Source: Spirochaetales bacterium (GTDB lineage: Bacteria; Spirochaetota; Spirochaetia; Treponematales; UBA12059). From it: a stretch of 64,000 bases of DNA. Made by a program: the position numbers and the translations under genes. Below the pieces are notes generated by a model that saw nothing but the letters and a program-made list of their open reading frames with translations, had not been told where the DNA came from and searched no databases. Shown here in pieces: positions 1 to 64,000 of this stretch (its first letter is position 1; each line of letters starts with the position of its first letter). The DNA is taken from positions 1-64,000 of the forward strand of contig JAFGNN010000059.1 in assembly GCA_016926955.1 (NCBI GenBank), given 5' to 3'.

Positions 1-146
1 AGGGCGAAAAGCATGTAGAAGAGGCGCTGGCTCAGGTCTATGGGGGCGGGCGCGCGCACGCCTGCGACTCCGCAATAGTGGCCGAGGGCGTCTCCGGAGC
101 CGGGACGTTCGGCGGAAACTCGGGCGCGCACGGGCGTTTCTAGCAC
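1..146 (-). CDS. purF: Amidophosphoribosyltransferase, N-terminal fragment (runs off window)
   Basis: Reading the minus strand from a GTG at 146 gives a frame that stays open to the window edge and contains HYCGVAG followed by LSQRLFYMLFAL. This matches the start of glutamine PRPP amidotransferase: a cysteine that becomes the Ntn nucleophile in a CGVxG context, then the helix before the ALQHRGQES motif, which would lie outside the window. The enzyme makes phosphoribosylamine in the first step of purine synthesis. About 24 residues precede the cysteine, so the exact start is uncertain. No Shine-Dalgarno is obvious before the GTG. Only about 48 codons are visible. Confidence 0.68.
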   Translation of the reverse strand, partial: MLETPVRARVSAERPGSGDALGHYCGVAGVRAPAPIDLSQRLFYMLFA

Positions 147-185
147 GGGCCCCGAAAGGGCGTCAAGCGAGCCGCCCGGCTCCGC

Positions 186-1811
186 CTAGCTCGGCAAGGG
201 GATGTCGAGACTGATGCCCGGTCCGGATTCCGGTGCCGCGAGCGGAGCCTTCACGTACGTATAGTTCCGCATGATCTTCACCAGCACGTCGATGCTGCGC
301 TTCGCGGCCAGGAGCTGGGCCATGACATCGCGGTTCCGCGGTCCAGCCAGGGTCCGGATGTTCGTGACGAGATCCGGGCTGGAACGCCGGTAGTCGGCCA
401 GAAGCTCGCCGAGCGATTCTCCGAGCATCTGGAAAAGCCCGGTCTCGTCCTCGCAGATTTCGCGGGCCTTCTGGTTGATGGCGTCTACCAGCCGCTGCAG
501 GAAGCTCGAGATGTCCTTGCCGCGACGGAGCTCCTCGATGTAGCGGCGCAACGCGGTGATCGATATGCGGCCGGATCCCCGGAGCCCGTCCTCGAATTCC
601 GCTATGCGTCCGGCTGAGCGCTCGCACTGGTAGAGGATGTTGGCCAGGTTGGTCTGGTAGTTCTTGTTGTCGAAATACCCTTCGACCAGCACGCGCTTGA
701 TCGGCTCCATCATCCTCGTCTCGAAGATTCCCGAGACGAAGGTCTTGAGGATGCGGAGCGGTTTGATGTGGGTGAAGGAATGGGGGCTTTCCTTCCGGAG
801 GTACGCGTCGTTTTCCTCGTCGTAGCCGTCGACGGGAAATATCTCGATGCCCCGCAGCAGCTCCTCGATGTCGGTCCCGATGGCGCTCTCGTGCTGTTCT
901 CGCACCAGTCTGTCGCGGTCCTTCTCGAAGCGCGACGCCAGGCGGCGGCGGTAGTCGCCGATCCAGTCGCGTCGCTCGCGCGCGATCTTCGGTTCGAAGG
1001 AAGGATCCCGCTTGAGGGCTCGTATCAGGATCAACAGCATTTCGGTGGAGAAGCGGCCGGAGAGCGCCTTGTTCGCCGCCGCCGCGATCTTCTCGAGCTT
1101 CTGCCTCCGCCCGGAGTCGCTGCCCGGAGCCTGGCGCTCCACGATGCGCAACATGTCGCGGACGAGCACCTCGGTGAACGCGAACCCGGAGAGGACGAAG
1201 TGCACGTCCTGCAATTCGGGAAGTATGATCTCGCCCTCGACCGGCCCGAAATCGGGCCGCCAGCCGGGCGCGTCGAGATTGGCGCCCGGATCGAAGAGCC
1301 CGAGCAGGCGCTCCCAGTCGTGCCGGCAGATCTCGGCGAAGCGCTCGACCTCCGACAGCTCGGCGTCGAGGTTCCGGAGCGTGAGCGTTTCGAGTTGGCG
1401 CAGGAAGCCCTGGAATTCGCGCCCGAGCGCCTCGAACTCCTCCGAGGGTCTGACCGCGTTCTCCACGCGTTCCTTCATTCCATCGTAGGAGAAGAAGCGC
1501 TTGCGCTCCTGTTCGGATTCCGGCAGCTCCGCGTCGATCAGGAGCTCGAAAAAACGCTGGGAGACGCGGATGTCCGTGCTCGCGATGGATCTTCGGGCGA
1601 CGTCCACGAGCGGCTTGATGGATGAGGCGAAGGAAAGCGCGCCCTGCGCGAGTCCGGGCAGGACGAGGTTACCCTTGGCCCGGTAGACCGGAGGCCGGAT
1701 CTGCGAAAGCTCGCGATGTATCCGCTTGAGCTCGGCCCGCTTGAGGGAATCGGCGCCGCCGAGACCGAACAGGCTCCGGAAGAATTCCAAAACGTTTTGC
1801 ATGAAGAGCAT
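186..1811 (-). CDS. DUF5312-like spirochaete protein of unknown function
   Basis: Predicted 541-residue soluble protein, rich in charged helices, with no signal peptide or clear membrane segment. Its N-terminal stretch (NVLEFFRSLFGL, then RPPVYRAKGNLVLPGLAQ) and overall character resemble the large DUF5312 family, which I know only from spirochaetes. Function is unknown. The frame is open further upstream, but that part is compositionally unlike a protein; the first credible start is the ATG at 1811 (alternatively 1802). The region just upstream is AT-rich with a TATAGT at 1812-1817 and no ribosome-binding site. It lies 55 bp downstream of the bifunctional nuclease gene on the same strand. 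Confidence 0.72.
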   Translation of the reverse strand: MLFMQNVLEFFRSLFGLGGADSLKRAELKRIHRELSQIRPPVYRAKGNLVLPGLAQGALSFASSIKPLVDVARRSIASTDIRVSQRFFELLIDAELPESEQERKRFFSYDGMKERVENAVRPSEEFEALGREFQGFLRQLETLTLRNLDAELSEVERFAEICRHDWERLLGLFDPGANLDAPGWRPDFGPVEGEIILPELQDVHFVLSGFAFTEVLVRDMLRIVERQAPGSDSGRRQKLEKIAAAANKALSGRFSTEMLLILIRALKRDPSFEPKIARERRDWIGDYRRRLASRFEKDRDRLVREQHESAIGTDIEELLRGIEIFPVDGYDEENDAYLRKESPHSFTHIKPLRILKTFVSGIFETRMMEPIKRVLVEGYFDNKNYQTNLANILYQCERSAGRIAEFEDGLRGSGRISITALRRYIEELRRGKDISSFLQRLVDAINQKAREICEDETGLFQMLGESLGELLADYRRSSPDLVTNIRTLAGPRNRDVMAQLLAAKRSIDVLVKIMRNYTYVKAPLAAPESGPGISLDIPLPS

Positions 1812-1866
1812 ACTATAATTATTATCCGATAATTCCGCTACGGGCAAGGCGGAGCCGATACCCCTG

Positions 1867-2379
1867 TCAGCCTTGGTCCCTGCGCCCGTGGTGCTCGTGC
1901 CGTTCGGGCGCTTCCAGCCACCAGAGCCCGTCCGCCCGCGTCGGATCGACCGCCACGGCGCGTTCGCCCTTCTCGACCCGCTCGACCAGGTCGGAGGCGG
2001 CCGCGCGCAGCGGAGCCTTGAGTCGAAGCGCCAGTGCGATGGCATCCGAGGGCCTCAGCTCTCGACGCCAACGGCCGAGGCCTTTCCGGTAGGACAGGGA
2101 AGCTCTCAGCGAGCCGTCTTCGCCCGTCTCGAGTTCGGCCGAGTCTACCCGGAAACCGTGCCGCTTGAAAAAGTCGGCGAGCAGGTCGTGGGTGAGGGGC
2201 CGGGGAGGCTTGACGCCTTCGAGCTCCAGTATGATCGCCCCGGCCTCGAAGGGGCCGACGGGCACCGGAAGCGTGAAACGCCGCTCGCGATCCTCGAGGA
2301 TGACGACGGGATCCGCGTCGGCCGGGTCAAGCGCGACGCCGCGGACATCAAGCCCGATTTTCCGGTTCTTTCGCGTCAT
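1867..2379 (-). CDS. Bifunctional nuclease family protein (DUF151)
   Basis: About 170 residues. The core (ALDPADADPVVILEDRERR, then GPFEAGAIILELEGVKPPRPLTHDLL and a C-terminal RPSDAIALALRLKAP) matches the DUF151 family, whose studied members have DNase/RNase activity or act in stress responses; substrate here is unknown. The SDAIALA segment is the family hallmark. Either of two start codons fits (2391 or 2379). I prefer 2379 because a TATGTT box at 2387-2392 ends 7 nt before it, which would make a leaderless mRNA. DUF5312 lies downstream on the same strand. Confidence 0.83.
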   Translation of the reverse strand: MTRKNRKIGLDVRGVALDPADADPVVILEDRERRFTLPVPVGPFEAGAIILELEGVKPPRPLTHDLLADFFKRHGFRVDSAELETGEDGSLRASLSYRKGLGRWRRELRPSDAIALALRLKAPLRAAASDLVERVEKGERAVAVDPTRADGLWWLEAPERHEHHGRRDQG

Positions 2380-2440
2380 GACGGCTAACATAGCGCGCGC
2401 ATGACCGGAATTCGCGCAGGCCCCTCACCGGCTCCGGTAT

Positions 2441-2469
2441 TTGACACCCCCCGGGCCGGGCACTATCCT
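2441..2469 (+). promoter_or_regulatory. Sigma70-type promoter for cheR-cheB
   Basis: TTGACA at 2441-2446, a 17-bp spacer and TATCCT at 2464-2469. The -35 box is perfect. The expected transcription start is near 2476, leaving a leader of about 95 nt before the cheR start. Confidence 0.75.
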
Positions 2470-2571
2470 TTTTTTCGCGCCCTCGAGCCTTTCCTGTGCT
2501 CGGGCGGGGACGGGAATCCGTGCCCGAAGGACGATCGCGCGGCCTGTATCCGCGGAAGGAAAGGTGCGAGC

Positions 2572-3387
2572 ATGGCCGACATCCTGGCCGACTCCGATTT
2601 CGAGCTCTACCGCAAGCTGATCTATGACGAAAGCGGAATCCACTTCTCCGCGACCAACCGCTCCATACTGGAAAGCCGCCTTCGGGAGCGCCTGAGGGAC
2701 AAAAAACTCGACAACCTCCGCGAATATTACGATCTCATCGCCAAGGACAAGGAGGAACTCAAGGTCCTCCTCGATTCCGTCACCACGAACCTGACCCGCT
2801 TCTTCCGCAACCAGGCCCATTTCGACGCCATCGAGCGCTTCGTCATCCCGGAGCTTGCGAAGATCCGCGGCTCCTCATCCGACCGGAAGCTTCGCTTCTG
2901 GAGCGCCGGATGCTCGACCGGAGAGGAACCCTACACCGTCGCCATGCTGTTCGCGGAAACCCTGCCCGCCGGATGGACGCCCGAGATCGTCGCCTCCGAC
3001 ATAAGCCTCAAGTCGCTGATGGTGGCCAAGGAAGGCTTCTACGCCGACTCGCGCATACAGGGCATCCCCGAGAACTACCTGGCCAGGCACTTCGAGAAGG
3101 TGCCCGGCGGTTACCAGATCAAGGACAAGGTCAAGAACACGGTCCGCTTCGATTACCACAACCTCAAGAACGACTCCGGGTTGCGGAACGTCGACGTGGT
3201 CATGTGCCGCAACGTCCTCATCTACTTCGACGAGGCCGCGCAGAAAGCCACCATCGAGCGCTTCTGGGACGCCATGGCCCCGCAGAGCTTCCTGTTCATA
3301 GGGCACTCTGAGTCGCTGTTCGGCATGAATACCCGCTTCGAGTTCGTCAAGACCGAGTGGGCCTGCTTCTACCGAAAGAACGCCTGA
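2572..3387 (+). CDS. cheR: CheR-type chemoreceptor protein-glutamate methyltransferase
   Basis: A 271-residue SAM-dependent methyltransferase that adds methyl groups to glutamates of chemoreceptors during adaptation. It has the CheR N-terminal helical domain (residues 1-85, with TNLTRFFRN near its end), the SAM-binding motif WSAGCSTGEEPYT around residues 109-121, and RNVLIYFD around 214. I start it at ATG 2572, preceded by GGAAGGAAAGG; the frame is open further upstream but there it overlaps the promoter. cheB follows after 13 bp, so the two antagonistic adaptation enzymes are co-transcribed. Confidence 0.96.
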   Translation: MADILADSDFELYRKLIYDESGIHFSATNRSILESRLRERLRDKKLDNLREYYDLIAKDKEELKVLLDSVTTNLTRFFRNQAHFDAIERFVIPELAKIRGSSSDRKLRFWSAGCSTGEEPYTVAMLFAETLPAGWTPEIVASDISLKSLMVAKEGFYADSRIQGIPENYLARHFEKVPGGYQIKDKVKNTVRFDYHNLKNDSGLRNVDVVMCRNVLIYFDEAAQKATIERFWDAMAPQSFLFIGHSESLFGMNTRFEFVKTEWACFYRKNA

Positions 3388-3400
3388 TCCGGAGGATCCC

Positions 3401-4555
3401 GTGATAGACCCCGCCTCCGAGCCCGTCTCGGTCCTCGTCGTCGACGACTCCGCCCTGATGCGCAACCTGATCACCCGCATCGTCGAGGGAACGCCGGGGC
3501 TCGTCGTCGCCGATCGCGCCATGAACGGCGTTTTCGCGCTCAACAAGATCCCCAAGTGCGACCCGGACGTCATCGTTCTCGACATCGAGATGCCGGAGAT
3601 GAACGGCATCGAGTTCCTCAAGGAGCGCAAGCGGCTCGGCATCGAGATTCCGGTGGTGATCCTTTCCAGCCTGGCCAGGAAAGGCGCCCAGATAACCATG
3701 GACGCGCTCGCGCTCGGCGCGGCCGACTTCCTCACCAAGCCCTCGGGCTCGGTATCTGCCGACCTGCACACCGTCGCGCAGGAACTTTCCCGCCTGCTTC
3801 TGGTCTACGGTACCCAGTACCGCAAGGCCCGGGGCAAGCGCGCCGCGAGCTACCGCTTCGACCTGCCGGAAAAGGCCTTCGCCTTCCCGGAGCTGCGGGG
3901 CACCAAAGACCGCCTGCCCGAACGGAAGGTGAACGAACGCCCCGTGCCTCTCCGTGAAGGCGGACCAGTCGACCTGGTTGCCATCGGCATCTCCACGGGC
4001 GGACCGAACGCGCTCCGCGAGGTGCTGGCCGCCATCGATCCCGCGCTCGCCGCCCCGATCGTGGTGGTCCAGCACATGCCCCCCGGCTTCACCGAGGAAT
4101 TCGCCCGCAGCCTCGACCGCATCTGCCCCCTCGACGTCAAGGAAGCCGCCGACCGCGACCTGCTCAGGCCGGGTCGCGTGCTCATCGCCCCGGGTGACAA
4201 GCACATCCTGGTGGAGCGGAAAGCCCTGGCCGCCGTGGCGCGGCTTTCCGACGAGCCCACCGTCAACGGCCACAGGCCGAGCGCCGACGTGCTGTTCGCC
4301 AGCGCTGCCAAGGAATACCAGAACCGGGCGCTCGGCGTCATCATGACCGGCATGGGCCGCGACGGCGCGCGCGAACTCGCTTCGATGTACCGCGAGGGCG
4401 CCTGGACCCTCGGACAGGACGAGGAGACCAGCGTGGTGTACGGCATGCCGAAGGTGGCTTTCGAGCTCGGCGGCGTACGCGAGCAGGTGGCGCTCAAGGA
4501 GATGGCGGGTCGCATATCGGCCATCGTGGCCGAGAGCCGGAGCGCCGGGACCTGA
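3401..4555 (+). CDS. cheB: CheB-type chemotaxis response regulator methylesterase
   Basis: 384 residues, normal for CheB. N-terminal receiver domain with the acidic pair in VVDDSALM and the phosphoacceptor D61 in VLDIEMPEMNG. A linker of about 60 residues leads to the methylesterase domain with the triad Ser in AIGISTGGP, His in VVQHMPPGF and Asp in MTGMGRDGA. It demethylates or deamidates chemoreceptor glutamates when phosphorylated by CheA. The start is GTG with GGAGG 7 nt upstream. No CheA or CheW lies in this window. Confidence 0.97.
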   Translation: MIDPASEPVSVLVVDDSALMRNLITRIVEGTPGLVVADRAMNGVFALNKIPKCDPDVIVLDIEMPEMNGIEFLKERKRLGIEIPVVILSSLARKGAQITMDALALGAADFLTKPSGSVSADLHTVAQELSRLLLVYGTQYRKARGKRAASYRFDLPEKAFAFPELRGTKDRLPERKVNERPVPLREGGPVDLVAIGISTGGPNALREVLAAIDPALAAPIVVVQHMPPGFTEEFARSLDRICPLDVKEAADRDLLRPGRVLIAPGDKHILVERKALAAVARLSDEPTVNGHRPSADVLFASAAKEYQNRALGVIMTGMGRDGARELASMYREGAWTLGQDEETSVVYGMPKVAFELGGVREQVALKEMAGRISAIVAESRSAGT

Positions 4556-4628
4556 GCTCGATCCAAGCTCCGTAACGCGGGCCCCGCGGCGCGTCGTCGC
4601 CGGCTTCCGACGTTCCGGCCGGATTACG

Positions 4629-4657
4629 TTGCCTTCGCGGCCTCGACTTACTATTTT
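4629..4657 (+). promoter_or_regulatory. Candidate promoter for the desulforedoxin-like gene
   Basis: TTGCCT at 4629-4634, a 17-bp spacer and TATTTT at 4652-4657, within the only AT-rich stretch between cheB and the small downstream gene. A short palindrome (CCCGAAA...TTTCGGG) lies in the leader around 4711-4731. Confidence 0.5.
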
Positions 4658-4782
4658 ACTAATAATTACAAGGCGCCAGCGGTTCGCGGGGGCGGCCTGT
4701 ATCGAATCCCTCCCGAAAGACGGGTTTTCGGGACGGGGACGGATTCCCCCGCTTGCTCATGGGCGCCACACGGAGGCGAACC

Positions 4783-4971
4783 ATGACCGAAAAGGCGTAC
4801 CGTTGCAAACATTGCGGCGCCGAGAAGGTGCTGGAGGAAGGAACGGCCGTGCCGGATTGCTGCGGCGAACGCATGTCCCCGATACCCCTCGAGGATTGCA
4901 CCCACCCCTTCAGCCCCGAAGGCTCCCGCGTGTCCGTCATCGACGAGGCATGCGACGAGGGGGTCCGGTAG
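4783..4971 (+). CDS. Small desulforedoxin-like iron-binding protein
   Basis: 62 residues. The pattern YRCKHCG followed by CCGERM (C8, C11, C26, C27) is the CxxC...CC arrangement of desulforedoxin and of the N-terminal domain of desulfoferrodoxin, which hold one Fe in a tetracysteine site. No superoxide reductase domain follows, so it is a stand-alone electron-transfer or metal-site protein by inference. A further Cys pair (C39, C57) lies in the C-terminal half. The start at 4783 follows GGAGGCGAACC. Confidence 0.75.
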   Translation: MTEKAYRCKHCGAEKVLEEGTAVPDCCGERMSPIPLEDCTHPFSPEGSRVSVIDEACDEGVR

Positions 4972-5078
4972 ACCCGGACCCGCCCTCATCGAAGACGGGC
5001 GTTGCGACGCCAGAACGGGCGTCGCGCGCGGGCCGCTTTACGGGAGACAGGTACGGTCTCTGCACGTTTGGAATGACG

Positions 5079-5120
5079 GAGCCCCGGTACCGGACGCGTC
5101 CGCGTTCCGGGCCGGGGCTT
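5079..5120 (+). terminator. Hairpin between convergent genes
   Basis: AGCCCCGG at 5080-5087 pairs exactly with CCGGGGCT at 5112-5119, with a smaller CGGA/TCCG stem inside the loop. It lies between two convergent genes and could stop transcription from both sides, but there is no T-tract on either strand, so a Rho-independent role is only a guess. Confidence 0.35.
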
Positions 5121-5142
5121 CTCCTTGGCGGACGGGAGCTGA

Positions 5143-5370
5143 TCAGGGGGCCTGGTTGACCTCGGTGATCTCGGGAATGACTTTCTTCATGTAGTTCTCG
5201 ACGCCCTGCTTGAGGGTGAAGGTGGCCATGGGGCAGCTGCCGCAGGCGCCTGTCAGGCGGACGTTGACCTTGCCGCCTTCCTCGATCGAAACGAACTCGA
5301 TGTCCCCTCCGTCCGCCTGCAACGACGGACGCACCTCTTCTATGGCTTTCCTGACGCGATCTTCCAGCAT
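5143..5370 (-). CDS. NifU-like C-terminal domain Fe-S scaffold protein
   Basis: 75 residues, one NifU C-terminal (Nfu) domain: RPSLQADGGDIEFVSI followed by the cluster ligands C43 and C46 in GACGSCPMA. Such proteins carry and hand over a 4Fe-4S cluster between two subunits. The length is the bare domain, as in many bacteria that keep Nfu as a single small gene. ATG at 5370 is preceded by GAGAGGTG. It is transcribed away from parA. Confidence 0.92.
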   Translation of the reverse strand: MLEDRVRKAIEEVRPSLQADGGDIEFVSIEEGGKVNVRLTGACGSCPMATFTLKQGVENYMKKVIPEITEVNQAP

Positions 5371-5390
5371 TGCGCACCTCTCGACGGCGA

Positions 5391-5419
5391 ATTTAGCGCC
5401 CGCCGACCGTTAGGGTCAA
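5391..5419 (-). promoter_or_regulatory. Promoter of the NifU-like gene
   Basis: On the minus strand, TTGACC (5414-5419), a 17-bp spacer and CTAAAT (5391-5396). The predicted start of transcription is near 5384, about 14 nt before the start codon. Confidence 0.6.
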
Positions 5420-5480
5420 GCGAAGCCCCCCCGCCTCGGACGCTTCGCGCCCGGATCGCTAGCCGCCCCCTCACCGACCA

Positions 5481-5489
5481 TGCTACAGT
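5481..5489 (+). promoter_or_regulatory. Extended -10 promoter for parAB
   Basis: TG at 5481-5482, one base, then TACAGT at 5484-5489: an extended -10 element with no convincing -35. It sits 30 bp before the parA start codon. The same TGnTAnnnT arrangement recurs upstream of other genes in this window (39042, 42476). Confidence 0.5.
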
Positions 5490-5519
5490 GACGAACCTCC
5501 CGAACCGGAAGGACGCTCC

Positions 5520-6293
5520 ATGGGCCGAATAATAGTTTTCGTAAACCAGAAAGGCGGCGTCGGCAAGACGACCTCCGCCATCAACCTCGGCGCCTACCTC
5601 GCGCTGGCGGGCAAGCGCACCCTCCTCGTCGACTTCGATCCGCAGGCGAACCTCACGAGCGGCGTCGGCGGCGCGGGCGCCTCGAAGGGCATCTACGAGG
5701 TCATCGCCTCGGGACTCCCCATCAAGGACGCGATAGTCGCGACGAAGGTGAAGGACCTCCACCTGGTACCCTCCTCCATAGACCTCTCGGGCGCCACCGT
5801 CGAGCTTGTCGACAAGGATGACCGCAACGACTACCTGAAGCGCGTCCTCGAAAGCATACGGAGCGACTACGACTTCATCCTGATCGACTGCCCGCCCTCG
5901 CTCGGCATCCTCACCCTCAACGGCCTCATGGCCGCGGACGAGGTGCTGGTGCCGCTGCAGTGCGAATACTTCGCGCTCGAAGGGCTTTCGCTCATCCTCC
6001 AGACCGTCCAGCTGGTGCAGAAGGGCATGAACCCCCGGCTCAGGATAGGCGGCATCCTCTTTACCATGTACGATTCGCGAACGCGGCTCGCCCAGGACGT
6101 GGTCCAGCAGGTGACCGAGTACTTCAAGGACAAGGTGTTCCGCACCATCGTGCCGCGCAACGTCCGGCTCTCCGAGGCGCCAAGCCATGGCGTGCCCATC
6201 TGCCTCTACGATCCCGGCTGCATCGGCGCGCGCTCCTACGAGAAGCTGGCGACCGAGCTGCTCGACCGCGACGCGCCGGGCGGGGCAGCCTGA
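5520..6293 (+). CDS. parA: ParA/Soj chromosome-partitioning ATPase
   Basis: 257 residues. Deviant Walker A KGGVGKTT at residues 11-18, Walker A' DFDPQANLT near 39-47 and Walker B LIDCPPSLG near 120-128, as in ParA/Soj. It binds DNA when ATP-bound and, with ParB, moves replication origins apart. It lacks the extra N-terminal HTH of plasmid type Ia ParA, consistent with a chromosomal copy. GGAAGGA precedes the ATG. parB overlaps its stop codon by 1 base. Confidence 0.96.
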   Translation: MGRIIVFVNQKGGVGKTTSAINLGAYLALAGKRTLLVDFDPQANLTSGVGGAGASKGIYEVIASGLPIKDAIVATKVKDLHLVPSSIDLSGATVELVDKDDRNDYLKRVLESIRSDYDFILIDCPPSLGILTLNGLMAADEVLVPLQCEYFALEGLSLILQTVQLVQKGMNPRLRIGGILFTMYDSRTRLAQDVVQQVTEYFKDKVFRTIVPRNVRLSEAPSHGVPICLYDPGCIGARSYEKLATELLDRDAPGGAA

Positions 6294-7222
6294 TGGCCAC
6301 GAAGCAGTTCGGCCTCGGGAAGGGCCTCGGCGCCCTGATTCCCGACAACGTGATGGAACCGACCCCCGCTCCGACCGACCGGAGCGGCCCTTCGGACGCC
6401 CCCGCCGCCGTCGAACCCCGCGGAGACGGCGTCCGCTCGGTGCCCCTGAAACGCGTCGCGCCGAATCCCGGCCAGCCCCGCAAGAGCTTCACGGACGAGG
6501 GACTCGCGGAGCTCGCAGAATCGATCAAGCTGCACGGCGTCATCCAGCCCCTCATCGTCGAGGACGACGGGGCGGGCGGCTTCCGCATCGTCGCCGGCGA
6601 GCGCCGCTGGCGCGCCTGCGGCATCGCGGGGCTCAAGGACGTGCCCGTCATCGTCCGCTCCTACTCCGACGAGAAGCGCCTCGAGATAGCCCTGATCGAG
6701 AACGTCCAGCGCGAGGACCTGAATCCGGTGGAGGAGGCCGAGGCCTACAAGGCCCTGATGTCCCTGACCGGCTGCACCCAGGAGGAGGCCGCGGCGAAGG
6801 TGGGCAAGAGCCGGCCCGCGGTGGCGAACGCGCTCCGCATCCTCAAGCTGCCCGCGGAGGCCCTCCAGGCGGTGCGCGACGGCGCCCTCTCCGCCGGACA
6901 CGCCAAGGCCCTGCTGATGGCCCTGAACCCCTCGGACCAGATCCTGCTGGCCCGCCGCTGCGTCGAGGAGAACCTCAACGTCAGGCAGGCGGAGAGCCTC
7001 GCGCAGGAGCTCAACAAGGGCCACAAGGGTCCCGCCCACCCGAAGCCCGCGGAGCACGCGCCCAAACGGCTCGACCCGGATCTGGCCGCCGTCGAGCAGC
7101 GCCTGATCGGCCTCCTCGGCACCAAGGTGTCCATAAAGGGCGACGCGTCCAAGGGCTCCATCCTGATCGAGTACTTCAGCTCCGAGGACCTCGACCGCAT
7201 CTACGAGATCATCAACGGCTAA
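6293..7222 (+). CDS. parB: ParB/Spo0J centromere-binding CTPase
   Basis: 309 residues. It opens with FGLGKGLGALIPD, typical of chromosomal ParB. The ParB N-terminal domain follows, with NPGQPRKSF and the CTP-binding motif GERRWRAC near residues 100-107, then the HTH around 160-185 (CTQEEAAAKVGKSRPAVANALRILKLP) and a C-terminal dimerisation region after a basic Pro-rich linker. It loads on parS sites and slides as a CTP clamp. Translationally coupled to parA (TGATG junction). No good parS site was seen in this window. Confidence 0.96.
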   Translation: MATKQFGLGKGLGALIPDNVMEPTPAPTDRSGPSDAPAAVEPRGDGVRSVPLKRVAPNPGQPRKSFTDEGLAELAESIKLHGVIQPLIVEDDGAGGFRIVAGERRWRACGIAGLKDVPVIVRSYSDEKRLEIALIENVQREDLNPVEEAEAYKALMSLTGCTQEEAAAKVGKSRPAVANALRILKLPAEALQAVRDGALSAGHAKALLMALNPSDQILLARRCVEENLNVRQAESLAQELNKGHKGPAHPKPAEHAPKRLDPDLAAVEQRLIGLLGTKVSIKGDASKGSILIEYFSSEDLDRIYEIING

Positions 7223-7223
7223 G

Positions 7224-7401
7224 CGCCAAGGCGCTCCGCGCCTTGGCGGCGACGAAGGGCTCAAGGCCCCTCGTCGATCTCCCGGATCCGCGCATGGTTC
7301 GGGCCCCCGCCGCGAGGGGCGCGCGAACTGCGCGCCCTTTCGGAAGATCGACGAAGCGCAAAGCGCTTCGTCGCCGCGACAGGCGCTTCGCGCCCGTCGC
7401 G
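7224..7401. repeat. Array of five intergenic hairpins between parB and eno
   Basis: Five inverted repeats fill nearly all the space between the parB stop and the eno promoter: an 11-bp perfect stem at 7224-7248; CGACGAAGGGC at 7250-7260 with a partner at 7266-7276 (one mismatch); an 8-bp stem at 7317-7337; CGACGAAGCGC at 7349-7359 with a perfect partner at 7363-7373; and a stem at 7375-7401 with one mismatch. The CGACGA hairpins recur at 43594-43618 and 61031-61050, so this is a dispersed palindromic element. One or more may also terminate parAB transcription. Confidence 0.75.
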
Positions 7402-7402
7402 C

Positions 7403-8786
<1,384 letters not shown>

Positions 8787-8824
8787 CATCGACGTCGCGG
8801 ACTTTCCGCGATGTGGTTGTGAGC

Positions 8825-8848
8825 CGGAACGGGCGCCAACCCGTTCCG
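8825..8848 (+). terminator. Hairpin after eno, first
   Basis: CGGAACGGG (8825-8833) and CCCGTTCCG (8840-8848) form a perfect 9-bp stem with a 6-nt loop, 38 bp after the enolase stop. No T-run follows, so it may be a processing or stability hairpin rather than a full terminator. Confidence 0.45.
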
Positions 8849-8851
8849 TAC

Positions 8852-8879
8852 CGCGAGGCCGCCGCAAGGCGGCCTCGCG
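8852..8879 (+). repeat. Perfect 12-bp hairpin after eno
   Basis: CGCGAGGCCGCC (8852-8863), loop GCAA, then GGCGGCCTCGCG (8868-8879). It lies exactly against the left border of the second enolase tail copy, so it may mark the recombination join. Confidence 0.6.
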
Positions 8880-8958
8880 AGTATCCCGGAATGAAGGCTT
8901 TCTATAACGTAAAGAAGTGAAATCGGCGTCGCGGGCTTTCCGCAACGTGCTTGCGAGC
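8879..8958 (+). pseudogene. Relic of a second enolase 3' end and its trailer
   Basis: Codons from 8879 read [13 protein letters not shown] then TGA at 8918-8920, identical in protein to the last 13 residues of eno. Seven of the 14 codons, counting the stop, differ from the live gene, and every change is synonymous (for example TAC/TAT, CCG/CCC, AAA/AAG, GTG/GTA, TAA/TGA). The similarity continues about 38 bp past the stop, at a constant offset of 134 bp. Nothing upstream of 8879 matches enolase. The copy has no start and cannot be expressed as a protein. Confidence 0.85.
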
Positions 8959-8994
8959 GAACGGCTGCCACGCCGGGGGCGGCCGTTCCTTTTC
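8959..8994 (+). terminator. Rho-independent terminator after the enolase relic
   Basis: GAACGGCTGCC (8959-8969) pairs with GGCGGCCGTTC (8978-8988) with one mismatch, followed by CTTTTCC. It probably served the older eno copy and now ends transcription that passes the first hairpins. Confidence 0.6.
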
Positions 8995-9063
8995 CGTCGC
9001 GCGCGATCTCATTGACCTGACGCATCGCCGCGGTCCATGGTCGTGACCCGGGGAGACGATTCA

Positions 9064-9333
9064 ATGGAAGAAGAAAGCGCCGAAGCGCGCGAGCGCCGAC
9101 TCGCCGGGGAAGCCGCGCTCAAGGAAACGATCCGCCTGATCCGCCTGGCGCGCAAGCACTGGGACGCGCACGAAAACCTGGCCTGTCGCCGCGAGCGCGA
9201 CCGGGCCCTGGGGCTCTACGCCACCCTTGCCAAACCGCTCAAGGACGAGATCCCCCAGGAGCTCCGCGTCTGGCTCCGCTACCGCAGCGAGAAGTACTTC
9301 GGCGAAGGCAGGACGAAGCCCCGCAAAGGCTGA
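9064..9333 (+). CDS. Small charged helical protein, unknown
   Basis: 89 residues, predicted all-helical and very rich in Arg, Lys and Glu (start MEEESAEARERRLAGEAALK; C-terminus EKYFGEGRTKPRKG). I do not recognise a family. GC3 usage fits its neighbours, and the ATG at 9064 follows GGGGAGACGATTCA, which is a usable ribosome-binding site. The frame could start earlier (9037) without one. It is separated by 91 bp from the acyltransferase gene. No membrane segment or cysteine cluster is seen. Confidence 0.55.
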   Translation: MEEESAEARERRLAGEAALKETIRLIRLARKHWDAHENLACRRERDRALGLYATLAKPLKDEIPQELRVWLRYRSEKYFGEGRTKPRKG

Positions 9334-9424
9334 CCCGAACCCCCTGGGAACATGTTTCCGCGGAACGCGCGATCCGCGCTTGCCCGACACGCGCATCGCG
9401 GCGATACTGGCCCGCGGAGGCACC

Positions 9425-10612
9425 GTGGAAACAAAATCCCGCCCCCGGAAAAGCGCCGCCGACCGCGGCTCTGAGTTCGCCCTCGCCGTCGTACGCCCCT
9501 TCGTGGAAGTCTGGATGCGCGTCGTCGCGCGCCGCATCGACGTCGTGGACAGGCGCGTCGATTTCCGCCGGAAGGAACCCTTCATCCTGGTCGCGAACCA
9601 CAGCTTCGCGATGGACGTGGTGCACGTGCCCCTGCCCTTCCGGATCACGCCGCACATCGTCGCGAGCCGCGACCTCTTCGTGCATCCCTTCGAACGCTTC
9701 GTCATAACGCGCGTCGCGCGCTGCATCATGGCGCCCAAGGGCGGCGGCGACGTCCGCACGGTGCGCGAGCTCTTCTCCGCCCTCGAACGCGGCTACCCTG
9801 TGCTCGTGTTCCCCGAAGGCGACATAACCTTCTCCGGCGAGACGGGCACTGTCGAACGCGGCATCGCGGTGCTGGCGAAGAAGGCCGGCCTCGACGTGAT
9901 CGCCTGCCGGGTCTCCGGCGGGCATCTCTCTTCGCCGCGCTGGGCGACCGCGCCCCGGAAGAACCGGACCATCGAGCTGCGCTACGAGATGGTCATGAGT
10001 GCGGAGGAAGTCCGCGCCGCCTCGCCGCGCGAGGTCGCGGCCGCCATCGAAGCCGCCCTGTACGTCAACGATTTCGAGCGCCAGAAGGAACTCAGGATTC
10101 CGCGGCCGGGGACGCGGCTGGCCGAGGGGCTCGACGACCTGCTCTATGCCTGCCCCGAATGCGGCGCCTTCCACTCGCTCGAGGCGAAGGGAAACGGACT
10201 GCGCTGCCGGAACTGCGGCGCCTCGGGCGGCCTCGACGAATACGGCTTCCTCTCCGGGTTCCGCTTCGCCGACACGGTCGTCTGGGACCGCTGGCAGCGG
10301 ACGCTCGACACGGGGCTGGCGGCCACGGAGTTCTCGTCGCCCGGCTTCCTCGCGGCCAACGACTACGAGGTCCTGAAACGCCGGGAGATCGGTCCAGTGG
10401 AGGCCACCTGGCGCGAAGGGAACCTCGAACTGCTCGGCGCGCTCGAAGTTCGCTTTCCCGCGGCGGAGCTCAAGGGCGTGGGGCTGACCATGCGCTCGAC
10501 GCTCAACTTCACGCACGGGGACGTGGATTACGTGCTCAAGCTGGAGCGCAAGGCGCCCGCCTTCCTGCGCGCCTGCCTTGCGGCCGCCGCGGTTCCCGGA
10601 GGAAACCCGTGA
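9425..10612 (+). CDS. PlsC-type acyltransferase with C-terminal zinc ribbon
   Basis: 395 residues from GTG 9425, which follows GCGGAGGCACC. Residues 50-215 form a lysophospholipid acyltransferase domain: H59 and D64 in NHSFAMD (the HX4D motif) and FPEGD at 129-133. After about residue 240 comes CPECGAFHS...CRNCGASGG, a four-cysteine zinc ribbon, then about 130 residues of unknown type. Probably acylates a glycerophospholipid or related lipid at the inner membrane; the acceptor is unknown. The downstream acetyltransferase gene overlaps by 4 bp. Confidence 0.8.
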   Translation: METKSRPRKSAADRGSEFALAVVRPFVEVWMRVVARRIDVVDRRVDFRRKEPFILVANHSFAMDVVHVPLPFRITPHIVASRDLFVHPFERFVITRVARCIMAPKGGGDVRTVRELFSALERGYPVLVFPEGDITFSGETGTVERGIAVLAKKAGLDVIACRVSGGHLSSPRWATAPRKNRTIELRYEMVMSAEEVRAASPREVAAAIEAALYVNDFERQKELRIPRPGTRLAEGLDDLLYACPECGAFHSLEAKGNGLRCRNCGASGGLDEYGFLSGFRFADTVVWDRWQRTLDTGLAATEFSSPGFLAANDYEVLKRREIGPVEATWREGNLELLGALEVRFPAAELKGVGLTMRSTLNFTHGDVDYVLKLERKAPAFLRACLAAAAVPGGNP

Positions 10613-11271
10613 TCTTCTACACCGACGGAAGGACGGCGCCGCGCCTGGACCGCGCGGGCGTCGCCGCGCTGGCGGACACGCTCAGCGTCGCCTTCATGGA
10701 GCACGACAACTGGCTGCGCGTGGTGCCTCGGCCCGAGGCCAGGCGCCGGGCGCTCCGCGCCCTTTTCGGCTTCATGGGCGCCGCGATCAACCGCTACGGC
10801 CACGTCGTCGTCGCGCAGGCGGACGGGAAGCCCGTCGGCTACGTCACCTTCATGGAGGACCGCGACAAGACGGGTGTCACCTTCGGCCGCGTCGCGCGCT
10901 CGGGAGGCCTGCCCGACGCGCTCCGCTTCCTGGCCGCGCTCCGCCCCAGCGAGCTCCTGGGGATGCGCGCGCTCGAACGGGCCGTAGCGCGCTTCGAGCG
11001 GGGACGCGCGCGCGAGGCGACGTGCCTGCACCTCTACAGCGCGGGCATCCTGCCGGAGTGGAAGGGCCGCGGGCTCATGAAGGCGACGTTCCGCTACGCC
11101 GAGTCGCGCTTCGCGGAACTGGGCTTCTCTTCCTACCGTCTTGAGACCACCGACCCCGCCAATCTGCCCGTCTACGCGGCCTTCGGCCTCGCTCGCGTCG
11201 GGGAGGAGCCGCTCGGCGACTCGGGACGGCTCGCGTACTTCATGGAAAAGCGCTTCAGTCCTCGAGGTTGA
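10609..11271 (+). CDS. GNAT-family N-acetyltransferase
   Basis: 220 residues beginning at GTG 10609, which shares GTGA with the acyltransferase stop and follows GGAGGAAACCC. The GNAT core is in the second half: LHLYSAGILPEWKGRGLMKATFRYAESRF contains the acetyl-CoA pyrophosphate loop (Q/RxxGxG/A equivalent PEWKGRGL), followed by YRLETTDPANLPVYAAFGL, typical of the family C-terminus. Acceptor unknown. Its 3' end overlaps the convergent VOC gene by 17 bp. Confidence 0.85.
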   Translation: MIFYTDGRTAPRLDRAGVAALADTLSVAFMEHDNWLRVVPRPEARRRALRALFGFMGAAINRYGHVVVAQADGKPVGYVTFMEDRDKTGVTFGRVARSGGLPDALRFLAALRPSELLGMRALERAVARFERGRAREATCLHLYSAGILPEWKGRGLMKATFRYAESRFAELGFSSYRLETTDPANLPVYAAFGLARVGEEPLGDSGRLAYFMEKRFSPRG

Positions 11272-11668
11272 ACTGCCAGCCGACGCCGAACTTGTCCGTG
11301 ACGAAGCCGTAGAGCTTCGACCAGAAGGTGGGGCCGAGGGGCATGGCGACCTTGCCGCCGGGCTGGAGCGCGTCCCACCAGCGGCGGAGGTCGGCCTCGT
11401 CCTTCCACTGGACGATGAGGCTGATATTGTCTCCCATGGACAGCGGCATGCCGGGCGGCGTGTCGGAGAAGAGCAGCTTGCCGCCGGCGAACTCGAGCTC
11501 GGCGTGCATGACGAGGTCCTTGCTCTCGGGTGTGAGGGGAAAGCCCGGGTCGGGCGGCATGTCGCCGAACGCCATGATTCGCGGCTCGGGAGCCCCGAAC
11601 GCCTTGGCGTAGAACTCGAGCGCCTCGCGGCACTTGCCGGTGAAATTGACGTAAGCCTGGATGGCCAT
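11255..11668 (-). CDS. PhnB-like VOC (glyoxalase-fold) protein
   Basis: 137 residues. YVNFTGKCREALEFYAKAFGA, SKDLVMHAELEFAGGKLLFSD, and WWDALQPGGKVAMPLGPTFWSKLYGFVTDKFGVGWQFNL are the signature stretches of the PhnB/DUF1338-unrelated VOC subgroup of small metal-dependent or ligand-binding dimers. Substrate not deducible. GGTGACC precedes the ATG. It converges on the acetyltransferase gene. Confidence 0.9.
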   Translation of the reverse strand: MAIQAYVNFTGKCREALEFYAKAFGAPEPRIMAFGDMPPDPGFPLTPESKDLVMHAELEFAGGKLLFSDTPPGMPLSMGDNISLIVQWKDEADLRRWWDALQPGGKVAMPLGPTFWSKLYGFVTDKFGVGWQFNLED

Positions 11669-11741
11669 GGGTCACCTCCGACGGCGCGGACTCGCCGTCT
11701 TCCGGAAAGGGTCGCGCCTCGGGGCGGAATGGTCAAGTCTT

Positions 11742-12410
11742 TCAGTCAGGATTAGGGGCGGCCGATCCGGAAACCGAAGGCGTCGCGCTTGCGGAAGCGG
11801 CGGGAAGGTCGAAGAGCTCGCGGCATCCGACCGCGAACGGGGAGCCGCCGTCGGGGACGGCGAGGACGCGGCTCTCGACGCGGCCGTCCGCCAGGAAGAG
11901 CTCGCCTTCGCCGTAGCGGCCGCTTTCGAGGACGTAGCGCCGGACGCAGCGCAAGCCCGGGTCGACGGTCCAGTACTCGCGCACCCCGTTTCGCTCGTAG
12001 AGCCAGTATTTCTGGCGTTGGTCCTTGGCGGACGTCCACGGCGAGAGCACCTCGACCGCGAGGTCCGGCGCGCCGCGCACGAAATCGTCGCGGAGCTTCG
12101 AGGCGTCGCACACGACGAGCAGGTCGGGCTGGACCACCGAGTCGACCTCGTCGTCGGCCTCGTCGCCGCGGGGTAGGAGCACGTCAGCCGGCGCGATGAT
12201 GGCTTCGCAGCGCAGGCCATGTTCCTCGAGCCAGGCCCTGATCCGGAAATAGAGGGTGCCGACGATGCGCTGGTGCGCGAGGCTCGGGGCCGCCCTCATG
12301 TCGTAGGCCTCGCCGTCGATGAGCTCCCAGCGCTCGTCCTCGGGCCAGGTCCGGTAATGGCGGTACGTCCAGCGCGTACCCAGGTCGACAGCGGGATCTC
12401 CCACACGCAT
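11742..12410 (-). CDS. Uma2-family (DUF820) putative endonuclease
   Basis: 222 residues of the PD-(D/E)XK-like Uma2 family: WELIDGEAYDMRAAPSLAHQRIVGTLYFRIRAWL, VVQPDLLVVCD, APDLAVEVLSPWTSAKDQRQKYWLYERNGVREYWTVDP. The E in IDGE, D in QPD and E-x-L in VEVLS are the expected catalytic positions. Such genes are often multicopy in cyanobacteria and scattered elsewhere; function is unproven. An ATG at 12410 lies 6 nt after a minus-strand TATACT (12417-12422), which suggests a leaderless mRNA. Confidence 0.88.
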   Translation of the reverse strand: MRVGDPAVDLGTRWTYRHYRTWPEDERWELIDGEAYDMRAAPSLAHQRIVGTLYFRIRAWLEEHGLRCEAIIAPADVLLPRGDEADDEVDSVVQPDLLVVCDASKLRDDFVRGAPDLAVEVLSPWTSAKDQRQKYWLYERNGVREYWTVDPGLRCVRRYVLESGRYGEGELFLADGRVESRVLAVPDGGSPFAVGCRELFDLPAASASATPSVSGSAAPNPD

Positions 12411-12517
12411 GCCTCCAGTATACGGTATTGCCCGTACACCGTCGACGGACGGCGCAGCGCTTGCGGAAGCCGGCGCGAGCCTGGCACCAAGTGTCGTTCG
12501 CGTGGCGACGGGGAAGC

Positions 12518-12558
12518 GGGGGCCCGGGGGAGAAGGGGCGGCCGCCCCGTCGCCCCCG
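12518..12558. repeat. GC-rich palindromic element sharing 19 bp with the 43.5-kb element
   Basis: GGGGGCCCGGGGGAGAAGG at 12518-12536 is identical to 43549-43567. Here it encloses a perfect 14-bp palindrome (12535-12548), and CCGGGGG (12524-12530) pairs with CCCCCGG (12552-12558). It ends 2 bp from the thioredoxin-like stop codon, so it may act as that gene's terminator. Confidence 0.65.
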
Positions 12559-12559
12559 G

Positions 12560-12901
12560 TCAGTCCCCGAAGAGCATCGAGTAGTACCGGTCGATCTTCG
12601 CGCCGAGCTCGGCGACGCCGAAATTGCGGGCCTCCCGGACGGTCTCGCGACCCTCGAAGAAGACGAGCACGGCGGGGACGGCGAAGACCGAGAGCTGGCC
12701 CGCCGCTTCGGGCACGGCGGCTGCGTCGAGGTAGCGGACCGCCATGCGGGGGAAGTGTTCCCGCGCGAGGGCGAGCACCTTAGGCTTCATCGAGGCGCAG
12801 ACGCCGCAGCTCGGCGTGGAGACGTAGACGAGGAGGGCCTTCTCGGAGCGGACCAGGTCCTGGAGCCCGTTCCAGGAGTCCACCGTAATCATGCTTTCCA
12901 T
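12560..12901 (-). CDS. Thioredoxin-like protein with CGVC active site
   Basis: 113 residues with a thioredoxin fold: the redox pair C32-x-x-C35 in STPSCGVCASMKP, and the cis-Pro segment SVFAVPAVLVFFEGRE. Likely a cytosolic thiol-disulfide protein; no signal peptide. ATG 12901 lies 7 nt after an extended -10 element on the minus strand (TGATAAAAA at 12909-12917), so the mRNA may be leaderless. An internal ATG at 12892 is the alternative. Confidence 0.88.
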   Translation of the reverse strand: MESMITVDSWNGLQDLVRSEKALLVYVSTPSCGVCASMKPKVLALAREHFPRMAVRYLDAAAVPEAAGQLSVFAVPAVLVFFEGRETVREARNFGVAELGAKIDRYYSMLFGD

Positions 12902-12951
12902 ATATTCATTTTTATCAGATCAAGTCGATTCCGTCGCGGGGTCGCCGGAAG

Positions 12952-13131
12952 GGGGACAGAGCTCCGGCGGGGACAGAGCTCCGGCGGGGACAGAGCTCCG
13001 GTGGGGACAGAGCCCGGGGGGACAGAGCATGCGTCTTTAGGGACAGAGCTCGCGCCATTGGGGATAGACCTCATGCCATTGGGGACAGACCTCACGCCAT
13101 TGGGGACAGACCTCACGCCCTTGGGGACAGA
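12952..13131. repeat. Ten-unit GGGGACAGA tandem array with period switch
   Basis: Units start at 12952, 12969, 12986, 13003, 13018, 13039, 13060, 13081, 13102 and 13123. The first four are spaced 17 bp (GGGGACAGAGCTCCGGC), then 15, and the last five 21 bp (GGGGACAGACCTCACGCCATT type, imperfect). The 331-bp gap between the thioredoxin-like gene and the DUF4129 gene holds nothing else I can support. A frame reading SVPNG repeats crosses it on the minus strand but has no ribosome-binding site and looks like a by-product of the 21-bp period. Confidence 0.9.
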
Positions 13132-13232
13132 TCGTCGACGCAGGCCCGCGTTGACCGCCGCGAAAGCCCCGGTCTATCATCGGGCGCCGGGCGGGGACGG
13201 AACCGCCGAGCAATCCTGACGCCGGAGCCCCG

Positions 13233-14207
13233 ATGCCCTCTTCCCCGACAGACCGCACCCGGAACCGCGCCGTGGCCGGACTCGCGGGTCTCGCCCTGTG
13301 CGCGCTCGCCTCCTCCCCGGCGCCGCGCGGGTCGGCCGCGCTCGCGGCGCTTGGCAGGCTGCTGCGCGGAGACGCGGGAATCGGGGCAGCGTCCGCGGGA
13401 CGCTCCGCGTTTTCGGCGGCGGAGCTGGCCCTTGTCGTCGCGGGGGCTGGCGGCCTCGTCGCGCTGATAGTCTGGCGGGCCGTGCTGACGGCGCGCATGA
13501 AGGACGGCGCTCCACATGCCAGGGAGAAACCGAAGGAGAAAGGCGGCGCCTTCGCCCTCGCGGCCCTCGTCATCTTCCTGGCTACGGCCTTCTACGCCTT
13601 GTTCCGCGCCGTGCCCGTCATCGACGGGAGCTTCGAGCGTTCGGGTGCCTCCGCCGGCGAGGGACGGAACGGGGCCCCGGTCTCACAGGCGGTGTCGAGC
13701 TGGGACGGGGTCGAAGACCAGGTCGACGAAGGCGAAGACGGGAAACGGGGTCCAGCCCTGCTGGTCGGGGGTTTCCTCGCGCTTGCCGCGGCCGGCGCCT
13801 TGCTCCTCCGCGCGCGCGGGACCGTCGAGGCTCCGCCCTCCGCCGGGCCGACCGACGACGCGCCGCCCGAACCCGGGAAAATCGCGGAGCTCGCGAGGAC
13901 GCTCGAGCGGGGCGGCTCGGCGCGCGAGTCCATCATCGCCTGCTATGGCGCGATGTGCGAACTCTTCGGCGACGCCGCGCGCAGGACTCGGGGCGAACGC
14001 GCGTTGACAGCCCGCGAATTCGCCACCCTTCTCGGACGGAGGGGCATAGCGCGGCCCGAAGTCTCGGCCCTGACGGCGGTGTTCGAGAAAGCGCGCTACT
14101 CGGGGGAATTCTGCGGCGAAACCGAACGGCGCGAGGCCCTCGCCGCCCTCGAGGCAATCGAACGCGGAGCGCGCTCCGACATGGTCCCGGAGCGTCGCGA
14201 TGCCTGA
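13233..14207 (+). CDS. Membrane protein with C-terminal DUF4129-like domain
   Basis: 324 residues. Three hydrophobic segments (about 13-30, 67-90, 105-130) and a fourth near 180-200 precede a cytosolic C-terminal domain (LARTLERGGSARESIIACYGAMCELFGD, then LTAREFATLLGRRGI) typical of DUF4129, which is usually found beside MoxR and DUF58 genes and in some transglutaminase-like proteins. It heads the MoxR operon. Function unknown, likely envelope-related. The next gene overlaps by 8 bp. Confidence 0.75.
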   Translation: MPSSPTDRTRNRAVAGLAGLALCALASSPAPRGSAALAALGRLLRGDAGIGAASAGRSAFSAAELALVVAGAGGLVALIVWRAVLTARMKDGAPHAREKPKEKGGAFALAALVIFLATAFYALFRAVPVIDGSFERSGASAGEGRNGAPVSQAVSSWDGVEDQVDEGEDGKRGPALLVGGFLALAAAGALLLRARGTVEAPPSAGPTDDAPPEPGKIAELARTLERGGSARESIIACYGAMCELFGDAARRTRGERALTAREFATLLGRRGIARPEVSALTAVFEKARYSGEFCGETERREALAALEAIERGARSDMVPERRDA

Positions 14208-14718
14208 GCCATCCGCCGGATTCCTGGTCCCGGCGCTCGCGCGCTGGGGACTGGGCATCGCCATATTCGCGCTGGCGCTCGGCACGCTCGGCTCAGGCCT
14301 GGCCGGGCGGCGCGCGCGGGCCAGGGCGAGGCCCGGAACGCCGCCGGCCGCCCCCTCCCGCGAATCCGTTGCCGCCCTGGCCGCCCTCGTGCGGGAAGCC
14401 CGACGGAGCGGCTACTACCGCGACAAGCTGGTAACGCGTTGCCGGAAGCTCGCGGCCGGCGCCGTCAACCTGGCAACCGGCCGGCGCTGCGAACCGAACG
14501 TCAACGCCCTCGTCGCCGACGGATCGATCGACGACGGGGAACTGCTCGCCTTCCTTTGCGAGGAGCACCTGGTCTACGCCCCCCTCGGCGCTCCCGCGCG
14601 GCGGACGGACGAAGGCTTCGCTGGCCGCCTCGCTGCCGCGATAGACGCGATCGAAATCCTTCCCGAAAAACGAACGCGGCTCCGCGCGGGGGACGCGAAA
14701 GGTGGAACGGAACCATGA
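14200..14718 (+). CDS. MoxR-operon membrane protein, unknown
   Basis: 172 residues. One hydrophobic segment at about 13-35, an Arg-rich stretch, then a soluble helical domain with REARRSGYYRDKLVTRCRKLA and ILPEKRTRLR. No named family recognised. Position between the DUF4129 and MoxR genes with overlaps on both sides (8 bp and 4 bp) ties it to the operon. Its C-terminal part resembles the soluble regulators that often sit in this slot, but I cannot name it. Confidence 0.68.
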   Translation: MPEPSAGFLVPALARWGLGIAIFALALGTLGSGLAGRRARARARPGTPPAAPSRESVAALAALVREARRSGYYRDKLVTRCRKLAAGAVNLATGRRCEPNVNALVADGSIDDGELLAFLCEEHLVYAPLGAPARRTDEGFAGRLAAAIDAIEILPEKRTRLRAGDAKGGTEP

Positions 14719-15716
14719 ACAAGGACGAAACCATGCCAGGTCGCGATTCGACGGGGTCCCTGGAACCGGAAGCCGCGGCCCGGACCTGCGCGCTGCTCCT
14801 CGACGAGGTGTCGAAAGCCGTGGTCGGCAAGCGGCCCTTCCTGGAACGGATGCTCGCCGCCGCGATCGCGGGCGGCCACGTGCTCGTCGAGGACAATCCG
14901 GGGCTTGCAAAGACCCTCGCGGCGCGCAGCTTCGCGCGCACCTTCTCGAGCTCGTTCAAGCGCATCCAATTTACGCCAGACCTGCTCCCGGCGGACATCA
15001 CCGGCGCCTTCGTGCTGGACCGCCCGACGGGAGGGCTCAAGCTGGTCGAGGGGCCGATCTTCGCCAACTTCGTGCTGGCCGACGAGATCAACCGCGCGCC
15101 ACCCAAAACCCAATCGGCGCTGCTCGAGGCCATGGAAGAACGCCAGGCGACCCTTGAGGGACAGACCCTGGCCCTGCCCTCGCCCTTCATGGTCATCGCG
15201 ACGCAGAATCCCATCGAGTACGAGGGTACCTTCCCCCTGCCGGAAGCCCAGCTGGACCGCTTCCTCGTCAAGCTGTCGATCGGCTACCCGGACCGCGAGG
15301 ACGAGCTCGAGCTGGTCTCCCGGCGCGCGGCGCGGACCACCGAGGATCCGGAAATCCTGTCCGTCTGCGACGGATCCGACCTGCTCGCCCTCCGCGAAGC
15401 CGCCGGCCGCGTGCATATCGACCGCGACGTCATGGCCTACGCGGTGGACCTGGCCCGCGCGACGCGCGAATCGCGGCGGGCCGCCGTCGGCGCGAGTCCG
15501 CGCGCTTCCCTCGCGCTGCTCAAGCTGTCGCGAGCGCGCGCCCTCATGGAGGGCCGATCCTTCGTGCTGCCGGACGACATCAAGTGGTGCGCCTTCGAGG
15601 CGCTCGTACACCGCGTCGTGCTCAAACCCGAGGTCTGGGCCAACGAGACCCGGGTCGGCGAGGTGGTCGAGGACGCGCTTGCCTCGGTTCCGGTGCCGAA
15701 GGTGTCCGCGCCGTGA
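14715..15716 (+). CDS. MoxR-family AAA+ ATPase
   Basis: 333 residues. Walker A variant VEDNPGLAKT near 58-67, Walker B ILADEIN-like FVLADEINRAPPKTQSALLEAMEE near 116-139, sensor-1 MVIATQNPIEYEGT and the C-terminal lid with RASLALLKLSRARAL. MoxR ATPases act as chaperones for von Willebrand-factor partners and often regulate envelope stress or metal insertion. ATG 14715 shares ATGA with the upstream stop. No VWA gene is in this operon. Confidence 0.95.
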   Translation: MNKDETMPGRDSTGSLEPEAAARTCALLLDEVSKAVVGKRPFLERMLAAAIAGGHVLVEDNPGLAKTLAARSFARTFSSSFKRIQFTPDLLPADITGAFVLDRPTGGLKLVEGPIFANFVLADEINRAPPKTQSALLEAMEERQATLEGQTLALPSPFMVIATQNPIEYEGTFPLPEAQLDRFLVKLSIGYPDREDELELVSRRAARTTEDPEILSVCDGSDLLALREAAGRVHIDRDVMAYAVDLARATRESRRAAVGASPRASLALLKLSRARALMEGRSFVLPDDIKWCAFEALVHRVVLKPEVWANETRVGEVVEDALASVPVPKVSAP

Positions 15717-16966
15717 GCCTTCCGCGCGCCTCGGCGCTTTCGCTGGCGCTCGCTCTGGCGGCGCTCGGAGCGCTGGGCGGCGAAGGCTTCTGGTTCGCCA
15801 CGGCCCTGCCCCTGGCGGCCTGGGCGCTGGCGGGGGAATTCGTCGCGCCCCCCCGGATCTCGCTCGAAGCGCAACGGACCTTGTCCGAAACCTTTGCGGA
15901 CTCCGGCGCTCCGGTCGAAGTGGCGGTCAGGATCAGGAATGCCGGCCCGCGGATCGAATCGCTCCGCGTCTTCGACGCCTTGCCGCCGGGGGCGGCGCTC
16001 CTGTCCGGTTCGGCGGAGTGGCGCGGCAGCCTCGAGCCGGGCGCCGAGGCGGAACTCCGCTATGTCGCGACCCTGGCCCGCGGTTTCTGGCGCTTCGACG
16101 AGGTCCGGGTCGAGGCGCTGGACCCCTTTTTCGATCTTCGCTCCGAAGCCGCCATCCCTTGCCCCCAGGCCATCGTGGTACCTCCGAAGCCATTGGCCCC
16201 GCCCAAGGCGGCTTTCGGCGCCGGCGCGGTGCGTCCCTTCGCGGGACAGACCCGTTCCGCCAGAACCGGATCGGGCATCGACTTCTCCGCCACGCGCGAC
16301 TATTCCCCCGGCGACCCGCTCCGCAGCCTCAACCGCAAGGCGGAGCTGCGCTGGGGACGGACCATCGTCAACCTTCGCGAGGAAGGACGCGCCATCGATG
16401 CGGGCGTCATCCTCGATTCACGGTCGTCCGCCTATGACGATCCGGCGCTTTTCGAGGCCGCGGCCGCCGCGGCCCGCTCGCTCGCGGAACTCCTGCTCGA
16501 CCAGGGTTGCCGCGTGGCCTTCATGAGTTCGGGCGCCGGCATCGACTGGGTCCCCCCCGGCATGGGCCGGACCCAGCGCCTCCGCATCCATCGCGCGGCG
16601 GCCGCCGCCCGGCTCGGAAACCACGCCACGTTCGAGCGCTTCGAGGCCTTGCCGACCCGCATTTTCCCCCCGCGCTCCCTCGTGGCACTGGTCAGCCCCC
16701 TGCTGGAACGCGACCTCGGCCCCCTGCGAAGCTTCGCGGCGCTCGGCTATTCGGTCGTGGCGCTCAGGCCCGATCCCCTCGCGGCCGCCCGTCGATCGCT
16801 CGCCGCGCGCCCCGACGACGAGGCGTCGCGCCTCGCCCTGCGCCTCGAAACCGTCGAATGCCGCTTCCTGCTGTCGCGCCTGCTCGGCTCCGGCGTGTCC
16901 GTGCTCGACTGGGATCCGGCTTTTCCGCTCGCGTCCGCCCGCCTGCTCGGGGAGGCCGCTTCATGA
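15713..16966 (+). CDS. DUF58 domain protein, MoxR partner
   Basis: 417 residues. Two N-terminal hydrophobic segments (about 10-40), an extracytoplasmic beta-rich stretch, then the DUF58 core with DFSATRDYSPGDPLRSLNRKAELRWGR, the most conserved motif of the family, and a VWA-like fold (VILDSRSSAYDD). Membrane-anchored; works with MoxR in an unknown process. Starts at GTG sharing GTGA with the MoxR stop. Confidence 0.92.
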   Translation: MSLPRASALSLALALAALGALGGEGFWFATALPLAAWALAGEFVAPPRISLEAQRTLSETFADSGAPVEVAVRIRNAGPRIESLRVFDALPPGAALLSGSAEWRGSLEPGAEAELRYVATLARGFWRFDEVRVEALDPFFDLRSEAAIPCPQAIVVPPKPLAPPKAAFGAGAVRPFAGQTRSARTGSGIDFSATRDYSPGDPLRSLNRKAELRWGRTIVNLREEGRAIDAGVILDSRSSAYDDPALFEAAAAAARSLAELLLDQGCRVAFMSSGAGIDWVPPGMGRTQRLRIHRAAAAARLGNHATFERFEALPTRIFPPRSLVALVSPLLERDLGPLRSFAALGYSVVALRPDPLAAARRSLAARPDDEASRLALRLETVECRFLLSRLLGSGVSVLDWDPAFPLASARLLGEAAS

Positions 16967-17280
16967 GCCTTCCGCCCTCGCTTGTCGGCCTGCTCTCGGT
17001 CCTTCCCCTCGCGGTCTTCCTGGGCTTCCGGTTCGCGCGCGTCCGCCCCTGGCTCGATGCCCCGGGGAAACGACGCTTTGTCCGGCTCGCCTTCGCTTCG
17101 CTCGCGGGAGCTCTGTCCCTCGTCTCCCTGCTGGCCCGGTTCGCGGGAACCCTCGCCCTCTCGCTGCCCTTCCAGCTCCTTCTGGTCGCCGCCAGCGCGA
17201 GGCTCCTGGCGCCGAAGCGGTCTTCCGCCGAACACGGAGTGGCGGGGGCCGGCATGGAGAAGGACGACGCCACGCGCTAA
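16963..17280 (+). CDS. Small membrane protein closing the MoxR operon
   Basis: 105 residues with three hydrophobic stretches (about 5-22, 42-60, 65-85) and a polar tail. ATG overlaps the DUF58 stop by 4 bp (ATGA), so it is translationally coupled. Not recognised; in Bat-type operons this position usually holds a VWA membrane protein, but nothing here looks like one. The frame is rich in the same codons as its neighbours. Confidence 0.6.
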   Translation: MSLPPSLVGLLSVLPLAVFLGFRFARVRPWLDAPGKRRFVRLAFASLAGALSLVSLLARFAGTLALSLPFQLLLVAASARLLAPKRSSAEHGVAGAGMEKDDATR

Positions 17281-17325
17281 CATGGAAGGACGCTCCGTCT
17301 CCCCGACGGGGCTCGGAGGTTCCCC

Positions 17326-18384
17326 ATGCCCGGCGACGACATCGACGACCTGATCCGCCTCTCGTGGTTCACCGCCATCGCCAAGGACATCGTCTCGGAA
17401 ACGACCGTGCGCGGCGTACTCGACCGGGTCATGGAGCGAATCGGCGAATGCTTCGCGCCTCTCAACTGGTCGCTGTTGCTGCTGGACCGCCGCACCGAGG
17501 AGCTCGTTTTCCGGATCGCCGTGGGAAAGGCGGGAGAACGGCTGGCCGGTCGGCGCATTCCCGCCACCGAGGGCGTGGCCGGCTGGGTCCTCGCCAATGC
17601 CCAGGCGCTCATCGTCGAGGACGCCGCCTCGGACCCTCGCTTCAGCGCGCGCGCCGACGGGTTGACCGGCTTCAGGACCGAATCCATCATCGCGGTGCCC
17701 CTCAGGACCGACGAACGGGCCTTCGGCGTCATCGAACTCATCAACAAGCTCGACGGCTCACGCTTTTCCGCGCTCGAGCTGCGAACGCTCTCCACTATCG
17801 CCGACTTCGCGGCCATCGCCATCCAGCGCGCCGTATATCTGGGGCAGCTTCGACGCGAGGCCATGACCGATCCGCTGACCGGCCTCCTGAACCGTCGCGG
17901 CCTCGAGCGAGCGCTCGAGCGGGAGCGCCGCCGCGTGGCGCGCTACGGCGGCGAGCTTGCCTTCATCCTGGCGGACATCGACGGCTTCAAGCAGATAAAC
18001 GACCTGCGGGGGCACGCCGCGGGCGACGAGGTGCTGAAACGCGTCGCCGCGACGCTCCGCGCCGCGAGCCGCTCCTGCGACGCCGCAGCTCGTTTCGGCG
18101 GCGACGAATTCCTCGTGCTCTTGCCGGGGACCGGCCCCGAAGCCGCCGAAGCCGCCCGGGAACGCTTCGCGGCCGCGCTCGAAAAAGCCGCGGTCACCTG
18201 CGCGGGCGGCCATTTCACCGTCAGCCTCGGCGTGCACGCCGGAGAGGCCGCGGACGCTGAAGGCATCCTGCACCGCTCCGACATCGACCTCTACCGTCGC
18301 AAGGAGGACCGCGCCACGCCCAGCTTCGGTGAGACGGTGCTCGAGGCCATGGACGAGGAGGACGTGCAGGACGCCGCCCGCTGA
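17326..18384 (+). CDS. GAF-GGDEF diguanylate cyclase
   Basis: 352 residues. GAF domain at about 25-170, ending in FAAIAIQRAV, then a GGDEF domain with TDPLTGLLNRRGL, intact catalytic GGDEF at 258-262 and an inhibitory I-site R249-S-C-D252 five residues upstream. It should make cyclic di-GMP from two GTP under control of an unknown GAF ligand and be product-inhibited. Cytosolic. Preceded by CGGAGG 9 nt before the ATG. It follows the MoxR operon by 45 bp and may be read with it. Confidence 0.93.
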   Translation: MPGDDIDDLIRLSWFTAIAKDIVSETTVRGVLDRVMERIGECFAPLNWSLLLLDRRTEELVFRIAVGKAGERLAGRRIPATEGVAGWVLANAQALIVEDAASDPRFSARADGLTGFRTESIIAVPLRTDERAFGVIELINKLDGSRFSALELRTLSTIADFAAIAIQRAVYLGQLRREAMTDPLTGLLNRRGLERALERERRRVARYGGELAFILADIDGFKQINDLRGHAAGDEVLKRVAATLRAASRSCDAAARFGGDEFLVLLPGTGPEAAEAARERFAAALEKAAVTCAGGHFTVSLGVHAGEAADAEGILHRSDIDLYRRKEDRATPSFGETVLEAMDEEDVQDAAR

Positions 18385-18409
18385 AGGTGTCGCAGGCCTT
18401 TCACCCTTC

Positions 18410-18438
18410 TTGACTTTACTAGACACTTGATATATTTG
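18410..18438 (+). promoter_or_regulatory. Promoter of the DUF2087 regulator
   Basis: TTGACT at 18410-18415 with TATATT at 18431-18436 (15-bp spacer) or TATTTG at 18433-18438 (17-bp spacer), in a short AT-rich stretch. It overlaps the first possible ATG (18427), which favours the start at 18445. Confidence 0.5.
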
Positions 18439-18444
18439 TTTGTT

Positions 18445-19209
18445 ATGGAAACAACCAATGCCATGAACGTCGTGACAGAATCCATCTGCGACCTCAGTCG
18501 CGGCTGGACCCGCGACAGAGTCGGCGGCGTGCTCCGCTGCCTGCACTGCACGGCTTCGTTTGATGAAGGGCTCGTGCACCCTGTTGCCGGCGGCCTGGGA
18601 AGGGCGGAACGGGCGGCAGACGAGCACGTCGCCGCGGCCCACGGCGGCCCCCTCAAGGCCCTGCTCGACATGGGGCGCGAGCGCACGGGGCTGACCGAGG
18701 TACAGGAGACGCTGATCCGCGCCCTGGCCGAGGGCAAGGGCGACCGCGCCATCGCGGAAGAACTCGGCGGCCGCTCGGAATCAACCGTGCGCAACCACCG
18801 CTTCCAGCTGCGCCGGCGCGAAACCGAAGCCCGCGTCCTGGTTGCGCTGATGGCCCTGGTCTCGGAGCGCGAGAGCCCCGCGAAGCGCTTCGTCGACTAC
18901 CCCGCGGACCTGCCGACGCCCGACGAACGCGCCCAGGTTACCGAGGAAGAAGCCGCGGCCATCGAGGCCAAGTACTTCCACTCAGGCTCCCGGCCCCAGA
19001 TCAAGCAGTGGCCTAAAAAGCAGAAGGAGAAGCTCGTGCTGCTCCGACGCGTCGCCGAGCGCTTCGAGCGCGACCGCGGCTACTCCGAGCCAGAGGTGAA
19101 CGCCCTGCTCGGCCCCGCCTTCGAGGACCACGTGACCATCAGGCGCTACCTGATCGAATACCGCTTCCTCGAGCGAGAGCCCGACGGCAGCGAGTACCGC
19201 CGACGCTGA
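18445..19209 (+). CDS. HTH regulator with C-terminal DUF2087 domain
   Basis: 254 residues. The middle part (LTEVQETLIRALAEGKGDRAIAEEL, then ESTVRNHRFQLRRRE) is a LuxR/GerE-like helix-turn-helix; the C-terminal KQKEKLVLLRRVAERFERDRGYSEPEVN to EYRFLEREPDGSEYRR is DUF2087, a domain seen at the end of several bacterial regulators. N-terminal C-x-x-C (LRCLHC) might bind a metal. Target genes unknown; DUF4180 lies 57 bp downstream. Confidence 0.82.
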   Translation: METTNAMNVVTESICDLSRGWTRDRVGGVLRCLHCTASFDEGLVHPVAGGLGRAERAADEHVAAAHGGPLKALLDMGRERTGLTEVQETLIRALAEGKGDRAIAEELGGRSESTVRNHRFQLRRRETEARVLVALMALVSERESPAKRFVDYPADLPTPDERAQVTEEEAAAIEAKYFHSGSRPQIKQWPKKQKEKLVLLRRVAERFERDRGYSEPEVNALLGPAFEDHVTIRRYLIEYRFLEREPDGSEYRRR

Positions 19210-19266
19210 GCGCCGGCCGCGGAATGACCGACCATCCGTCGCGGGCCGACGGGAAGGAGGAAGAGG

Positions 19267-19635
19267 ATGGAATTCAGGCATCACGAGCATGGCAGCACCC
19301 GAGTCGCGGAGCTGGTCCACCGGGGAGTGGCGGTGCGCGAGGCGGACGACGTCCTCGACCTCATGGCCAACGCGGGCGCCCGCGCGCTCCTCGTCCGGGA
19401 GGAGCACCTCGATCCTTCGTTCTGGAAGCTCGGCTCGGGCCTCGCGGGCGAGGTGCTCCAGAAGTTCTCGACCTACCGGATGCGCTTCGCGGTTGTCGGG
19501 GAGTTCTCGAAGTATCCGGGCAAGCCGCTCCGCGACTTCATCCGCGAGAGCAACGAGACGGGCGAGGTGATCTTCGTACCCACGCTCGAGGCGGCGCTGG
19601 AACGCTTCGGGTCAGGTTCGGCGAAGGTGGATTAA
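19267..19635 (+). CDS. DUF4180 protein
   Basis: 122 residues matching DUF4180 throughout: VREADDVLDLMANAG, LLVREEHLDPSFWKLGSGLAGEVLQKFSTYRMRFAVVGEFS and LRDFIRESNETGEVIFVP. The fold resembles STAS-like or SpoIIAA-like proteins; the function is unknown. GGAAGGAGGAAGAGG gives a strong ribosome-binding site. It often occurs beside small transcription regulators, as here. Confidence 0.9.
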   Translation: MEFRHHEHGSTRVAELVHRGVAVREADDVLDLMANAGARALLVREEHLDPSFWKLGSGLAGEVLQKFSTYRMRFAVVGEFSKYPGKPLRDFIRESNETGEVIFVPTLEAALERFGSGSAKVD

Positions 19636-19639
19636 GGCG

Positions 19640-19922
19640 GGGAAACCAAGGAGCGGCCCGAGCCGCCCGGCAGGCTTCGTCGATAGGTGAGTCATCCGCG
19701 GGGGCGCCGTTCAGGATGCCAGAGGTCTCGATCGGGACGCCCCTGCCCGGCAACAACTTCAGGACGACGCCGTTCGCGAGCCCAAGGCATCCGGAATCCG
19801 TCTCCGTGCCGATCAGGACGATGAAGTCACAGACGCGGTGCGGGTCCTCGTTCTCCGCCGAGAAAGCGTCAGACCGTCGGCGTACGGATCCGGAAGTGCA
19901 ACGAGGATCGGGCTGTTCTGAT
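19640..19922 (-). pseudogene. Possible gene relic downstream of the two-HTH regulator
   Basis: The 331-bp gap between DUF4180 and the XRE-type gene holds no intact gene. One minus-strand frame is open for over 90 codons here, has the C/G third-position bias of real genes and reads SDAFSAENEDPHRVCDFIVL, then GTETDSGCLGLANG. It begins after a stop with no start codon and I do not recognise it. Low certainty; it may be a decayed partner of the upstream regulator. Confidence 0.28.
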
Positions 19923-19966
19923 CAATCCCGATCGATGACGCGCAAGCGCGGCCCTGAACAGACCCG

Positions 19967-20506
19967 CTATCGTGACGACGCTCCCCGGGGCCTCAGGGTC
20001 AGGCGCTCGCCTTCGACGTCGAGCGCCTCGATGTCGAAGGCGCGGCAGATCCTGAACAGGGTGAGGAGGGAGGGCGCGACGAGGCCGCGCTCGAGGTTCC
20101 AGATGGTGTTGTAGTGCACGCCCGCCCGGTCCGCGAAGCTCCGGAGACCGAGTCCCAGGTCGGCGCGCAGGGCGGCCACCGACTCGCCGGTGCGCCAGGC
20201 GATGCGCGCCGGAGGCATCATGCGGATGCGTAATGCCCGCTCCAGTCCGTCCCCGCCGTCCAGGCTCGGGACAAAGCCCAGCTCCCCGACGGCCACCGCG
20301 CCGCAGCCGAGGGCGGCGCAGATCTTGGTGACCACGAGGGTGGACGCCTCGACCTTGCCCGATTCCACGCGCTTGATAGTGTTGGGGTGGAGGCCCGCAA
20401 GCCCGGCGGCTTCCTCGCGGCTCAGACCCCGGACCTTGCGCAGCCCTTCGAGCACCCGGCCGGTATTTTCGAGGATCCGCCGGTCCTCGTTGGTCCGGGT
20501 TCTCAC
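19967..20506 (-). CDS. XRE-type regulator with two helix-turn-helix domains
   Basis: 179 residues containing two related Cro/CI-type HTH units: residues about 16-70 (LRKVRGLSREEAAGLAGLHPNTIKRVESGK) and about 108-160 (LRADLGLGLRSFADRAGVHYNTIWNLERG). Both keep the N-T-I plus E-x-G spacing, so an internal duplication is likely. No ligand or catalytic domain. It could bind a split or tandem operator as a monomer. No strong ribosome-binding site seen; start at 20506 is the first in frame. Confidence 0.85.
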   Translation of the reverse strand: MRTRTNEDRRILENTGRVLEGLRKVRGLSREEAAGLAGLHPNTIKRVESGKVEASTLVVTKICAALGCGAVAVGELGFVPSLDGGDGLERALRIRMMPPARIAWRTGESVAALRADLGLGLRSFADRAGVHYNTIWNLERGLVAPSLLTLFRICRAFDIEALDVEGERLTLRPRGASSR

Positions 20507-20598
20507 GAAGCGCCTCTAAGCAGGCCGGCATCTAGAGAGGACACAGCCCGACAGCATCTCTCATATTGGACTTGCCACTCTCCGCGGGCTTCCTTCAC

Positions 20599-21762
20599 CT
20601 ACATCCCGTAGCAATAGAAAATGGCAGCCTCATTGACGATGAAACTGGAATCAGGTCCCCTGATTCCCATCCAATCTTCGTTGGAAGGCGAGGTCGCGTC
20701 CGCATCGCCATTCGAATCGCCGAAGAACGAGTCATCGCGGATGGACGTGAACGTCTTCGTGGTCTCAGGATAGGTCAAGGTCCCCCTCGCACTCACATCG
20801 ATCACTCCATTGTTCGTTCCACCTGAAATCTTCATGCCGGCCCCGGGGCCGATGGTCAACGAACCGTCGCACGTGGCGTCGCCGAGGTCGATTCCTCTGC
20901 CATCCAGGTAGAAAGGCACTTCGGTCTCTGACCAGGTGATGGCTTCCGAGACCAAGGTCCCATAATACAAGTCGAGGGCGATAATATTAAATCGATTGCC
21001 GATGCGATCAGTTTCGTCGTCGGCATCATGATCGACGAGGAACTCGTTCGAATCGTCAAGGCTCATACCGAGGGGGATACTCAGGGGAATCCCGTTGTCC
21101 CAGAATCTATTGCCATTTACGACATGCCAAGGCGCACCGGAACCGCGCAACCACAAGGCGGCGTACCCACCATAGCTTGTGGCACTCGCATTGTCATGGA
21201 AGTCACAATCAATGACGGTACTCTGCCCTTCAAGGAAAAACGTGTAGCCCCTGGCCGCCCCGCCATACCTGATCTCGCAGTTCCGGAAGATGTTACCGGC
21301 CGCGCTTGGCTGAACCTGAAGGTACTTCCACGAACCCGGTCCCGGATGTCCGGGACCGTCCTTTAGGGAATCCCCAAGCGCCTCCGTGGAATCATCGTCG
21401 ATCGACGTGAAGAGGATGGGTGCCTCATCCGTCCCTTCCGCGATGACTTTCAGCCCAGCATAGCAGACGAGAGTCGCGTCCGGGTCGAACTTGACGACGG
21501 CACCGGGTTCGATGGTGAGCCGGATCGTTCCCGAGGCCTCCCCATAGATGGATACATTCTCTTTGATATAGCTCACCCTCCCACTGCGGAAGGTCAGGCT
21601 CTCATAGTATTTTCCCGCAAAGACATCGACATTTTCCGCGTATGGTGACGTCCCGACCGGCGGGTTATCGTCGACCGGATCGGTACCGGTCAGATCGCAC
21701 GATGACAAGATGATGAGTAGTATGATCGCAAGGCCGGATACATGTTGGATTGACTTTCTCAT
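20599..21762 (-). CDS. Lipoprotein, probable right-handed beta-helix
   Basis: 387 residues from ATG 21762, which follows GAGGAG at a 9-nt distance. Signal peptide of a lipoprotein (MRKSIQHVSGLAIILLIILSSC). The rest has the turns and short strands of beta-helix surface proteins (LTIEPGAVVKFDPDATLVCY, FRNCEIRYGG, STVIDCDFHDN). No catalytic motif seen. Base composition is clearly AT-richer and codon use less biased than its neighbours, suggesting transfer from another genome. A TATAAG box lies about 45 bp upstream of the start without a matching -35. Confidence 0.8.
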   Translation of the reverse strand: MRKSIQHVSGLAIILLIILSSCDLTGTDPVDDNPPVGTSPYAENVDVFAGKYYESLTFRSGRVSYIKENVSIYGEASGTIRLTIEPGAVVKFDPDATLVCYAGLKVIAEGTDEAPILFTSIDDDSTEALGDSLKDGPGHPGPGSWKYLQVQPSAAGNIFRNCEIRYGGAARGYTFFLEGQSTVIDCDFHDNASATSYGGYAALWLRGSGAPWHVVNGNRFWDNGIPLSIPLGMSLDDSNEFLVDHDADDETDRIGNRFNIIALDLYYGTLVSEAITWSETEVPFYLDGRGIDLGDATCDGSLTIGPGAGMKISGGTNNGVIDVSARGTLTYPETTKTFTSIRDDSFFGDSNGDADATSPSNEDWMGIRGPDSSFIVNEAAIFYCYGM

Positions 21763-21849
21763 GAATATCGGCTCCTCATAGATTTGTTTCGGCATACTTA
21801 TACCACGGGCACTGAGCCAGTTCCAGTCAAAGCAAAATGATCCATGCAG

Positions 21850-22521
21850 TCACTCCTTCCAATCCATCTGGCCATGCGGATATGTGGATGGGAAGCCCCC
21901 TCGCTCCCGGAGCAGCACGGCCAGCTCGGCCAATATCATCGCGGTGGCGCCCCAGACCCGGTGGCCGTTGAACTCGAAACACGGGACCGACCAGGCTCGA
22001 TCCTCACCCGGCATTTCGAAGGTTGCGCACGCGCGCGCGTCGAGCAGGTCCGCGAGCGCGACCTCGAAAACGGCGGCGACTTCCGCGGGGTTGGGCCGGA
22101 ACGCGGGCTCGGCGCGCGCGACGCCGACAAAGGGCTGGATCTCGAAACGGCTCGGGGGAACACCGAGGGAGGTGAGGGCGCGCACGACGCGCACTGAGCC
22201 GGGATCGACGCCGAGCTCTTCGAAGGTCTCGCGAAGGGCGCACGCTTCGGCGGACTCGCCCGGCTCAAGGGCCCCGCCGGGAAGCGAGACCTGGCCGGAA
22301 TGCACGCCCTGTCCTTCGGGCCGCTCGATGAGGGGGAACGAGGCGCCAAGGCCGTCAGGGGAATGGAGAACCACAAGCACCGCGGCCCGGCGCCACGGAG
22401 CGCCAGCGAACTCCGGCGGGCTTTCGCGCCGGAAGGGCGGGAGCATCGCGGCGCGCGCCGCGTCGCCCGGCAGGGGGCGGGCCGGGTCGCCGAGAATTCC
22501 GAGCGCGCGCTCCAGGGTCAT
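21850..22521 (-). CDS. Nudix hydrolase, CoA-pyrophosphatase-like
   Basis: 223 residues. The Nudix box GALEPGESAEACALRETFEELG fits GX5EX7REX2EEXG. LIERPEGQGVHSGQVSLPGG just before it resembles the extra motif of CoA diphosphatases (NudL/PCD1 type), so coenzyme A or its derivatives are likely substrates. The ATG at 22521 is separated by a single base from the 3' end of tRNA-Leu on the same strand, so it lacks a normal leader; the next ATG (22446) is a possible alternative. Confidence 0.85.
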   Translation of the reverse strand: MTLERALGILGDPARPLPGDAARAAMLPPFRRESPPEFAGAPWRRAAVLVVLHSPDGLGASFPLIERPEGQGVHSGQVSLPGGALEPGESAEACALRETFEELGVDPGSVRVVRALTSLGVPPSRFEIQPFVGVARAEPAFRPNPAEVAAVFEVALADLLDARACATFEMPGEDRAWSVPCFEFNGHRVWGATAMILAELAVLLRERGGFPSTYPHGQMDWKE

Positions 22522-22522
22522 T

Positions 22523-22605
22523 TGCCGGCGGAGGGGCTCGAACCCTCACGTCCTCGCGGACAGCGGATTTTGAGTCCGCCGCGTCTGCCATTCCGCCACG
22601 CCGGC
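22523..22605 (-). tRNA. tRNA-Leu (CAA anticodon)
   Basis: 83 nt on the minus strand. Acceptor GCCGGCG pairs with CGCCGGC; the D-arm carries TGGC...GGCAGACGC; the anticodon stem GCGGA/TCCGC holds loop CTCAAAA, giving anticodon CAA; a variable arm typical of class II tRNA (GTCCGCGAGGAC) and a T-arm with GGTTCGAGCC follow. Discriminator A. CCA is not encoded. Confidence 0.93.
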
Positions 22606-22712
22606 CTGGATCATATTCCTACTACGCCGGGAGGATGTCGTCAACGGGATGGCCGCTTGCGCGCCCGGTCCCCGATGCCGTAGGCTGGAGACAAACGCCG
22701 CAAGGAGTCGTC

Positions 22713-23624
22713 ATGCAGGACCTGCTCGCCTGGGGAGTCGAAGTCAGCCGCGCCTTCCAGACCGTCTCGAACCCTGTCCTCGACGGGATCGTGCGCGCAG
22801 TCACCGAGCTCGGTTCCGAATGGTTCTACCTGATCGCGCTTCCGGTCATCTATTGGTGCGTGGACGAACGGCGCGGCATCCGCCTCGGCGCCGCCGTCTT
22901 CCTCTCCGCGTGGCTGAACGGCCGGCTCAAGGTCCTGTTCGCGCAGCCCCGCCCCTACGAGCTCGACCCGACCGTGGGCATGCTCCGCGAAACGAGCTAC
23001 GGCCTGCCCTCGGGCCACTCGCAGGGCACCGCCACCTTCTGGGGCATGCTGGCTCCCGCGTTCCGCAAGCCCTGGGGACTCGTGCTGGCGCTGTCCGTTC
23101 CCTTCGCGGTCGGACTTTCGCGCGTCTACCTCGGCGTACACTTCCCCACCGACGTGCTGGCGGGCTGGGCGCTCGGCGCGGCCATCGTGCTGCCCTGGCT
23201 GGCCTGGGGCGCTCCGGTCGAGAAGTGGATAGGCGAACTCGAGCTCCGCTGGAAGATCCTGCTGGCCGCGGCGCTCACGCTCGGCATGAACGCCCTGGCC
23301 CCGGAGGAGACCAATCTCGGGGGCGCGTTCTTCGGCATGGCCGCCGGCGCGGCGTGGCAGGCGGAGCGCCTCGGCTTCGACGCCGCCTCCGGAAGGCTCG
23401 GCGCGAAGCTGCTCCGGCTCCTGCTCGGCGCTGCGGGACTTGCCGCCATCTACGTCGGCGGCAAGTTGATCCTGCCGGGCGAAGGATCCTCGAGCTACGC
23501 GCTCTGGCGCTTCCTGCGCTACGCGCTCGTCGGCGCCTGGGTCTCGTACGGCGCGCCCGAGCTCTTCGTCCGCGCGCGGCTCGCTGCGCGTCGCTCCGAG
23601 GAAGCCGCTCCGGCGGAAAACTGA
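22713..23624 (+). CDS. PAP2-family membrane phosphatase
   Basis: 303 residues with about six to eight membrane segments. All three PAP2 motifs are present: KVLFAQPRP (KX6RP), YGLPSGHSQGT (PSGH) and SRVYLGVHFPTD (SRX5HX3D). Likely dephosphorylates a lipid phosphate such as undecaprenyl pyrophosphate or phosphatidic acid on the outer face of the inner membrane. CAAGGAG precedes the ATG at 22713. An acetyltransferase gene follows after 11 bp. Confidence 0.92.
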   Translation: MQDLLAWGVEVSRAFQTVSNPVLDGIVRAVTELGSEWFYLIALPVIYWCVDERRGIRLGAAVFLSAWLNGRLKVLFAQPRPYELDPTVGMLRETSYGLPSGHSQGTATFWGMLAPAFRKPWGLVLALSVPFAVGLSRVYLGVHFPTDVLAGWALGAAIVLPWLAWGAPVEKWIGELELRWKILLAAALTLGMNALAPEETNLGGAFFGMAAGAAWQAERLGFDAASGRLGAKLLRLLLGAAGLAAIYVGGKLILPGEGSSSYALWRFLRYALVGAWVSYGAPELFVRARLAARRSEEAAPAEN

Positions 23625-23635
23625 GGGCTCGCGTC

Positions 23636-24190
23636 GTGGAATTCAGGCCCGGCGCCGAAGGCGACCTACCCGGCGTGCTCCGCCTGCAGGAACTGAACCT
23701 CGTCACGAACCTGGGCGAGGAGGAAAGGAAGGACGGCTTCGTCACGACGCCTTTCACCATCGACCAGCTCCGCGCCCTCGTCGCGGCCGGCGGGCTTTTC
23801 GTGGCCGCGCGCGACGGCGCCGTGGCGGGCTACGCGATGGCCGCGGGCTGGGAATACTGGGCCGGACGGCCCATGTTCGACCTCATGATCCGCCGCTTCG
23901 AAGGGCGCTCGTGTTCGGGAGTCCGGATCGACCGCGTGAACTCGTACCAGTACGGACCGATCTGCGTCGCGCGCGACGAACGGGGGAAGGGCGTTTTCCT
24001 TCCCCTGTTCGAGGCCGCGCGCGCGGGCATGGTGGAGCGCTTCGCGGTCGGAACGACCTTCATCAACAAGGCGAACCCGCGCTCGTTCCGGGCGCACACC
24101 GCCAAAGCTCGCCTCGAACCAATCGACGAGTTCGAATTCGGGGGACAGTCGTTCTGGGGCCTCGCCTTCCCGACCGCCCGCCCGTCTTAG
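23636..24190 (+). CDS. GNAT-family acetyltransferase
   Basis: 184 residues beginning at GTG 23636. GNAT-like layout: FRPGAEGDLPGVLRLQELN at the N-terminus, GLFVAARDGAVAGYAMAAGWEYW (strands 2-4) and VARDERGKGVFLPLFEAARAGM, where RGKG is the acetyl-CoA-binding loop, then TTFINKANPRSFRAH. Acceptor unknown. Probably co-transcribed with the PAP2 gene. Confidence 0.85.
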   Translation: MEFRPGAEGDLPGVLRLQELNLVTNLGEEERKDGFVTTPFTIDQLRALVAAGGLFVAARDGAVAGYAMAAGWEYWAGRPMFDLMIRRFEGRSCSGVRIDRVNSYQYGPICVARDERGKGVFLPLFEAARAGMVERFAVGTTFINKANPRSFRAHTAKARLEPIDEFEFGGQSFWGLAFPTARPS

Positions 24191-24193
24191 GCT

Positions 24194-25240
24194 CTAATCG
24201 GCCAGCGTGAAGGCCTTGTCCGTCAGCGTGAACAGCTTCGAGGCGCCCGAGCTGAGGTAGATCCGCTTGTCCGCGTCGATAAACACGGCGTCCACTCCGG
24301 GCAGCGACTCGACGAGGGCCCGCCCTTTCTCGAGACCGAGCGCAAAGACGCTGGTCGAAAGACCGTCCGCGTCGATCGAGCGGTCGGCGATGATCGACAC
24401 CGCCCACAGCCCGTTCTCTACCGGGTAGCCTCCGGCAGTCGAGAGGATGTGGTGATAACGCCTGCCGCCTTCCTCGAAGAAGCGCTCGTAGACGCCGCTC
24501 GTCACCACGGTCTTCGCCTCGCTGGCCACTATCCCCAAGTATTCCCCGCGGTCGGAGAAGGGGTTCTGGACGCCGACGCGCCACGGCGATCCGTCCGGTT
24601 TTCGTCCGACCGTCATGATGTTCCCGCCCAGGTCCACTATGCCCGCCTTGACGCCGCGCTCGAGCATGATGCGCGCGGCTTCGTCGGCGGCGTAGCCCTT
24701 GGCGATGGCTCCGAGGTCGAGGCGCATTCCGGGTTTGGCGAGGAAAACGGTGCCCTTCGCCCGATCGAGGATCACGGATTCCAGGTCGACCAGCGCGAGC
24801 GCCGCCTCGATCTCCGTCGCGGACGGAATGCGCTCTCCGTCGCCGCCGATGTCCCAGAGCCGGACCAGGGGGCCGATCGTGGGATCGAAAGCGCCGCCCG
24901 AGAGCTCGGAGTAGCGCAGGGCCTGCTCGATCACCGCGAAAGTGTCCGGGGAGACGGCGACCGGCGACTTGCCGGCCGCGTCGGCGACGCGGCTCAGCTC
25001 CGAGCCGGGCTCCTGGGCGCTCATGCGCGCGTGGATCTCGGCGAGCCGGGCGAAGACAGCGTTGAAGGCAGCTTCGTCGCCGCCGTCGATGAAGGTGATG
25101 GTGCAGACCGTTCCGAGCTGGAGCTCGGTGCGGCGGCGGGGTTCGGCCGGGGGCCGCGAAGCGGCGCAGGCGGACATGGGCAGGCTCGCGACGAACGCGG
25201 CGAGCAGCAGGAGCGTGACGCTCTTCTTGCGGGAATTCAT
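24194..25240 (-). CDS. apbE: ApbE-type FAD:protein FMN transferase lipoprotein
   Basis: 348 residues from ATG 25240. Signal peptide ends at LPMSAC, a plausible lipobox, as in most ApbE proteins. The core shows LGTVCTITFID, EPGSELSRVAD, FDPTIGPLVRLWDIGG, LDLGAIAKGYAADEAA (flavin and Mg site), GGNIMTVG and SVFALGLEKGRALVE. It attaches FMN to Thr residues of partner proteins such as Rnf or Nqr subunits in the periplasm. No flavoprotein partner gene lies nearby. Confidence 0.93.
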   Translation of the reverse strand: MNSRKKSVTLLLLAAFVASLPMSACAASRPPAEPRRRTELQLGTVCTITFIDGGDEAAFNAVFARLAEIHARMSAQEPGSELSRVADAAGKSPVAVSPDTFAVIEQALRYSELSGGAFDPTIGPLVRLWDIGGDGERIPSATEIEAALALVDLESVILDRAKGTVFLAKPGMRLDLGAIAKGYAADEAARIMLERGVKAGIVDLGGNIMTVGRKPDGSPWRVGVQNPFSDRGEYLGIVASEAKTVVTSGVYERFFEEGGRRYHHILSTAGGYPVENGLWAVSIIADRSIDADGLSTSVFALGLEKGRALVESLPGVDAVFIDADKRIYLSSGASKLFTLTDKAFTLAD

Positions 25241-25272
25241 GTGCGGAGTATCGCCCGAAAACGCGCTCCTTT

Positions 25273-25926
25273 TCAATCGAGCGCGCCGAGCTCCGCCCCG
25301 ATGGAAGTCGCCGGTCCATGGCCCGGATACACCCGCGTTTCCCGCGGCAGCGCGAACAGGCGTTCCCGGATCGAACGGGCGATGAGCTCCGGATCACCGT
25401 CGAAGGTATCGGTGCGGCCTATGCCGCGGCGGAACAGGGTGTCGCCGGAGACCAGGACGCCCTCCGCATCGTCATGGAAACAGCAGGACCCGGAACTGTG
25501 ACCCGGCGTGTGGATGACGCGGAAGGAGGTCCCCGGCAGGAGCTCGCCGTCCTCGAGCAGGATGTCGGCGGACGGCAGATCGACCTTGAAACGCTCGAAA
25601 TACCCGCGACCGCCGATATCCGCGAAGATGCGCCGGTTCGTCTCGCTACCCTCCGGCCCGAGGTAGCGGGCGTCGGCGCGGTGGATGGCCACTGGCGGCT
25701 CGACGCCCCGCGCGCGGAAGGCCTCCAGCAGGGCTGGCAGGGCGGCGGTATGGTCGAGATGGCCGTGGGTCAGCGCGATGAGGGCGGGCTCGAGTCCTTC
25801 GCGGTCGAGCGCCCCGAGGATGCGCGACGGCTCCGCGCCCGGATCGATGACGACGCAGCGGCCGGGGGCGCACTGCCAAAGGTAGACGTCGACCCCGAGC
25901 GGGCCTACACTCAGGCTCATGATCAT
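25273..25926 (-). CDS. Metallo-beta-lactamase-fold hydrolase (glyoxalase II-like)
   Basis: 217 residues. Zinc motif THGHLDHT (HxHxDH), a second His in HTPGHSSGS, Asp in VSGDTLF and a final His in VYPGHGP: all MBL ligands present. Size and the PGHSSGSCCF and PGHGP segments fit the hydroxyacylglutathione-hydrolase-like group that includes thioester hydrolases. 32 bp upstream of apbE on the same strand, so probably one transcript. Confidence 0.9.
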   Translation of the reverse strand: MIMSLSVGPLGVDVYLWQCAPGRCVVIDPGAEPSRILGALDREGLEPALIALTHGHLDHTAALPALLEAFRARGVEPPVAIHRADARYLGPEGSETNRRIFADIGGRGYFERFKVDLPSADILLEDGELLPGTSFRVIHTPGHSSGSCCFHDDAEGVLVSGDTLFRRGIGRTDTFDGDPELIARSIRERLFALPRETRVYPGHGPATSIGAELGALD

Positions 25927-25977
25927 GGTCCCGTATCGTGCCCGGCCGCCTCGCCCGGGTCAAGCGGGGGAAGCGGG

Positions 25978-26928
25978 GTGCTGACGCCCGTACTCGAGGC
26001 GATCGGCCTCGCCCTGCTGTTCTACGTCGCCGTCCCGCTCGCAGGCGCCTTCCGGGTCCGGTCGCTCTGGCGTTCGGTCCGCCAGCGCATCCTCGCGGCA
26101 CGCCTGGCCCCGCCATGGCGCTTCGAACGGGGGGCGGGGCTCGAGGGCATCCTGGGGCGGTACCGGGTGGAAGGCTCGATCGAGGCCCTGCAAGGCGAAA
26201 CGCGCATCTGGGTGCGCGCGGAAGATTCGACCCTCGTCGTCGAACCCGGAACGGGCGGAGTGCTGGTCCTTCCGCAGGGCGATCCTCTCGCGCGACCGAG
26301 CGGAGGGACCGGGGGCGACGATGACGTTGCGGATCCGCTGGAACGGGCGGACGAGCGGGTCGAGCTGCAGCCCTGGTCCCGGCTCGGCGCCCTGTTCGAA
26401 GGAACCCGGATACTGGCTTACGGCACCGTCACCATCGAGGCGGGCGTTCCGGTCCTGTCCGCGTCCGGACAGCCCGAGGGACTCGTCGTCATCCATGACG
26501 GGGCCGACGCCCACGCCCTTGAGCGGGGCCTCTGGGCCGCGCGCGCGCGCAACGAGTACTGGAACCCCGCGACACAGGTCGGCATGGCGGCAGGGCTCGT
26601 CTCGATGAGCGTCCTCGCCGGATCCACGCTGCTCAGGCGCGCCCCGTCCTTCGTCGCCGCCGCGGCCTTGACCATCGCATTCGCGCCGGCCCTGCCCCTC
26701 GCGCCGCCCGGCGTCTTCGCCCTGATGCTGTACAGGCGACTCTGGAATGCCGGACGCGTGCAGCGGTCCCGCCGTGACGTGCTCAATCTCCGGGAAAGGC
26801 CCGGCGAAGCGGCCGCCCGGGAACGGGCGGCCGGCTTGCTTCAGGGCGCAGCCGCCCTGGTCCTGTCAGCGGGCCTGGCGGTGAACGCCTGGCTGGCCTG
26901 GATCCTGATCCGCGAACTGCTGCGTTAG
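25978..26928 (+). CDS. Multi-spanning membrane protein, unknown
   Basis: 316 residues from GTG 25978 behind GGGGGAAGCGGG. One N-terminal membrane segment (LEAIGLALLFYVAVPLAGAF), a long soluble part with beta-like sequence (about 35-205) and three further hydrophobic segments near 215-235, 245-275 and 293-313. LQPWSRLGALFEGTRILAYGTVTIEAGVPVLSASG is the most distinctive stretch. I do not recognise the family. It may be a conserved spirochaete membrane protein. Its end overlaps the convergent gene by 4 bp. Confidence 0.68.
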   Translation: MLTPVLEAIGLALLFYVAVPLAGAFRVRSLWRSVRQRILAARLAPPWRFERGAGLEGILGRYRVEGSIEALQGETRIWVRAEDSTLVVEPGTGGVLVLPQGDPLARPSGGTGGDDDVADPLERADERVELQPWSRLGALFEGTRILAYGTVTIEAGVPVLSASGQPEGLVVIHDGADAHALERGLWAARARNEYWNPATQVGMAAGLVSMSVLAGSTLLRRAPSFVAAAALTIAFAPALPLAPPGVFALMLYRRLWNAGRVQRSRRDVLNLRERPGEAAARERAAGLLQGAAALVLSAGLAVNAWLAWILIRELLR

Positions 26929-27728
26929 CTGTCCTCGTCCGCGGGCCCGTCACCGTCGTCGCCCGTCGCCGCGTCCTCGCCTTCCACATCAGCGTCGGAA
27001 GCCGCGTCGACGAAGGCGACCCGCCGCTCGGACGCGTCCGCTCCCTCGCCCCAGGATCCGGGGGCGCCGTTCCGCTCATCCTTCTTCCGGGCCAGGCTTA
27101 CCGTGAGTTTGCGTCCCCGCACGGTCGCGCCGTCGAGCGCGGCCATGACGGTCTCGGCCAGGTCCGGCGCGACCTCCACGAAGGAATAATTGTCCCGGCT
27201 CCGCACCTCGCCCACCTGATCTTCCTCGAGCTCGGTCAGGTCGGACATGAGGCGATAGAGGCCGCGCGCGTTGAGGCGCTGCCTGCGGCCCATCCCGACG
27301 AACAGTGTCACGCCCTCGCCGGAGAGGCGCCCTTCCTTGATGCGCGCCTCGGGCAGGACTTCCTCCGGCGCTCGCCCGGCTTTCGGCTCCTGGCGCGCTT
27401 CGTCCCGTTTGCCCTTGGACTTCGGAGTCTCCCGGCGCGGCTCGCGTCCGGTCACCGCGTCGCCACCGCGTTTGCGGGCATCCTCGCGGCGGGCGGCGCG
27501 CTCGCTTCCGCCCCGCTTCCCGGACGATCCTTCGCGGTCGAGCGCCTCGAGCAGCATGGCCGCCGCGACATAGGCCCGAAGATGCAGGGGCACGGACGAG
27601 CGGAAAAGCGAGCGGGCCTTGTCGAGCCGTTCCGCGTCCCCCGCCGCGCGGATGCCCTCGATGATTCCCGAAAGTCGGGCGCGGGCGGCCGCCGCGTCGA
27701 TGTCGTTACTGGTATTTCGCGCTGCCAC
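26925..27728 (-). CDS. Protein with DbpA-type RNA-binding domain
   Basis: 267 residues. After a helical N-terminus (about 1-65) and a long Arg/Lys/Glu-rich linker comes TLFVGMGRRQRLNARGLYRLMSD to GATVRGRKLTVSLARK, the RRM-like domain that ends DbpA and CsdA RNA helicases. No helicase core is present. The C-terminus is an acidic tail (EGEDAATGDDGDGPADEDS). Probably an RNA-binding protein acting on rRNA or on cold-shock RNA; inference only. Confidence 0.8.
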   Translation of the reverse strand: MAARNTSNDIDAAAARARLSGIIEGIRAAGDAERLDKARSLFRSSVPLHLRAYVAAAMLLEALDREGSSGKRGGSERAARREDARKRGGDAVTGREPRRETPKSKGKRDEARQEPKAGRAPEEVLPEARIKEGRLSGEGVTLFVGMGRRQRLNARGLYRLMSDLTELEEDQVGEVRSRDNYSFVEVAPDLAETVMAALDGATVRGRKLTVSLARKKDERNGAPGSWGEGADASERRVAFVDAASDADVEGEDAATGDDGDGPADEDS

Positions 27729-27825
27729 GTTGCGTCTCCTTGTCGGACATTGTCGCAGAAAGCACGTGGATTCTCAACCGCGGCCGGCCTTGCGCCGCCC
27801 GAGCCGCCCCGGTTACAGTAACACC

Positions 27826-28380
27826 GTGACACGCCGACGCTTTCCGCCCATCCTCCTGCTCCTCGCCCTGGCCATCGCTCCTCGGGCGATGCCCCAGGGC
27901 GCCGAGGCCTCCGCGCCCCCGGCCTCGCTGCCGGCGGCGGCGACCGCCCCGGAATCCCTCATCGGCCTCGACCCCGCCGCCGTATTCGCCAGGCTCGGCA
28001 CGCCGCATTCGCTGTACGTGGCCCGGGGCGCCGAGCCGTGGCAGGACGACGCCGTCTTCTCCTACGATTACGGGCTCGACCTCTACTGGTACCGCGACCG
28101 CGTCTGGCAAATCGGCGTGACAAAAGGCGCCGTCGTGTCCCTGTTCGGGCTCAGGCCCGGCGACTCCGTGGACAAGGCCTTTTCCCTGCTCGGCCAGCCC
28201 GCGTGGTCGGGCGAAAGCTTCTCCGGAGACCCCGAGCCCGCCGGCGCCGCCGAAGCGGCCGCGCGCACGGCCTGGGAATGGACCTTGCCGCAATCGTCCT
28301 GGCCCCTCCGCCTCCGGGCGGTCGTCAGCGCCGACGACGGCGTGCTGGAGGAATTGTACGCGTACCGCGCGGATTTCTGA
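27826..28380 (+). CDS. Secreted protein, unknown
   Basis: 184 residues from GTG 27826. N-terminal signal peptide (MTRRRFPPILLLLALAIAPRAMPQGA) with likely cleavage near residue 24. The mature part (GLDPAAVFARLGTPHSLYVAR, YDYGLDLYWYRDRVWQIGVTKG) resembles the small periplasmic proteins of the SmpA/PepSY-like kind that have two strands around a G-P turn; no confident family. Lies 45 bp before aroDE and may share its transcript. Confidence 0.65.
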   Translation: MTRRRFPPILLLLALAIAPRAMPQGAEASAPPASLPAAATAPESLIGLDPAAVFARLGTPHSLYVARGAEPWQDDAVFSYDYGLDLYWYRDRVWQIGVTKGAVVSLFGLRPGDSVDKAFSLLGQPAWSGESFSGDPEPAGAAEAAARTAWEWTLPQSSWPLRLRAVVSADDGVLEELYAYRADF

Positions 28381-28425
28381 ATCGACGACCCGGAGCCGCG
28401 CGCCCGGTCGACGCGGAGCCTTTTA

Positions 28426-29976
28426 ATGTCCCGCCTCTGCCTCAGCCTTACCGCGAGCACCATCGACGCGAACTTGGCCGCGCTCGAACGCTACCGCGAC
28501 CTGGTGGACCTCTGCGAGTTGCGCGTCGACTGCCTCGAGCCCCAGGAATGGTTCGCGATCCGCCGCTTTCCCCGCCTGGCCGGCATGCCCGTCATCCTGA
28601 CCGTCCGGCGCAGGGCAGACGGCGGCAGCTTCGACGAAGGCGAGGGCGTGCGCCTGGTCATACTGGCCAAGGGGCTCTCCTTCGCCAGCCAGGATCCGCA
28701 CAGGAACTTCGCCTACATCGACATCGAAAGCGACTTCCGCATCCCCGCCCTGGAGGAGGCGGCGCGCACCTTCGGCACCCGCATCATCCGCTCGATGCAC
28801 TTCCCCAAGGGCATGCCCGACGATCTCGACGCCACCTGGCGGGAGCTCTCGGCGGACCCGGCGGAAATTCCCAAGCTCGCCGCCACCCCTCGCGGAATCG
28901 AGGACCTGTCGCGCCTGTTCCGGTACTTCGCGGACCTGCCCCATTCCGAGCGCATCGTGGTGGGCATGGGCGACTACGGCTTCTGCACCCGCGTGCTCGC
29001 AGAAAGCCTCGGTTCGTCGATCAGCTACGCCTCGGCCCTGGCCGCCGGCTTGCGGAGCGCGGGCCCCGGCCACGTCGATCCGGCCGTGCTGGAAGGAACC
29101 TACCGCTGGCGGCATATCGGTCGGGACTACGCGATCTACGGGATACTCGGCGGCTCCTCGGTGCTCGGCTCGCTCTCGCCGGCCATCCACAACTCGGGTT
29201 TCGCCGCCCGTGACCTCAAGGCCGTCTACCTGCCCTTCCCCGCCGATTCGATCGAGCGCTTCCTCGAGCTGGCGGACTTCCTCCATCTCAGGGCCTTCTC
29301 CGTCACGGTACCCTTCAAGGAGCGCATACTGCCCTGGCTGGTCGAGCGCAGCACCGAGGTCGACGCGATCGGGGCATGCAACACGGTGGTCCGGAGCGCG
29401 CAAGGCTGGACCGGCGCCAACACCGACTCCGTGGGCTTCGAGAAAGCCCTGTTCGAATTCCTGGGGACCGCGGACCTCGCGGGCCTGCCCTGCGCCATCA
29501 TCGGCGCTGGCGGCGCCGCCCGCGCCGTGGCCTGGGTCCTGTCGCGGCTCGGCGCGGACGTCTGCGTGGTCAACCGCAACATGACGCGCGCGAAAGCCCT
29601 GGCGGAACGTTTCGGTTTCGAGTGGAGCGGCATGACCGAGCGCGCGGTCGAACTCCTCTCGCGCCACAAGTCGCTCATCGTGCAGTGCACCACGGTCGGC
29701 ATGGAGGGCGGTCCGCCCGGCGACCCGCTCGACTGGTACGACTTCGACGGCAGCGAAGCCGTCTTCGACACCATCTACAACCCCGCCGTAACGCCCTTCC
29801 TGGCGCGTGCCCGCGCCGCGGGCTGCCGCACGGCCGGCGGCATCGGCATGCTCCGCCACCAGGCGGAGGCCCAGTTCGTCCGTTTCACCGGACTCGAGTA
29901 CCCCGCAGGCGCGGCGGACTCGGTGCTCGCCGCGGCCATACGCGGCGGCAAGACCAAAGAGGAGACCCATACTTGA
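28426..29976 (+). CDS. aroDE: Bifunctional 3-dehydroquinate dehydratase / shikimate dehydrogenase
   Basis: 516 residues, two enzymes in one chain for steps 3 and 4 of the shikimate pathway. Residues 1-225: type I dehydroquinase with H125 (SMHFPKG) and the Schiff-base Lys150 (EIPKLA). Residues about 235-500: shikimate dehydrogenase with S251 (SLSPAIHN), K298 (VPFKER), D334 (ANTDSVGF) and the NADP loop GAGGAAR. This fusion is known from plants and from some bacteria including spirochaetes and chlamydiae. era starts within its stop codon. Confidence 0.95.
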   Translation: MSRLCLSLTASTIDANLAALERYRDLVDLCELRVDCLEPQEWFAIRRFPRLAGMPVILTVRRRADGGSFDEGEGVRLVILAKGLSFASQDPHRNFAYIDIESDFRIPALEEAARTFGTRIIRSMHFPKGMPDDLDATWRELSADPAEIPKLAATPRGIEDLSRLFRYFADLPHSERIVVGMGDYGFCTRVLAESLGSSISYASALAAGLRSAGPGHVDPAVLEGTYRWRHIGRDYAIYGILGGSSVLGSLSPAIHNSGFAARDLKAVYLPFPADSIERFLELADFLHLRAFSVTVPFKERILPWLVERSTEVDAIGACNTVVRSAQGWTGANTDSVGFEKALFEFLGTADLAGLPCAIIGAGGAARAVAWVLSRLGADVCVVNRNMTRAKALAERFGFEWSGMTERAVELLSRHKSLIVQCTTVGMEGGPPGDPLDWYDFDGSEAVFDTIYNPAVTPFLARARAAGCRTAGGIGMLRHQAEAQFVRFTGLEYPAGAADSVLAAAIRGGKTKEETHT

Positions 29977-30869
29977 GCGACACCGCGAATTCCGGAACCA
30001 AGGCGGCCTTCGTGTCCGTCGTCGGCCGCCCCTCGGCCGGCAAGAGCACCCTGGTCAACGCCCTCTGCGGCGGCAAGATCTCCATCGTCTCGCCGGTGCC
30101 CCAGACCACCAAGAACACCGTGCGCGGCATCAAGAACGACGCGCGGGGACAGCTCGTGTTCCTCGACACGCCGGGCATCCACGACTCGGACAAGCGCCTC
30201 AACCAGCGCCTCCGCGACCTGGCCGTCGGCTCCCTCGGCGAGGCGGACCTGATCCTCTACCTGGTCGACGCCTCGCGCGAGGCGGGCGCCGAGGAAGAGG
30301 CCATCGCCTCCCTCCTGGCCCCCTTCGCGGCCAAGACCATAGCCTGCGTCAACAAGACCGACCTGCGCGAGGCCGACTCGAAGCGAGCCCGCGCCTTCGT
30401 CGCCGAGCGCCTGCCCGACGCGCCCGTGCTCGAGCTCTCGGCGCTCAAGGGCGACGGCCTCGGCGCGCTCGCTGACGCCCTCTTCGCGCGCGCCCCGGAA
30501 GGCCCGGCCTGGTATCCGGCCGAGTACTACACCGACCAGGAGCCCGTCTTCCGCATCGCGGAGATCGTGCGCGAGAAGGTCCTGCTCCACGGCCGAGAGG
30601 AAGTGCCGCACTCCGTCTTCGTCCGTTTCGTGGACGCGCAGCGGAAGGACGACGGCAGTCTCGTGTACACCGCGGAGCTCGTGGTGGAGCGCGAATCGCA
30701 GAAGGGCATCCTGATCGGCAAGGGCGGCGAGATGATCCGCACCATACGCGAGGAGGCCGAGCGCGACCTCGCGTCGATCTTCGACTACGAGGTCAGGCTC
30801 AGCCTCCGCGTCGCCGTCCAGAAGGACTGGCGCAAGGATGACAAGCTGATCAAGAAACTTTACTACTGA
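29973..30869 (+). CDS. era: Era, ribosome-assembly GTPase
   Basis: 298 residues. GTPase motifs GRPSAGKST (G1), TTKNTVRG (G2 region), DTPGIHD (G3) and NKTD (G4), followed by a C-terminal KH domain with KGILIGKGGEMIRTIREEAERDL. Binds the 3' end of 16S rRNA during 30S assembly. The start is TTG sharing TTGA with the aroDE stop, behind GAGGAGACC. The 3' end overlaps the convergent pth gene by 20 bp. Confidence 0.95.
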   Translation: MSDTANSGTKAAFVSVVGRPSAGKSTLVNALCGGKISIVSPVPQTTKNTVRGIKNDARGQLVFLDTPGIHDSDKRLNQRLRDLAVGSLGEADLILYLVDASREAGAEEEAIASLLAPFAAKTIACVNKTDLREADSKRARAFVAERLPDAPVLELSALKGDGLGALADALFARAPEGPAWYPAEYYTDQEPVFRIAEIVREKVLLHGREEVPHSVFVRFVDAQRKDDGSLVYTAELVVERESQKGILIGKGGEMIRTIREEAERDLASIFDYEVRLSLRVAVQKDWRKDDKLIKKLYY

Positions 30870-31452
30870 GCTCCTGCTCCAGGAGGCAGTTGACCTTCTG
30901 GTTCTTGGAGAACGCGGCGTCGAAGCCGTCGCGCTCGATCTCGGACAGCAGCTCCGCCGCCTTGGGGAAGACGCAGTCCTCGAGGCGGCGGCGTTCCTCG
31001 CCCTTGAAGTCCTGGAGCACGTAGCCCGCGACGTCGTCGTGGTCGGGCCGGCCGATGCCGAAGCGGAAGCGGAGGTAGTCCGGCGTCGAGAGGCGGTCGC
31101 GGATGGAGCGGAGGCCGTTGTGCCCTCCCAGGCCCCCGCCGCGTTTCAGGCTGACCGTGCCGAACATGAGCTCGAGCTCGTCGTGGACGGCGAGCAGCTC
31201 GTCGGGCATGATCTTGTAGAAGCGCATGAGCTCGGCGACCGAGTCGCCGGACAGGTTCATGTAGGTTTCGGGGCAAAGGTAGAAGATCCGTCCCCCGTCG
31301 GTCTCGCGCGAAGCCCAGCGCCCGCGGAAGCCCCGTTCCCACCGGAGGGACCCGAAGAAGGGCAGGTTCTCGAGGAACTGCCACGCCACGTTGTGCCGGT
31401 TGCCGCGATGCTCGCGGCCATGATTGCCGAGGAAGGCGTACAGTTTGACCAT
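30850..31452 (-). CDS. pth: Peptidyl-tRNA hydrolase
   Basis: 200 residues. FLGNHGREHRGNRHNVAWQFLENL carries the catalytic His (NRHNVAW), and PETYMNLSGDSV, LLAVHDELELMFGTVSLKRGGGLGGHNGLRSI and RFGIGRP are the further family motifs with the Asn and Asp that bind peptidyl-tRNA. It releases tRNA from stalled peptidyl-tRNA. ATG at 31452 opens a divergent gap towards the galactosidase. Confidence 0.95.
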   Translation of the reverse strand: MVKLYAFLGNHGREHRGNRHNVAWQFLENLPFFGSLRWERGFRGRWASRETDGGRIFYLCPETYMNLSGDSVAELMRFYKIMPDELLAVHDELELMFGTVSLKRGGGLGGHNGLRSIRDRLSTPDYLRFRFGIGRPDHDDVAGYVLQDFKGEERRRLEDCVFPKAAELLSEIERDGFDAAFSKNQKVNCLLEQELSSKVS

Positions 31453-31537
31453 GCGTCGTCCCGTTGTTGACAGGAGCCCCCGGTACACGCCGGAACCCCG
31501 CTGGATGATGCGGGCGTACCCGCGGCCGGGGCCTCGT

Positions 31538-31566
31538 TTGACACCCCGACGGGCGGATAGTACCAT
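31538..31566 (+). promoter_or_regulatory. Sigma70-type promoter of the alpha-galactosidase operon
   Basis: TTGACA at 31538-31543, a 17-bp spacer and TACCAT at 31561-31566, 31 bp before the start codon. Perfect -35 and spacing. Confidence 0.72.
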
Positions 31567-31596
31567 ACTTCGCGATTCAGGAAAAGGAGCGCCCCC

Positions 31597-33435
31597 ATGA
31601 CCGACCCCCGCCTGGAACGCAGCGTCCGACCGCTTCCCGGAGGCGTCCCGGGCTCGCTCCTCGCCTGGAAGGCCCGCGAGGCCTTCGAGCCGCCCGCCGC
31701 CTTCGACCTCGAGGACGCGCCGATTCCGGAGCTCGCCGCGCTGGCCGGGACGCCGCCCGGCGACGCCTGCGCCGACGCCTCGCGCGCCTTCTTCTGGGCG
31801 AACGGCTGGCAGTCCTGGTCGCCGGGCTGGGAACTCGCGCCGGGCGAGCGCCACGGGCGCGTCCGTATCGTCGGCAAGCTGAACCTCTACAACGAGCGTC
31901 ACCTGCCGCCCCGCCGCGACGGACGCGCCGAAGCCTGCTTCGCAGGCTGGCTCCGCGCCGCCGACGGCTCCGGCGGCATCCTCGCCTTCGCGGCGACCGA
32001 TCCGGACCTGGCCCCGCTCACGTTCCGCCTCGACCGGAAGGGCGACGCGCTCGGCGTCGAGGCTTTCTGCGCGGGCGCCCGCTTCGCGAAGGGCGAAACC
32101 GTCGCGGAGGCCGCCATCTTCCATGCGCCCGACTTCTTCGCCGCCCGCGACCGCCTCAGGGCCGTCCTCGGCAACGGCGCCGCCTTCGCGAAGCTCGAGT
32201 TCCTCGGGGAGAAGGGCAAGCGACTCGTGCCCGGCGGCTGGGAGTCCTGGTACAACCACTATTCCGACATCGACGAGCGCCTGATCCGCGCCGACCTCGA
32301 GGCCATCGGGGCCAACGGCAACCTGCTCAACGAGTACTACCTCCGCCGCGGCAAGCCGGCCGTCTTCCAGGTCGACGACGGCTGGCAGCGCACGGTCGGC
32401 GACTGGCGCCCGAATGATAATCGCTTCCCCGGCGGCATGGAATCTCTGGCCGCCGGCATCGAAGCGAAGGGCCTCGTACCCGGGCTGTGGATGGCCCCCT
32501 TCGCCGTCCGCTCGAACGCGCCTGTCCTCCGCGAGCATCCCGACTGGATCCTCAAGGACGCGCGCGGAAAGCCCGCCGTGGTCGGCTGGCAGCCCGCCTG
32601 GGACGGCGACTGGCACGGCCTCGACCTCACGGTGCCCGAGGTGCTCGACTACCTCGAACACCTGATCGACACGGCGGCGAACGAGTGGGGTTTCCGCTAC
32701 CTCAAGCTCGACTTCCTCTTCGCCGGCGCCCATTCAGGCGCCTGGTCGCGCCCCGCCCCGGTTCACACGATCTACCGCCGCGCCGTCGAACGCCTGACCC
32801 GCCTCGAACGCACCCGTTCGGGCAAGCCCGTCGCCTACCTCGGCTGCGGCGCCCCGCTCGGCCTCTCGTACGACCGCCTGCCCCTCATGCGCATCGGCGC
32901 CGACACGCTCGAGCGCTGGGACGACTTCCAGACCCGCCTGGTGAACCACGCGGGCCGCCCCTCCGCCTGGGTCAACATGAAGGACACCATCGGCCGCGCC
33001 CCGCTCGACGGCGCCGCTTTCGTCAACGACCCCGACGTAGTCTTCTGCCGCACCGAGAACATGGGACTCACGGAAACCGAGAAGGAGACCGTCGCCCTGG
33101 TTTCGTTCCTGTTCGCCTCGCAGGTCATGTTCTCCGACGACCCCGAAGCCTTCGACGAGGCGGAGGAAAAAGCCTTCACCGAGCGCGTCGTCGCCCTCTG
33201 GGACCGCCTCGCCTCGGCCGAGTGCGCCGCCCTCCGGATTCCCGGCTTCCGCGACGTCTACCGCGTCGGCTCCCGCGACCGCTCCATCGACGGCGTCGTC
33301 AACCTTTCCGACCGCGCGGCCACGCTGCCGCTCCATTTCGACCGCGCCCGCGCCCTCGTCGACCACGCCCGTCCGCGACGCGGCGGGTCGTCCTTCGAGG
33401 CGCGCTCGGTCACCCTCTGGGAGAATCCGGCATGA
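31597..33435 (+). CDS. GH36-type alpha-galactosidase
   Basis: 612 residues. An N-terminal beta-sandwich-like part (1-270) with FFWANGWQSWSPGW is followed by the TIM barrel: FQVDDGWQRTVGDWRPN, LWMAPFAVRSN, the nucleophile D372 in YLKLDFLF and the probable acid/base D436 in MRIGADTLERWDD. Cytosolic; hydrolyses alpha-galactosides such as melibiose or raffinose, exact substrate unknown. AAAGGAGCG precedes the ATG. It overlaps the pyrophosphatase gene by 4 bp. Confidence 0.9.
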   Translation: MTDPRLERSVRPLPGGVPGSLLAWKAREAFEPPAAFDLEDAPIPELAALAGTPPGDACADASRAFFWANGWQSWSPGWELAPGERHGRVRIVGKLNLYNERHLPPRRDGRAEACFAGWLRAADGSGGILAFAATDPDLAPLTFRLDRKGDALGVEAFCAGARFAKGETVAEAAIFHAPDFFAARDRLRAVLGNGAAFAKLEFLGEKGKRLVPGGWESWYNHYSDIDERLIRADLEAIGANGNLLNEYYLRRGKPAVFQVDDGWQRTVGDWRPNDNRFPGGMESLAAGIEAKGLVPGLWMAPFAVRSNAPVLREHPDWILKDARGKPAVVGWQPAWDGDWHGLDLTVPEVLDYLEHLIDTAANEWGFRYLKLDFLFAGAHSGAWSRPAPVHTIYRRAVERLTRLERTRSGKPVAYLGCGAPLGLSYDRLPLMRIGADTLERWDDFQTRLVNHAGRPSAWVNMKDTIGRAPLDGAAFVNDPDVVFCRTENMGLTETEKETVALVSFLFASQVMFSDDPEAFDEAEEKAFTERVVALWDRLASAECAALRIPGFRDVYRVGSRDRSIDGVVNLSDRAATLPLHFDRARALVDHARPRRGGSSFEARSVTLWENPA

Positions 33436-35087
33436 ACCGCACGACCTACGTCCTCGGCCACCGCAACCCCGACACCGACTCCGTGGTCTCGGCGGCCGCC
33501 TACGCGCACCTGAAGCGCGAGCTCGGGCTCGCGCGCTGCGTCGCGGCGCGCGCGGGCAACCTGAACCCGCAGACCGAGTACATCCTCGAGCGCTTCGGCG
33601 TCGAGGCCCCGCTCTTCCTGCCCGACCTGCTGCCGAAGGTGGAGCACTACCTCGGCGAGCCGCCCCTGACCGTACACCGCGGCACCCCGCTCTGGGAGGC
33701 CCTGTCGATGATGGGCTCGAGCGGACAGAAGGCCCTGCCCATCGTCGACGAGACGGGCCGCTACCGCTCCATGCTGCACTATTCCGCCTTCGCGCAGAAC
33801 ATCCTCCGCAAGATCAACCCGCGGAAGAAGGCCGTCATCCCCACGAGCGTCGGACGCCTTGCCTCAACCATCAAGGCGCAGCCCGTCGTCCTCTTCGAGG
33901 AGGAGGAGATCTTCCGCGCGCACGTGCTCGTGGCCGCCCTCGAGACCGACAGCTTCAAGCGCCACCTGGACGGCGAGGCGAAAGAGAACGCCATCGTCAT
34001 CGTCGGCGACCGCGTCGAAGTCCAGCGCTACGCCATCGAGTCGAAGGTCCGCGCCCTGGTCATCACCAACGGCAACCTGCTCGACCGCGAGCTCCGCGAG
34101 CTGGCCGAGCGCAACCGCGTCTCGGTGCTGGTCTCGCCCTACGACACGAGCTCCACCAGCCTCCTCGTCATCTACTCCACCCCGGTCGAGACCATGGGCG
34201 ATTCGGACATCCGCCCCGCCCTGCGCTCCGACCCCCTGCGCCGCGCCCGCGAGCTCCTGGCCGAGTCGCCGAGTCGCTCGATTCCCGTGGTGGACGACGA
34301 GGGCCGCGTGGTCGGCCTCTTCTCCGAAGGCGACCTGATCCGCGAGCCCAACGTCGAGCTGATCCTCGTGGACCACAACGAGCTCGGGCAGGCCATCGAG
34401 GGCGCGGAGAACTACCGCATCGTCGAGGTCATCGACCACCACCGCCTCGGCGCGTTCGCCACGAAGTACCCCATCACCTTCATCAACCGCGTGGTCGGCT
34501 CGACCTCGACCATCGTCGCCCTCATGTACCGCGAACATAAAGTGCCCATCCCCAAGCCCATGGCCGCGGTCCTGCTCGGCGGCATCCTCTCCGACACCCT
34601 GGTCCTGCGCTCCGCCACCACCACGGAAGTCGACCGCGAGACGGCCGAGTACCTGGCCAACCTGGCCGACCTCGACGTCGAGACCCTCGGCGCCGACATC
34701 ATGACCGCCTCGAGCGCCGCTGCCCTCAAGCCCGCCGCCGAGGTGGTGCGCATGGACCTGAAGGAATACGAGCTCCTCGAGCGCAAGTTCACCGTCAGCC
34801 AGGTCGAGGTCGCGTCCACCATCGAGCTGCTCGGCCGCTCCGACGAGCTCTTCGCCGAACTCGCCGCCTCGCGCAAGGCCGGCCGCCACCTCTTCGCCGC
34901 CCTGCTCGCCACTGACGTCACCGAGCTCTCGAGCCTGCTCTTCCTCGAAGCCGACAAGGACTTCCACGCCCAGCTCCGCTACCCGCGCGTCCTACCCAAC
35001 GTCTACGAACTCAAGGACGTGCTCTCGCGCAAGAAGCAGCTCATGCCCGCCCTGTTCGAGGCGGTGGAAAAGCTGGTCGAGGGATGA
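33432..35087 (+). CDS. Family II (Mn-dependent) inorganic pyrophosphatase with CBS/DRTGG inserts
   Basis: 551 residues, about 240 more than the bare enzyme. DHH-family motifs: GHRNPDTDSV, ILVDHNELGQ, VIDHHRLGA and the C-terminal DHHA2 region. A CBS half precedes (TVHRGTPLWEALSMMGSSGQKALPIVDE), a DRTGG-like segment lies between, and a second CBS unit follows (SRSIPVVDDEGRVVGLFSEGDLI), so adenine nucleotides probably regulate it. Splits PPi made in biosynthesis. Coupled to the galactosidase by ATGA overlap, an odd pairing. Confidence 0.93.
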   Translation: MNRTTYVLGHRNPDTDSVVSAAAYAHLKRELGLARCVAARAGNLNPQTEYILERFGVEAPLFLPDLLPKVEHYLGEPPLTVHRGTPLWEALSMMGSSGQKALPIVDETGRYRSMLHYSAFAQNILRKINPRKKAVIPTSVGRLASTIKAQPVVLFEEEEIFRAHVLVAALETDSFKRHLDGEAKENAIVIVGDRVEVQRYAIESKVRALVITNGNLLDRELRELAERNRVSVLVSPYDTSSTSLLVIYSTPVETMGDSDIRPALRSDPLRRARELLAESPSRSIPVVDDEGRVVGLFSEGDLIREPNVELILVDHNELGQAIEGAENYRIVEVIDHHRLGAFATKYPITFINRVVGSTSTIVALMYREHKVPIPKPMAAVLLGGILSDTLVLRSATTTEVDRETAEYLANLADLDVETLGADIMTASSAAALKPAAEVVRMDLKEYELLERKFTVSQVEVASTIELLGRSDELFAELAASRKAGRHLFAALLATDVTELSSLLFLEADKDFHAQLRYPRVLPNVYELKDVLSRKKQLMPALFEAVEKLVEG

Positions 35088-35556
35088 AGGGGGAGCGCTC
35101 GCGACCTCGTGGACGGGAAGCGCGCGCGCATGACAAGGGGAACGCGGCGTCGGGGTTTTATTTATGCCAGCTTGCGCGGGGCCTGGTGAGCGGAAACGCA
35201 CCCCGCTCGTTCCGCTTCGCTTCGCGAGGGGGCGCGTTTTCGCTCACCACCCGCCGTTCAAGCGTCATCGATTAAAGCGGTCGCCGGGTTTGCGCTATCA
35301 CGCCGCGACCTGCCGGGCGGGCGCGCTTCCCGTTCAGCTTCGGGGCGGGGGTGGAACCTTGGCGCGCATGGAAGCGCGCCCACTACACGGCCCGTCCCAG
35401 AAAGGACGGGTACGTCATGGATGACGAGCTCCCCCTCGCTTCGAAGTCCTCGCGGCCGCGCCCTGCGGGCTTGGCCGCTCCGGTCTTCTCCGCTACCCCC
35501 ACTTATTGCAGGCGGACTCCCGGAGGGACAGCGCACAACTTATCGGGTGCAGCGGT
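35088..35556. other. Palindrome-rich intergenic region without a supported gene
   Basis: About 470 bp after the pyrophosphatase gene. It contains three inverted repeats: GTGAGCGGAAACGC (35186-35199) with GCGTTTTCGCTCAC (35234-35247), one mismatch; GGCGCGC/GCGCGCC (35361-35380); and CCCGTCC/GGACGGG (35391-35410). Frames that cross it (for example one reading MDDELPLASKSSRP from 35417) lack a ribosome-binding site and any recognisable domain. It may hold decayed sequence linked to the damaged toxin-antitoxin locus next to it. Confidence 0.5.
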
Positions 35557-35628
35557 TCAATACACTTCGTCGTGGGTGCCGATCGACACGAGGAAGGCGG
35601 TGGTATCGTCGATCAGGGGAATTGGATC
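35557..35628 (-). pseudogene. C-terminal remnant of a RelE/ParE-like toxin
   Basis: Directly after the antitoxin gene, and overlapping its stop, the minus strand reads DPIPLIDDTTAFLVSIGTHD then EVY and a stop at 35557-35559. IGTHDEVY is the usual C-terminus of one group of RelE/ParE-superfamily toxins, preceded by a strand like DDTTAFLVS. Only 23 codons remain; there is no start codon and the catalytic core is gone. The preserved tail so close to the antitoxin suggests an internal deletion of the toxin gene. Confidence 0.6.
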
Positions 35629-35830
35629 ACAAGCTGTCGAACAGGGCGTCGAGCATGCCCGAACTGGCGCGGCCTTGAGCACGCTCTTCCAGGCTGGCCA
35701 GATAGTCGGCGCGGATCTCGTCCCGCTTGGCCTCGATGATCCGCTTGCGCATGATCTCGTCGACCAGCTCCTGGTCCTCGAGGCTCAGGGCAGAAATCGC
35801 GTCGAGGATCGAACCGACGCTCGCTTCCAT
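35627..35830 (-). CDS. Antitoxin-like protein, orphaned
   Basis: 67 residues: MEASVGSILDAISALSLEDQ, then ELVDEIMRKRIIEAKRDEIR and a C-terminal GRASSGMLDALFDSL. The layout (a short helical N-terminus with ISxLSxEDQ, a basic RRxEIxxD middle and a G-rich tail) matches small antitoxins paired with RelE/ParE-like toxins, such as those common in cyanobacteria. CATCGTCTCGCTCC upstream gives GGAGCGAGACG as a ribosome-binding site. Its toxin survives only as the remnant just downstream. Confidence 0.65.
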   Translation of the reverse strand: MEASVGSILDAISALSLEDQELVDEIMRKRIIEAKRDEIRADYLASLEERAQGRASSGMLDALFDSL

Positions 35831-35968
35831 CGTCTCGCTCCTGACACGTCGTGTCGCCTTGAATGATACAAGGAATCGCCGGTTTCCTCAACGCCGCTTG
35901 CCGGCGGGGCCTGACGCGGACGGCTCAGGCTCAGCAGCTCCGTGCCGGAGGGTAGGCCGATCCATGAG

Positions 35969-37729
35969 TCAGCGCCCCTTCGCAGCCTTTTTCTTCGAGG
36001 GCAGCCCGAACGCGGCGGCGCCGCCTTCGTAGAGGGCGTCGACGCGGGGCTCGACGGCCATGAAGGCGTCGACGACCGCGGGGTCGAAATGGGTGCCCGC
36101 GTTCGCCTTGATGTACTCGAGCGCCTCGTCGCGGGTGCGCGAGCGCTTGTAGGGGCGCTCGGAGCGGATGGCGTCGTAGACGTCGGCCACGGCCATGATG
36201 CGCGCGCCGAAGGGGATGTCCTCGCCCTTGAGGCTGTGCGGGTAGCCCGCGCCGTCCCAGCGCTCGTGGTGGCCGCCGGCCACGTCCGCGGCCAGCGAGA
36301 GGTGGCGGTCCTTGATGCCGTCGAGGGCGGCGCGGCGGAAGAAAAGCCGGCCCGCCTCGGCGTGCGCGCGCATCTCGCCCTGCTCGCCGGAATCCAGCGG
36401 GCCGGTCTTGCCGAAGACGGCGTCGCGCACCGAGACCTTGCCGATGTCGTGGAGCGGGGCGATGAGCGCGAGGTCGGCGACCTCCCGGAGGCCGAAACCG
36501 GGCCGGGCCTGCCTGCGGGCCAGCTCGCGGCCGACCAGCCAGACTATCTCGGCGGTGCGCTCGACGTGGTCGCGGGTCTCGCCGTCCCGCTCGCCGAGCA
36601 GCTCGACGAGGCCGCGCAGCACGACGTCCTGCCAGCGCTTGAAGCGCCGCCTGGTGGCCTTGGCCTTGCGGAGGGAACGGTCGGCGACGCTTTCGAGCGC
36701 GGCATGTCGGGCGGCTGCGTGTCCTCCCTGGCGCTCGAGCAGGCCTGCGCGTTCCGAGGCCAGGTAGGCCTCGCGGTAGCGGCCGCGCGCGGCGTGGACG
36801 CCGGCGGCAGCCCGGAGCAGGTCGGGAGCGTTGAGCGCGTCCACCGACTCCGCGGCCGGCAGCCATTCGAACACGACCCGCTCGGCCTCGTCGATCCGGT
36901 CCGCGTCGAGCAAAAGCCGCGCGAACTCCGCCGCCGCGTCGATCGCGTAGATCGACACCCCCAGGGAACGGTGCGCCTCGAGCGAGTCGCGAAAGCGATC
37001 CATGGCTTCGCGGGTCCGCCCGAGCGCTACCAGGGCGTTCGCCTCGGCGGCCGCGGCGGTCCCCATGCCGATCTGGTCGCTTGAGGAGGCCGCAAGGGCC
37101 GTGGCGACCCTGGCATGGTCGAGCGCCTCGTCCCTGCGGCCGAGCGCGCGATAGCTGTCGCTCAAGTTCACCTCGAGGGTGATGCGGTACCGTTCCGCCA
37201 GCACCGGGTCGGCCTCGGCAATGCCGACAGCTTCCTCGATGGCGACGCGCGCCTCGTCCTCGCGTCCCGATTCGGAAAGGGCCACGGCGTAGTTGTTCAG
37301 CGCGCGGACACGCTCCGCGTCGCCGGCGCCGCGGGCCAGACGTACCGCGCGCGAAAGCTCGCGGAAGGAACGCTCGAAATCGCCGAGCTGATAGAGGACG
37401 CCGCCGAGCCCGGACCGGATGCGCGATTCCTCGGCCTTGTCGCCACCCGAGCGGCCGAGATGGGCCAACGCGCGCTGGAAGGACAGGCGGGCGTCGCGGA
37501 GACGCGAACCGTAGAAGGCGCCGTAGCCCGCGAGCCGGGCGGCGCGCGCCGCCTCGAGCCACGCGGCGGCGGCGCTCGCGTCCCTTTCGAGCGCTGCCGC
37601 GCCCGTTACCGCGCGGGCAGGGTCGCTCCGCAGGATCTCGTCGATCCTGTCGAGCCGCTCGCAAAGCGTCTCGAGTTTGGTAGCCGAGCCGAGCTCACCC
37701 ATAACAGAGATATTACCGTTTTTGGACAT
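35969..37729 (-). CDS. TPR protein with C-terminal HD-GYP phosphodiesterase domain
   Basis: 586 residues. Residues about 85-370 consist of TPR-like helical pairs (for example FQRALAHLGRSGG, LGDFERSFRELSRAVRLARGAG). The last 190 residues are an HD-GYP domain: LIAPLHDIGKVSV (HD), HHERWDGAGYP (GYP) and FGARIMAVADVYDAI. It should hydrolyse cyclic di-GMP, opposing the GGDEF enzyme at 17.3 kb, with the TPR part binding partner proteins. No receiver or membrane segment. Start at 37729 or 37702. Confidence 0.9.
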   Translation of the reverse strand: MSKNGNISVMGELGSATKLETLCERLDRIDEILRSDPARAVTGAAALERDASAAAAWLEAARAARLAGYGAFYGSRLRDARLSFQRALAHLGRSGGDKAEESRIRSGLGGVLYQLGDFERSFRELSRAVRLARGAGDAERVRALNNYAVALSESGREDEARVAIEEAVGIAEADPVLAERYRITLEVNLSDSYRALGRRDEALDHARVATALAASSSDQIGMGTAAAAEANALVALGRTREAMDRFRDSLEAHRSLGVSIYAIDAAAEFARLLLDADRIDEAERVVFEWLPAAESVDALNAPDLLRAAAGVHAARGRYREAYLASERAGLLERQGGHAAARHAALESVADRSLRKAKATRRRFKRWQDVVLRGLVELLGERDGETRDHVERTAEIVWLVGRELARRQARPGFGLREVADLALIAPLHDIGKVSVRDAVFGKTGPLDSGEQGEMRAHAEAGRLFFRRAALDGIKDRHLSLAADVAGGHHERWDGAGYPHSLKGEDIPFGARIMAVADVYDAIRSERPYKRSRTRDEALEYIKANAGTHFDPAVVDAFMAVEPRVDALYEGGAAAFGLPSKKKAAKGR

Positions 37730-37749
37730 TCAGCGCAATAAGCTCGAGT

Positions 37750-38559
37750 TCACAACCGTCCCGCCGCGTACACGCGGGAGAACCAGCCGAACAGGGCCGC
37801 GGCGCGGTTTCCGAAGGAATCCTCGAGCTTTCCCCTCATGCCGGGCACCGCCGCGGCGCGGGCTGTCGAGACAGCCCAGAACACGAGACCTTCGTCGGTG
37901 GCGATCAGGTTCACCCTGACAGAGAGCGCCCTCGGCCCCGCCACGGGGATGATGCCATAGCGCATGCCGGTCACGTTGGTCGACTTCATCGAGAGGGACC
38001 ACGGCTCAAGGTCGCGGGCGACTGCGTAATCGATCTCGTAGACATTGCCGCCGAAGGACAAGTCTTTCTGCCAGGCCCAGACCCGGTCGAAGACGGGGGG
38101 CGTCGCGGGTTTGTCATCCGGGACGCGCGTCCGGTCGTCCGGGCTTGCGATCCGCCACGACTCCTCGTAAAAGAGTCGCATGCGGCCTCGGCTTTCGGAG
38201 AAGTACTCGATGCCCTGGAGGCTCGAGATGCCGCGGAGCACCGAATAAGCCGCCTCGAGGCGCGTATCGGCGCCGGAAGGCGCCGGGGAAGGCAGGAAGA
38301 AAACGGCTTCGACCGCCACGTCCGGATCTTCGGAGGCGACAGCCGCCTTGACCAGGGACGCGCCGGGCCAGGCGGGCGCGAGGCTGAGCGCGACCTTGCC
38401 CGTGACGCTCGACCGCACGTCCCCTCCCGCGAGCAGCCGGGTCCGGATGCCCGCATCGGGCAGCACCGAGGCCAGGGGAAGGGCGGACAGGGCGACCGGA
38501 ACCAAGGCGAAGAGGAAAGCTAGCGCCGCCGGACGGCGCGGTTGATTTGCATGCGACAT
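37750..38559 (-). CDS. Secreted spirochaete protein (DUF6675-like)
   Basis: 269 residues from ATG 38559 with GGAGGTTCCG in front. Signal peptide (AALAFLFALVPVALSALPLASVL). The mature part reads AYSVLRGISSLQGIEYFSESRGRMRLFYEES and VYEIDYAVARDLEPWSLSMKSTNVTGMRYGIIPVAG, which I associate with DUF6675, a family mostly from Treponema-like genomes; that assignment is moderate. Unknown function, periplasmic or outer surface. The YkvA-like gene ends 11 bp upstream on the same strand. Confidence 0.7.
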   Translation of the reverse strand: MSHANQPRRPAALAFLFALVPVALSALPLASVLPDAGIRTRLLAGGDVRSSVTGKVALSLAPAWPGASLVKAAVASEDPDVAVEAVFFLPSPAPSGADTRLEAAYSVLRGISSLQGIEYFSESRGRMRLFYEESWRIASPDDRTRVPDDKPATPPVFDRVWAWQKDLSFGGNVYEIDYAVARDLEPWSLSMKSTNVTGMRYGIIPVAGPRALSVRVNLIATDEGLVFWAVSTARAAAVPGMRGKLEDSFGNRAAALFGWFSRVYAAGRL

Positions 38560-38570
38560 CGGAACCTCCA

Positions 38571-38954
38571 TCAACCAAACAACATGAACGCGGCGCCGGC
38601 AACGAAGGCCGCCCAGATAGCGACGACCACGATCGCCCCGACCGCGCTCCGCGGCCTCGCGCTCAGTTCGCGGCCGGCGCGCTCCCGACAATCGTCCATC
38701 ACCGCGACCGGCACCAGGCGCGCTGCGAGCGCCACGCCGAGCGGCAGGAGGAGAAGGTCGTCCAGGTAGCCGAGCACGGGTATGAAATCCGGAATCAAGT
38801 CAATCGGGCTGAAGGCGTAGACCGCCACGGCGGCGGCCGCCGCCTTGGCGTACCAGGGAGTCCGGGGGTCGCGATACGCCAGCCAAAGGGCCAGAGTGTC
38901 GCGCTTGAGCCGCGCCGCCCAGTCCTTCATTCTTCGGATCATCGGAGCCAGCAT
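38571..38954 (-). CDS. YkvA/DUF1232 membrane protein
   Basis: About 127 residues. DUF1232 signature YRDPRTPWYAKAAAAAVAVYAFSPIDLIPDFIPVLGYLDDLLLLPLGVALA, with a membrane segment at its C-terminal end (GAIVVVAIWAAFVAGAAFML). Role unknown. Three in-frame ATG codons (38954, 38942, 38930) are possible starts. Co-transcribed with the DUF6675-like gene. Confidence 0.88.
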   Translation of the reverse strand: MLAPMIRRMKDWAARLKRDTLALWLAYRDPRTPWYAKAAAAAVAVYAFSPIDLIPDFIPVLGYLDDLLLLPLGVALAARLVPVAVMDDCRERAGRELSARPRSAVGAIVVVAIWAAFVAGAAFMLFG

Positions 38955-39041
38955 ACCCCGGAACGGGCCTCCGCGTCGCGGCCTCGCCGCGGAACCCTAT
39001 GTTCGACATCCCTTCGCCCCTATTCCCCCACCCTCACCGTC

Positions 39042-39050
39042 TGGTAGAAT
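39042..39050 (+). promoter_or_regulatory. Extended -10 promoter for the Na/Pi transporter genes
   Basis: TG at 39042-39043, one base, TAGAAT at 39045-39050; no clear -35. 70 bp before the start codon. Confidence 0.45.
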
Positions 39051-39120
39051 CGGGCGCAACCAAAGACCCGTCCTCCAGCCCGGCGGCAGCGAGCGCTGAG
39101 CCGCCCCCCAGGAGCCGCGC

Positions 39121-40779
39121 ATGGCCATAATCACCATCATCCTCGAGCTCGTCGGCGCCCTCGGCCTCTTCCTCTACGGAATGCAGGTCCTCTCCGACTC
39201 CATCCAGCGCGCCGCGGGCGACCGCCTCAAGCGCGCCCTCAACTTCATGACGGGCAAGCCGCTCGCCGCGCTCGCCACGGGCGTCGGAGTGACCACCCTC
39301 ATCCAGTCGTCATCCGCCACGACGGTGATGGTGGTCAGCTTCGTCAACGCGGGGCTCCTTTCGCTCAAGCAGGCCGTAGGCGTCATTTTCGGGGCGAACA
39401 TCGGCACGACGACGACCGCCTGGATCGTGTCGCTCGTCGGCTTCAAATTCTCCATGTCGATGATCGCCGTGCCGCTCGTCGGTTTCGGCTTCATATTGGC
39501 CACCTTCGTCAAGAAGAACCGCCGCGTGAAGGACTGGGGCGAAACCGCCATCGGCTTCGGCATCCTCTTCATCGGCCTCGACTTCCTCTCGCACGCCATC
39601 CCGAAGCCCGGTCCCGAGGTACTCCACTTCCTGACCGAATTCTCGCGACTCGGCTATGGAGCCACGCTGATCGCCGTCGTGGTCGGCGCGCTGTTCACCG
39701 TTCTGGTGCATTCGTCGAGCGCCTCGACCGCGGTCTTCATCACGCTCGCGGTGGAGGGCGTGGTCGACTTCCGCCTGGCCGCCGCCCTGGTGCTCGGCGC
39801 GAACATCGGCACCACCATCGACGCCTTCCTGGCCTCGATCGGCACCAAGGTGGCCGCCCGGCGCACCGCCTGGGTTCACATCCTGTTCAACGTGCTCGGC
39901 AGCGTGTGGGCAGTAGCGCTCTTCGGCCCCTTCCTGAAGCTGGTCGACCTCATGTGGCCGGGCCCCGTCGAGGCCAGCGTGGCCCAGCACATCGCCATGT
40001 TGCACACCGTCTTCAACACCGTGAACGCGCTCATATTCCTTCCCTTCATGAACCAGCTGGCGGACCTCGTCACCCGACTCGTGAAGGAAAAGCCCGGCGA
40101 GAACGAGCGGAGCCGCCTCGTGTATGTCGCGGCGCCCATAGTCTCCAGCCCCGAGCTCAACCTGCTCACCGCGCAGAAGGAGATCGCGGACATGGCCGGC
40201 CTGGCGCGGGACATGTTCTCCCGCGTGCGCGACGACACGCGCAATCCCGCGGCGGACCACGCCGCGAACCTCGAGGAGTACGGGCGCCTCGAGAACTATG
40301 CCGACCAGATGCGCGAGGAACTCGCCCGCTTCCTGCTCGAATGCGCAGGCCGCGAAATGTCCGAGGCCAGCCAGAACAACGTGGGGCTCATGCTCCGCAT
40401 CGTCGACGAGCTGGAGAGCGTCACTGACCAGGCCTACAGCCTTGCCCTGATCATCGAGCGCACGCGCAAGAAGGGCATCGCGCTGCCGAAGGACGAGATC
40501 GATTCCCTGCAGCCGTACGGCCTGATCGTCGAGCAGTTCCTGCGCTTCGTTTCCGACAACGTCAACAAGCCGATCACCGAGGACCAGCTTTCCGTCGCCG
40601 CGGAATACGAGGACAAGATCGACGCCATGCGCGACGAGCTCAAGAAGCGCGCCCGCAAGCGCCTGTCCGCGGGAGCCGAGGTCAAGGCGGAACTCGCCAT
40701 CATCGACCTGGTGCGGCACATCGAGAAGATCGGCGACCACGCGTTCGGCGTGGCGAGGGCGCTCAGGGAATTCCGGTAA
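39121..40779 (+). CDS. Na/Pi cotransporter family protein with C-terminal PhoU-like domain (copy 1)
   Basis: 552 residues. Membrane half (1-310): LVGALGLFLYGMQVLSDSIQ, TLIQSSSATTVMVVSFVNAGLL and FGANIGTTTTAWI, with an inverted second repeat (LVHSSSASTAVFITLA, LGANIGTTIDAFLAS); QSSS motifs are the phosphate/sodium sites of the NptA family. Residues about 345-552 are PhoU-like helices. Probably a low-affinity phosphate carrier. GGAGCCGCGC precedes the ATG. Confidence 0.92.
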   Translation: MAIITIILELVGALGLFLYGMQVLSDSIQRAAGDRLKRALNFMTGKPLAALATGVGVTTLIQSSSATTVMVVSFVNAGLLSLKQAVGVIFGANIGTTTTAWIVSLVGFKFSMSMIAVPLVGFGFILATFVKKNRRVKDWGETAIGFGILFIGLDFLSHAIPKPGPEVLHFLTEFSRLGYGATLIAVVVGALFTVLVHSSSASTAVFITLAVEGVVDFRLAAALVLGANIGTTIDAFLASIGTKVAARRTAWVHILFNVLGSVWAVALFGPFLKLVDLMWPGPVEASVAQHIAMLHTVFNTVNALIFLPFMNQLADLVTRLVKEKPGENERSRLVYVAAPIVSSPELNLLTAQKEIADMAGLARDMFSRVRDDTRNPAADHAANLEEYGRLENYADQMREELARFLLECAGREMSEASQNNVGLMLRIVDELESVTDQAYSLALIIERTRKKGIALPKDEIDSLQPYGLIVEQFLRFVSDNVNKPITEDQLSVAAEYEDKIDAMRDELKKRARKRLSAGAEVKAELAIIDLVRHIEKIGDHAFGVARALREFR

Positions 40780-40788
40780 ACGCCGCCG

Positions 40789-42456
40789 ATGGACGGAGCC
40801 TTCCTGACAGTCCCCCTCAAGCTCGCGGGCGCGCTCGCGATGTTCCTCTTCGGCATACAGTACGCGAGCGAGGGACTCCAGCGCGCGGCAGGCGAGCGCC
40901 TCCAGAAAGCGATCGACTTCATGACCCGCAACACGCTGGTCGCTACGCTGACCGGCTTCGTCGTGACAGTCCTGCTGCAATCGTCCTCCGCGGCGACCGT
41001 CATGGTGGTTTCCTTCTCCAGCGCGGGACTGCTGGGCCTGCCCCAGGCCATCGGCGTCATCATGGGCGCGAACATCGGCACCACCGTGACGGGCTGGATC
41101 ATCGCCGCCGTCGGCATCTCGAAATTCTCGATCGCCCTGCTGGCCATGCCCCTCTTCGGGGCCGGCTATTTCATGACCCTGGCGCGCAAGCGCCGCTGGC
41201 TGCGCAACTACGGCGAGGGCCTCATGGGCTTCGCCATGGTGTTCCTCGGCCTCGAATTCCTGGCCGCCGCGATCCCGACGCCCTCGGGAGAGGCCTTGCT
41301 CTTCCTCGAAGCCCTGAGCCATCGGGGCTGGGCGGCGGTCGGCGCAGCGGCCGTGGTCGGCTCTCTGTTCACCATGCTGATCAACGCTTCGAGCGCGACC
41401 ATCGCAATAGCCATCGGCTTCGCGTCGAAGGGCATCATCAATTTCGAGATGGCCGCCGCCCTCGTGGTCGGCGCCAACATCGGCACCACCATCAACTCCT
41501 TCCTGGCCTCGATCGGCGGCAACGTGCACGCGAAGCGCGCGGCCTGGTCGCACATCCTCTTCAATGTCTTCGGGGGTATCTGGGTCGTCGCCGCGCTCAA
41601 GCCCTTCTCCGCGCTCGTGGACCTGGTAGTTCCGGGACCGATCACCACGACGTCCATCGGCGCCCACATCGCCATGCTCCACACCATGTTCAACCTGGCC
41701 AACACCGTGGCGCTCTTTCCCCTGGTGCGGCCATACGCCCGGCTGGTTTCCTGGCTGTTCAGGGAGCGGCCCGGCGCGGCGGAGAGCCTGCCCACCCGCT
41801 ATCGCGCCCCGCCGCCGGTCGATTCGGCGGAGCTCAATCTCGTCTCCGCGCGCAAGGAGATTTCCGACCTGGCAGGCCTCGCCCGCGACATGTTCGCCGA
41901 CTACGCCGCCTCCTTCGCCGATCCGAAGGCAGACTCCCAGGCCCTGCTCTCGCGCTCCGCGCGACGCGAGGACTACGCCGACCAGATGCGCGAAGGCATC
42001 TCGAAATTCCTCTTCGAGTGCGCGCGCCGCGACCTCTCCGAGAATTCCCAGGAGTCGCTCGGCCGCCTGTTCCGCATGGTCGACGACCTGGAGGGCATCA
42101 CCGACGATTGCCACTCCCTCGCCCTGATCCATGACCGCCTGCGCGCCAAGGACGTGACCCTGCCGCGTTCCGAACGGGAGGAGCTCGAACCGGTGGCCGG
42201 GACCGTGGAACGCTTCCTGGACTTCGTGGCGCTCAACGCGGGCGCCGCGATCGACGAGGCGCAGCTGGCCGAGGCCGCCGAATTCGAGGACTCCATCGAT
42301 GACATGCGCTCGGCCCTCCGCAAGAAAGCCCGGAAACGGCTCAAGCGGGGCGCGGAAGTGCGCGCCGAACTCGCCGTCATCGACCTGGCGCGCCACCTCG
42401 AGAAGATCGGCGATCGCGCCTTCTCCGTGGCCCAGGAGCTCCGCGCGCTCCGCTGA
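40789..42456 (+). CDS. Na/Pi cotransporter family protein with C-terminal PhoU-like domain (copy 2)
   Basis: 555 residues with the same layout as the neighbour 9 bp upstream: LAGALAMFLFGIQYASEGLQRAAGERL, LLQSSSAATVMVVSFSSAGLLG, MGANIGTTVTGWI, LVVGANIGTTINSFLAS and a PhoU-like C-terminal half ending HLEKIGDRAFSVAQELRAL. The two genes are clearly a tandem duplication that has diverged, and the pair is transcribed together. Both keep both QSSS-type motifs, so both are probably functional. Confidence 0.92.
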   Translation: MDGAFLTVPLKLAGALAMFLFGIQYASEGLQRAAGERLQKAIDFMTRNTLVATLTGFVVTVLLQSSSAATVMVVSFSSAGLLGLPQAIGVIMGANIGTTVTGWIIAAVGISKFSIALLAMPLFGAGYFMTLARKRRWLRNYGEGLMGFAMVFLGLEFLAAAIPTPSGEALLFLEALSHRGWAAVGAAAVVGSLFTMLINASSATIAIAIGFASKGIINFEMAAALVVGANIGTTINSFLASIGGNVHAKRAAWSHILFNVFGGIWVVAALKPFSALVDLVVPGPITTTSIGAHIAMLHTMFNLANTVALFPLVRPYARLVSWLFRERPGAAESLPTRYRAPPPVDSAELNLVSARKEISDLAGLARDMFADYAASFADPKADSQALLSRSARREDYADQMREGISKFLFECARRDLSENSQESLGRLFRMVDDLEGITDDCHSLALIHDRLRAKDVTLPRSEREELEPVAGTVERFLDFVALNAGAAIDEAQLAEAAEFEDSIDDMRSALRKKARKRLKRGAEVRAELAVIDLARHLEKIGDRAFSVAQELRALR

Positions 42457-42475
42457 AGCCCGGCCGGGTCGGTCG

Positions 42476-42484
42476 TGGTATACT
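42476..42484 (+). promoter_or_regulatory. Extended -10 promoter
   Basis: TG at 42476-42477, one base, TATACT at 42479-42484; 37 bp before the next start codon. No clear -35. Confidence 0.5.
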
Positions 42485-42521
42485 CAGGCCGTCCGTTCCG
42501 GGACACCCGGGGGAGGCGCGC

Positions 42522-43520
42522 ATGGAGTTCGAACGCGAATACCGGGAGCGCTGCGCCAAGCGCGCGCTCGACGAGGCGGCGACCGACGCGGCGCTGCGGA
42601 CGGTCGAGGTTTTCGCGGCGACGCTCGGCGAGGCGGGAAGCTCCCTCGCGGCCGCATCCTTGGCCGAGCTCGAGCGCGCCCTGGCCGTGCGCGTGGCGGG
42701 CGGCTGGGGAGCTGCGGAGCTGGTCGCGGTCGCGCGCTGGTACATGGTGGCGGGCCTCGACGCGATATCCATCAGGCTGCTCGCCTACCTGCTGCCGATC
42801 GGAGTCCTGCCGGACCATGCCAAACGCCTCGAAACCCTTCACGGCGCCGAAGTCCAAAGGCGCGTCATGGAGCTGGTTCGGATACCGCCGGAAGGCGCGC
42901 CGCCCGAGGCCTACCCGGCAGCGACCGCCGCCTTCGTGAAGGCGCTCGAGGCGGAGCTCGGCCCCGAAAAGGCCCGGAGGGTCCTCGCGTGGAACGTCCA
43001 CGGCATTCCGGCCGGCGCCCATGCCGAGGAGCGCGAGCGTTTCCTGACCGCGCCCTCCATCGCGGCCTGGCTTGCCGGCTGGCACGAAAGGCAGGTGGCC
43101 GAGCTCCAGCGCTTCGCGGATTCAGGCGAGCTCTGGTACGAGCAGCGAATCACGCAGGACGTGGTCGACTGGGTGCGCGAAAATCCGGAAATCCAGGGCG
43201 GCGTAGTCGAGGGGAACCGGATCTTCCGGCAGAAGATACCCTACGACCCGGACCGCTTCCTGCGTTCGACCGATCCGCTCGAGCGAAGGCGGCTCGCCTG
43301 CCACTGCCCGCTCGCCGCCGCGAGCATCACGGAAACCGAGGCCGAAGTGCCGGCCGCCTGGTGCGCCTGCTCCTCGGGCTACGACAAGTTCCCCTTCGAC
43401 GTGGTTTTCGGCGTCGAGACCGAGGTCGAGGTGCTCGAGTCGGTGCTCGCGGGCGACGGGCGCTGCCGCTTCGCCATAACGATTCCGGAAAGCGTGCTGG
43501 CCCTGAAGCCGGCGGTCTGA
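42522..43520 (+). CDS. Soluble protein with Cys-rich C-terminal domain, unknown
   Basis: 332 residues. Helical N-terminal 130 residues, then EELWYEQRITQ-like sequence and a C-terminal part with ACHCPLAAASI, AAWCACSSGYDKFPFDVVFG and VLESVLAGDGRCRFAITIPE. The last segment has the look of small-ligand or thiol-hydrolase-like domains that end in a GxxxCxF strand, but I cannot assign it (DUF6144 is a possibility). Five cysteines could bind metal. GGGGGAGGCGCGC gives a strong ribosome-binding site. Confidence 0.65.
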   Translation: MEFEREYRERCAKRALDEAATDAALRTVEVFAATLGEAGSSLAAASLAELERALAVRVAGGWGAAELVAVARWYMVAGLDAISIRLLAYLLPIGVLPDHAKRLETLHGAEVQRRVMELVRIPPEGAPPEAYPAATAAFVKALEAELGPEKARRVLAWNVHGIPAGAHAEERERFLTAPSIAAWLAGWHERQVAELQRFADSGELWYEQRITQDVVDWVRENPEIQGGVVEGNRIFRQKIPYDPDRFLRSTDPLERRRLACHCPLAAASITETEAEVPAAWCACSSGYDKFPFDVVFGVETEVEVLESVLAGDGRCRFAITIPESVLALKPAV

Positions 43521-43523
43521 GAT

Positions 43524-43673
43524 CCCGGCCGGCCGGGGCCGGGAACGAGGGGGCCCGGGGGAGAAGGCGCGATGTCGCAAGGCGACTTCGCGGCGACGAA
43601 GGGCCAAGCCCTTCGTCGATTCCCCGGAGGGCTCGCGCGCTCCTCTCGGAACGCGCGAGCCCCTTTCCCCCGG
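43524..43673. repeat. Composite palindromic element with nested hairpins
   Basis: Between the convergent ends of the Cys-rich gene and tldE lie: a 7-bp stem 43524-43543; CCGGGGG (43555-43561) pairing with CCCCCGG (43667-43673) as an outer arm; a stem-loop 43568-43592 (one T-T mismatch); CGACGAAGGGC (43594-43604) with its perfect partner 43608-43618; and GGGCTCGCGCG (43629-43639) with CGCGCGAGCCC (43652-43662). The order and sequences match the parB-eno element in part, and 43549-43567 equals 12518-12536. Confidence 0.75.
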
Positions 43674-43680
43674 ACGATTC

Positions 43681-45036
43681 TTACAGCGTGAAGGTCATGC
43701 CGTCGATGAGCATGCCCGGCACCAGGCTGCCGCCCAGGTCGCGGTTCACGTAGCTGCCTGTCTCGGCGATGAAGGAGCGGCGACAGCCTACGGCCTCGAG
43801 CTTGTCGCCCCAGAGGCGGTAGAGGCTCTCGTCGAAGCGCAGGTCCTTGATGGGCGAGACGATCCTGCCGTCCTCCACCCAGACGCAGGCGAAGCGGGTC
43901 ATGCCCGTGACGCGCGCGGAGTCGAAGTCCGACCAGTTGAGGTAGTGGACGTTCGAGACGTAGAGCCCCGTGCCGAGCGCCTCGAGCGCCTTTCCGTCGT
44001 CGAAGTCGCCTGAGGCCACCGAGGGCGAGCGGACGCCTTCCCAATCGGGGGCCCCGTTCGGGACGGCGCCGTACTGCTTCGCCGAGCGGGACGAGACGAT
44101 GGCGTTGGCGAACGCGCCGCCCTCGATCAGGGGCAGGCGCTCGGGCGCGAGCTCGCCGAGTTCGTTGAAGCGCGGTTCCGCGCCGAGCGCGAAGTCCTGG
44201 GCGAGCGAGAATTTCGGGGAGAGCGTCTTGCGGCCGTCGCGGAGGGCCGACCAGGCGCTGGAGCCTTCGCGGTAGGCGCGTTCGGAGAGGCCCATGCGCG
44301 AGAAGAAGGGCACGAAGGCGTCGACCGCGTCCGGCGAGAGCCAGACCCGGTAGGCGCCGGGCGGCAGGACGCGCTCCGGTCGCTTCAGTGCTTCGAGGCG
44401 GGGCAGCTCGGCGGCGAGTTGGCGGCGCCATTCGGCTCCGTCCCACTCGCGGCCCGCGTAGCAGGACTTTACGGCCTTGCCGTTCGGCAGGCAGGCCGAC
44501 CAGTCGGTGGCGAATATCTCCGTGGCGAACCAGTGGCGGGCGCCCGAGCTGGCCGCGGCGCCGCGGCAGACCGGGCCCTGGGAGTGGAGGCCGACGAAGT
44601 CGGCGTCCGCGCTGTCGAGAACGTCGCCGGGTTCGAGCACTTCCTCCACCAGGCGGGAGGGATCGGGCATGCGGCCGGAGAATTCCTCGCGCGAGCTTCC
44701 CGAGGCCGCCGGGAGCGTCTGGTAGGGGTCCTCCGGCAGAAGCGCGGCTTGGTCCCTGAGACGCGCGACCAGGGCGACGCAGGCTTTCGCGTCGGCGTCC
44801 GCATCGCCGGAAAGGTTGACCCCGGAACCCAGGGTGCGGCCGCCCGCGTAGAAGCGCAGGGTCAGGTCGGCTCGCTCGACGGAGCCGAGCTGGCGGACCT
44901 TGCCGTGGTTGAAGCGGAGGAAGGTCGAATCCTCGCCCCCGAAATCGACGGCCAAAGCCTCGCCGCCCTTCAGCGCGCCGAAGAGCGCGTCGCATGCCCG
45001 GCCGAAGCGGGCTTCCATGTCCATCTTCGCGCTCAT
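43681..45036 (-). CDS. tldE: TldE/PmbA-type metallopeptidase subunit
   Basis: 451 residues of the TldD/PmbA family without the HExxxH metal site. Family stretches: LRFNHGKVRQLGSVE, LRFYAGGRTLGSGVNLSGD, LSERAYREGSSAWSALRDGRKTLSPKFSL, VSNVHYLNWSDFDSARVTGMTRFACVWVEDGRIVSPI. It pairs with TldD to form the protease known from microcin maturation and CcdA degradation. Starts with ATGA overlap on the tldD stop. Confidence 0.9.
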   Translation of the reverse strand: MSAKMDMEARFGRACDALFGALKGGEALAVDFGGEDSTFLRFNHGKVRQLGSVERADLTLRFYAGGRTLGSGVNLSGDADADAKACVALVARLRDQAALLPEDPYQTLPAASGSSREEFSGRMPDPSRLVEEVLEPGDVLDSADADFVGLHSQGPVCRGAAASSGARHWFATEIFATDWSACLPNGKAVKSCYAGREWDGAEWRRQLAAELPRLEALKRPERVLPPGAYRVWLSPDAVDAFVPFFSRMGLSERAYREGSSAWSALRDGRKTLSPKFSLAQDFALGAEPRFNELGELAPERLPLIEGGAFANAIVSSRSAKQYGAVPNGAPDWEGVRSPSVASGDFDDGKALEALGTGLYVSNVHYLNWSDFDSARVTGMTRFACVWVEDGRIVSPIKDLRFDESLYRLWGDKLEAVGCRRSFIAETGSYVNRDLGGSLVPGMLIDGMTFTL

Positions 45037-46472
45037 GCTTCGCCTCCGAACACCTCGACGTCGCGGAACGCGCAGACCGGGCTGGCGTGTCCGACGGTGA
45101 TGACCTGGTTCGGCTCGCCCTTGCCGCAGTTCGGCGTGCCGTAGACCCGGAAGGTGGACGCGTCGCCCACTTTGAAGAGGCTGCGCCAGAAGCTCGACGA
45201 GACGCCACGGTAGTTGGGATTGCGCACGACTTGGCCCAGCTTGCCGTTTTCGATGAGCCGGCCGTACTCGCAGCCGAACTGGAACTTGTTGCGGTAGTCG
45301 TCGATGGACCAAGAGCGGTTGGCTTCCATCCATACGCCCTTCTCCACCGAGCCTACGATTTCGTCCAGGGAAGAGTCGCCCGGCTCGAGGTTCAGGTTGG
45401 CCATGCGGTCGATGGGCGCGCGGAACCAGAGCTGGGCGCGCTGGTTGGCGACGCCGGCCTTGCCGGAGCGCGCCTGGCTCTCGAGCGAGCCGAGCGCGCG
45501 CACGAGGATGCCCTTCTCGATGAGGAGCTCCTTGCGCGCGGGGTTGCCGATGTCGTCCGCGGCGTACGAGGCGGGCTCGCTTTCCACCCCCGGATCGAAC
45601 GAGACGTTCATGAGCTCGGACCCGTAGCGGAGAGTGCCTAAGTCCTCGAGCCGGACGAAGCTGGAGCCGGCGAAGTTGCGCTCGTCGCCCAGGATGCGGT
45701 CCAGCTCGAGCGGGTGGCCGACCGATTCGTGGATCTGCAGCATCATCTGGTCGGGCGCCAGCACCAGGTCGCGCCGGTCGGAGGGGCACTCGGGCGCGGA
45801 GAGCAGCTCCACCGCCTGGGCCGCCGCCTGTACGGCCTCGATCCTGATGGCGGGGAAGTCGAGCAGTTCGGCGCCGCCCTGCAGGGTGCGCCCGCGCGGG
45901 CCGTTCAGGGTGCGGCGTTGGGTCAGGGTTCCCTCGCGGGCGACCGCGGTGGCGTTGTACCCGATGACATGCTTGAGCTGGGCGATGTCGGCGCCGGAAG
46001 TGGACACGTACTCCGTCTCCTCGTCGCGGAGCTCGAAGAGGAAGTCCGCGCGGACGATCTTCTCCGAGGAACGCATGGCGCGGGTCGCGTCGACGGCGAA
46101 GGCGCAGAGCTCGTCGGAGCCGGGCAGGCGCCCCGGCGCGCGCTTCGTCTCCCACTTCGCGACGGTGGCGGGCCGGACCGAGCGGTCGAAGGCGTGGACG
46201 GGCCGGGCCGATCCGACGCGGGCCAGCGTCAAGGCACGCTCGGCGGCGCGAGAGAGCGCCAGGGAATCCAGCGAGGCGACGGCGGCGTAGCCGAACTGGC
46301 CGCGGTAGAGCACCTCGACCATGCAGCCTTCGTCGACGTAGTCGTAGGCCAGGTCGAAACGGCCGTCCTTCGCCTGCAACGCGCGCGCGGAAAGGCGCAC
46401 GCGCCGCAAGCCGCACCACTCGGCCCCGGGCGGCGCTATCTCTCCCACGAGTTTTTTCACGCTTACGGACAT
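45033..46472 (-). CDS. tldD: TldD-type zinc metallopeptidase subunit
   Basis: 479 residues from ATG 46472 behind GAGGAGGAATCG. The metal site H248-E-S-V-G-H253 (HExxxH) is intact. Other stretches: YVSTSGADIAQLKHVIGYN, RNFAGSSFVRLEDLG and FRVYGTPNCGKGEPNQVITVGHASP, with a Cys near the C-terminus that acts as a further ligand. Catalytic partner of TldE. An upstream TACTAT (46493-46498 on this strand) may be its -10. Confidence 0.92.
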   Translation of the reverse strand: MSVSVKKLVGEIAPPGAEWCGLRRVRLSARALQAKDGRFDLAYDYVDEGCMVEVLYRGQFGYAAVASLDSLALSRAAERALTLARVGSARPVHAFDRSVRPATVAKWETKRAPGRLPGSDELCAFAVDATRAMRSSEKIVRADFLFELRDEETEYVSTSGADIAQLKHVIGYNATAVAREGTLTQRRTLNGPRGRTLQGGAELLDFPAIRIEAVQAAAQAVELLSAPECPSDRRDLVLAPDQMMLQIHESVGHPLELDRILGDERNFAGSSFVRLEDLGTLRYGSELMNVSFDPGVESEPASYAADDIGNPARKELLIEKGILVRALGSLESQARSGKAGVANQRAQLWFRAPIDRMANLNLEPGDSSLDEIVGSVEKGVWMEANRSWSIDDYRNKFQFGCEYGRLIENGKLGQVVRNPNYRGVSSSFWRSLFKVGDASTFRVYGTPNCGKGEPNQVITVGHASPVCAFRDVEVFGGEA

Positions 46473-46675
46473 CGATTCCTCCTCGGCTGTGCATAGTACG
46501 CTCGGATTCCGGGATCGGGGGAGGAAAAACGCGCCGGACGGAAATGCCGCCCGGGCGCCGGCCAACGGCGAGGGCGAGTGCGATGGGAACGGCGATGGCG
46601 CGGACCAAATCGCAGGACGGGGCATGAGGCGCGCCGGGCTCGACGCCCGGGAAGCGGCGCTCCATGATTGAGGTC

Positions 46676-48025
46676 ATGGCTATCAAACGGGTATCGGGCG
46701 GACGCGCCATCGGGACCATCCTCGCGCTCGCGGCCACGTTCGCCGCGGCCTGCGCTTGCGCGCCTTCCGGAAAAGGCCCGGCAGGAACGGCGGCGGCGCC
46801 CGACGTCGACGGCGCCGCCGTGCTCGCGCTGGCGGCCGAGCTCGCCGGCCCTGATTATTCGGGGCGGGCGCTCGGTTCTCCCGGCGGCGCGCTGGCGGCG
46901 GAGCTGCTCGCGGAGCGCCTCCGCGGGGCCGGCTATTCGGTGGTCTTCCGGGAATTCCCGGAGCGGGTGCCGGTCAATGCCGGAAACGCCGCGCTCGAGA
47001 CGGTCGCCCCCGACGGAGCCAGGCGGAGCTTTGCCTGGCGGGAGGATTTCCGGGAGATCGCCCGCGGAGGCTACGAAGGCGGTCGTGCGGAGGGCCCTCT
47101 CTTCGTCGTGTCGGATCCGGAGGCGCCGTTTCCACGCGGTTCCATCCTGCTCGTACCTGGCCGACTGCACGACCCGGAAGACGACGCGTCATACGCCGCG
47201 CGCGGCGCCGCCGGCCTCGTGGGCGAGCTCGTGGGGACGGATCCCGCCAGGCGCCCGCTCTGGGCGGGCCAGGCCCCCGGCGCGCTCGTCGAACCTCTGG
47301 CGGGCTTCGTCAAGCTGGGCATCTCGGCCGAGGCGTTCGATCTGCTTTCCGCCTCGCCTCCCGGAACGCGCGCCCTGATCGAAAGCCCGCTCCGCTTCGT
47401 CGACGTCACGGGCCGCAACGTGGTAGCCACGCGGGACGGCGACGGCGGAGGCCCCGCGCCCCGCCTCTTGATCTGCGCGCATTACGACCACGTCGGAACG
47501 GATCCCGACGGCTCGTACTTCCCCGGCGCGCTGGACAACGCCTCGGGGGCCGCCATGGCGGTGGCCCTGGGCGAAGCCCTGGCGCTCGCGCTTCCGGACG
47601 CGGATCTCGCTATCCTGCTGACGGACGGGGAAGAAGTGAACCTCTCGGGCGCGAGCGCGTTTGCGCGCGCGCCGGACTTTCCGATCGCCGGCATTTCGGC
47701 GCTGAATCTGGACATGCTCGGTTCGCGGGCCGACATGGAGCTCTCGGTCTATTCGCTCGGAGATTCCGCCGGATCGAAGTTGGCCCGCTCGTTGGTGGCG
47801 GCGCTCGAGGCGGCCGGCTTCCGCGCCGCCCACGAGGCGCCGGTGCTGAACCTCGACCACGGTCCGCTTTCGCGCGCGGGCGCTGGCGCCGCCTCCATCA
47901 CCGAGTACGACACGGCGGATTACCACACCAAGCGCGACCTGCCGTCCGGGTTGTCGGACGTGGAGCTGGACCGGCTCGGCGACGCGCTCGCCGCCTGGGC
48001 GCTCGCTGAAATCGCCGGTCGCTGA
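46676..48025 (+). CDS. M28-family zinc aminopeptidase, lipoprotein
   Basis: 449 residues. Signal peptide MAIKRVSGGRAIGTILALA followed by AACACAPSGKG, a likely lipobox. The M28 catalytic core is complete: LICAHYDHVGTDPDG (His), FPGALDNASGAAM (Asp bridging two zincs), TDGEEVNLSGA (catalytic Glu), LNLDMLGSR (Asp) and ITEYDTADYHTKRD (His). Removes N-terminal residues from peptides outside the inner membrane. GAGG lies 4 nt before the start; an ATG at 46664 is the alternative. Confidence 0.88.
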   Translation: MAIKRVSGGRAIGTILALAATFAAACACAPSGKGPAGTAAAPDVDGAAVLALAAELAGPDYSGRALGSPGGALAAELLAERLRGAGYSVVFREFPERVPVNAGNAALETVAPDGARRSFAWREDFREIARGGYEGGRAEGPLFVVSDPEAPFPRGSILLVPGRLHDPEDDASYAARGAAGLVGELVGTDPARRPLWAGQAPGALVEPLAGFVKLGISAEAFDLLSASPPGTRALIESPLRFVDVTGRNVVATRDGDGGGPAPRLLICAHYDHVGTDPDGSYFPGALDNASGAAMAVALGEALALALPDADLAILLTDGEEVNLSGASAFARAPDFPIAGISALNLDMLGSRADMELSVYSLGDSAGSKLARSLVAALEAAGFRAAHEAPVLNLDHGPLSRAGAGAASITEYDTADYHTKRDLPSGLSDVELDRLGDALAAWALAEIAGR

Positions 48026-48079
48026 GGGGAAGCGCGCGTCGATCCCACCGCTCGCGGATGGGATCGCGGCAGCCGCGGC

Positions 48080-48298
48080 TCAGGCTTCGTCGCCCGATTC
48101 GTCCGAGCCATCCCCGTCGTCGTCGGAGTCGGGGGGAATGATGTTGCCGTCGGCGTCGAGCGGGTTGCCGTCCGCGTCGATCAGGCCCGCCTCGATGGCG
48201 GCCTTGCGCTCCTTCTTTTTCTGGAGCTTCTCTTCCTTCTTCTTCTGCTTCTCGAGTTCCTTGTGGCGCTTGGCGCTTGAATACTGGTTAGGTCTCAC
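48080..48298 (-). CDS. Small Lys/Glu-rich protein, unknown
   Basis: 72 residues from GTG 48298 with GAGGAGGGGAA as ribosome-binding site. MRPNQYSSAKRHKELEKQKK, a KKEE-rich helix, then GLIDADGNPLDADGNIIPP and an Asp-rich tail. Conserved-looking: the AxxDxDGNPLDxDGN repeat could be a loop. Not assigned; small proteins with this basic helix plus acidic tail occur in Treponema-like genomes. It ends 55 bp from the convergent M28 gene. Confidence 0.6.
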   Translation of the reverse strand: MRPNQYSSAKRHKELEKQKKKEEKLQKKKERKAAIEAGLIDADGNPLDADGNIIPPDSDDDGDGSDESGDEA

Positions 48299-48426
48299 TT
48301 CCCCTCCTCGGGCGTTTCGGTATGCCTCAATAATACCGTCAGGCCGGGATTCGGAACACCCGCGGTGCCCCGAATCAAGCCGAATTCCGGAAAGTAGCCT
48401 GCCCGTGAAAGCCGTCGGAGCCCGGC

Positions 48427-49074
48427 TCAGCCGATCAGGAGCCCGGGAAGCAGGAGTACGTCCGACGCGCCGTCCACGAGGATGCCGCCCGCGCCGAGTT
48501 CGAGCGGCACGGCAAGGTCGACGTCGTGGCGGTCGCCGATGGAGACGCAGTCCGTCAGCGCCACTCCGAGCAGCCGGGCCGCGAGCTCGAAGGGTTCGCG
48601 GGCCGGCTTCGAGCGCATGGTGTCGTCCAGGCCCACCACGGCCTCGAATCGAGCCTCCACGCCGAGCGCGGCGAGCCCCTTCAGCGCGACGAGGCGGGGA
48701 TTGTTGGTCACGGCGGCCAGCTTGAAACGCCGCGCGAGGAGCGCGAGCGCCTCGTCGAGCTTCAAGTCCCGCGCGAGCCACGCCGAGGGCTCTATCAGGC
48801 GTTCGCGCCAGGCCACGCTCGTGGCAAGGTCGACGCCGAGCGCGGCCATCGCGTTGCCGAGGCTCGTGGTCTCCCGGCCTTCGCGCGCCCCGAGTTCGCG
48901 GCGCGCGCGTTCCACCTCGGCGCGCACCTCGTCGAGCGGACGGCCGCGGACGCGCGCGAGCTCCTCCACCAGCACCTCGACCTGGAAGCGGGCGTAGCGG
49001 TCGTTGTCGTAGAGTGTTCCGTCGATGTCGAAAAGGAGGGCCCGAGGATGCTTCGGGAGGAAGAAGACCTTCAA
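48427..49074 (-). CDS. HAD-superfamily phosphatase
   Basis: 215 residues. Motif I LLFDIDGTLYDN, cap region 20-90, motif II AAVTNNPRL, motif III K in SKPAREPFELAA and motif IV IGDRHDVDLAVP. Looks like a phosphoglycolate-phosphatase-type or pyrimidine-nucleotidase-type hydrolase; substrate unknown. 10 bp downstream of prs on the same strand, so likely co-transcribed with it. Confidence 0.9.
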   Translation of the reverse strand: MKVFFLPKHPRALLFDIDGTLYDNDRYARFQVEVLVEELARVRGRPLDEVRAEVERARRELGAREGRETTSLGNAMAALGVDLATSVAWRERLIEPSAWLARDLKLDEALALLARRFKLAAVTNNPRLVALKGLAALGVEARFEAVVGLDDTMRSKPAREPFELAARLLGVALTDCVSIGDRHDVDLAVPLELGAGGILVDGASDVLLLPGLLIG

Positions 49075-49084
49075 GCGGCGAGGC

Positions 49085-50383
49085 TCAAGCCGGCTCGACC
49101 GGCAGGTCCTCGGCCTGGATGAGCTCGCCCTGGGCCGAGGCGTTCTTCTGCTGCGAGCGCCTGATGCGCTTGGCGATCAGGTCGCGGTTGTCGAGCATGG
49201 GCGAGAGCGAGCGGTTATGGTGCAGCAGGCTGATGATCTGCGCGAAGAGCGTGGTCACGTCGGCCTGGATGTACCATTCCTTCTTGAGCAGGTCGTCGTG
49301 GTTGACCGCGTTGGTGCCGATGATGCGCGTGAAGCGGCCCTCGCGGTAAGCCGCTTCGAAATCGTCGATGGCGCTACCGGAGAAGAACGGCAGGCTGACG
49401 GCGCAGATCACCTGCTTGGCGCCCTGGGCGCGGAGGAACTTCATGGCCTTGAGCAGGGTGCCGCCCGTGCCGAGCATGTCGTCGGCCATGAAGACGATCT
49501 TGCCGTTGACGTCGCCGAGCAGCTTCATGTCCGTGATGTTCGACTCGTTGGCGCTCTTCGTCACCTTCGAGTAGTCCCGCTCCTTGTAGAGCAGGGCGAG
49601 CGGCTTCTGCAGCGTGCTGGCGTAGAACTTGTTCCGGTCGACGGCGCCCGTGTCCGGCGAGACCACGACCAGGTCGTCGTCGTTCACGTCGATGACGTCG
49701 GCGAGCTTCTGTATGACCTGGTAGCTGGCGTGGAGGTTCTCCAGGCGCGTGCGGTTGAAGCAGTTCTCGATCTCGCGGCTGTGGATGTCCAGCGTGATGA
49801 TGCGCGCGACGCCCAGGAATTCCATGATCTGCCCGAATCGCGCGGCGGTGAGTCCCTCGCGGCCCTTCTTCTTGTGCTGGCGCGAGTAGGGATAGGTCGG
49901 CAGGACTAATGTGATGCGGCCGGCGCCGGCCTGGGTGGCGGCGTCGACGGCGGAAAGCAGGGCGAAGATGTGGTCGTTTATCGAAAGGAGGCGCTCGTCG
50001 CTGCCTTCGTTGAATTTGATGGGAAGGTGGTTCTCGACGTCCTGGACGATGTAGACGTCCTTGCCGCGCACGGAGTCGACGATCTCGGTCTTGATCTCGC
50101 CGTTGGCGAACATGGTGAAGCGCGCGTTGATGCGGAAACGGGGGCTGCGGTACTGGTTGACGTCCCCGGGGATGTAAAGGAGCTCGGACGCGATGTCGAA
50201 GTCGAAATTGATCTTCCTGGTCACCAGCTCGCGGGAAATGTGGTAGCGCTCCCCGAGGACGAGCGACTTCCGGTCGAAGCGGCGACGGTATATCGACGAG
50301 AGCTTGCGGGCCACCGACTCCGCGAACGCTTCGCCGCCGGGGCAAGCCAGAATGCCGAGCTTGGTCGGGTCTGAGTAGTTCAT
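49085..50383 (-). CDS. prs: Ribose-phosphate pyrophosphokinase, long form
   Basis: 432 residues, longer than the usual 310-320. Starts at ATG 50383. Two PRTase-like halves: the ATP/ribose-phosphate loops (FSSIYRRRFD equivalent, PTYPYSRQHKKKGREG), the flexible DIHSREIENCFNR, VVSPDTGAVDRNKFYASTL and the PRPP loop IVFMADDMLGTGGTLLKA. Extra sequence at the N-terminus (about 30-60 residues) and a C-terminal helix (LIAKRIRRSQQKNASAQ) account for the excess. Makes PRPP for nucleotide synthesis. Confidence 0.92.
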   Translation of the reverse strand: MNYSDPTKLGILACPGGEAFAESVARKLSSIYRRRFDRKSLVLGERYHISRELVTRKINFDFDIASELLYIPGDVNQYRSPRFRINARFTMFANGEIKTEIVDSVRGKDVYIVQDVENHLPIKFNEGSDERLLSINDHIFALLSAVDAATQAGAGRITLVLPTYPYSRQHKKKGREGLTAARFGQIMEFLGVARIITLDIHSREIENCFNRTRLENLHASYQVIQKLADVIDVNDDDLVVVSPDTGAVDRNKFYASTLQKPLALLYKERDYSKVTKSANESNITDMKLLGDVNGKIVFMADDMLGTGGTLLKAMKFLRAQGAKQVICAVSLPFFSGSAIDDFEAAYREGRFTRIIGTNAVNHDDLLKKEWYIQADVTTLFAQIISLLHHNRSLSPMLDNRDLIAKRIRRSQQKNASAQGELIQAEDLPVEPA

Positions 50384-50415
50384 CGTGCCTCGTCGCCCTG
50401 AGGGAGGATGCGACG

Positions 50416-50445
50416 ATTCTACGGTTTTGGAGATATGCCTGTCAA
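50416..50445 (-). promoter_or_regulatory. Promoter of prs
   Basis: On the minus strand TTGACA (50440-50445), an 18-bp spacer and TAGAAT (50416-50421), about 33 bp before the start codon. Perfect -35 and a good -10. Confidence 0.68.
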
Positions 50446-50547
50446 TCGACGCGTCCGCCTGTATTCCGATTGCCATCGCGCTATCATTGGCTGCGTGCGC
50501 CCCGTCACGGGGGCACGATCCCGGCTCGCCCGAAGGGGAGTTTCGTC

Positions 50548-51804
50548 ATGAAACGAATCGTTTTCACGCTCGCGGCCCTGTTGGCCGCGACGACCATCGC
50601 GCTCGTCGCGCAGGACGCGGACGAAGTACTCGAAAAAGCCCGCCAGGAATACCTCGACGCCACGGGCGGGACCGCTCCGGACGCCGGGAACGAAGGCGAC
50701 GGAAGCACGACCGTCATCGTCATCGTCGAGGCGCCCGGAACCCCCGAGGCTCCGGAGCGCTACCCCGCCGAGCTCGACGGTGGCCGCTGGCCTCTCGTAT
50801 TCAACTGGGTGCCCGGCGTCGGCGTTCCCATGGGTTCGGTCGACGCTTCGCTTGCCTTCGGCGGGATCGGCTCGCTCGCCCGGAGCGTCGAGGGCATCCA
50901 GGCTTCTTCGGTCTTCTCGCTGTCCGAAGGGAACGTGGAGGGCTTCCAGCTCTCGGGCGTCTTCAACATCGCCGGCGGCGGTCTCGAAGGCTTCCAGAGC
51001 GCCGGGGTCTTCAATATCGCCGGTGCCGGGGTCCAGGGTTTCCAGGGAGCCGGCGTCTTCAATATCGCCGGAGGCGACGTCGAAGGGTTCCAGGGAGCCG
51101 GCGTCTTCAACATCGCCGATGACATCGAAGGCTTCCAGGGTGCCGGCGTCTTCAACATCGCGGACAGGATCGACGGAACACAGGTGGCCGGCGTCTTCAA
51201 CATCGCGGGCCAGGCCGAGGGCTTCATGATCGCTCCGGTCAATGTCGCCGACAGCCTCGACGGCGTCGCGCTCGGCCTCATCAACCTCATAGGCGACGGC
51301 GTCAACGAGGTCGGCTTCGAGTACGCCCCGGCGGCCGAACTCTACGGCATGATTTGGCGCAACGGCACCCATTCCCTGTTCTCGCTCGTCCGGCTGAGCG
51401 CCCCGATCGAAAACCTGCCCGAAACCTGGAGCGAACAGCTGGCGCTGTCCCTCGGCCTCGGCACGCGCCTGTCGCTCGGGCGCGCCTCCTGGATCGACCT
51501 TGACCTTTCCGGCGAACGAGTGTTGGACAAAGCCTTCCGGACCGGCGCCGTCGCGGCGCTGGATTCCGGCGACGCCCTCGCGCTCTGGCGCGCCTTCGCC
51601 CCGTACCCGAGCCTCGGCCTTTCAGCCGGAGCGCGGCTGGGGCCTCTCAAGGCATGGATCGGCGCGCGCGTCGACATCGACCTTCCCGGGCTCGTCGTCA
51701 CCGACGAACGTTGGCATGATCCCGAAATGCCGATCTGGTCCGGCGTCTTCTTCGGAAACGAATGGACGGCCAGGCCACGCCTGGTGCTCGGGATGGCGTT
51801 CTGA
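50548..51804 (+). CDS. Secreted surface protein with LA_2272-type GVFNIA repeats
   Basis: 418 residues. Signal peptide (MKRIVFTLAALLAATTIALVAQ). Residues about 115-260 consist of eight or nine repeats of 14-16 residues built on VEGFQGAGVFNIAGG; the first and last units drift (VEGIQASSVFSLSEG, LDGVALGLINLIGDG). This pattern matches the surface repeat proteins named after Leptospira LA_2272. The C-terminal 160 residues look like outer-membrane beta-strands ending in LVLGMAF. AAGGGGAG precedes the ATG. Confidence 0.85.
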   Translation: MKRIVFTLAALLAATTIALVAQDADEVLEKARQEYLDATGGTAPDAGNEGDGSTTVIVIVEAPGTPEAPERYPAELDGGRWPLVFNWVPGVGVPMGSVDASLAFGGIGSLARSVEGIQASSVFSLSEGNVEGFQLSGVFNIAGGGLEGFQSAGVFNIAGAGVQGFQGAGVFNIAGGDVEGFQGAGVFNIADDIEGFQGAGVFNIADRIDGTQVAGVFNIAGQAEGFMIAPVNVADSLDGVALGLINLIGDGVNEVGFEYAPAAELYGMIWRNGTHSLFSLVRLSAPIENLPETWSEQLALSLGLGTRLSLGRASWIDLDLSGERVLDKAFRTGAVAALDSGDALALWRAFAPYPSLGLSAGARLGPLKAWIGARVDIDLPGLVVTDERWHDPEMPIWSGVFFGNEWTARPRLVLGMAF

Positions 51805-51914
51805 TCGTCGGCCGGGAGGTAACCTGCGCTCGAAAGCGCGGTTTCCATGCGGTATACTGTACCGAGAATTGCGAAGCAGCCGCGCGCCATTATCCGCGCG
51901 GCGGGGAGTCGAAC

Positions 51915-53042
51915 GTGAAGCGTCCAGTCCTCGTCCTTTCCGTCGCGGCGCTGGCGATAGCCGCCTTGGCCCTTTCCGCCACCGCGCCGGCCGTGGCCCC
52001 GTTCGGCGAAATCGACTACGTCGAAGGCAGCGTGACCGTCACGCGCGCGGGCAAGGCCATGACGGACCCGAACTTCGGCGATCCCATCCGACCGGACGAC
52101 CTGGTCAAGACCGGCCCGGACGGGACGCTGATCATAGCCATGGACAAGACCACCGGCATGCGGGGCACCATCACCGTAAAGCCCCGCTCGGCGGTCTACA
52201 TCCGCCTCGACCCGAAGGCGGGCTCCCAGAAAACCACGCTCGAACTCATGGCCGGCCAGATCGCCAGCAAGGTGACGAAGCTCGCCGGGGCGCCGAGCAT
52301 GAAGGTGCAGACCGCGGTAGCCACAGCCGGCGTCCGCGGGACCGAATATGGCGTGCTCAGCTCGGTGAACGGCTCCATCTCGGTGTTCTGCCTCGAAGGC
52401 GCCGTGTTCGTCGAGGACGAGACGGGTGAACTCGACGTGCCCGCCGGCCGCGCCGCCGAACGGAAGGCCGGCCAACGGCTCAAGGTCCTGCCCGTCGCCG
52501 TTTCGAGCGGCGAGGATTTCGCGCGACGCTGGATTTCCGACGAGATCGAAGTCTTCAAGGGCGGCGCGCTCAAGTTCCTCGACGACTACGCGACCCGTTA
52601 CGACGATCTCAAGAAGCGCTTTGATACGGCCTTCGAGCCGATACAGCGCTCCGCCGCGCTCAAGAAGTGGATGGACGAGGACCGTGCCGGAACCCTCGTC
52701 AACCCGCGCTCGCCTTCGACCCTTCGGGAGAAGAAGGAAGTGGACGGCCCCATCCTCGAGGCGCGCAAGGTCCTGTTCATGTTCGAGCGCATCTATTACC
52801 GCCTCGACGAGATCGACGCCATAGTCCGCGGCACGAGCCTCGAGCGCGAGCTGATCCGACCCGGCCTGACGGTCGGCGAGTTCCTCAGGCGCATCCGCGA
52901 CGAACGGGACGCGCTCGGCAAGCGCGTAGCCCTCTACCGCTACGCCGAGAAGCTCTACAACATGCGTTCCGAGACGAACCCGTTCGGCGACTCCGGCGGC
53001 TCCTTCTTCGGCGACTCGGGTTCCTTCTTCGGCAAACCCTGA
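51915..53042 (+). CDS. FecR-domain secreted protein
   Basis: 375 residues from GTG 51915. Signal peptide (KRPVLVLSVAALAIAALALSATAPA), then a FecR-type domain: GSVTVTRAGKAM, LVKTGPDGTLIIAM, ITVKPRSAVYIRL, ELMAGQIASKV and VQTAVATAGVRGTEYGV. Helical C-terminus ending GDSGGSFFGDSGSFFG, two copies of a GDSGSFFG motif. FecR-like proteins in spirochaetes are often surface or peptidoglycan-associated. A TATACT at 51853-51858 may be its -10. Follows the repeat protein by 110 bp. Confidence 0.87.
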   Translation: MKRPVLVLSVAALAIAALALSATAPAVAPFGEIDYVEGSVTVTRAGKAMTDPNFGDPIRPDDLVKTGPDGTLIIAMDKTTGMRGTITVKPRSAVYIRLDPKAGSQKTTLELMAGQIASKVTKLAGAPSMKVQTAVATAGVRGTEYGVLSSVNGSISVFCLEGAVFVEDETGELDVPAGRAAERKAGQRLKVLPVAVSSGEDFARRWISDEIEVFKGGALKFLDDYATRYDDLKKRFDTAFEPIQRSAALKKWMDEDRAGTLVNPRSPSTLREKKEVDGPILEARKVLFMFERIYYRLDEIDAIVRGTSLERELIRPGLTVGEFLRRIRDERDALGKRVALYRYAEKLYNMRSETNPFGDSGGSFFGDSGSFFGKP

Positions 53043-53060
53043 ACGAAGCGCGCCCGTTCC

Positions 53061-53098
53061 GACGCCGCCCGAGGACGCTTTCGCGTACGGGCGGCGTC
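53061..53098 (+). repeat. Perfect 11-bp hairpin before the UMP kinase gene
   Basis: GACGCCGCCCG (53061-53071) pairs with CGGGCGGCGTC (53088-53098). It lies just after the FecR gene and 5 bp before the -10 box of the next gene. It may end FecR transcription; no T-run. Confidence 0.6.
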
Positions 53099-53114
53099 CT
53101 GCTATACTGGGTCC

Positions 53115-53798
53115 ATGACCAAGGTACTGTCGCTCGGCGGCTCCATCGTCGCCCCGGAAGGCCCCGACGGGATCTTCCTCAAGTCGCTCGTCGCGCTCTG
53201 CCGAGAATGGCTTTCCGCCGATGACGCGCGCAGGCTCGTCGTCGTGGTGGGCGGAGGCGGCCCGGCCCGCGCCTGGCAAGCGGCCTATCGCGGGGCCGTC
53301 GACGCCCCGGACTCCGACGCGCAGGACTGGATAGGCATCATGGCGACCAGGTTGAACGCCCAGCTCGTGAAGGCCGCCTTCGGCGAACTCGCGCCGCACG
53401 ACGTGGTGCAGGACCCGACCGCGCTCTCGATCTTCACGGGCAGGGTTCTGGTCGCGGCCGGCTGGAAGCCCGGCTTCTCCACGGACTTCGACGCCGTGGT
53501 GCTGGCCGAGGCGTTCGGCGCCGACACGGTCGTCAACCTTTCCAACATCGCCAAGGTCTATACGGCCGATCCTCGCGTCGACCCGTCCGCCAAACCCGTC
53601 GACGCGATCTCCTGGAAGGATTTCCGCGCGATGGTCGGCGACGAGTGGACGCCCGGCAAGAACGTGCCCTTCGATCCTGTAGCCTCGAAACGGGCGGAGA
53701 GCCTCGGGCTCAAGGTCGTGTGCGCCGCCGGTCGCGAACTCGGCAACTTGCGCGCGATCCTCGACGGGAAGCCTTTTGTCGGCACCGCTATAGGCTGA
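53115..53798 (+). CDS. pyrH: UMP kinase, archaeal-like type
   Basis: 227 residues of the amino-acid kinase fold: VLSLGGSIVAPEG at the N-terminus, VVVVGGGGPARAWQ, STDFDAVVLAEAFGADTVVNLSNIAKVYTADPR and PFDPVASKRAESLGLKV. The short N-terminus and the ending resemble archaeal UMP kinase rather than the 240-residue hexameric bacterial PyrH. Phosphorylates UMP to UDP. A TATACT (53103-53108) ends 6 nt before the ATG and there is no ribosome-binding site, so the mRNA is probably leaderless. Confidence 0.88.
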   Translation: MTKVLSLGGSIVAPEGPDGIFLKSLVALCREWLSADDARRLVVVVGGGGPARAWQAAYRGAVDAPDSDAQDWIGIMATRLNAQLVKAAFGELAPHDVVQDPTALSIFTGRVLVAAGWKPGFSTDFDAVVLAEAFGADTVVNLSNIAKVYTADPRVDPSAKPVDAISWKDFRAMVGDEWTPGKNVPFDPVASKRAESLGLKVVCAAGRELGNLRAILDGKPFVGTAIG

Positions 53799-53829
53799 AT
53801 CGGGCCTGGCGCCGATCGGCCACCGCGGC

Positions 53830-54774
53830 TCAGTCGGCGCCGGCCTCCAGGCTTGCCAGCAGGGAACGCCACTTGGCCGCCTCGACCGCCTTGCCGAGCT
53901 CGTCGGCGAGCGAGGCCAGCGCCTTCAGGGCCCGTCGCGTGCCATCCCGGTTTTCCGCCGCCAGCCAGACGTCGAAGGCGCGGCGGAAGCGGTCGTACGC
54001 TTCATCCTTTCGCCCGAGCTCCTTCAGGATGGTGCCCGACGCCTCGAGATCCGCGGCGATCCCGGATGAATGCTCTGCCCGCTTGTCGGCCTCGAGCGCC
54101 TTTTCGGCCCAGGCCAGCGCATCCTCGAGCAAGCCTTCCGAACGAGAAAGTCCCGCGAGCGCGTACCAGTTGGCCGCAAGCTCGGTCCAGCGAAGCAGCC
54201 TCTGGTTGATGGACTGGGCGGCCATGAAGTCCGCCCGGGCATCGCTCCCCTGCCCCAGCGCGCGCAGGACCACGGCCCGGTCGTGGAGGACGATGGCGCG
54301 AACGGCATCGTCGCGGGCGGACAGGGGCACGGCTTCCTGGAACAGGGCCAGGGCAGCCTCCGCCTCGCCCGACAGCCACCGGACCTCGCCCAGGTTCGCG
54401 AGCGCGAGAGCCCGCTGGGCGTCGGAACCCGCGATGCGCCCGTACTCGAACGCGTCGCGCAGTTCGAGCTCCGCGCGCTCGAGCATGCCGGCGGCGATGT
54501 AGATGCGACCTATCGAGTTGAGGCTCGCCGCGATGCCCTCGACATTGTCCACCGAACGGTTCTCGCGCAGCGCCTGCTCGTGGAACGAAAGCGCGTCCTC
54601 GAGCCGCCCGCTGGCCAGGAAAGAATTGCCGAGCTCGGTGAACTCCGCGGCGCGATTCTTCGCCTCGACCACGATGGTGTTCGTCTTGGGCGCGCTCGAG
54701 CAGGAAGCCAGGGCGAGGACGAGAAGCGGAGCGAGGCGCGCGCCGGCTCGGCGCGATCCGGGTTTCCCGATCAT
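53830..54774 (-). CDS. TPR lipoprotein of the Mla-type operon
   Basis: 314 residues. Lipoprotein signal (LAPLLVLALASCSS, Cys at about 25). Then TPR-like repeats: AEFTELGNSFLASGRLEDALSFHEQALR, IAASLNSIGRIYIAAGMLERAELELRDA, ALALANLGEVRWLSGEAEAALALFQEA and more. Last gene of the operon, ATGA overlap with mlaD. It may tether or organise the transport complex from the outer leaflet side; inference from position. Confidence 0.82.
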   Translation of the reverse strand: MIGKPGSRRAGARLAPLLVLALASCSSAPKTNTIVVEAKNRAAEFTELGNSFLASGRLEDALSFHEQALRENRSVDNVEGIAASLNSIGRIYIAAGMLERAELELRDAFEYGRIAGSDAQRALALANLGEVRWLSGEAEAALALFQEAVPLSARDDAVRAIVLHDRAVVLRALGQGSDARADFMAAQSINQRLLRWTELAANWYALAGLSRSEGLLEDALAWAEKALEADKRAEHSSGIAADLEASGTILKELGRKDEAYDRFRRAFDVWLAAENRDGTRRALKALASLADELGKAVEAAKWRSLLASLEAGAD

Positions 54775-55847
54775 TCGAAGGCTCCTTCGCGCATGCTCGA
54801 GTAGAGCGAATCCTGCTCCTCGCGCTCGGTGATGCCGCCCTTGAGCAGCGGGTTGTTCTTGAGGCCCTCGAGCACGTCCTGCGCCGAGACGAGCGCCGTC
54901 TTCCCTTCCTCGAGCACGACCGCCAGTTTCGGCATCTCTGCCGACAGCGAGGCCGATATCTCCCGTAGCGAGCGCACCGAGCGCTCCGCCTCCAGCAGCA
55001 TGGTCATGACGCGGTTGTAGAGCGCGTCCTTGTCGTCGAGGAAGGTCGCAATGGAACCCTTCGGATCGAGCAGCGTCGTCACGAGGCCGGTCGGATCCGC
55101 GAACGACGCGGACATGGTTTCCAGATTGCCCGCGATTACGTTGGCCGAGTCGAGCAGGGTGACTGCAGAATCCCGGGCCGCGACCACCAACGAATTTATC
55201 TCGTCGAGGGTGGTCGGCAGGCGCGCGACCGCGGCCGAAGCGTCCGTGATGATGTCGCCGAGCGGACCCTCGCTCTGCCCCGCCAAGGCGCGGTTCAGTT
55301 CGGTAAGCGTCCGGTTGAGCGTGGTCACGGTCTTCGAGGTCGACTCGAGCAGGGGGTTCACGTTGGAGAGGAGCCGCGTGATCGTGTCGTCCTTGGGCGG
55401 AATGTCCACCAGCTCCAGCTCGATGAGATCCTGGCCTTCGGCCGAATCGGCGGTCGGCACGTAGGACTCCTCGGGCAACGGCTCGAGGCTCCGGCCGGCG
55501 TGCAGGAGCAGCTGGCTGCCGAGCCCGATCGGCGAGGTCACCAGCTCGAGGAGCGAGTGCGTCCGCATGAGGTGGTAGTAGGAGTCTTGGATCGAGAACT
55601 CGGCGTCCACCGACCCGGCCTCGTTCAGCGAGACCCTCCGTATGGTGCCGACCTGGAAACCCTTGTGGAAGATGGCGGTGCCCGGTTGCACGGAGCCCGC
55701 GGTCGGGAACTGGGCGAAGTAGGTGTAGTTCTTCGCGAACCAGCGCTGGTTCGCGCCCATGAGTATGATGACGCCCACCAGCAGGACAAAGGCCAGCAGG
55801 GTGAAGACCCCGACGATCCGGTCGGCGTGCCGCATCCTGAATTTCAT
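54771..55847 (-). CDS. mlaD: MlaD/MCE-domain lipid-transport protein
   Basis: 358 residues. N-terminal membrane anchor (DRIVGVFTLLAFVLLVGVIILMGANQRW), then an MCE domain: YFAQFPTAGSVQPGTAIFHKGFQVGTIRRVSLNE and SLLELVTSPIGLGSQLLLHAG. The rest is a long helical region (about 150-350) typical of MCE proteins that form a tunnel or needle. Binds and passes phospholipid in the periplasm. ATGA overlap with mlaF. Confidence 0.93.
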   Translation of the reverse strand: MKFRMRHADRIVGVFTLLAFVLLVGVIILMGANQRWFAKNYTYFAQFPTAGSVQPGTAIFHKGFQVGTIRRVSLNEAGSVDAEFSIQDSYYHLMRTHSLLELVTSPIGLGSQLLLHAGRSLEPLPEESYVPTADSAEGQDLIELELVDIPPKDDTITRLLSNVNPLLESTSKTVTTLNRTLTELNRALAGQSEGPLGDIITDASAAVARLPTTLDEINSLVVAARDSAVTLLDSANVIAGNLETMSASFADPTGLVTTLLDPKGSIATFLDDKDALYNRVMTMLLEAERSVRSLREISASLSAEMPKLAVVLEEGKTALVSAQDVLEGLKNNPLLKGGITEREEQDSLYSSMREGAFE

Positions 55848-56647
55848 CGTCTCTCCTCGATTTCGTCGAGCCGGTCACGCTCGGCGTAACGCTTGAGGCG
55901 GGCGACCACCGATCGCGCCGCGGGCTCGAGACCTTCCGCCGCCAGCGCGACTTTCATCGGCACGTCGTAGGTCACGCGCCCGTTCGCCACGACCACCAGC
56001 CTCAGCGCGAAGCGTCGCACGAACCCCGAGTTGTTGGTAACCGCCACGATCGTCGTGCCCTTGCGCACGAGCTTGTCGACGACGGCGTAAAGCCGGTCGC
56101 GCGCGTCCTCGTCCAAGTGCCCCGTCGGGTCATCCAGGAATACGAGCTCCGGCTCGAGCACGATGGCCCGCGCGATCGAGACGATCTTGCGCTCGCCCAT
56201 CGACAGCGTGGCTGGCCGGACTCCGAGGGAATCGGTGAAGCCGAGGCTCGAGAGCAGCGCGCGCGATCGTTCGGCGATTTCCGGTTCGGAAAGTTCCGGC
56301 CGATGGATGCGCAACGGAAGAGCCAGGTTGTTGAGCACGGTCTGGTTCTCCCAGAGCGCGCCGTCCTGGAAGCCGAAACCGGCCCGCTTCCGGAAGTCCA
56401 GCTCCTCCCGCTGCCCGAGCGTCGCGATGTCCCTGCCGTCGAAAAAGGCATGCCCCGATCCCGCGGGTTCGAGGCCGGCCGCCACCTTGAGCAGGGTGCT
56501 CTTGCCCGAGCCGGAAGGTCCCATGACAGCCACCCGGTCGCCGCGCTCGACCGTCATCGAGACGTCCTCGAGGATCTCGGAGCCGCCGCTGGAGGCGCTG
56601 ATGCCGCGGAGCTCCAGCAAAAGGGCGGATGCATTTTCAGCGCTCAT
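55844..56647 (-). CDS. mlaF: MlaF-type lipid-transport ATPase
   Basis: 267 residues. ABC ATPase: Walker A GPSGSGKST, Q-loop FGFQDGALWENQTV, signature LSMGERKIVSIARAI (variant of LSGGQ), Walker B ELVFLDDPTGHLD (the usual Glu after LLDD is replaced by Asp in LDDP, as is normal for MlaF). Powers lipid transfer through MlaE. ATGA overlaps on both sides. Confidence 0.92.
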   Translation of the reverse strand: MSAENASALLLELRGISASSGGSEILEDVSMTVERGDRVAVMGPSGSGKSTLLKVAAGLEPAGSGHAFFDGRDIATLGQREELDFRKRAGFGFQDGALWENQTVLNNLALPLRIHRPELSEPEIAERSRALLSSLGFTDSLGVRPATLSMGERKIVSIARAIVLEPELVFLDDPTGHLDEDARDRLYAVVDKLVRKGTTIVAVTNNSGFVRRFALRLVVVANGRVTYDVPMKVALAAEGLEPAARSVVARLKRYAERDRLDEIEERR

Positions 56648-57420
56648 GCGTACTGCGCCAGGGTAATGAGGACATCCGCGAAGATGCAGAGTACGAAGCT
56701 CTGCCCGACGGCCTTGATGCCCGCCACGGGGATCTCGGTGCTGGCTCGTCCGATGGCGAAGCCCTGGTAGCTCGCGACCGTGGAGATGATCACGCCGAAC
56801 ACCAGACTCTTGGCCATGCCGGAGAGGATGTCGCCCGGGGCGAGCGCCGCGAGCAGCGACTGGAAGTACTCGGCGAAGGCGATGGGCTTGATCAGCTGCA
56901 CCACCAGGAAGGATCCGAGCAGGCCGAAAAGGTTGAAGTAGATCGAAAGGAGGGCCAGCGAGGCGACCATGCCGATCACCCGGGGCACCACGAGAAAGGA
57001 GACGGGGTCGACGCCGACGGAGATGTAGGCCTCGATCTCGTGGCCTACGACCATTCCCGCCAGCTCGGTCGCGATGGCGGTTCCCGAGCGGGCTATCACG
57101 ATGAAGGCAGTGAGCAGGGGACCGAGCTCCTTGGTGATGACGATGACCATGATGTCGTACATGAGCCGCGACTGCCCGAACTGCGGCAGGAGCGAGGACC
57201 CGATGACGATGATGGCGGCGCCGATGGCCATGGCCATGACGGCGTTGACCAGCAGGGCCTCCACGCCCGTGAAGAGTATCTGGAAGACCAGCACTTTGTA
57301 GCCGACCTGCCGCCTGCGGAAGAACCGCAGGGAACGGTCGACGACCCGGCCGAAGAAGGCGAGCGCGTAGAGGAATCTCGAAGCCTTGTCGCGGACTGAA
57401 GCGCCGATGCTTTCGATCAT
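56644..57420 (-). CDS. mlaE: MlaE-type lipid-transport permease
   Basis: 258 residues with about five membrane segments. Family stretches: GYKVLVFQILFTGVEALLVNAVMAMAIGAAIIV, MYDIMVIVITKELGPLLTAFIVIARSGTAIATELA (the most conserved), VVPRVIGMVASLALLSIYF and a C-terminal KSLVFGVIISTVASYQGF. Core of the complex in the inner membrane. ATGA overlap with the upstream hypothetical gene. Confidence 0.93.
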   Translation of the reverse strand: MIESIGASVRDKASRFLYALAFFGRVVDRSLRFFRRRQVGYKVLVFQILFTGVEALLVNAVMAMAIGAAIIVIGSSLLPQFGQSRLMYDIMVIVITKELGPLLTAFIVIARSGTAIATELAGMVVGHEIEAYISVGVDPVSFLVVPRVIGMVASLALLSIYFNLFGLLGSFLVVQLIKPIAFAEYFQSLLAALAPGDILSGMAKSLVFGVIISTVASYQGFAIGRASTEIPVAGIKAVGQSFVLCIFADVLITLAQYA

Positions 57421-58049
57421 GTCGGGGGCTGCCTTGTTGCAGTATCGTGCGGAATCGGGCCGCGCGCAACGTCGGCCTCGCCTCCCTCGTTCCATCGGCG
57501 GAGGACGGCGTCGAGGCGCGTGAACATGATGCCGGCTCGCCGGGCATTCGCCGCCCGCCGGGGAACTTCGTATTCCTCCCCGGCCAACCAGCGCTTCCAG
57601 CGGCCCGGTACCAGCCCTCCGGGCGCCGCCGCGCGGTGCAGGGCGCGCTCGAAATCGTTGAAGGTGGCGAAGCGCGAAAGCTCCCCGGTCCCCGCTGCGG
57701 CGTCGCAGGCTTCGCGGACCAGTGCGTCGCGGGCGAAGCGCGCGAGGTCGAGCTCCGCCCGGCACCACAGCACGAGCGGGACCGCGTCCGAACGCGCGCG
57801 CTCGCGGAGCGCATCCGGCATGCGAGCCAGTTCCCCGTCCATGCGCGCGAGCGTCGCCGAGAGCGCTTCGACTGGGTCCCAGGCGAACCCCCCGAAGGCG
57901 AAGGGCTCGAGCAGGCGGCTTTCGAGAACGGTCCGGGACGAAGCGCCGTCGACGGAGCCTCGCTCCCGCGCGTCGGGCGGGATTTCCAGGTGGATGTCGC
58001 CGGAAGCTCCAAGTCGCAGCGCAAAGCCCGGCGTCCGGGCGGATTTCAT
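57417..58049 (-). CDS. Unknown soluble protein inside the Mla-type operon
   Basis: 210 residues, helical, no signal or membrane segment. Arg- and Ala-rich; stretches such as EALSATLARMDGELARMPDALRERARSDAV and ELSRFATFNDFERALHRAAAPGGLVPGRWKRWLAGEEYEVP. I do not recognise it. ATGA overlaps with both neighbours show that it is translated as part of the operon, so a role in lipid transport or its control is likely. Confidence 0.65.
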   Translation of the reverse strand: MKSARTPGFALRLGASGDIHLEIPPDARERGSVDGASSRTVLESRLLEPFAFGGFAWDPVEALSATLARMDGELARMPDALRERARSDAVPLVLWCRAELDLARFARDALVREACDAAAGTGELSRFATFNDFERALHRAAAPGGLVPGRWKRWLAGEEYEVPRRAANARRAGIMFTRLDAVLRRWNEGGEADVARGPIPHDTATRQPPT

Positions 58050-60169
58050 CGGCCCCGTCCCCCGTCCGTCCCGGCAGGGCCGGAGGGGAGGACGAGCGCT
58101 TCCTCCTCGTCGACCGTATCGGAAAGGATGCGCGTGAGCACTTCGCGGGTTATCGCGTAGAGCGGGGGAAGTCCTTCGATCGGCCCCATGCGCGCCGCCA
58201 GCGTTGAGGCGCGGTCAAGGGGCGCGTCCGACACGTAGTAGTAGAACCGTTGCGCCACATCCTGCCTGAGGACGCCGAGCTGGGCGCCCTCGGTCAGCGC
58301 CCGGAGATACCAGATGCCCTCCATCTCCAAGCCTACGCATTCCCAAAGGCGGCGGTAGAAGTTCAGCATCATGCGGTTCTGCAGCAGCGTACCCGCCACC
58401 GTGAGCAGCGGGCCCGTCACGACCCGACGCCCCGGAAGCGCCTTCCGGAGCGCCGCGGCGGAGTTCGAAGGGTCCCACGCTACGGGCATGAAAGCGTCGC
58501 CCCGCTGCTCGACGAAGGCGGTCGGCAAAACGACGTCGCCCCGACCCGCGGCGAGACCGCCGGCCTTGCCGAGCACGTTGACGCTGCGTACATTGCGACC
58601 GAAAAGCATGAGGAGGTTCTTCATGATCTCCTCGGCTTGCTCGCCGAAGGCGTAATCGACGTTGACGACGACTCGACGGATCTTTCCCTCCGCCCCGCGA
58701 CGGATCAGCGGGTCGATCGCGGCGCCCCTCAGCCTCTCCAGATCGATGATCTGCGCCTGGATGCCCGTGGTAACCGATTCGCTCGCGCGCTCGATGCCGT
58801 AGCGGGCCTCGAAGCTCGCGAGGTCCGCGAGCGCGTCCGGCCCGGTTTCGAACCAGCGCCGCGCCAGGTGGTATATCTCGTCATCGGACGAGTCCCAGCC
58901 ACCGATCCTCAATCCCGCTCCGTCGGCCCAGGCCAGGATCTCGTCGCGGCGTTCGCGGAAATAGGGATTGAGGCAGTTCGAGACGGAATGGGTGTTGGAA
59001 CTGACGATGTGGACTTCCCAGTCCTCCGGGAAGTCGGCGGGCGGAACGCCGAGCAGCTTGGCCGCGGCGGCGCCGATCCGGGCGGTCCACAACTCCGAAA
59101 GCCTCCCGTTGTAGTTGTTGACCTGCTTCCGCACGTCCACCGAATAGACTTGCCGGTGGAAAGCGAGCTCCCGGATACGGTCCACCGTATCCACCGGCCA
59201 GATGGATACGAGCTTCCGCCGCTCGTCGCCGTCGAAAGGCAGGCGGGCCAGAAAGGCCTCGTCGTCCCCGCCCGCCGCGCCTTTGCTCCCGGCGTGGTTC
59301 GCGAGCGCCAGGATCAGGTCGGGATGGTTGAGGCGGTACCGGATTTTCCTGGTCTCGACCGCGTAGAGGCAGAGGCAGGTGACGAAATCGAGCAGGTCGG
59401 ACAAACCGGTGCGAACCAGGGCCATGTCCTTGCCGCCGAGCATCTCATAGACGAAGCGGCGGCGCGCCTCGGTCGGAACAGCCGGAAAGAGCAGCTCCGG
59501 GCTCGCGTAGACGACGGGCAGATTGTCCGTCAGCAGGAACAGGAAGGTTCTCGAGACGTTCTCCGGCAGGCGGCGCGCCGCGTAGAGCAGGGCGTCCCAG
59601 TCTATGAGCGATTCGTCGCCGGCGTGCGCGTGGATGGCCGGTTCGAGCTTCTTGTAAAGCTCCATGAAACGGCGGATCTCGATATGTCCGAGCCCCGCCG
59701 CCCGCTGGATCTCGGCGAGGAAATGGTCGAAGGCGTCGAAGATGCCCTGCCCGTCCCTCAGTTTCGCGCCGAGGGACTGGGCGAAAGCGCGGGATCCCGA
59801 TACGAGCGCGAGGAAGCGCTCCCCTCCGAGGGCCAGGCAGGCGGAAGGCTCGAGCGCCCGGGCGGTCCACTTTCTCGGCAGGTCGAAAATCGATGAGCGC
59901 TCGCCGAACAGCGAGCCCGGCTCGATGACGTTTACGCGGAAAGGCGGCGAACGGCCGGTGTCGAGCGACTCCATCGAGCCCTCGAGCAGCACGTAGGCTT
60001 CGTTCCCGTCCTTCCCGAGGCGGAAAAGATCCTGCCCGGCCTCGAGCCTCACCAGCGGGGCTTCGGCCGCCAAGGCCTTCCGCTCCGGGCTCGGCAGGAA
60101 GCGGAAGGGGACCGCCTCGCCGAGGCGGCGCTCCGCGAGCGCCCGAAGCTCATCATCCGTCAAGTTCAT
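58046..60169 (-). CDS. cNMP-binding protein with nucleoside-phosphorylase-like C-terminal domain
   Basis: 707 residues from ATG 60169 behind GGAGGGGCGAA. Residues about 15-130: cyclic-nucleotide-binding domain (FLPSPERKALAAEAPLVRLEAGQDLFRLG, AYVLLEGSMESL, IEPGSLFGERSSIFDLPRKWTARALEPSACLAL). Residues 150-470: helical, with NNYNGRLSELWTARIG and IVSSNTHSVSNCLNPYFRE. Residues about 500-690: VVVNVDYAFGEQAEEIMKNLLMLFGRNVRSVNVLGKAGGLAAGRGDVVLPTAF and GLEMEGIWYL, resembling AMP nucleosidase or purine phosphorylase. First gene of the Mla-type operon. Phosphorylase activity is inferred from the fold, not proven. Confidence 0.78.
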   Translation of the reverse strand: MNLTDDELRALAERRLGEAVPFRFLPSPERKALAAEAPLVRLEAGQDLFRLGKDGNEAYVLLEGSMESLDTGRSPPFRVNVIEPGSLFGERSSIFDLPRKWTARALEPSACLALGGERFLALVSGSRAFAQSLGAKLRDGQGIFDAFDHFLAEIQRAAGLGHIEIRRFMELYKKLEPAIHAHAGDESLIDWDALLYAARRLPENVSRTFLFLLTDNLPVVYASPELLFPAVPTEARRRFVYEMLGGKDMALVRTGLSDLLDFVTCLCLYAVETRKIRYRLNHPDLILALANHAGSKGAAGGDDEAFLARLPFDGDERRKLVSIWPVDTVDRIRELAFHRQVYSVDVRKQVNNYNGRLSELWTARIGAAAAKLLGVPPADFPEDWEVHIVSSNTHSVSNCLNPYFRERRDEILAWADGAGLRIGGWDSSDDEIYHLARRWFETGPDALADLASFEARYGIERASESVTTGIQAQIIDLERLRGAAIDPLIRRGAEGKIRRVVVNVDYAFGEQAEEIMKNLLMLFGRNVRSVNVLGKAGGLAAGRGDVVLPTAFVEQRGDAFMPVAWDPSNSAAALRKALPGRRVVTGPLLTVAGTLLQNRMMLNFYRRLWECVGLEMEGIWYLRALTEGAQLGVLRQDVAQRFYYYVSDAPLDRASTLAARMGPIEGLPPLYAITREVLTRILSDTVDEEEALVLPSGPAGTDGGRGR

Positions 60170-60261
60170 TTCGCCCCTCCGTCGTCGATCCAAGACTCCC
60201 GAAAAATCCGGCGGGGCCTCAGACGGGCCGTGAAATCCGTGTCCATGCCCCCATCGTGTTG

Positions 60262-60267
60262 TATAGT
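60262..60267 (+). promoter_or_regulatory. Candidate -10 box upstream of the LiaF-like gene
   Basis: TATAGT at 60262-60267, with a minus-strand TACACT around 60260-60272 on the other strand, in the divergent gap between the Mla-type operon and the LiaF-like gene. The -35 regions are weak on both strands. Confidence 0.35.
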
Positions 60268-60361
60268 GTAGCCTCGGCGGGCGAAATGCGCGCAAGGATC
60301 CGGGAAGGCAAAACGCACCCCTGAACCCGCGATGAAGAGACGCCCGCGCGGAGGTTGGGAC

Positions 60362-60982
60362 ATGGCAAGAACACCGGCCGATCGGGGCGCGGGGTCATCG
60401 GAGGCGAGGCTCGAAAGCCTGCGCGACAGGGTCATGGAGACGCTGACCGGCGCCTTCTCCACGAACGGGCTGGACATGGACGAATACGAACGCCGGGCCG
60501 GACTCGCGCAGGCCGCGGAAAGCGACGCAGAGCTCGAAGCGCTCGTGCTCGATCTGCCCGCGGATGCTCCGTCCGGCAGGGCGCCCGCCACCCGCGCCGC
60601 CGCGGCCCCCGGCTACCTTCGCGCGTCGGCGCCGCTCGAATCGGGCTCGCGCTCGGTCGCCTGCGTCATGAGCGACCGGCGCATGACCGGCGACTGGCTG
60701 CATTCCGACAAGGTGGACACCTTCACCCTGATGGGATCGACCGTCCTGGACCTCCGCGAGGTCGAGTTGCCGCCCGGTCCCGTTCGCATCGACGCCTTCG
60801 TGCTCATGGGAGAGGCCCAGATCATCGTCCCTCCCGACCTGCCCGTGCGCATGGACGCTTTCGCCTTCATGGGCGAGGCCGCGGCGCGCCGGGGTGTCTC
60901 GCAGAGCGTCAGGAACGCCCGCACCTGGGTCGAGGTCGGAGGCTTTGTCCTGATGGGTTCGATAGAGGTTAAGGCCAAATAA
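60362..60982 (+). CDS. LiaF-like cell-envelope stress protein
   Basis: 206 residues from ATG 60362, with GGAGG 7 nt upstream. N-terminal DUF1707-like helical part (ETLTGAFSTNGLDMDEYERRAGLAQAAESDAELEALVLDLP), then the LiaF-type C-terminal repeat of beta strands: VDTFTLMGSTVLDLREVELPPGPVRIDAFVLMGEAQIIVPPDLPVRMDAFAFMGEA. These proteins sense or damp envelope stress in Gram-positives; in spirochaetes the partner is unknown. No membrane segment. Confidence 0.83.
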   Translation: MARTPADRGAGSSEARLESLRDRVMETLTGAFSTNGLDMDEYERRAGLAQAAESDAELEALVLDLPADAPSGRAPATRAAAAPGYLRASAPLESGSRSVACVMSDRRMTGDWLHSDKVDTFTLMGSTVLDLREVELPPGPVRIDAFVLMGEAQIIVPPDLPVRMDAFAFMGEAAARRGVSQSVRNARTWVEVGGFVLMGSIEVKAK

Positions 60983-61030
60983 GGCGCGCCGCCGACGGGC
61001 GCGAAGCTCGGGCGCAGCCCCTCTGACGAT

Positions 61031-61079
61031 CGACGAGCGCAAACTCGTCGCCGTCAACGGAGGCGCAGCGCCCGTTGAC
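61031..61079. repeat. Two tandem hairpins of the dispersed family
   Basis: CGACGAG (61031-61037) with CTCGTCG (61044-61050), loop CGCAAA, then GTCAACGG (61053-61060) with CCGTTGAC (61072-61079). The order and the GATCGACGA...CGCAAA core match the last two hairpins of the parB-eno array (7347-7401). Lies between convergent genes. Confidence 0.7.
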
Positions 61080-61080
61080 G

Positions 61081-62541
61081 CTAGAGCTTGTCGATCAACA
61101 TCGAGCACTTGCCCGAAGGGATCGGCAGGGTCTTTTTCTTCTTGTTGAGCACATTGATGGTGAAATAGTAGAGCTTCTCGCTCTCCATGTGGATTTCCCA
61201 GCCCCGCCCGCTCTTGTTCGAGAGGATGGTGACCATGTTGCGCTTGAGCGACATGTTCTCGATGCCCATGATTTCGAGGTTCGGGATGATCCAGTCCACC
61301 GTCTTGCGCGGCAGGCTGATCGACAGGCCGACGATGTTCTCGATCATCAGCGCGATGGTCGACAGGGCGCCGAAGGCCAGGAACTGCGATCGGGGCCACT
61401 CGGGCCTGTCGGGCCATACCGCCTTGCCCTCGTTCTGGGGCTGGTACGCTTCCCAGATGACCTGGCGCTGCTCCCGCTCGGCGCGGTCCCTTTCGCGCTC
61501 GCGTTCGCCGTTCGCGACGTGCATGGTGTCCAGCACGAAGTACAGGTGCCGGATGGCGCATTCGCGAGCCAGCTCCCAGTGGTTGTACTTTTCGAGCCCC
61601 TTGATGACCATATAGGTGAAGGGCGGCAGCACGGAGCCGCGGAAGCCCATGCCGCGCTTGTCGTAGTTCGGATCGTCCGCGGCGAGGGTCGGGAAGGGGT
61701 GCTCCGTTCCGAATGCCTGCGGATCCGTCAGGTGCGCTATCAGCTTCTCCGCGCGGTCTTCATTGGGGATCTCGGCCAGGAGCGGCCAGAACGCGCCGAC
61801 GGTCCTCACGGAGGTCTGACGCTCCGCCTCGTCCAGGTCGAAATAGAAGCCTTTGTCGTGGTTCCACATCATGGAGTTGATGCGGGTTTTCAGGCTGAAG
61901 TACGCGCGCTTGTACTGGAAGCTGGCTTCCTTGTCGTTGAGGATGTCCGCCAGCGCCGACATGTAGAGCGCGTTCGTGGCCATGATCGCGTTGAAGTCCG
62001 CGTAGTAGACGGCCTTGCCGCGCGGCGAATTCGGCATGCCCGTGGCCGCCAGGGGCGCCGCGTAGAGGCCATTTTCCCGCTTCCAGGTCCGCTCAACCCA
62101 TTGATGGTACTTGTGGAGGGCAGGCATGACCTCCTTCACGCGCTTCTTGTTGGCCGACTTGTGGTAAAGGTTGTACTCGGCCCATGCGAACAGGGGCGGG
62201 GCCAGTCCTTCGGGATTGTCCTTGTCGACCACGGGCTCGCCGGTTTCGAGGTCGTATGAGCCCCGGATGGCACCGGATTCCTCCTGCTTGCCGTACAGGG
62301 CGTCGAGCCCGTTCGAGGCCGCGTAGAGCCGGTTCGAGTACACGAGAAAGAACGAGGCGAAAACCTGGTCGATCTGGTCGAGCGTGCGCGAGGGCGGGTA
62401 ATGGAAGAACTTGTCTTTGGGGAATCCCTTCCGGGCGTCGCCGACAGTCCAAAAGTCGGCTATCCACGCCCACGACTTGTCGTAGATGTCCACGAAGTCC
62501 TGGTCGTAGAAATGCACCCGCGGGAAATCGCGTTTGTTCAC
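61081..62541 (-). CDS. Trehalase/GH63-like glycoside hydrolase
   Basis: 486 residues from GTG 62541 behind GAGGAGCCCATC. (alpha/alpha)6-barrel features of the trehalase and GH63 group: SWAWIADFWTVGDARKGFP, DQIDQVFASFFLVYSNRLY, FAWAEYNLYHKSANKKRVKEVMPALHKYHQWVERTWKRENGLY and GFRGSVLPPFTYMVIKGLEKY. Probably cleaves alpha-glucosides; trehalose or isomaltose are candidates. No signal peptide. Its strong promoter suggests regulated high expression. Confidence 0.72.
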   Translation of the reverse strand: MNKRDFPRVHFYDQDFVDIYDKSWAWIADFWTVGDARKGFPKDKFFHYPPSRTLDQIDQVFASFFLVYSNRLYAASNGLDALYGKQEESGAIRGSYDLETGEPVVDKDNPEGLAPPLFAWAEYNLYHKSANKKRVKEVMPALHKYHQWVERTWKRENGLYAAPLAATGMPNSPRGKAVYYADFNAIMATNALYMSALADILNDKEASFQYKRAYFSLKTRINSMMWNHDKGFYFDLDEAERQTSVRTVGAFWPLLAEIPNEDRAEKLIAHLTDPQAFGTEHPFPTLAADDPNYDKRGMGFRGSVLPPFTYMVIKGLEKYNHWELARECAIRHLYFVLDTMHVANGERERERDRAEREQRQVIWEAYQPQNEGKAVWPDRPEWPRSQFLAFGALSTIALMIENIVGLSISLPRKTVDWIIPNLEIMGIENMSLKRNMVTILSNKSGRGWEIHMESEKLYYFTINVLNKKKKTLPIPSGKCSMLIDKL

Positions 62542-62649
62542 GTGATGGGCTCCTCGCTCGTATACGAACCGCACGACCGTCAAGCCGCCGCGGAATCCTG
62601 CACGAAATGACAGATTACTACAGAGAATGGCAATATTGGACAGTTTCAG

Positions 62650-62679
62650 AATATAGTACAGGCTCCGTTCAGTTGTCAA
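62650..62679 (-). promoter_or_regulatory. Near-consensus promoter of the glycoside hydrolase gene
   Basis: On the minus strand: TTGACA (62674-62679), an 18-bp spacer and TATATT (62650-62655). The predicted transcript begins near 62643, giving a leader of about 100 nt. The -35 box is perfect and the surroundings are AT-rich. Confidence 0.78.
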
Positions 62680-62730
62680 ATCGATGCCGCAAATGCGCGC
62701 GCCCAGGCGTTTCCGCTTGCTTTTTCCCCC

Positions 62731-63019
62731 GGATGGACTACCTTTAAATCAGGCGACGGATCAGTCCGTACCGATCGGCAACCCATCCGTGGGTCCGGCG
62801 GCCAGCGTCATACGACAAAGGAGGCCATTCTGGTGGATGCTCCCCCGGTCGACGACGCGCCGGCGCTTGCCTCCTGAAGGCCGCCGGCAACGCGCGTTCA
62901 ACAGTTCCTCGCGGAACGTGACGGACGCCTTGCCCGTAGAGCGCTTTTCTTAAAGCGCCATCCCGCAACACAGACGCGGGACCTTATGGAGCCGACCATC
63001 GCGTCGGCTCCTCGTTTTT
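62731..63019 (+). ncRNA. Candidate structured RNA
   Basis: The 547-bp gap between the glycoside hydrolase and chemoreceptor genes holds no supported protein. On the plus strand it contains GGATGG (62731-62736) pairing with CCATCC (62783-62788) around an ACGGA/TCCGT hairpin, GCCGGCG/CGCCGGC, GTTCC/GGAAC, GCGCTTT/AAAGCGC (62941-62958), CCCGC/GCGGG (62962-62980) and a terminator. An AAAGGAGG with a GTG start near 62835 would encode only 14 residues ending APALAS. It could be a leader or regulatory RNA. No known RNA family was matched. Confidence 0.35.
62988..63019 (+). terminator. Rho-independent terminator
   Basis: GGAGCCGAC (62988-62996), a 6-nt loop, GTCGGCTCC (63003-63011), then TCGTTTTT. 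A perfect 9-bp stem with a T-run, pointing rightward, so something upstream on the plus strand is transcribed although no gene is there. Confidence 0.85.
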
Positions 63020-63088
63020 CTGGACTCCCTATCGGGAGAACCGCTTTCCGCACCACCGGTACTCACGCCCTCAACGCTTCAGGCCCGT

Positions 63089-64000
63089 TCACGCGCCGAT
63101 GCGGAAGGCGGCTACCAACGCCGCGGTGCGTTCGTTCAGGGTGGCCGCGCGCGTGGCGAGCTCTCCCAGACCGCCGACGCGCCGCAAGATGGCCGAGTTC
63201 GCTTCCTTCATTCCGATCGAATCCGCCTCCGTCTTGCGGGCATCCTCGTCGAGCGCCGCGAGAATCGCGCTCAGTTCGGTGCCGAGCGCCTCGAGCTCGT
63301 CCGCCCCGCGCGCGTTTTCCGCCGCCAGGGCCTGCGATTCGCGGAGGGCCTCAAGTATGGAGGTATTGGCCGCGTCCTGGCTGGCCATGCTCGTGGCGAT
63401 GGCCGCGGTTTCCTCGTCCACTGAACCGAGCACCTTGCCCATCCTCTCGAAAGCCTCGGCGTTCGCCTCAGCCACCGAGAGCGCCTTCCGGATGTCCTGG
63501 ACGATCGCCGCGAGGCTTTCCCTCGAGTCCTTGGTGTGGCGCGCGGTTGTCTCGGCCAGGCTGCGGATCTCGTCCGCGACCACCGAGAAGCCGGCCCCGG
63601 CGGTGCCCGCATGCGCGGCCTCGATGGCCGCGTTCATGGCCAACAGGTTGGTCTGGCTGGCGATCTTCGCTATGACCGAGTTGATCTCCGACAGCCTGGT
63701 GGAACGTTCGGCGACGGTCCTGACCACGTCGAGGCTCTCCCGCACCGCGCGACCGCTTTCGCCGAAGACGGTCGCGAGCTCATCCACTTCCACCTTCACC
63801 TTCGCGGCGCGTTCCGAGGCGTTCGAAACCGCCTCGAGCGCGAGCTCGGCGCTGTTGGTGGAGTTCTTTACGCTGTATTCCTGGGTCCGGGCGCGCTCCG
63901 CAACGGCCCTGGCGCCGCTCGCGAGGGCCGCCCCCGAACGGAGCGCCTTGGCGACGCTCGCGTCCTCGTGGCTGATCAAGGCCTGCACGGTCTCGATGCG
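63089..64000 (-). CDS. Methyl-accepting chemotaxis protein, C-terminal part (runs off window)
   Basis: The frame continues past the window edge upstream of GTG 63988, so only about 304 residues are seen. The signalling hairpin tip reads [48 protein letters not shown], the hallmark of chemoreceptors. Flanking heptads of Ala/Glu/Ser give methylation helices. No membrane segment in the visible part. Substrate of CheR and CheB like those encoded at the other end of the window. Confidence 0.95.

Follow-up and report, generated by a model that had tools for sequence, protein, structure and literature searches.

A family of paired hairpins, here called class 1, is repeated in the genome of a Spirochaetales bacterium and is very probably a new REP-like family (repetitive extragenic palindrome) with neither a GTAG or CGTC tag nor a flanking transposase. 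The elements recur between genes, about a third of them adjoin a stop codon, they avoid gaps between divergent genes, they persist at orthologous sites, and their sequence changes keep the base pairs. We tentatively propose that class 1 elements act as hairpin barriers at gene 3′ ends. In such a role, each of two converging transcripts would carry the hairpins in its 3′ part, where they would hinder read-through into the opposing gene and could shield RNA ends from exonucleases; copies would have spread by some mechanism, and the complementarity of the arms would be held either by selection or by one arm templating the other. Taken jointly, the REP-like identity and the barrier function are slightly favored on balance.

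The 43.5-kb composite palindrome and its repeated unit

The window is the whole stretch of DNA analyzed, 64,000 nucleotides in length. Between the convergent genes 42522–43520 (+) and 43681–45036 (−), the latter of which we take to be TldD/E-like, lies a region (43521–43680) that is predicted to fold strongly on either strand, at −107.8 kcal/mol (z = −5.9) and −110.0 kcal/mol (z = −6.7), with none of 200 shuffles doing as well. The initial annotation had proposed a composite palindrome with outer arms and nested stems at this place, and our analysis bears this out: positions 43523–43673 comprise four hairpins and a pair of outer arms (13 nt, 85% complementary). The stems it named exist; hairpin A, half of the repeated unit, had gone unnamed. 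The components are:

43523..43544, + strand: separate GGCC-rich hairpin, directly after the stop of gene 42522–43520 (+); not preserved in this form in the sister genome G001
43549..43567, + strand: 19-mer GGGGGCCCGGGGGAGAAGG (class 2 tail and arm), by sequence match
43555..43567, + strand: left outer arm, by sequence a class 2 descending arm and part of the 19-mer
43565..43625, + strand: whole class 1 element (covariance model R1, 70.0 bits; among the 20 copies used to build R1)
43568..43592, + strand: class 1 hairpin A (CGCGATGTCGC / GCGACTTCGCG), with one T-T mismatch on the + strand, A-A on the other
43594..43618, + strand: class 1 hairpin B (CGACGAAGGGC caa GCCCTTCGTCG), perfect over 11 bp
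43629..43662, + strand: third inner hairpin, GGGCTCGCGCG..CGCGCGAGCCC, kept in two sister genomes
43661..43673, + strand: right outer arm, by sequence a class 2 ascending arm, shortly past the stop of gene 43681–45036 (−)

The class 1 core (43568–43618) consists of hairpin A, one G and hairpin B (CGACGAAG..CTTCGTCG). Perfect hairpins with arms of 11 and a loop of 3–5 occur four times in the window, 43594–43618 being one of them. A DNA search of the bacterium's own genome (G000) with the 43.5-kb region returned many partial matches centered on hairpins A and B, and a gapped hairpin-B pattern gave 44 matches and none in a reversed control; about half of the 44 have complementary tips by eye, and the remainder look like chance. 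Among 20 aligned copies the feet GCGnnA..TnnCGG and CGACGAAG..CTTCGTCG are common, with few exceptions, and the tips vary yet stay complementary, with changes on both sides in 12 of 19 pairs. The covariance model R1 was built from these 20 own-genome copies, which match it by construction; with E-values that are rough, it gave 48 matches in G000 at E ≤ 0.01 and 83 at E ≤ 1, opposite-strand echoes included. Four clear matches lie in the window, all of them in the R1 training set: the 43.5-kb copy and

7221..7283, + strand: class 1 element, 73.3 bits; overlaps the TAA stop of gene 6293–7222
7342..7404, − strand: class 1 element, 70.9 bits; shares the gap with 7221..7283, in opposite orientation
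61024..61083, − strand: class 1 element, 42.6 bits; overlaps the TAG stop of gene 61081–62583 (−)

Rfam gave two chance-level matches in window positions 42500–45000, none at the gathering score. A reading of class 1 as a paired DNA-uptake word is out, since the word CGACGAAG is not over-represented singly (24 occurrences in the window against 23.6 expected).

Several neighboring features were seen along the way. Three strong hairpins cluster at 8792–8882, after gene 7488–8786, where the R1 match is weak (24.8 bits). Tandem runs of the element or its parts occur at L107 and in G001 at C16:55239–55599, C17:165862–166191 and C2:52621–52835, with units of about 52, 60, 67 and 43 bases. ARAGORN called a tRNA-Gly on a class 1 element (L155:1487–1573), most likely falsely. 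Gene finders therefore warrant caution with this family, as this tRNA call and the stop codons supplied by some copies show. Window positions 39121–42456 hold two neighboring genes for similar membrane proteins, presumably Na/phosphate cotransporter paralogues.

The outer arms lead to a second type of hairpin, class 2. The initial annotation had reported a 19-bp identity between 43549–43567 and 12518–12536, the former between convergent genes and the latter at a gene end. Both the identity, which is exact, and the gene context stand, and these are the sole window sites of GGGGGCCCGGGGGAGAAGG at ≤3 mismatches (0.14 expected). The features at 12.5 kb are:

12518..12536, + strand: second exact copy of the 19-mer, by sequence match
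12524..12559, − strand: plain class 2 hairpin, CCGGGGG..CCCCCGG around GGGGCGGCCGCCCC, directly after the TGA of gene 12560–12901 (−); in the training set of the structure model R2

Genome-wide (3.38 Mb) the 19-mer has four exact copies, so it is not confined to these two places. At ≤3 mismatches there was no excess (15 matches, against 17 for the sequence read backwards); only exact and near-exact matches are therefore meaningful, and the 19-mer was rejected as a sequence-defined family. Because the sequence search was uninformative in this respect, R2 was used instead. Class 2 takes two forms, CCGGGGG..GAAGG..CCTTCTCCCCCGG followed by GCCCCC, and CTGGGGAAGAA..TTCTCCCCCAG followed by GCCCCC. 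R2 gave 16 matches in G000, 18 in G001 and 12 in a third genome of the genus, G002, counts that include both strands of some hairpins and the eight copies from which R2 was built. A gene 3′ end lies on the expected side in 8 of 9 loci that carry the 19-mer or something close to it. In the remaining locus, L002, the class 2 hairpin sits inside a called gene on the opposite strand, which counts against our preferred reading; the gene call there is perhaps wrong. In a second set, class 2 starts ≤14 nt from the upstream same-strand stop in 9 of 11 loci, some of them mutually orthologous.

Since the 19-mer and the outer arms belong to class 2, the 43.5-kb composite looks, by sequence, like a class 1 pair and a third hairpin set in the loop of a class 2 hairpin, a nesting judged from the arms rather than from an insertion junction.

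That these are chance palindromes of a GC-rich genome is close to inconceivable. The 12.5-kb fold taken alone (12500–12570, + strand) is unexceptional (z = −1.65; 13 of 200 shuffles as good), and a hairpin of ≥8 pairs is present in 68 of 300 genic 140-nt stretches picked at random, both of which would suit a chance origin; the fold z-scores at 43.5 kb, the repeated family and the orthologous sites contradict it.

Placement at gene ends and the question of termination

Positions relative to genes were determined for 42 copies in G000 and 49 in G001, taken from matches at E ≤ 1e-4 with tandem, overlapping and some weaker copies dropped by hand; the two sets are not independent, as 19 orthologous sites are in both. 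Genes were called with a custom codon-usage finder trained on the window rather than with a standard tool. No copy has its midpoint inside a called gene (0/42 and 0/49); some overlap a gene's last bases. Class 1 favors convergent gaps and avoids divergent ones: convergent, codirectional and divergent gaps number 17, 16 and 6 of 39 in G000 and 27, 16 and 4 of 47 in G001, compared with 17, 42 and 30 among 89 element-free gaps of ≥60 nt. The divergent depletion has p = 0.009 and 6e-5 by gap count and 0.018 and 1.8e-4 by length (G000 and G001, respectively). The 6 + 4 copies that do lie in divergent gaps count against the preferred reading.

The elements are also oriented. The B side faces a gene 3′ end in 71 of 89 cases, and in codirectional gaps the transcript would read B before A in 25 of 32 (p = 0.002). 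The upstream stop is touched by 29 of 91 copies (stop lying at most 20 nt within the element or at most 3 nt ahead of it), and in 22 of these 29 the model-bounded first base of the element falls within the stop codon. The touched stop is TAG in 23 of 29, against 7 of 61 window genes (Fisher p = 3e-10); in the fetched loci, where the elements themselves lie, TAG ends 79 of 252 genes, so the contrast is weaker there. The same TAG junction was present in 2 of 6 loci viewed from a second genus, g9. At L089 and L147 the upstream gene of G001 ends in a TAG right ahead of the element; G000 lacks this TAG, and its frame continues into the hairpin A loop.

The initial annotation had raised termination as a possible role. 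The gene-end placement of both classes fits such a role; ordinary intrinsic termination is not supported, because a T-run is absent after class 1 hairpins as a rule and some gaps that contain an element have a hairpin + T-tract site apart from it. On the 3′ side of hairpin B the sequence is mostly AT(C/T)NCC; under a loose T rule, a few copies in G001 qualify. Under a loose hairpin + T-tract rule, 11 of 39 and 17 of 47 gaps with an element scored positive, compared with 7 of 84 gaps elsewhere, an uneven comparison in which element gaps were tested on both strands and codirectional control gaps on one, some counted sites are the elements' own arms, and some gaps are counted repeatedly. At most, this suggests that the elements often stand at the ends of transcription units, beside a separate terminator. 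A stricter rule placed a hairpin + T-tract at 1 of 31 window gene ends.

A related reading takes the elements as U-tract-independent intrinsic terminators, clustered hairpins that would work bidirectionally between convergent genes. We regard it as rather unlikely. Two strong hairpins do adjoin the stop codon, and hairpin clusters, most often of two, are described as coinciding with RNA-seq ends without needing poly-U (Gupta and Pal, PMC8355165). Class 1 resembles the clusters of that account in having two adjacent hairpins near a stop and no U-tract; it differs in that those were checked on RNA-seq ends, whereas class 1 is known from sequence, and in that class 1 copies share their sequence over dozens of sites. 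Against this reading stand the genome's classical hairpin + T-tract sites, some of which share a gap with an element, and the conserved hairpin feet, which are not expected of ordinary terminators. Two or more strong hairpins were found by a simple rule at 4 of 31 window gene ends, which also speaks against it and is a lower bound, as two known elements, at 12.5 and 61.0 kb, escape the rule. The idea that class 1 is this genome's general terminator was rejected: under that same rule, a strong hairpin lies at 9 of 31 window gene ends, compared with the 68 of 300 random genic stretches above and 3 of 11 divergent gaps.

Conservation and paired changes at orthologous sites

The initial annotation would have counted its reading as refuted had the 19-mer been confined to the 43.5- and 12.5-kb sites and had relatives lacked both. 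Neither is the case: the genome has four exact copies, and G001 keeps a hairpin at both sites, without the exact 19-mer. At 43.5 kb the outer arms, the third hairpin, A and B are all kept, the hairpin A mismatch being a C-G pair in G001 and the hairpin B tip one pair shorter; at 12.5 kb the hairpin is kept with changes. In G002 (L131) A and B are absent from the 43.5-kb site, with the junction between ATTCC words; this may be a deletion or, as the assembly is in 530 contigs, a collapse.

Comparison of flanks between G000 and G001 identified 19 orthologous pairs among the 42 copies, 17 matched on both flanks and two (L085, L097) on one; the one-sided L099 and L193 were not used. At these sites, 23 base pairs of hairpins A and B differ on both arms between the two genomes yet remain paired, with at least one such change at 12 of the 19 sites. 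With the structure taken from the G000 sequence, shuffling gave a mean of 2.4 such changes, and 0 of 5000 shuffles reached 23. The remaining pairs comprise 363 unchanged, 11 changed on one side and still paired, 11 broken, 0 doubly broken and 7 gapped. In an alignment of 103 distinct rows, 97.5% of 1850 cells pair and both-side changes occur in 14 of 19 pairs; covariation is 0.389, against 0.103 shuffled and ≤0.047 slid, in an alignment fitted to this structure. Two sites count against the preferred reading: at L083/L220 hairpin B shows decay, and at the 7.2-kb site it is disrupted in G001.

The kind of pairing that is kept bears on the level at which the palindrome matters. The 1850 cells divide into 1783 Watson-Crick, 21 G-U and 46 unpaired, so that G-U makes up 21 of 1804 paired cells; for tRNAs in the fetched loci it makes up 21 of 244 stem pairs, from 11 ARAGORN calls of which several come from other genomes and one is false, lying on the element. 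Some pair columns flip between C-G and G-C without G-U forms (for example 58 CG, 35 GC, 3 other). The rarity of G-U counts against the preferred reading, since more would be tolerated if selection acted on RNA alone. Together with the C-G/G-C flips, it points to upkeep of the palindrome at the DNA level, and the placement points to a role in transcripts.

These data give some weight to a DNA-level palindrome, which we nonetheless consider doubtful: the element would matter, or would merely be maintained, as double-stranded or cruciform DNA, through binding of a nucleoid or topoisomerase protein or through template switching in replication, by which one arm would be copied onto the other and stay perfect without selection. 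The G-U scarcity and the column flips favor it, and the tandem runs of units and the deletion-like G002 junction fit replication slippage at hairpins. On its own it leaves the stop-codon junction and the avoidance of divergent gaps unexplained; the G-U comparison is based on few tRNAs, and there is no known protein partner. The sister-genome orthologues described here provide a natural set for asking which of the two, selection on RNA or template switching in DNA, maintains such palindromes, a question that concerns REPs generally.

At L199, the G000-only copy examined, a search for an empty site in G001 found none: the orthologous place has no R1 match and carries two hairpins of quite different sequence directly after the same TAG. 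This replacement, and the fact that both arms change together, nearly always from Watson-Crick to Watson-Crick, underlie a more speculative proposal, one that we think improbable as a whole: hairpin pairs would stay at fixed gene ends while their sequence is replaced, arm-to-arm copying rather than transposition would drive their evolution, and class 1 would be nested in class 2.

Distribution and relation to known repeats

R1 matched 9 of 39 genomes, own genome included, and 30 had no match. Within the genus there are the 48 matches in G000, 75–76 in G001 and 26 in G002; three drawn genomes of g9 have 39, 53 and 25, and three further genomes have 1–2 each. A second draw of 198 genomes of the class, under stricter filters, yielded two that matched, both of the genus and one of them the own genome.

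Such patchiness would be expected of non-autonomous mobile DNA, a REP doublet or miniature element moved by a transposase, with the gene-end position reflecting tolerated insertion. Three Y1 transposase genes are present in G000, and the subtype with GCGACCGC stems (eight G000 copies) is more alike than the rest, with a mean identity of 0.84 and up to 0.95 including loops, against 0.66 and up to 0.83 for the other G000 copies. Stop-supplying TAG termini are likewise reported for GTAG REPs (PMC3733652). We judge this explanation unlikely all the same. An element lies within ~3 kb in 2 of 20 Y1-transposase neighborhoods (G000, G001, G002, G010 and G015, leaving out one further Y1 gene of G010), about the density expectation of roughly 2–3 in the 121,901 bases concerned. 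Lacking such enrichment, RAYT-driven mobility was rejected. G017 has 25 copies and no Y1 match, the L199 site is not empty in G001, and 19 of 42 G000 copies occupy the same place in G001, which implies that any movement is slow.

The preferred assignment, a REP-like family, agrees with the broad sense of that term: class 1 consists of many dispersed intergenic palindromes that sit at gene 3′ ends and avoid divergent gaps. As described for REPs, BIMEs and REPINs of the GTAG superfamily (Di Nocera 2013, PMC3733652; Nunvar 2010, PMC2817692), these are short extragenic palindromes, often paired. REPs in PMC3733652 lie between convergent or codirectional genes near stops, and GTAG termini often supply the TAG; class 1 shares with the GTAG REPs of those two accounts the convergent and codirectional gaps, the nearness to stops, the occasional supply of TAG, and clustering. 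Unlike them, class 1 has no GTAG as a rule: GTAG stands beside the hairpin in 4 of 91 copies, the commonest four nucleotides before hairpin A are CTAG (12/91), and GGAG lies on the B side in 29 of 91. It also differs from RAYT-associated REPs in having no consistent flanking Y1 transposase. A BIME or REPIN joins two inverted REPs; class 1 hairpins A and B differ in sequence, but PMC3733652 also describes REP heterodimers. In contrast to the GTAG REPs as there described, A and B are fixed partners joined by one G.

CGTC REPs, which by the account in PMC3733652 have no transposase and for which Spirochaetes is one of five phyla listed, resemble class 1 in forming dimers, in having no dedicated transposase and in their gene-end placement. 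Theirs is an unpaired CGTC before an 8–9 bp stem starting with AT (PMC3733652); in class 1, CGTCG lies within the stem, stems start with C-G, and an unpaired CGTC stands beside the hairpin in 2 of 91 copies. The stem-loops reported as enriched between convergent genes (PMC1590033) show the same placement bias and are a general class, whereas class 1 is one repeated family. Class 1 thus fits within REP-like repeats broadly and outside both tagged superfamilies. Our literature search found no published report of this family, which adds a defined set of REP-like elements to the poorly studied uncultured spirochaetes.

Other small repeats occur in the same genomes. In G000, two of the three Y1 genes (L075 and L076, on C14 and C82) lie beside many CTGTCCC words, a different repeat, and the flanking word CGGAAGCTTCGTGACACCG, perhaps another small repeat, is common to L018, L019 and L034 near the elements.

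Follow-up and report, generated by a model that had tools for sequence, protein, structure and literature searches.

The first gene of an mlaEFD-containing operon in a Spirochaetales bacterium was found to encode, on one chain, a cyclic-nucleotide-binding domain (CNBD), a helical middle part and a C-terminal domain which, by profile comparison, is a divergent, distant relative of the NP-I (nucleoside-phosphorylase-like) superfamily; the last two parts belong to the Pfam family DUF6909. The fusion probably represents a novel type of enzyme gated by a signal, and we consider the chances about even that it is a cyclic-nucleotide-gated nucleosidase or phosphorylase which has a core role independent of mla and was captured by the mla operon in one lineage. 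Cyclic nucleotide binding, catalysis, substrate, gating and any effect on lipids are all predicted properties here; the linkage of DUF6909 to mla genes is real locally, but not general. The features are collected in Table 1, and the window denotes the whole stretch of 64,000 nucleotides that was analyzed.

Table 1. Features of the fusion gene, its operon and the adjoining genes in the window
Feature	Position	Strand	Details
CNBD-DUF6909 fusion gene	58046..60169	(-)	707 aa; operon's first gene
Cyclic-nucleotide-binding domain (CNBD), aa 40-124	59798..60052	(-)	PF00027; phosphate-binding cassette G89, E90, R100
Helical middle part of DUF6909, aa 145-375	59045..59737	(-)	Secondary structure from low-confidence model
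Nucleoside-phosphorylase-like (NP-I) domain, aa 384-690	58100..59020	(-)	GKAG, TVxGTxLQN, EMEG, Y(V/A)SDxP
X210, 210-aa protein	57417..58049	(-)	No Pfam match; homologues in G001, G002, G008
MlaE-like permease	56644..57420	(-)	PF02405, E 4.8e-54
MlaF-like ABC ATPase	55844..56647	(-)	PF00005, E 6e-29; ATG at 56647
MlaD-like MCE protein	54771..55847	(-)	PF02470, E 2.9e-10
TPR protein, lipoprotein-like signal	53830..54774	(-)	TPR families; ATG at 54774; operon's last gene
DUF1707 + LiaF-like C-terminal protein	60332..60982	(+)	PF08044, PF09922; divergent neighbour
MGH1-like/trehalase-like glycoside hydrolase gene	61081-62679	(-)	Syntenic in relatives

The first-pass annotation had read the chain as a cyclic nucleotide sensor followed by a helical middle and a nucleoside-phosphorylase-like end, and this reading was supported by Pfam profiles, hhalign, Foldseek and VIA-align. 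In the Pfam search, both the CNBD (E 2e-12; 47.3 bits, over the cut-off of 27.5) and DUF6909 (PF21850, aa 165-683; E 2.8e-114; 382.8 bits, over the cut-off of 27) were matched, the window protein being a full-length member of the latter family; the fusion to a CNBD was seen here only in spirochaetes. A literature search found no paper naming DUF6909, and no relative was found when viral contigs were scanned; the nearest named relatives were Spirochaetes MAGs. Within the C-terminal domain, in which GKAGG and EMEG were located at aa 534 and aa 615, respectively, a match to PNP_UDP_1 (PF01048, aa 515-618; E 1.3e-4) reached 21.9 bits, under the cut-off of 25.1. Matches to the same profile were obtained for 6 of 14 homologues, with a best E of 2e-6.

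Using hhalign, 22 DUF6909 C-termini were compared with spirochaete NP-I sequences, giving a match with a probability of 94% (E 8e-8, score 60); the best score among 20 column-shuffled control profiles run against the same target was about 20. An alignment with E. coli AMP nucleosidase (Amn) and spirochaete Amn-like sequences spanned the GG...GD, TV loop, EME and SDxPL elements, and M616, E617 and D648 of the fusion aligned with M404, E405 and D428 of AMP nucleosidase, residues that interact with base and sugar and are common to more distant homologues (PMC9584410). The Met-Glu...Asp triad, with Met-Glu serving the ribose and Asp the base in NP-I enzymes, was invariant in 22/22 aligned sequences, which fits catalysis. 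The fusion resembles Amn (E. coli 1T8S, K. pneumoniae KpAmn) in its collinear GG...GD, G..TV/TT, (E/D)ME and SDxPL motifs, in the triad, and in having an accessory N-terminal domain ahead of the putative catalytic domain, but differs in its middle domain, in the CNBD in front, and in the family-specific GKAG and TVxGTxLQN. The AMP nucleosidase equivalog TIGR01717 had no match in the fusion and none elsewhere in the host genome.

For the putative NP-I fold of the C-terminal domain, AlphaFold modelling of aa 352-690, based on four sequences only, gave a weak model (pLDDT 66, pTM 0.70). With this model, the 50 PDB matches listed by Foldseek (including Amn 1T8S) were all NP-I, with probabilities of 0.89-0.99 but TM scores of 0.2-0.36, and NP-I enzymes also filled all 50 rows listed by VIA-align (best Z 7.3, 171 residues aligned, rmsd 4.9), although the absence of other folds among the matches listed is not evidence against those folds. 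Nothing credible was found when the C-terminal alignment profile was compared with PDB sequences. In place of the phosphate-site and base-stacking motifs found in known NP-I enzymes, DUF6909 has the family-specific SSNxHS, GKAG and TVxGTxLQN, which we infer to be equivalent to the known NP-I loops, and because of this replacement the NP-I-like site of the fusion could be a sensor only. In the middle part of DUF6909, an RLP motif and the residues R236, R238, D261, E272 and K275 were invariant. No relative of known function was found for this part, nor any similarity to the N-terminal domain of Amn, and the full-length model from which its secondary structure was taken was built from five sequences (pLDDT 45).

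At the other end of the chain, the CNBD matched PKA and PKG chains with phmmer E values down to 3.5e-12, and the spacing of G89/E90/R100 was the same as that of the conserved Gly/Glu/Arg in the CNBD of PycTIR (G86/E87/R97) (PMC11224242). When the CNBDs of the family were aligned, Gly and Glu were kept in all and Arg in all but two (G008 and G146), and the ligand residues are, in other words, mostly kept across the class. From its sequence, the CNBD of the fusion is predicted to bind a cyclic nucleotide. DUF6909 was present in 26/393 sampled genomes of the phylum, 17 of these 26 being in the window's class, and a CNBD was seen in all class copies except that of G364 and a contig-edge copy in G323. 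DUF6909 without a CNBD was found in another class of the phylum (f39) and in Persicobacter (Bacteroidota). In the tree, the CNBD-less rows fell on one side of a branch, with long branches making the placement uncertain. These CNBD-less copies, together with active-site motifs that are the same in the aligned spirochaete copies, would suit a constitutive nucleotide-salvage enzyme whose CNBD is degenerate or structural; the retention of the ligand residues across the class argues against this, and we regard it as quite unlikely.

The host genome contained 14 class III cyclase domains, and class III cyclases were found in 14/15 DUF6909 genomes searched. The exception, G364, carried the sole full-length homologue of the class without a CNBD (L042:8242-9882) and also had no MlaE. 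This joint loss of CNBD and cyclase can be taken only as a hint, since it is a single case on a very long branch and genomes of the other class combine cyclases with CNBD-less DUF6909. In G231, a gene for a CHASE2-class III cyclase lay directly before a CNBD-less DUF6909 gene (L063:9827-12433), and the layout in G236 was the same. The pairing, found in one genus, was counted as possible support for a link between cyclases and DUF6909.

ATP nucleosidases of the NP-I type occur as effectors in defence systems (Detocs/CBASS), and this counts for a further reading, a Pycsar-like immune effector in which phage infection would raise a cyclic nucleotide, the CNBD would bind it, and the NP-I domain would destroy purine nucleotides and arrest the cell. 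Like PycTIR, which joins a CNBD to an NADase (PMC11224242), the fusion has an N-terminal CNBD with the Gly/Glu/Arg cassette and a C-terminal domain from a nucleotide-acting family, and PADLOC returned a weak match (E 0.0032) to the model of a TIR effector. However, this match spans the CNBD only, and the fusion differs from PycTIR in that its C-terminal domain is NP-I-like rather than TIR, it has no adjacent cyclase partner such as the pyrimidine cyclase of Pycsar (no PF00211 cyclase was found on the window's contig) and its context is not one of defence. In several other families, CNBD-DUF6909 was found near housekeeping genes such as pheS/pheT, and near a HAD phosphatase and a 'PYPGP' protein with no Pfam match (e.g., L046:6691-14590), and the DUF6909 tree showed lineage-wise conservation. 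An immune role therefore seems very improbable.

As the first-pass annotation had proposed, the fusion, X210, MlaE, MlaF, MlaD and the TPR protein are encoded by six genes that follow each other with 4-bp overlaps, and all five junctions were ATGA (starts at 58049, 57420, 56647, 55847 and 54774). MlaE, the ABC ATPase and MlaD were all recognized by Pfam in this operon. With the NCBIfam equivalogs for MlaE and MlaD, the window proteins scored under the curated cut-offs, and we therefore refer to an Mla-like MCE system. The adjacent MlaE, ABC ATPase and MlaD-like genes resemble those of the MlaFEDB transporter, but the operon has neither MlaB nor MlaC, contains X210 and the TPR protein, and opens with a fusion gene that known Mla systems do not include. 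The divergent promoter region showed neither a sigma-70-like site nor a trustworthy conserved operator.

The window operon was common to five relatives, and DUF6909 was located directly upstream of X210-mlaE or mlaE in G000, G001, G002, G008, G041 and G056. Adjacency on the same strand was thus seen in 6/8 DUF6909-bearing genomes of the order sample. Absence of linkage to mla in relatives, which the first-pass annotation had named as grounds for rejecting its idea, was seen for two loci inside the order and for all loci read outside it, where no DUF6909 was found beside mla in the stretches read (some of them short). In G005, DUF6909 and mla were on different contigs, with a DUF92 gene directly downstream of DUF6909, and in G025 DUF6909 was present while MlaD and MlaE were not detected. 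In G041, the mla-linked DUF6909 was in two overlapping reading frames (L057:7163-9177), reflecting a frameshift or an assembly error.

This linkage led us to consider first that the fusion is a dedicated regulator of the Mla-like transporter, which would sense a cyclic nucleotide and, through a non-catalytic NP-I pocket, a purine nucleotide as well, and would set the activity or expression of MlaFED. The six same-strand adjacencies point in this direction, as do the 4-bp overlaps, present in the window and between DUF6909 and mlaE in G056. So may a HisKA_2 histidine kinase gene in G023, from another family of the order, which stands first in the mla operon (L115:4545-5750) with a 4-bp overlap into mlaE, as though the leading position were one for signalling genes. 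The distribution of the genes, however, caused this reading to be demoted. MlaD was found in 36/59 genomes of the order sample, only seven of which had DUF6909 (missing from 29/36), and conversely no MlaE was found in four of the DUF6909 genomes in which it was looked for (G025, G244 [one contig], G292 and G364). G011, of the same family as the window, is the cleanest comparison for mla without DUF6909, as its glycoside hydrolase gene, liaF-like gene and mlaEFD-TPR genes are arranged as in the window while DUF6909 is absent. In 14 further mla regions, all without DUF6909, mlaEFD formed a self-standing cassette, mostly with a TPR gene. X210, by comparison, goes with mla, since its homologues preceded mlaE in two of these regions (G005 and G020), where the mla operons have no adjacent DUF6909. 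With the invariant triad residues also fitting catalysis, we consider a dedicated Mla regulator unlikely. The setting of lipid traffic by a cyclic nucleotide or a product of its breakdown, as suggested earlier, was not upheld as a general function, given that most relatives with mla have no DUF6909 and that DUF6909 persists without mla. Because relatives carry CNBD-DUF6909 and mla separately, control of lipids is unlikely to be the general job of the fusion, and its association with lipid transport is best interpreted as co-expression specific to one lineage.

The preferred reading is the gated nucleosidase or phosphorylase, and the anatomy of the protein, a sensor and a helical middle joined to an NP-I domain that retains its substrate residues, fits a ligand-gated enzyme. 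The ligand of the CNBD would be cAMP or cGMP, supplied by one of the class III cyclases of the cell. Its binding would rearrange the helical middle domain, and this rearrangement would switch the C-terminal NP-I domain, which would cleave a purine nucleotide or nucleoside at its N-glycosidic bond, an activity closest to that of AMP nucleosidase. The core role, in signalling by nucleotides or in their homeostasis, would not depend on Mla. In one spirochaete order, the gene would then have become the first cistron of the mlaEFD-TPR operon, and in this mla-linked lineage the level of the fusion may be tied to envelope lipid transport. Stated in full, the proposal is a new class of cyclic-nucleotide effector, a purine N-glycosidase which is gated by cAMP or cGMP, connects the level of a second messenger with the purine nucleotide pool and in one lineage is wired to outer-membrane lipid transport; in this form it is rather less likely than not. 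Functions outside the four readings weighed here take the remaining probability.

Most cyclic-nucleotide receptors known from bacteria are transcription factors, channels, acetyltransferases or Pycsar effectors. If the preferred reading is true, an enzyme that splits nucleotides and is controlled by a cyclic nucleotide would be a new output. It would matter in this class, which carries many class III cyclases with largely unknown targets, and DUF6909 would gain its first testable function.

Beyond mla, the DUF1707/LiaF-like gene adjoined DUF6909 in the window's family and also in the distant G176, G244 and G292, which have no adjacent mla; the association of this gene with DUF6909 is wider than that of mla. 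Finally, in G242, a CNBD-less DUF6909 gene was followed by an SCP2 sterol-carrier gene (L060:6232-6672).
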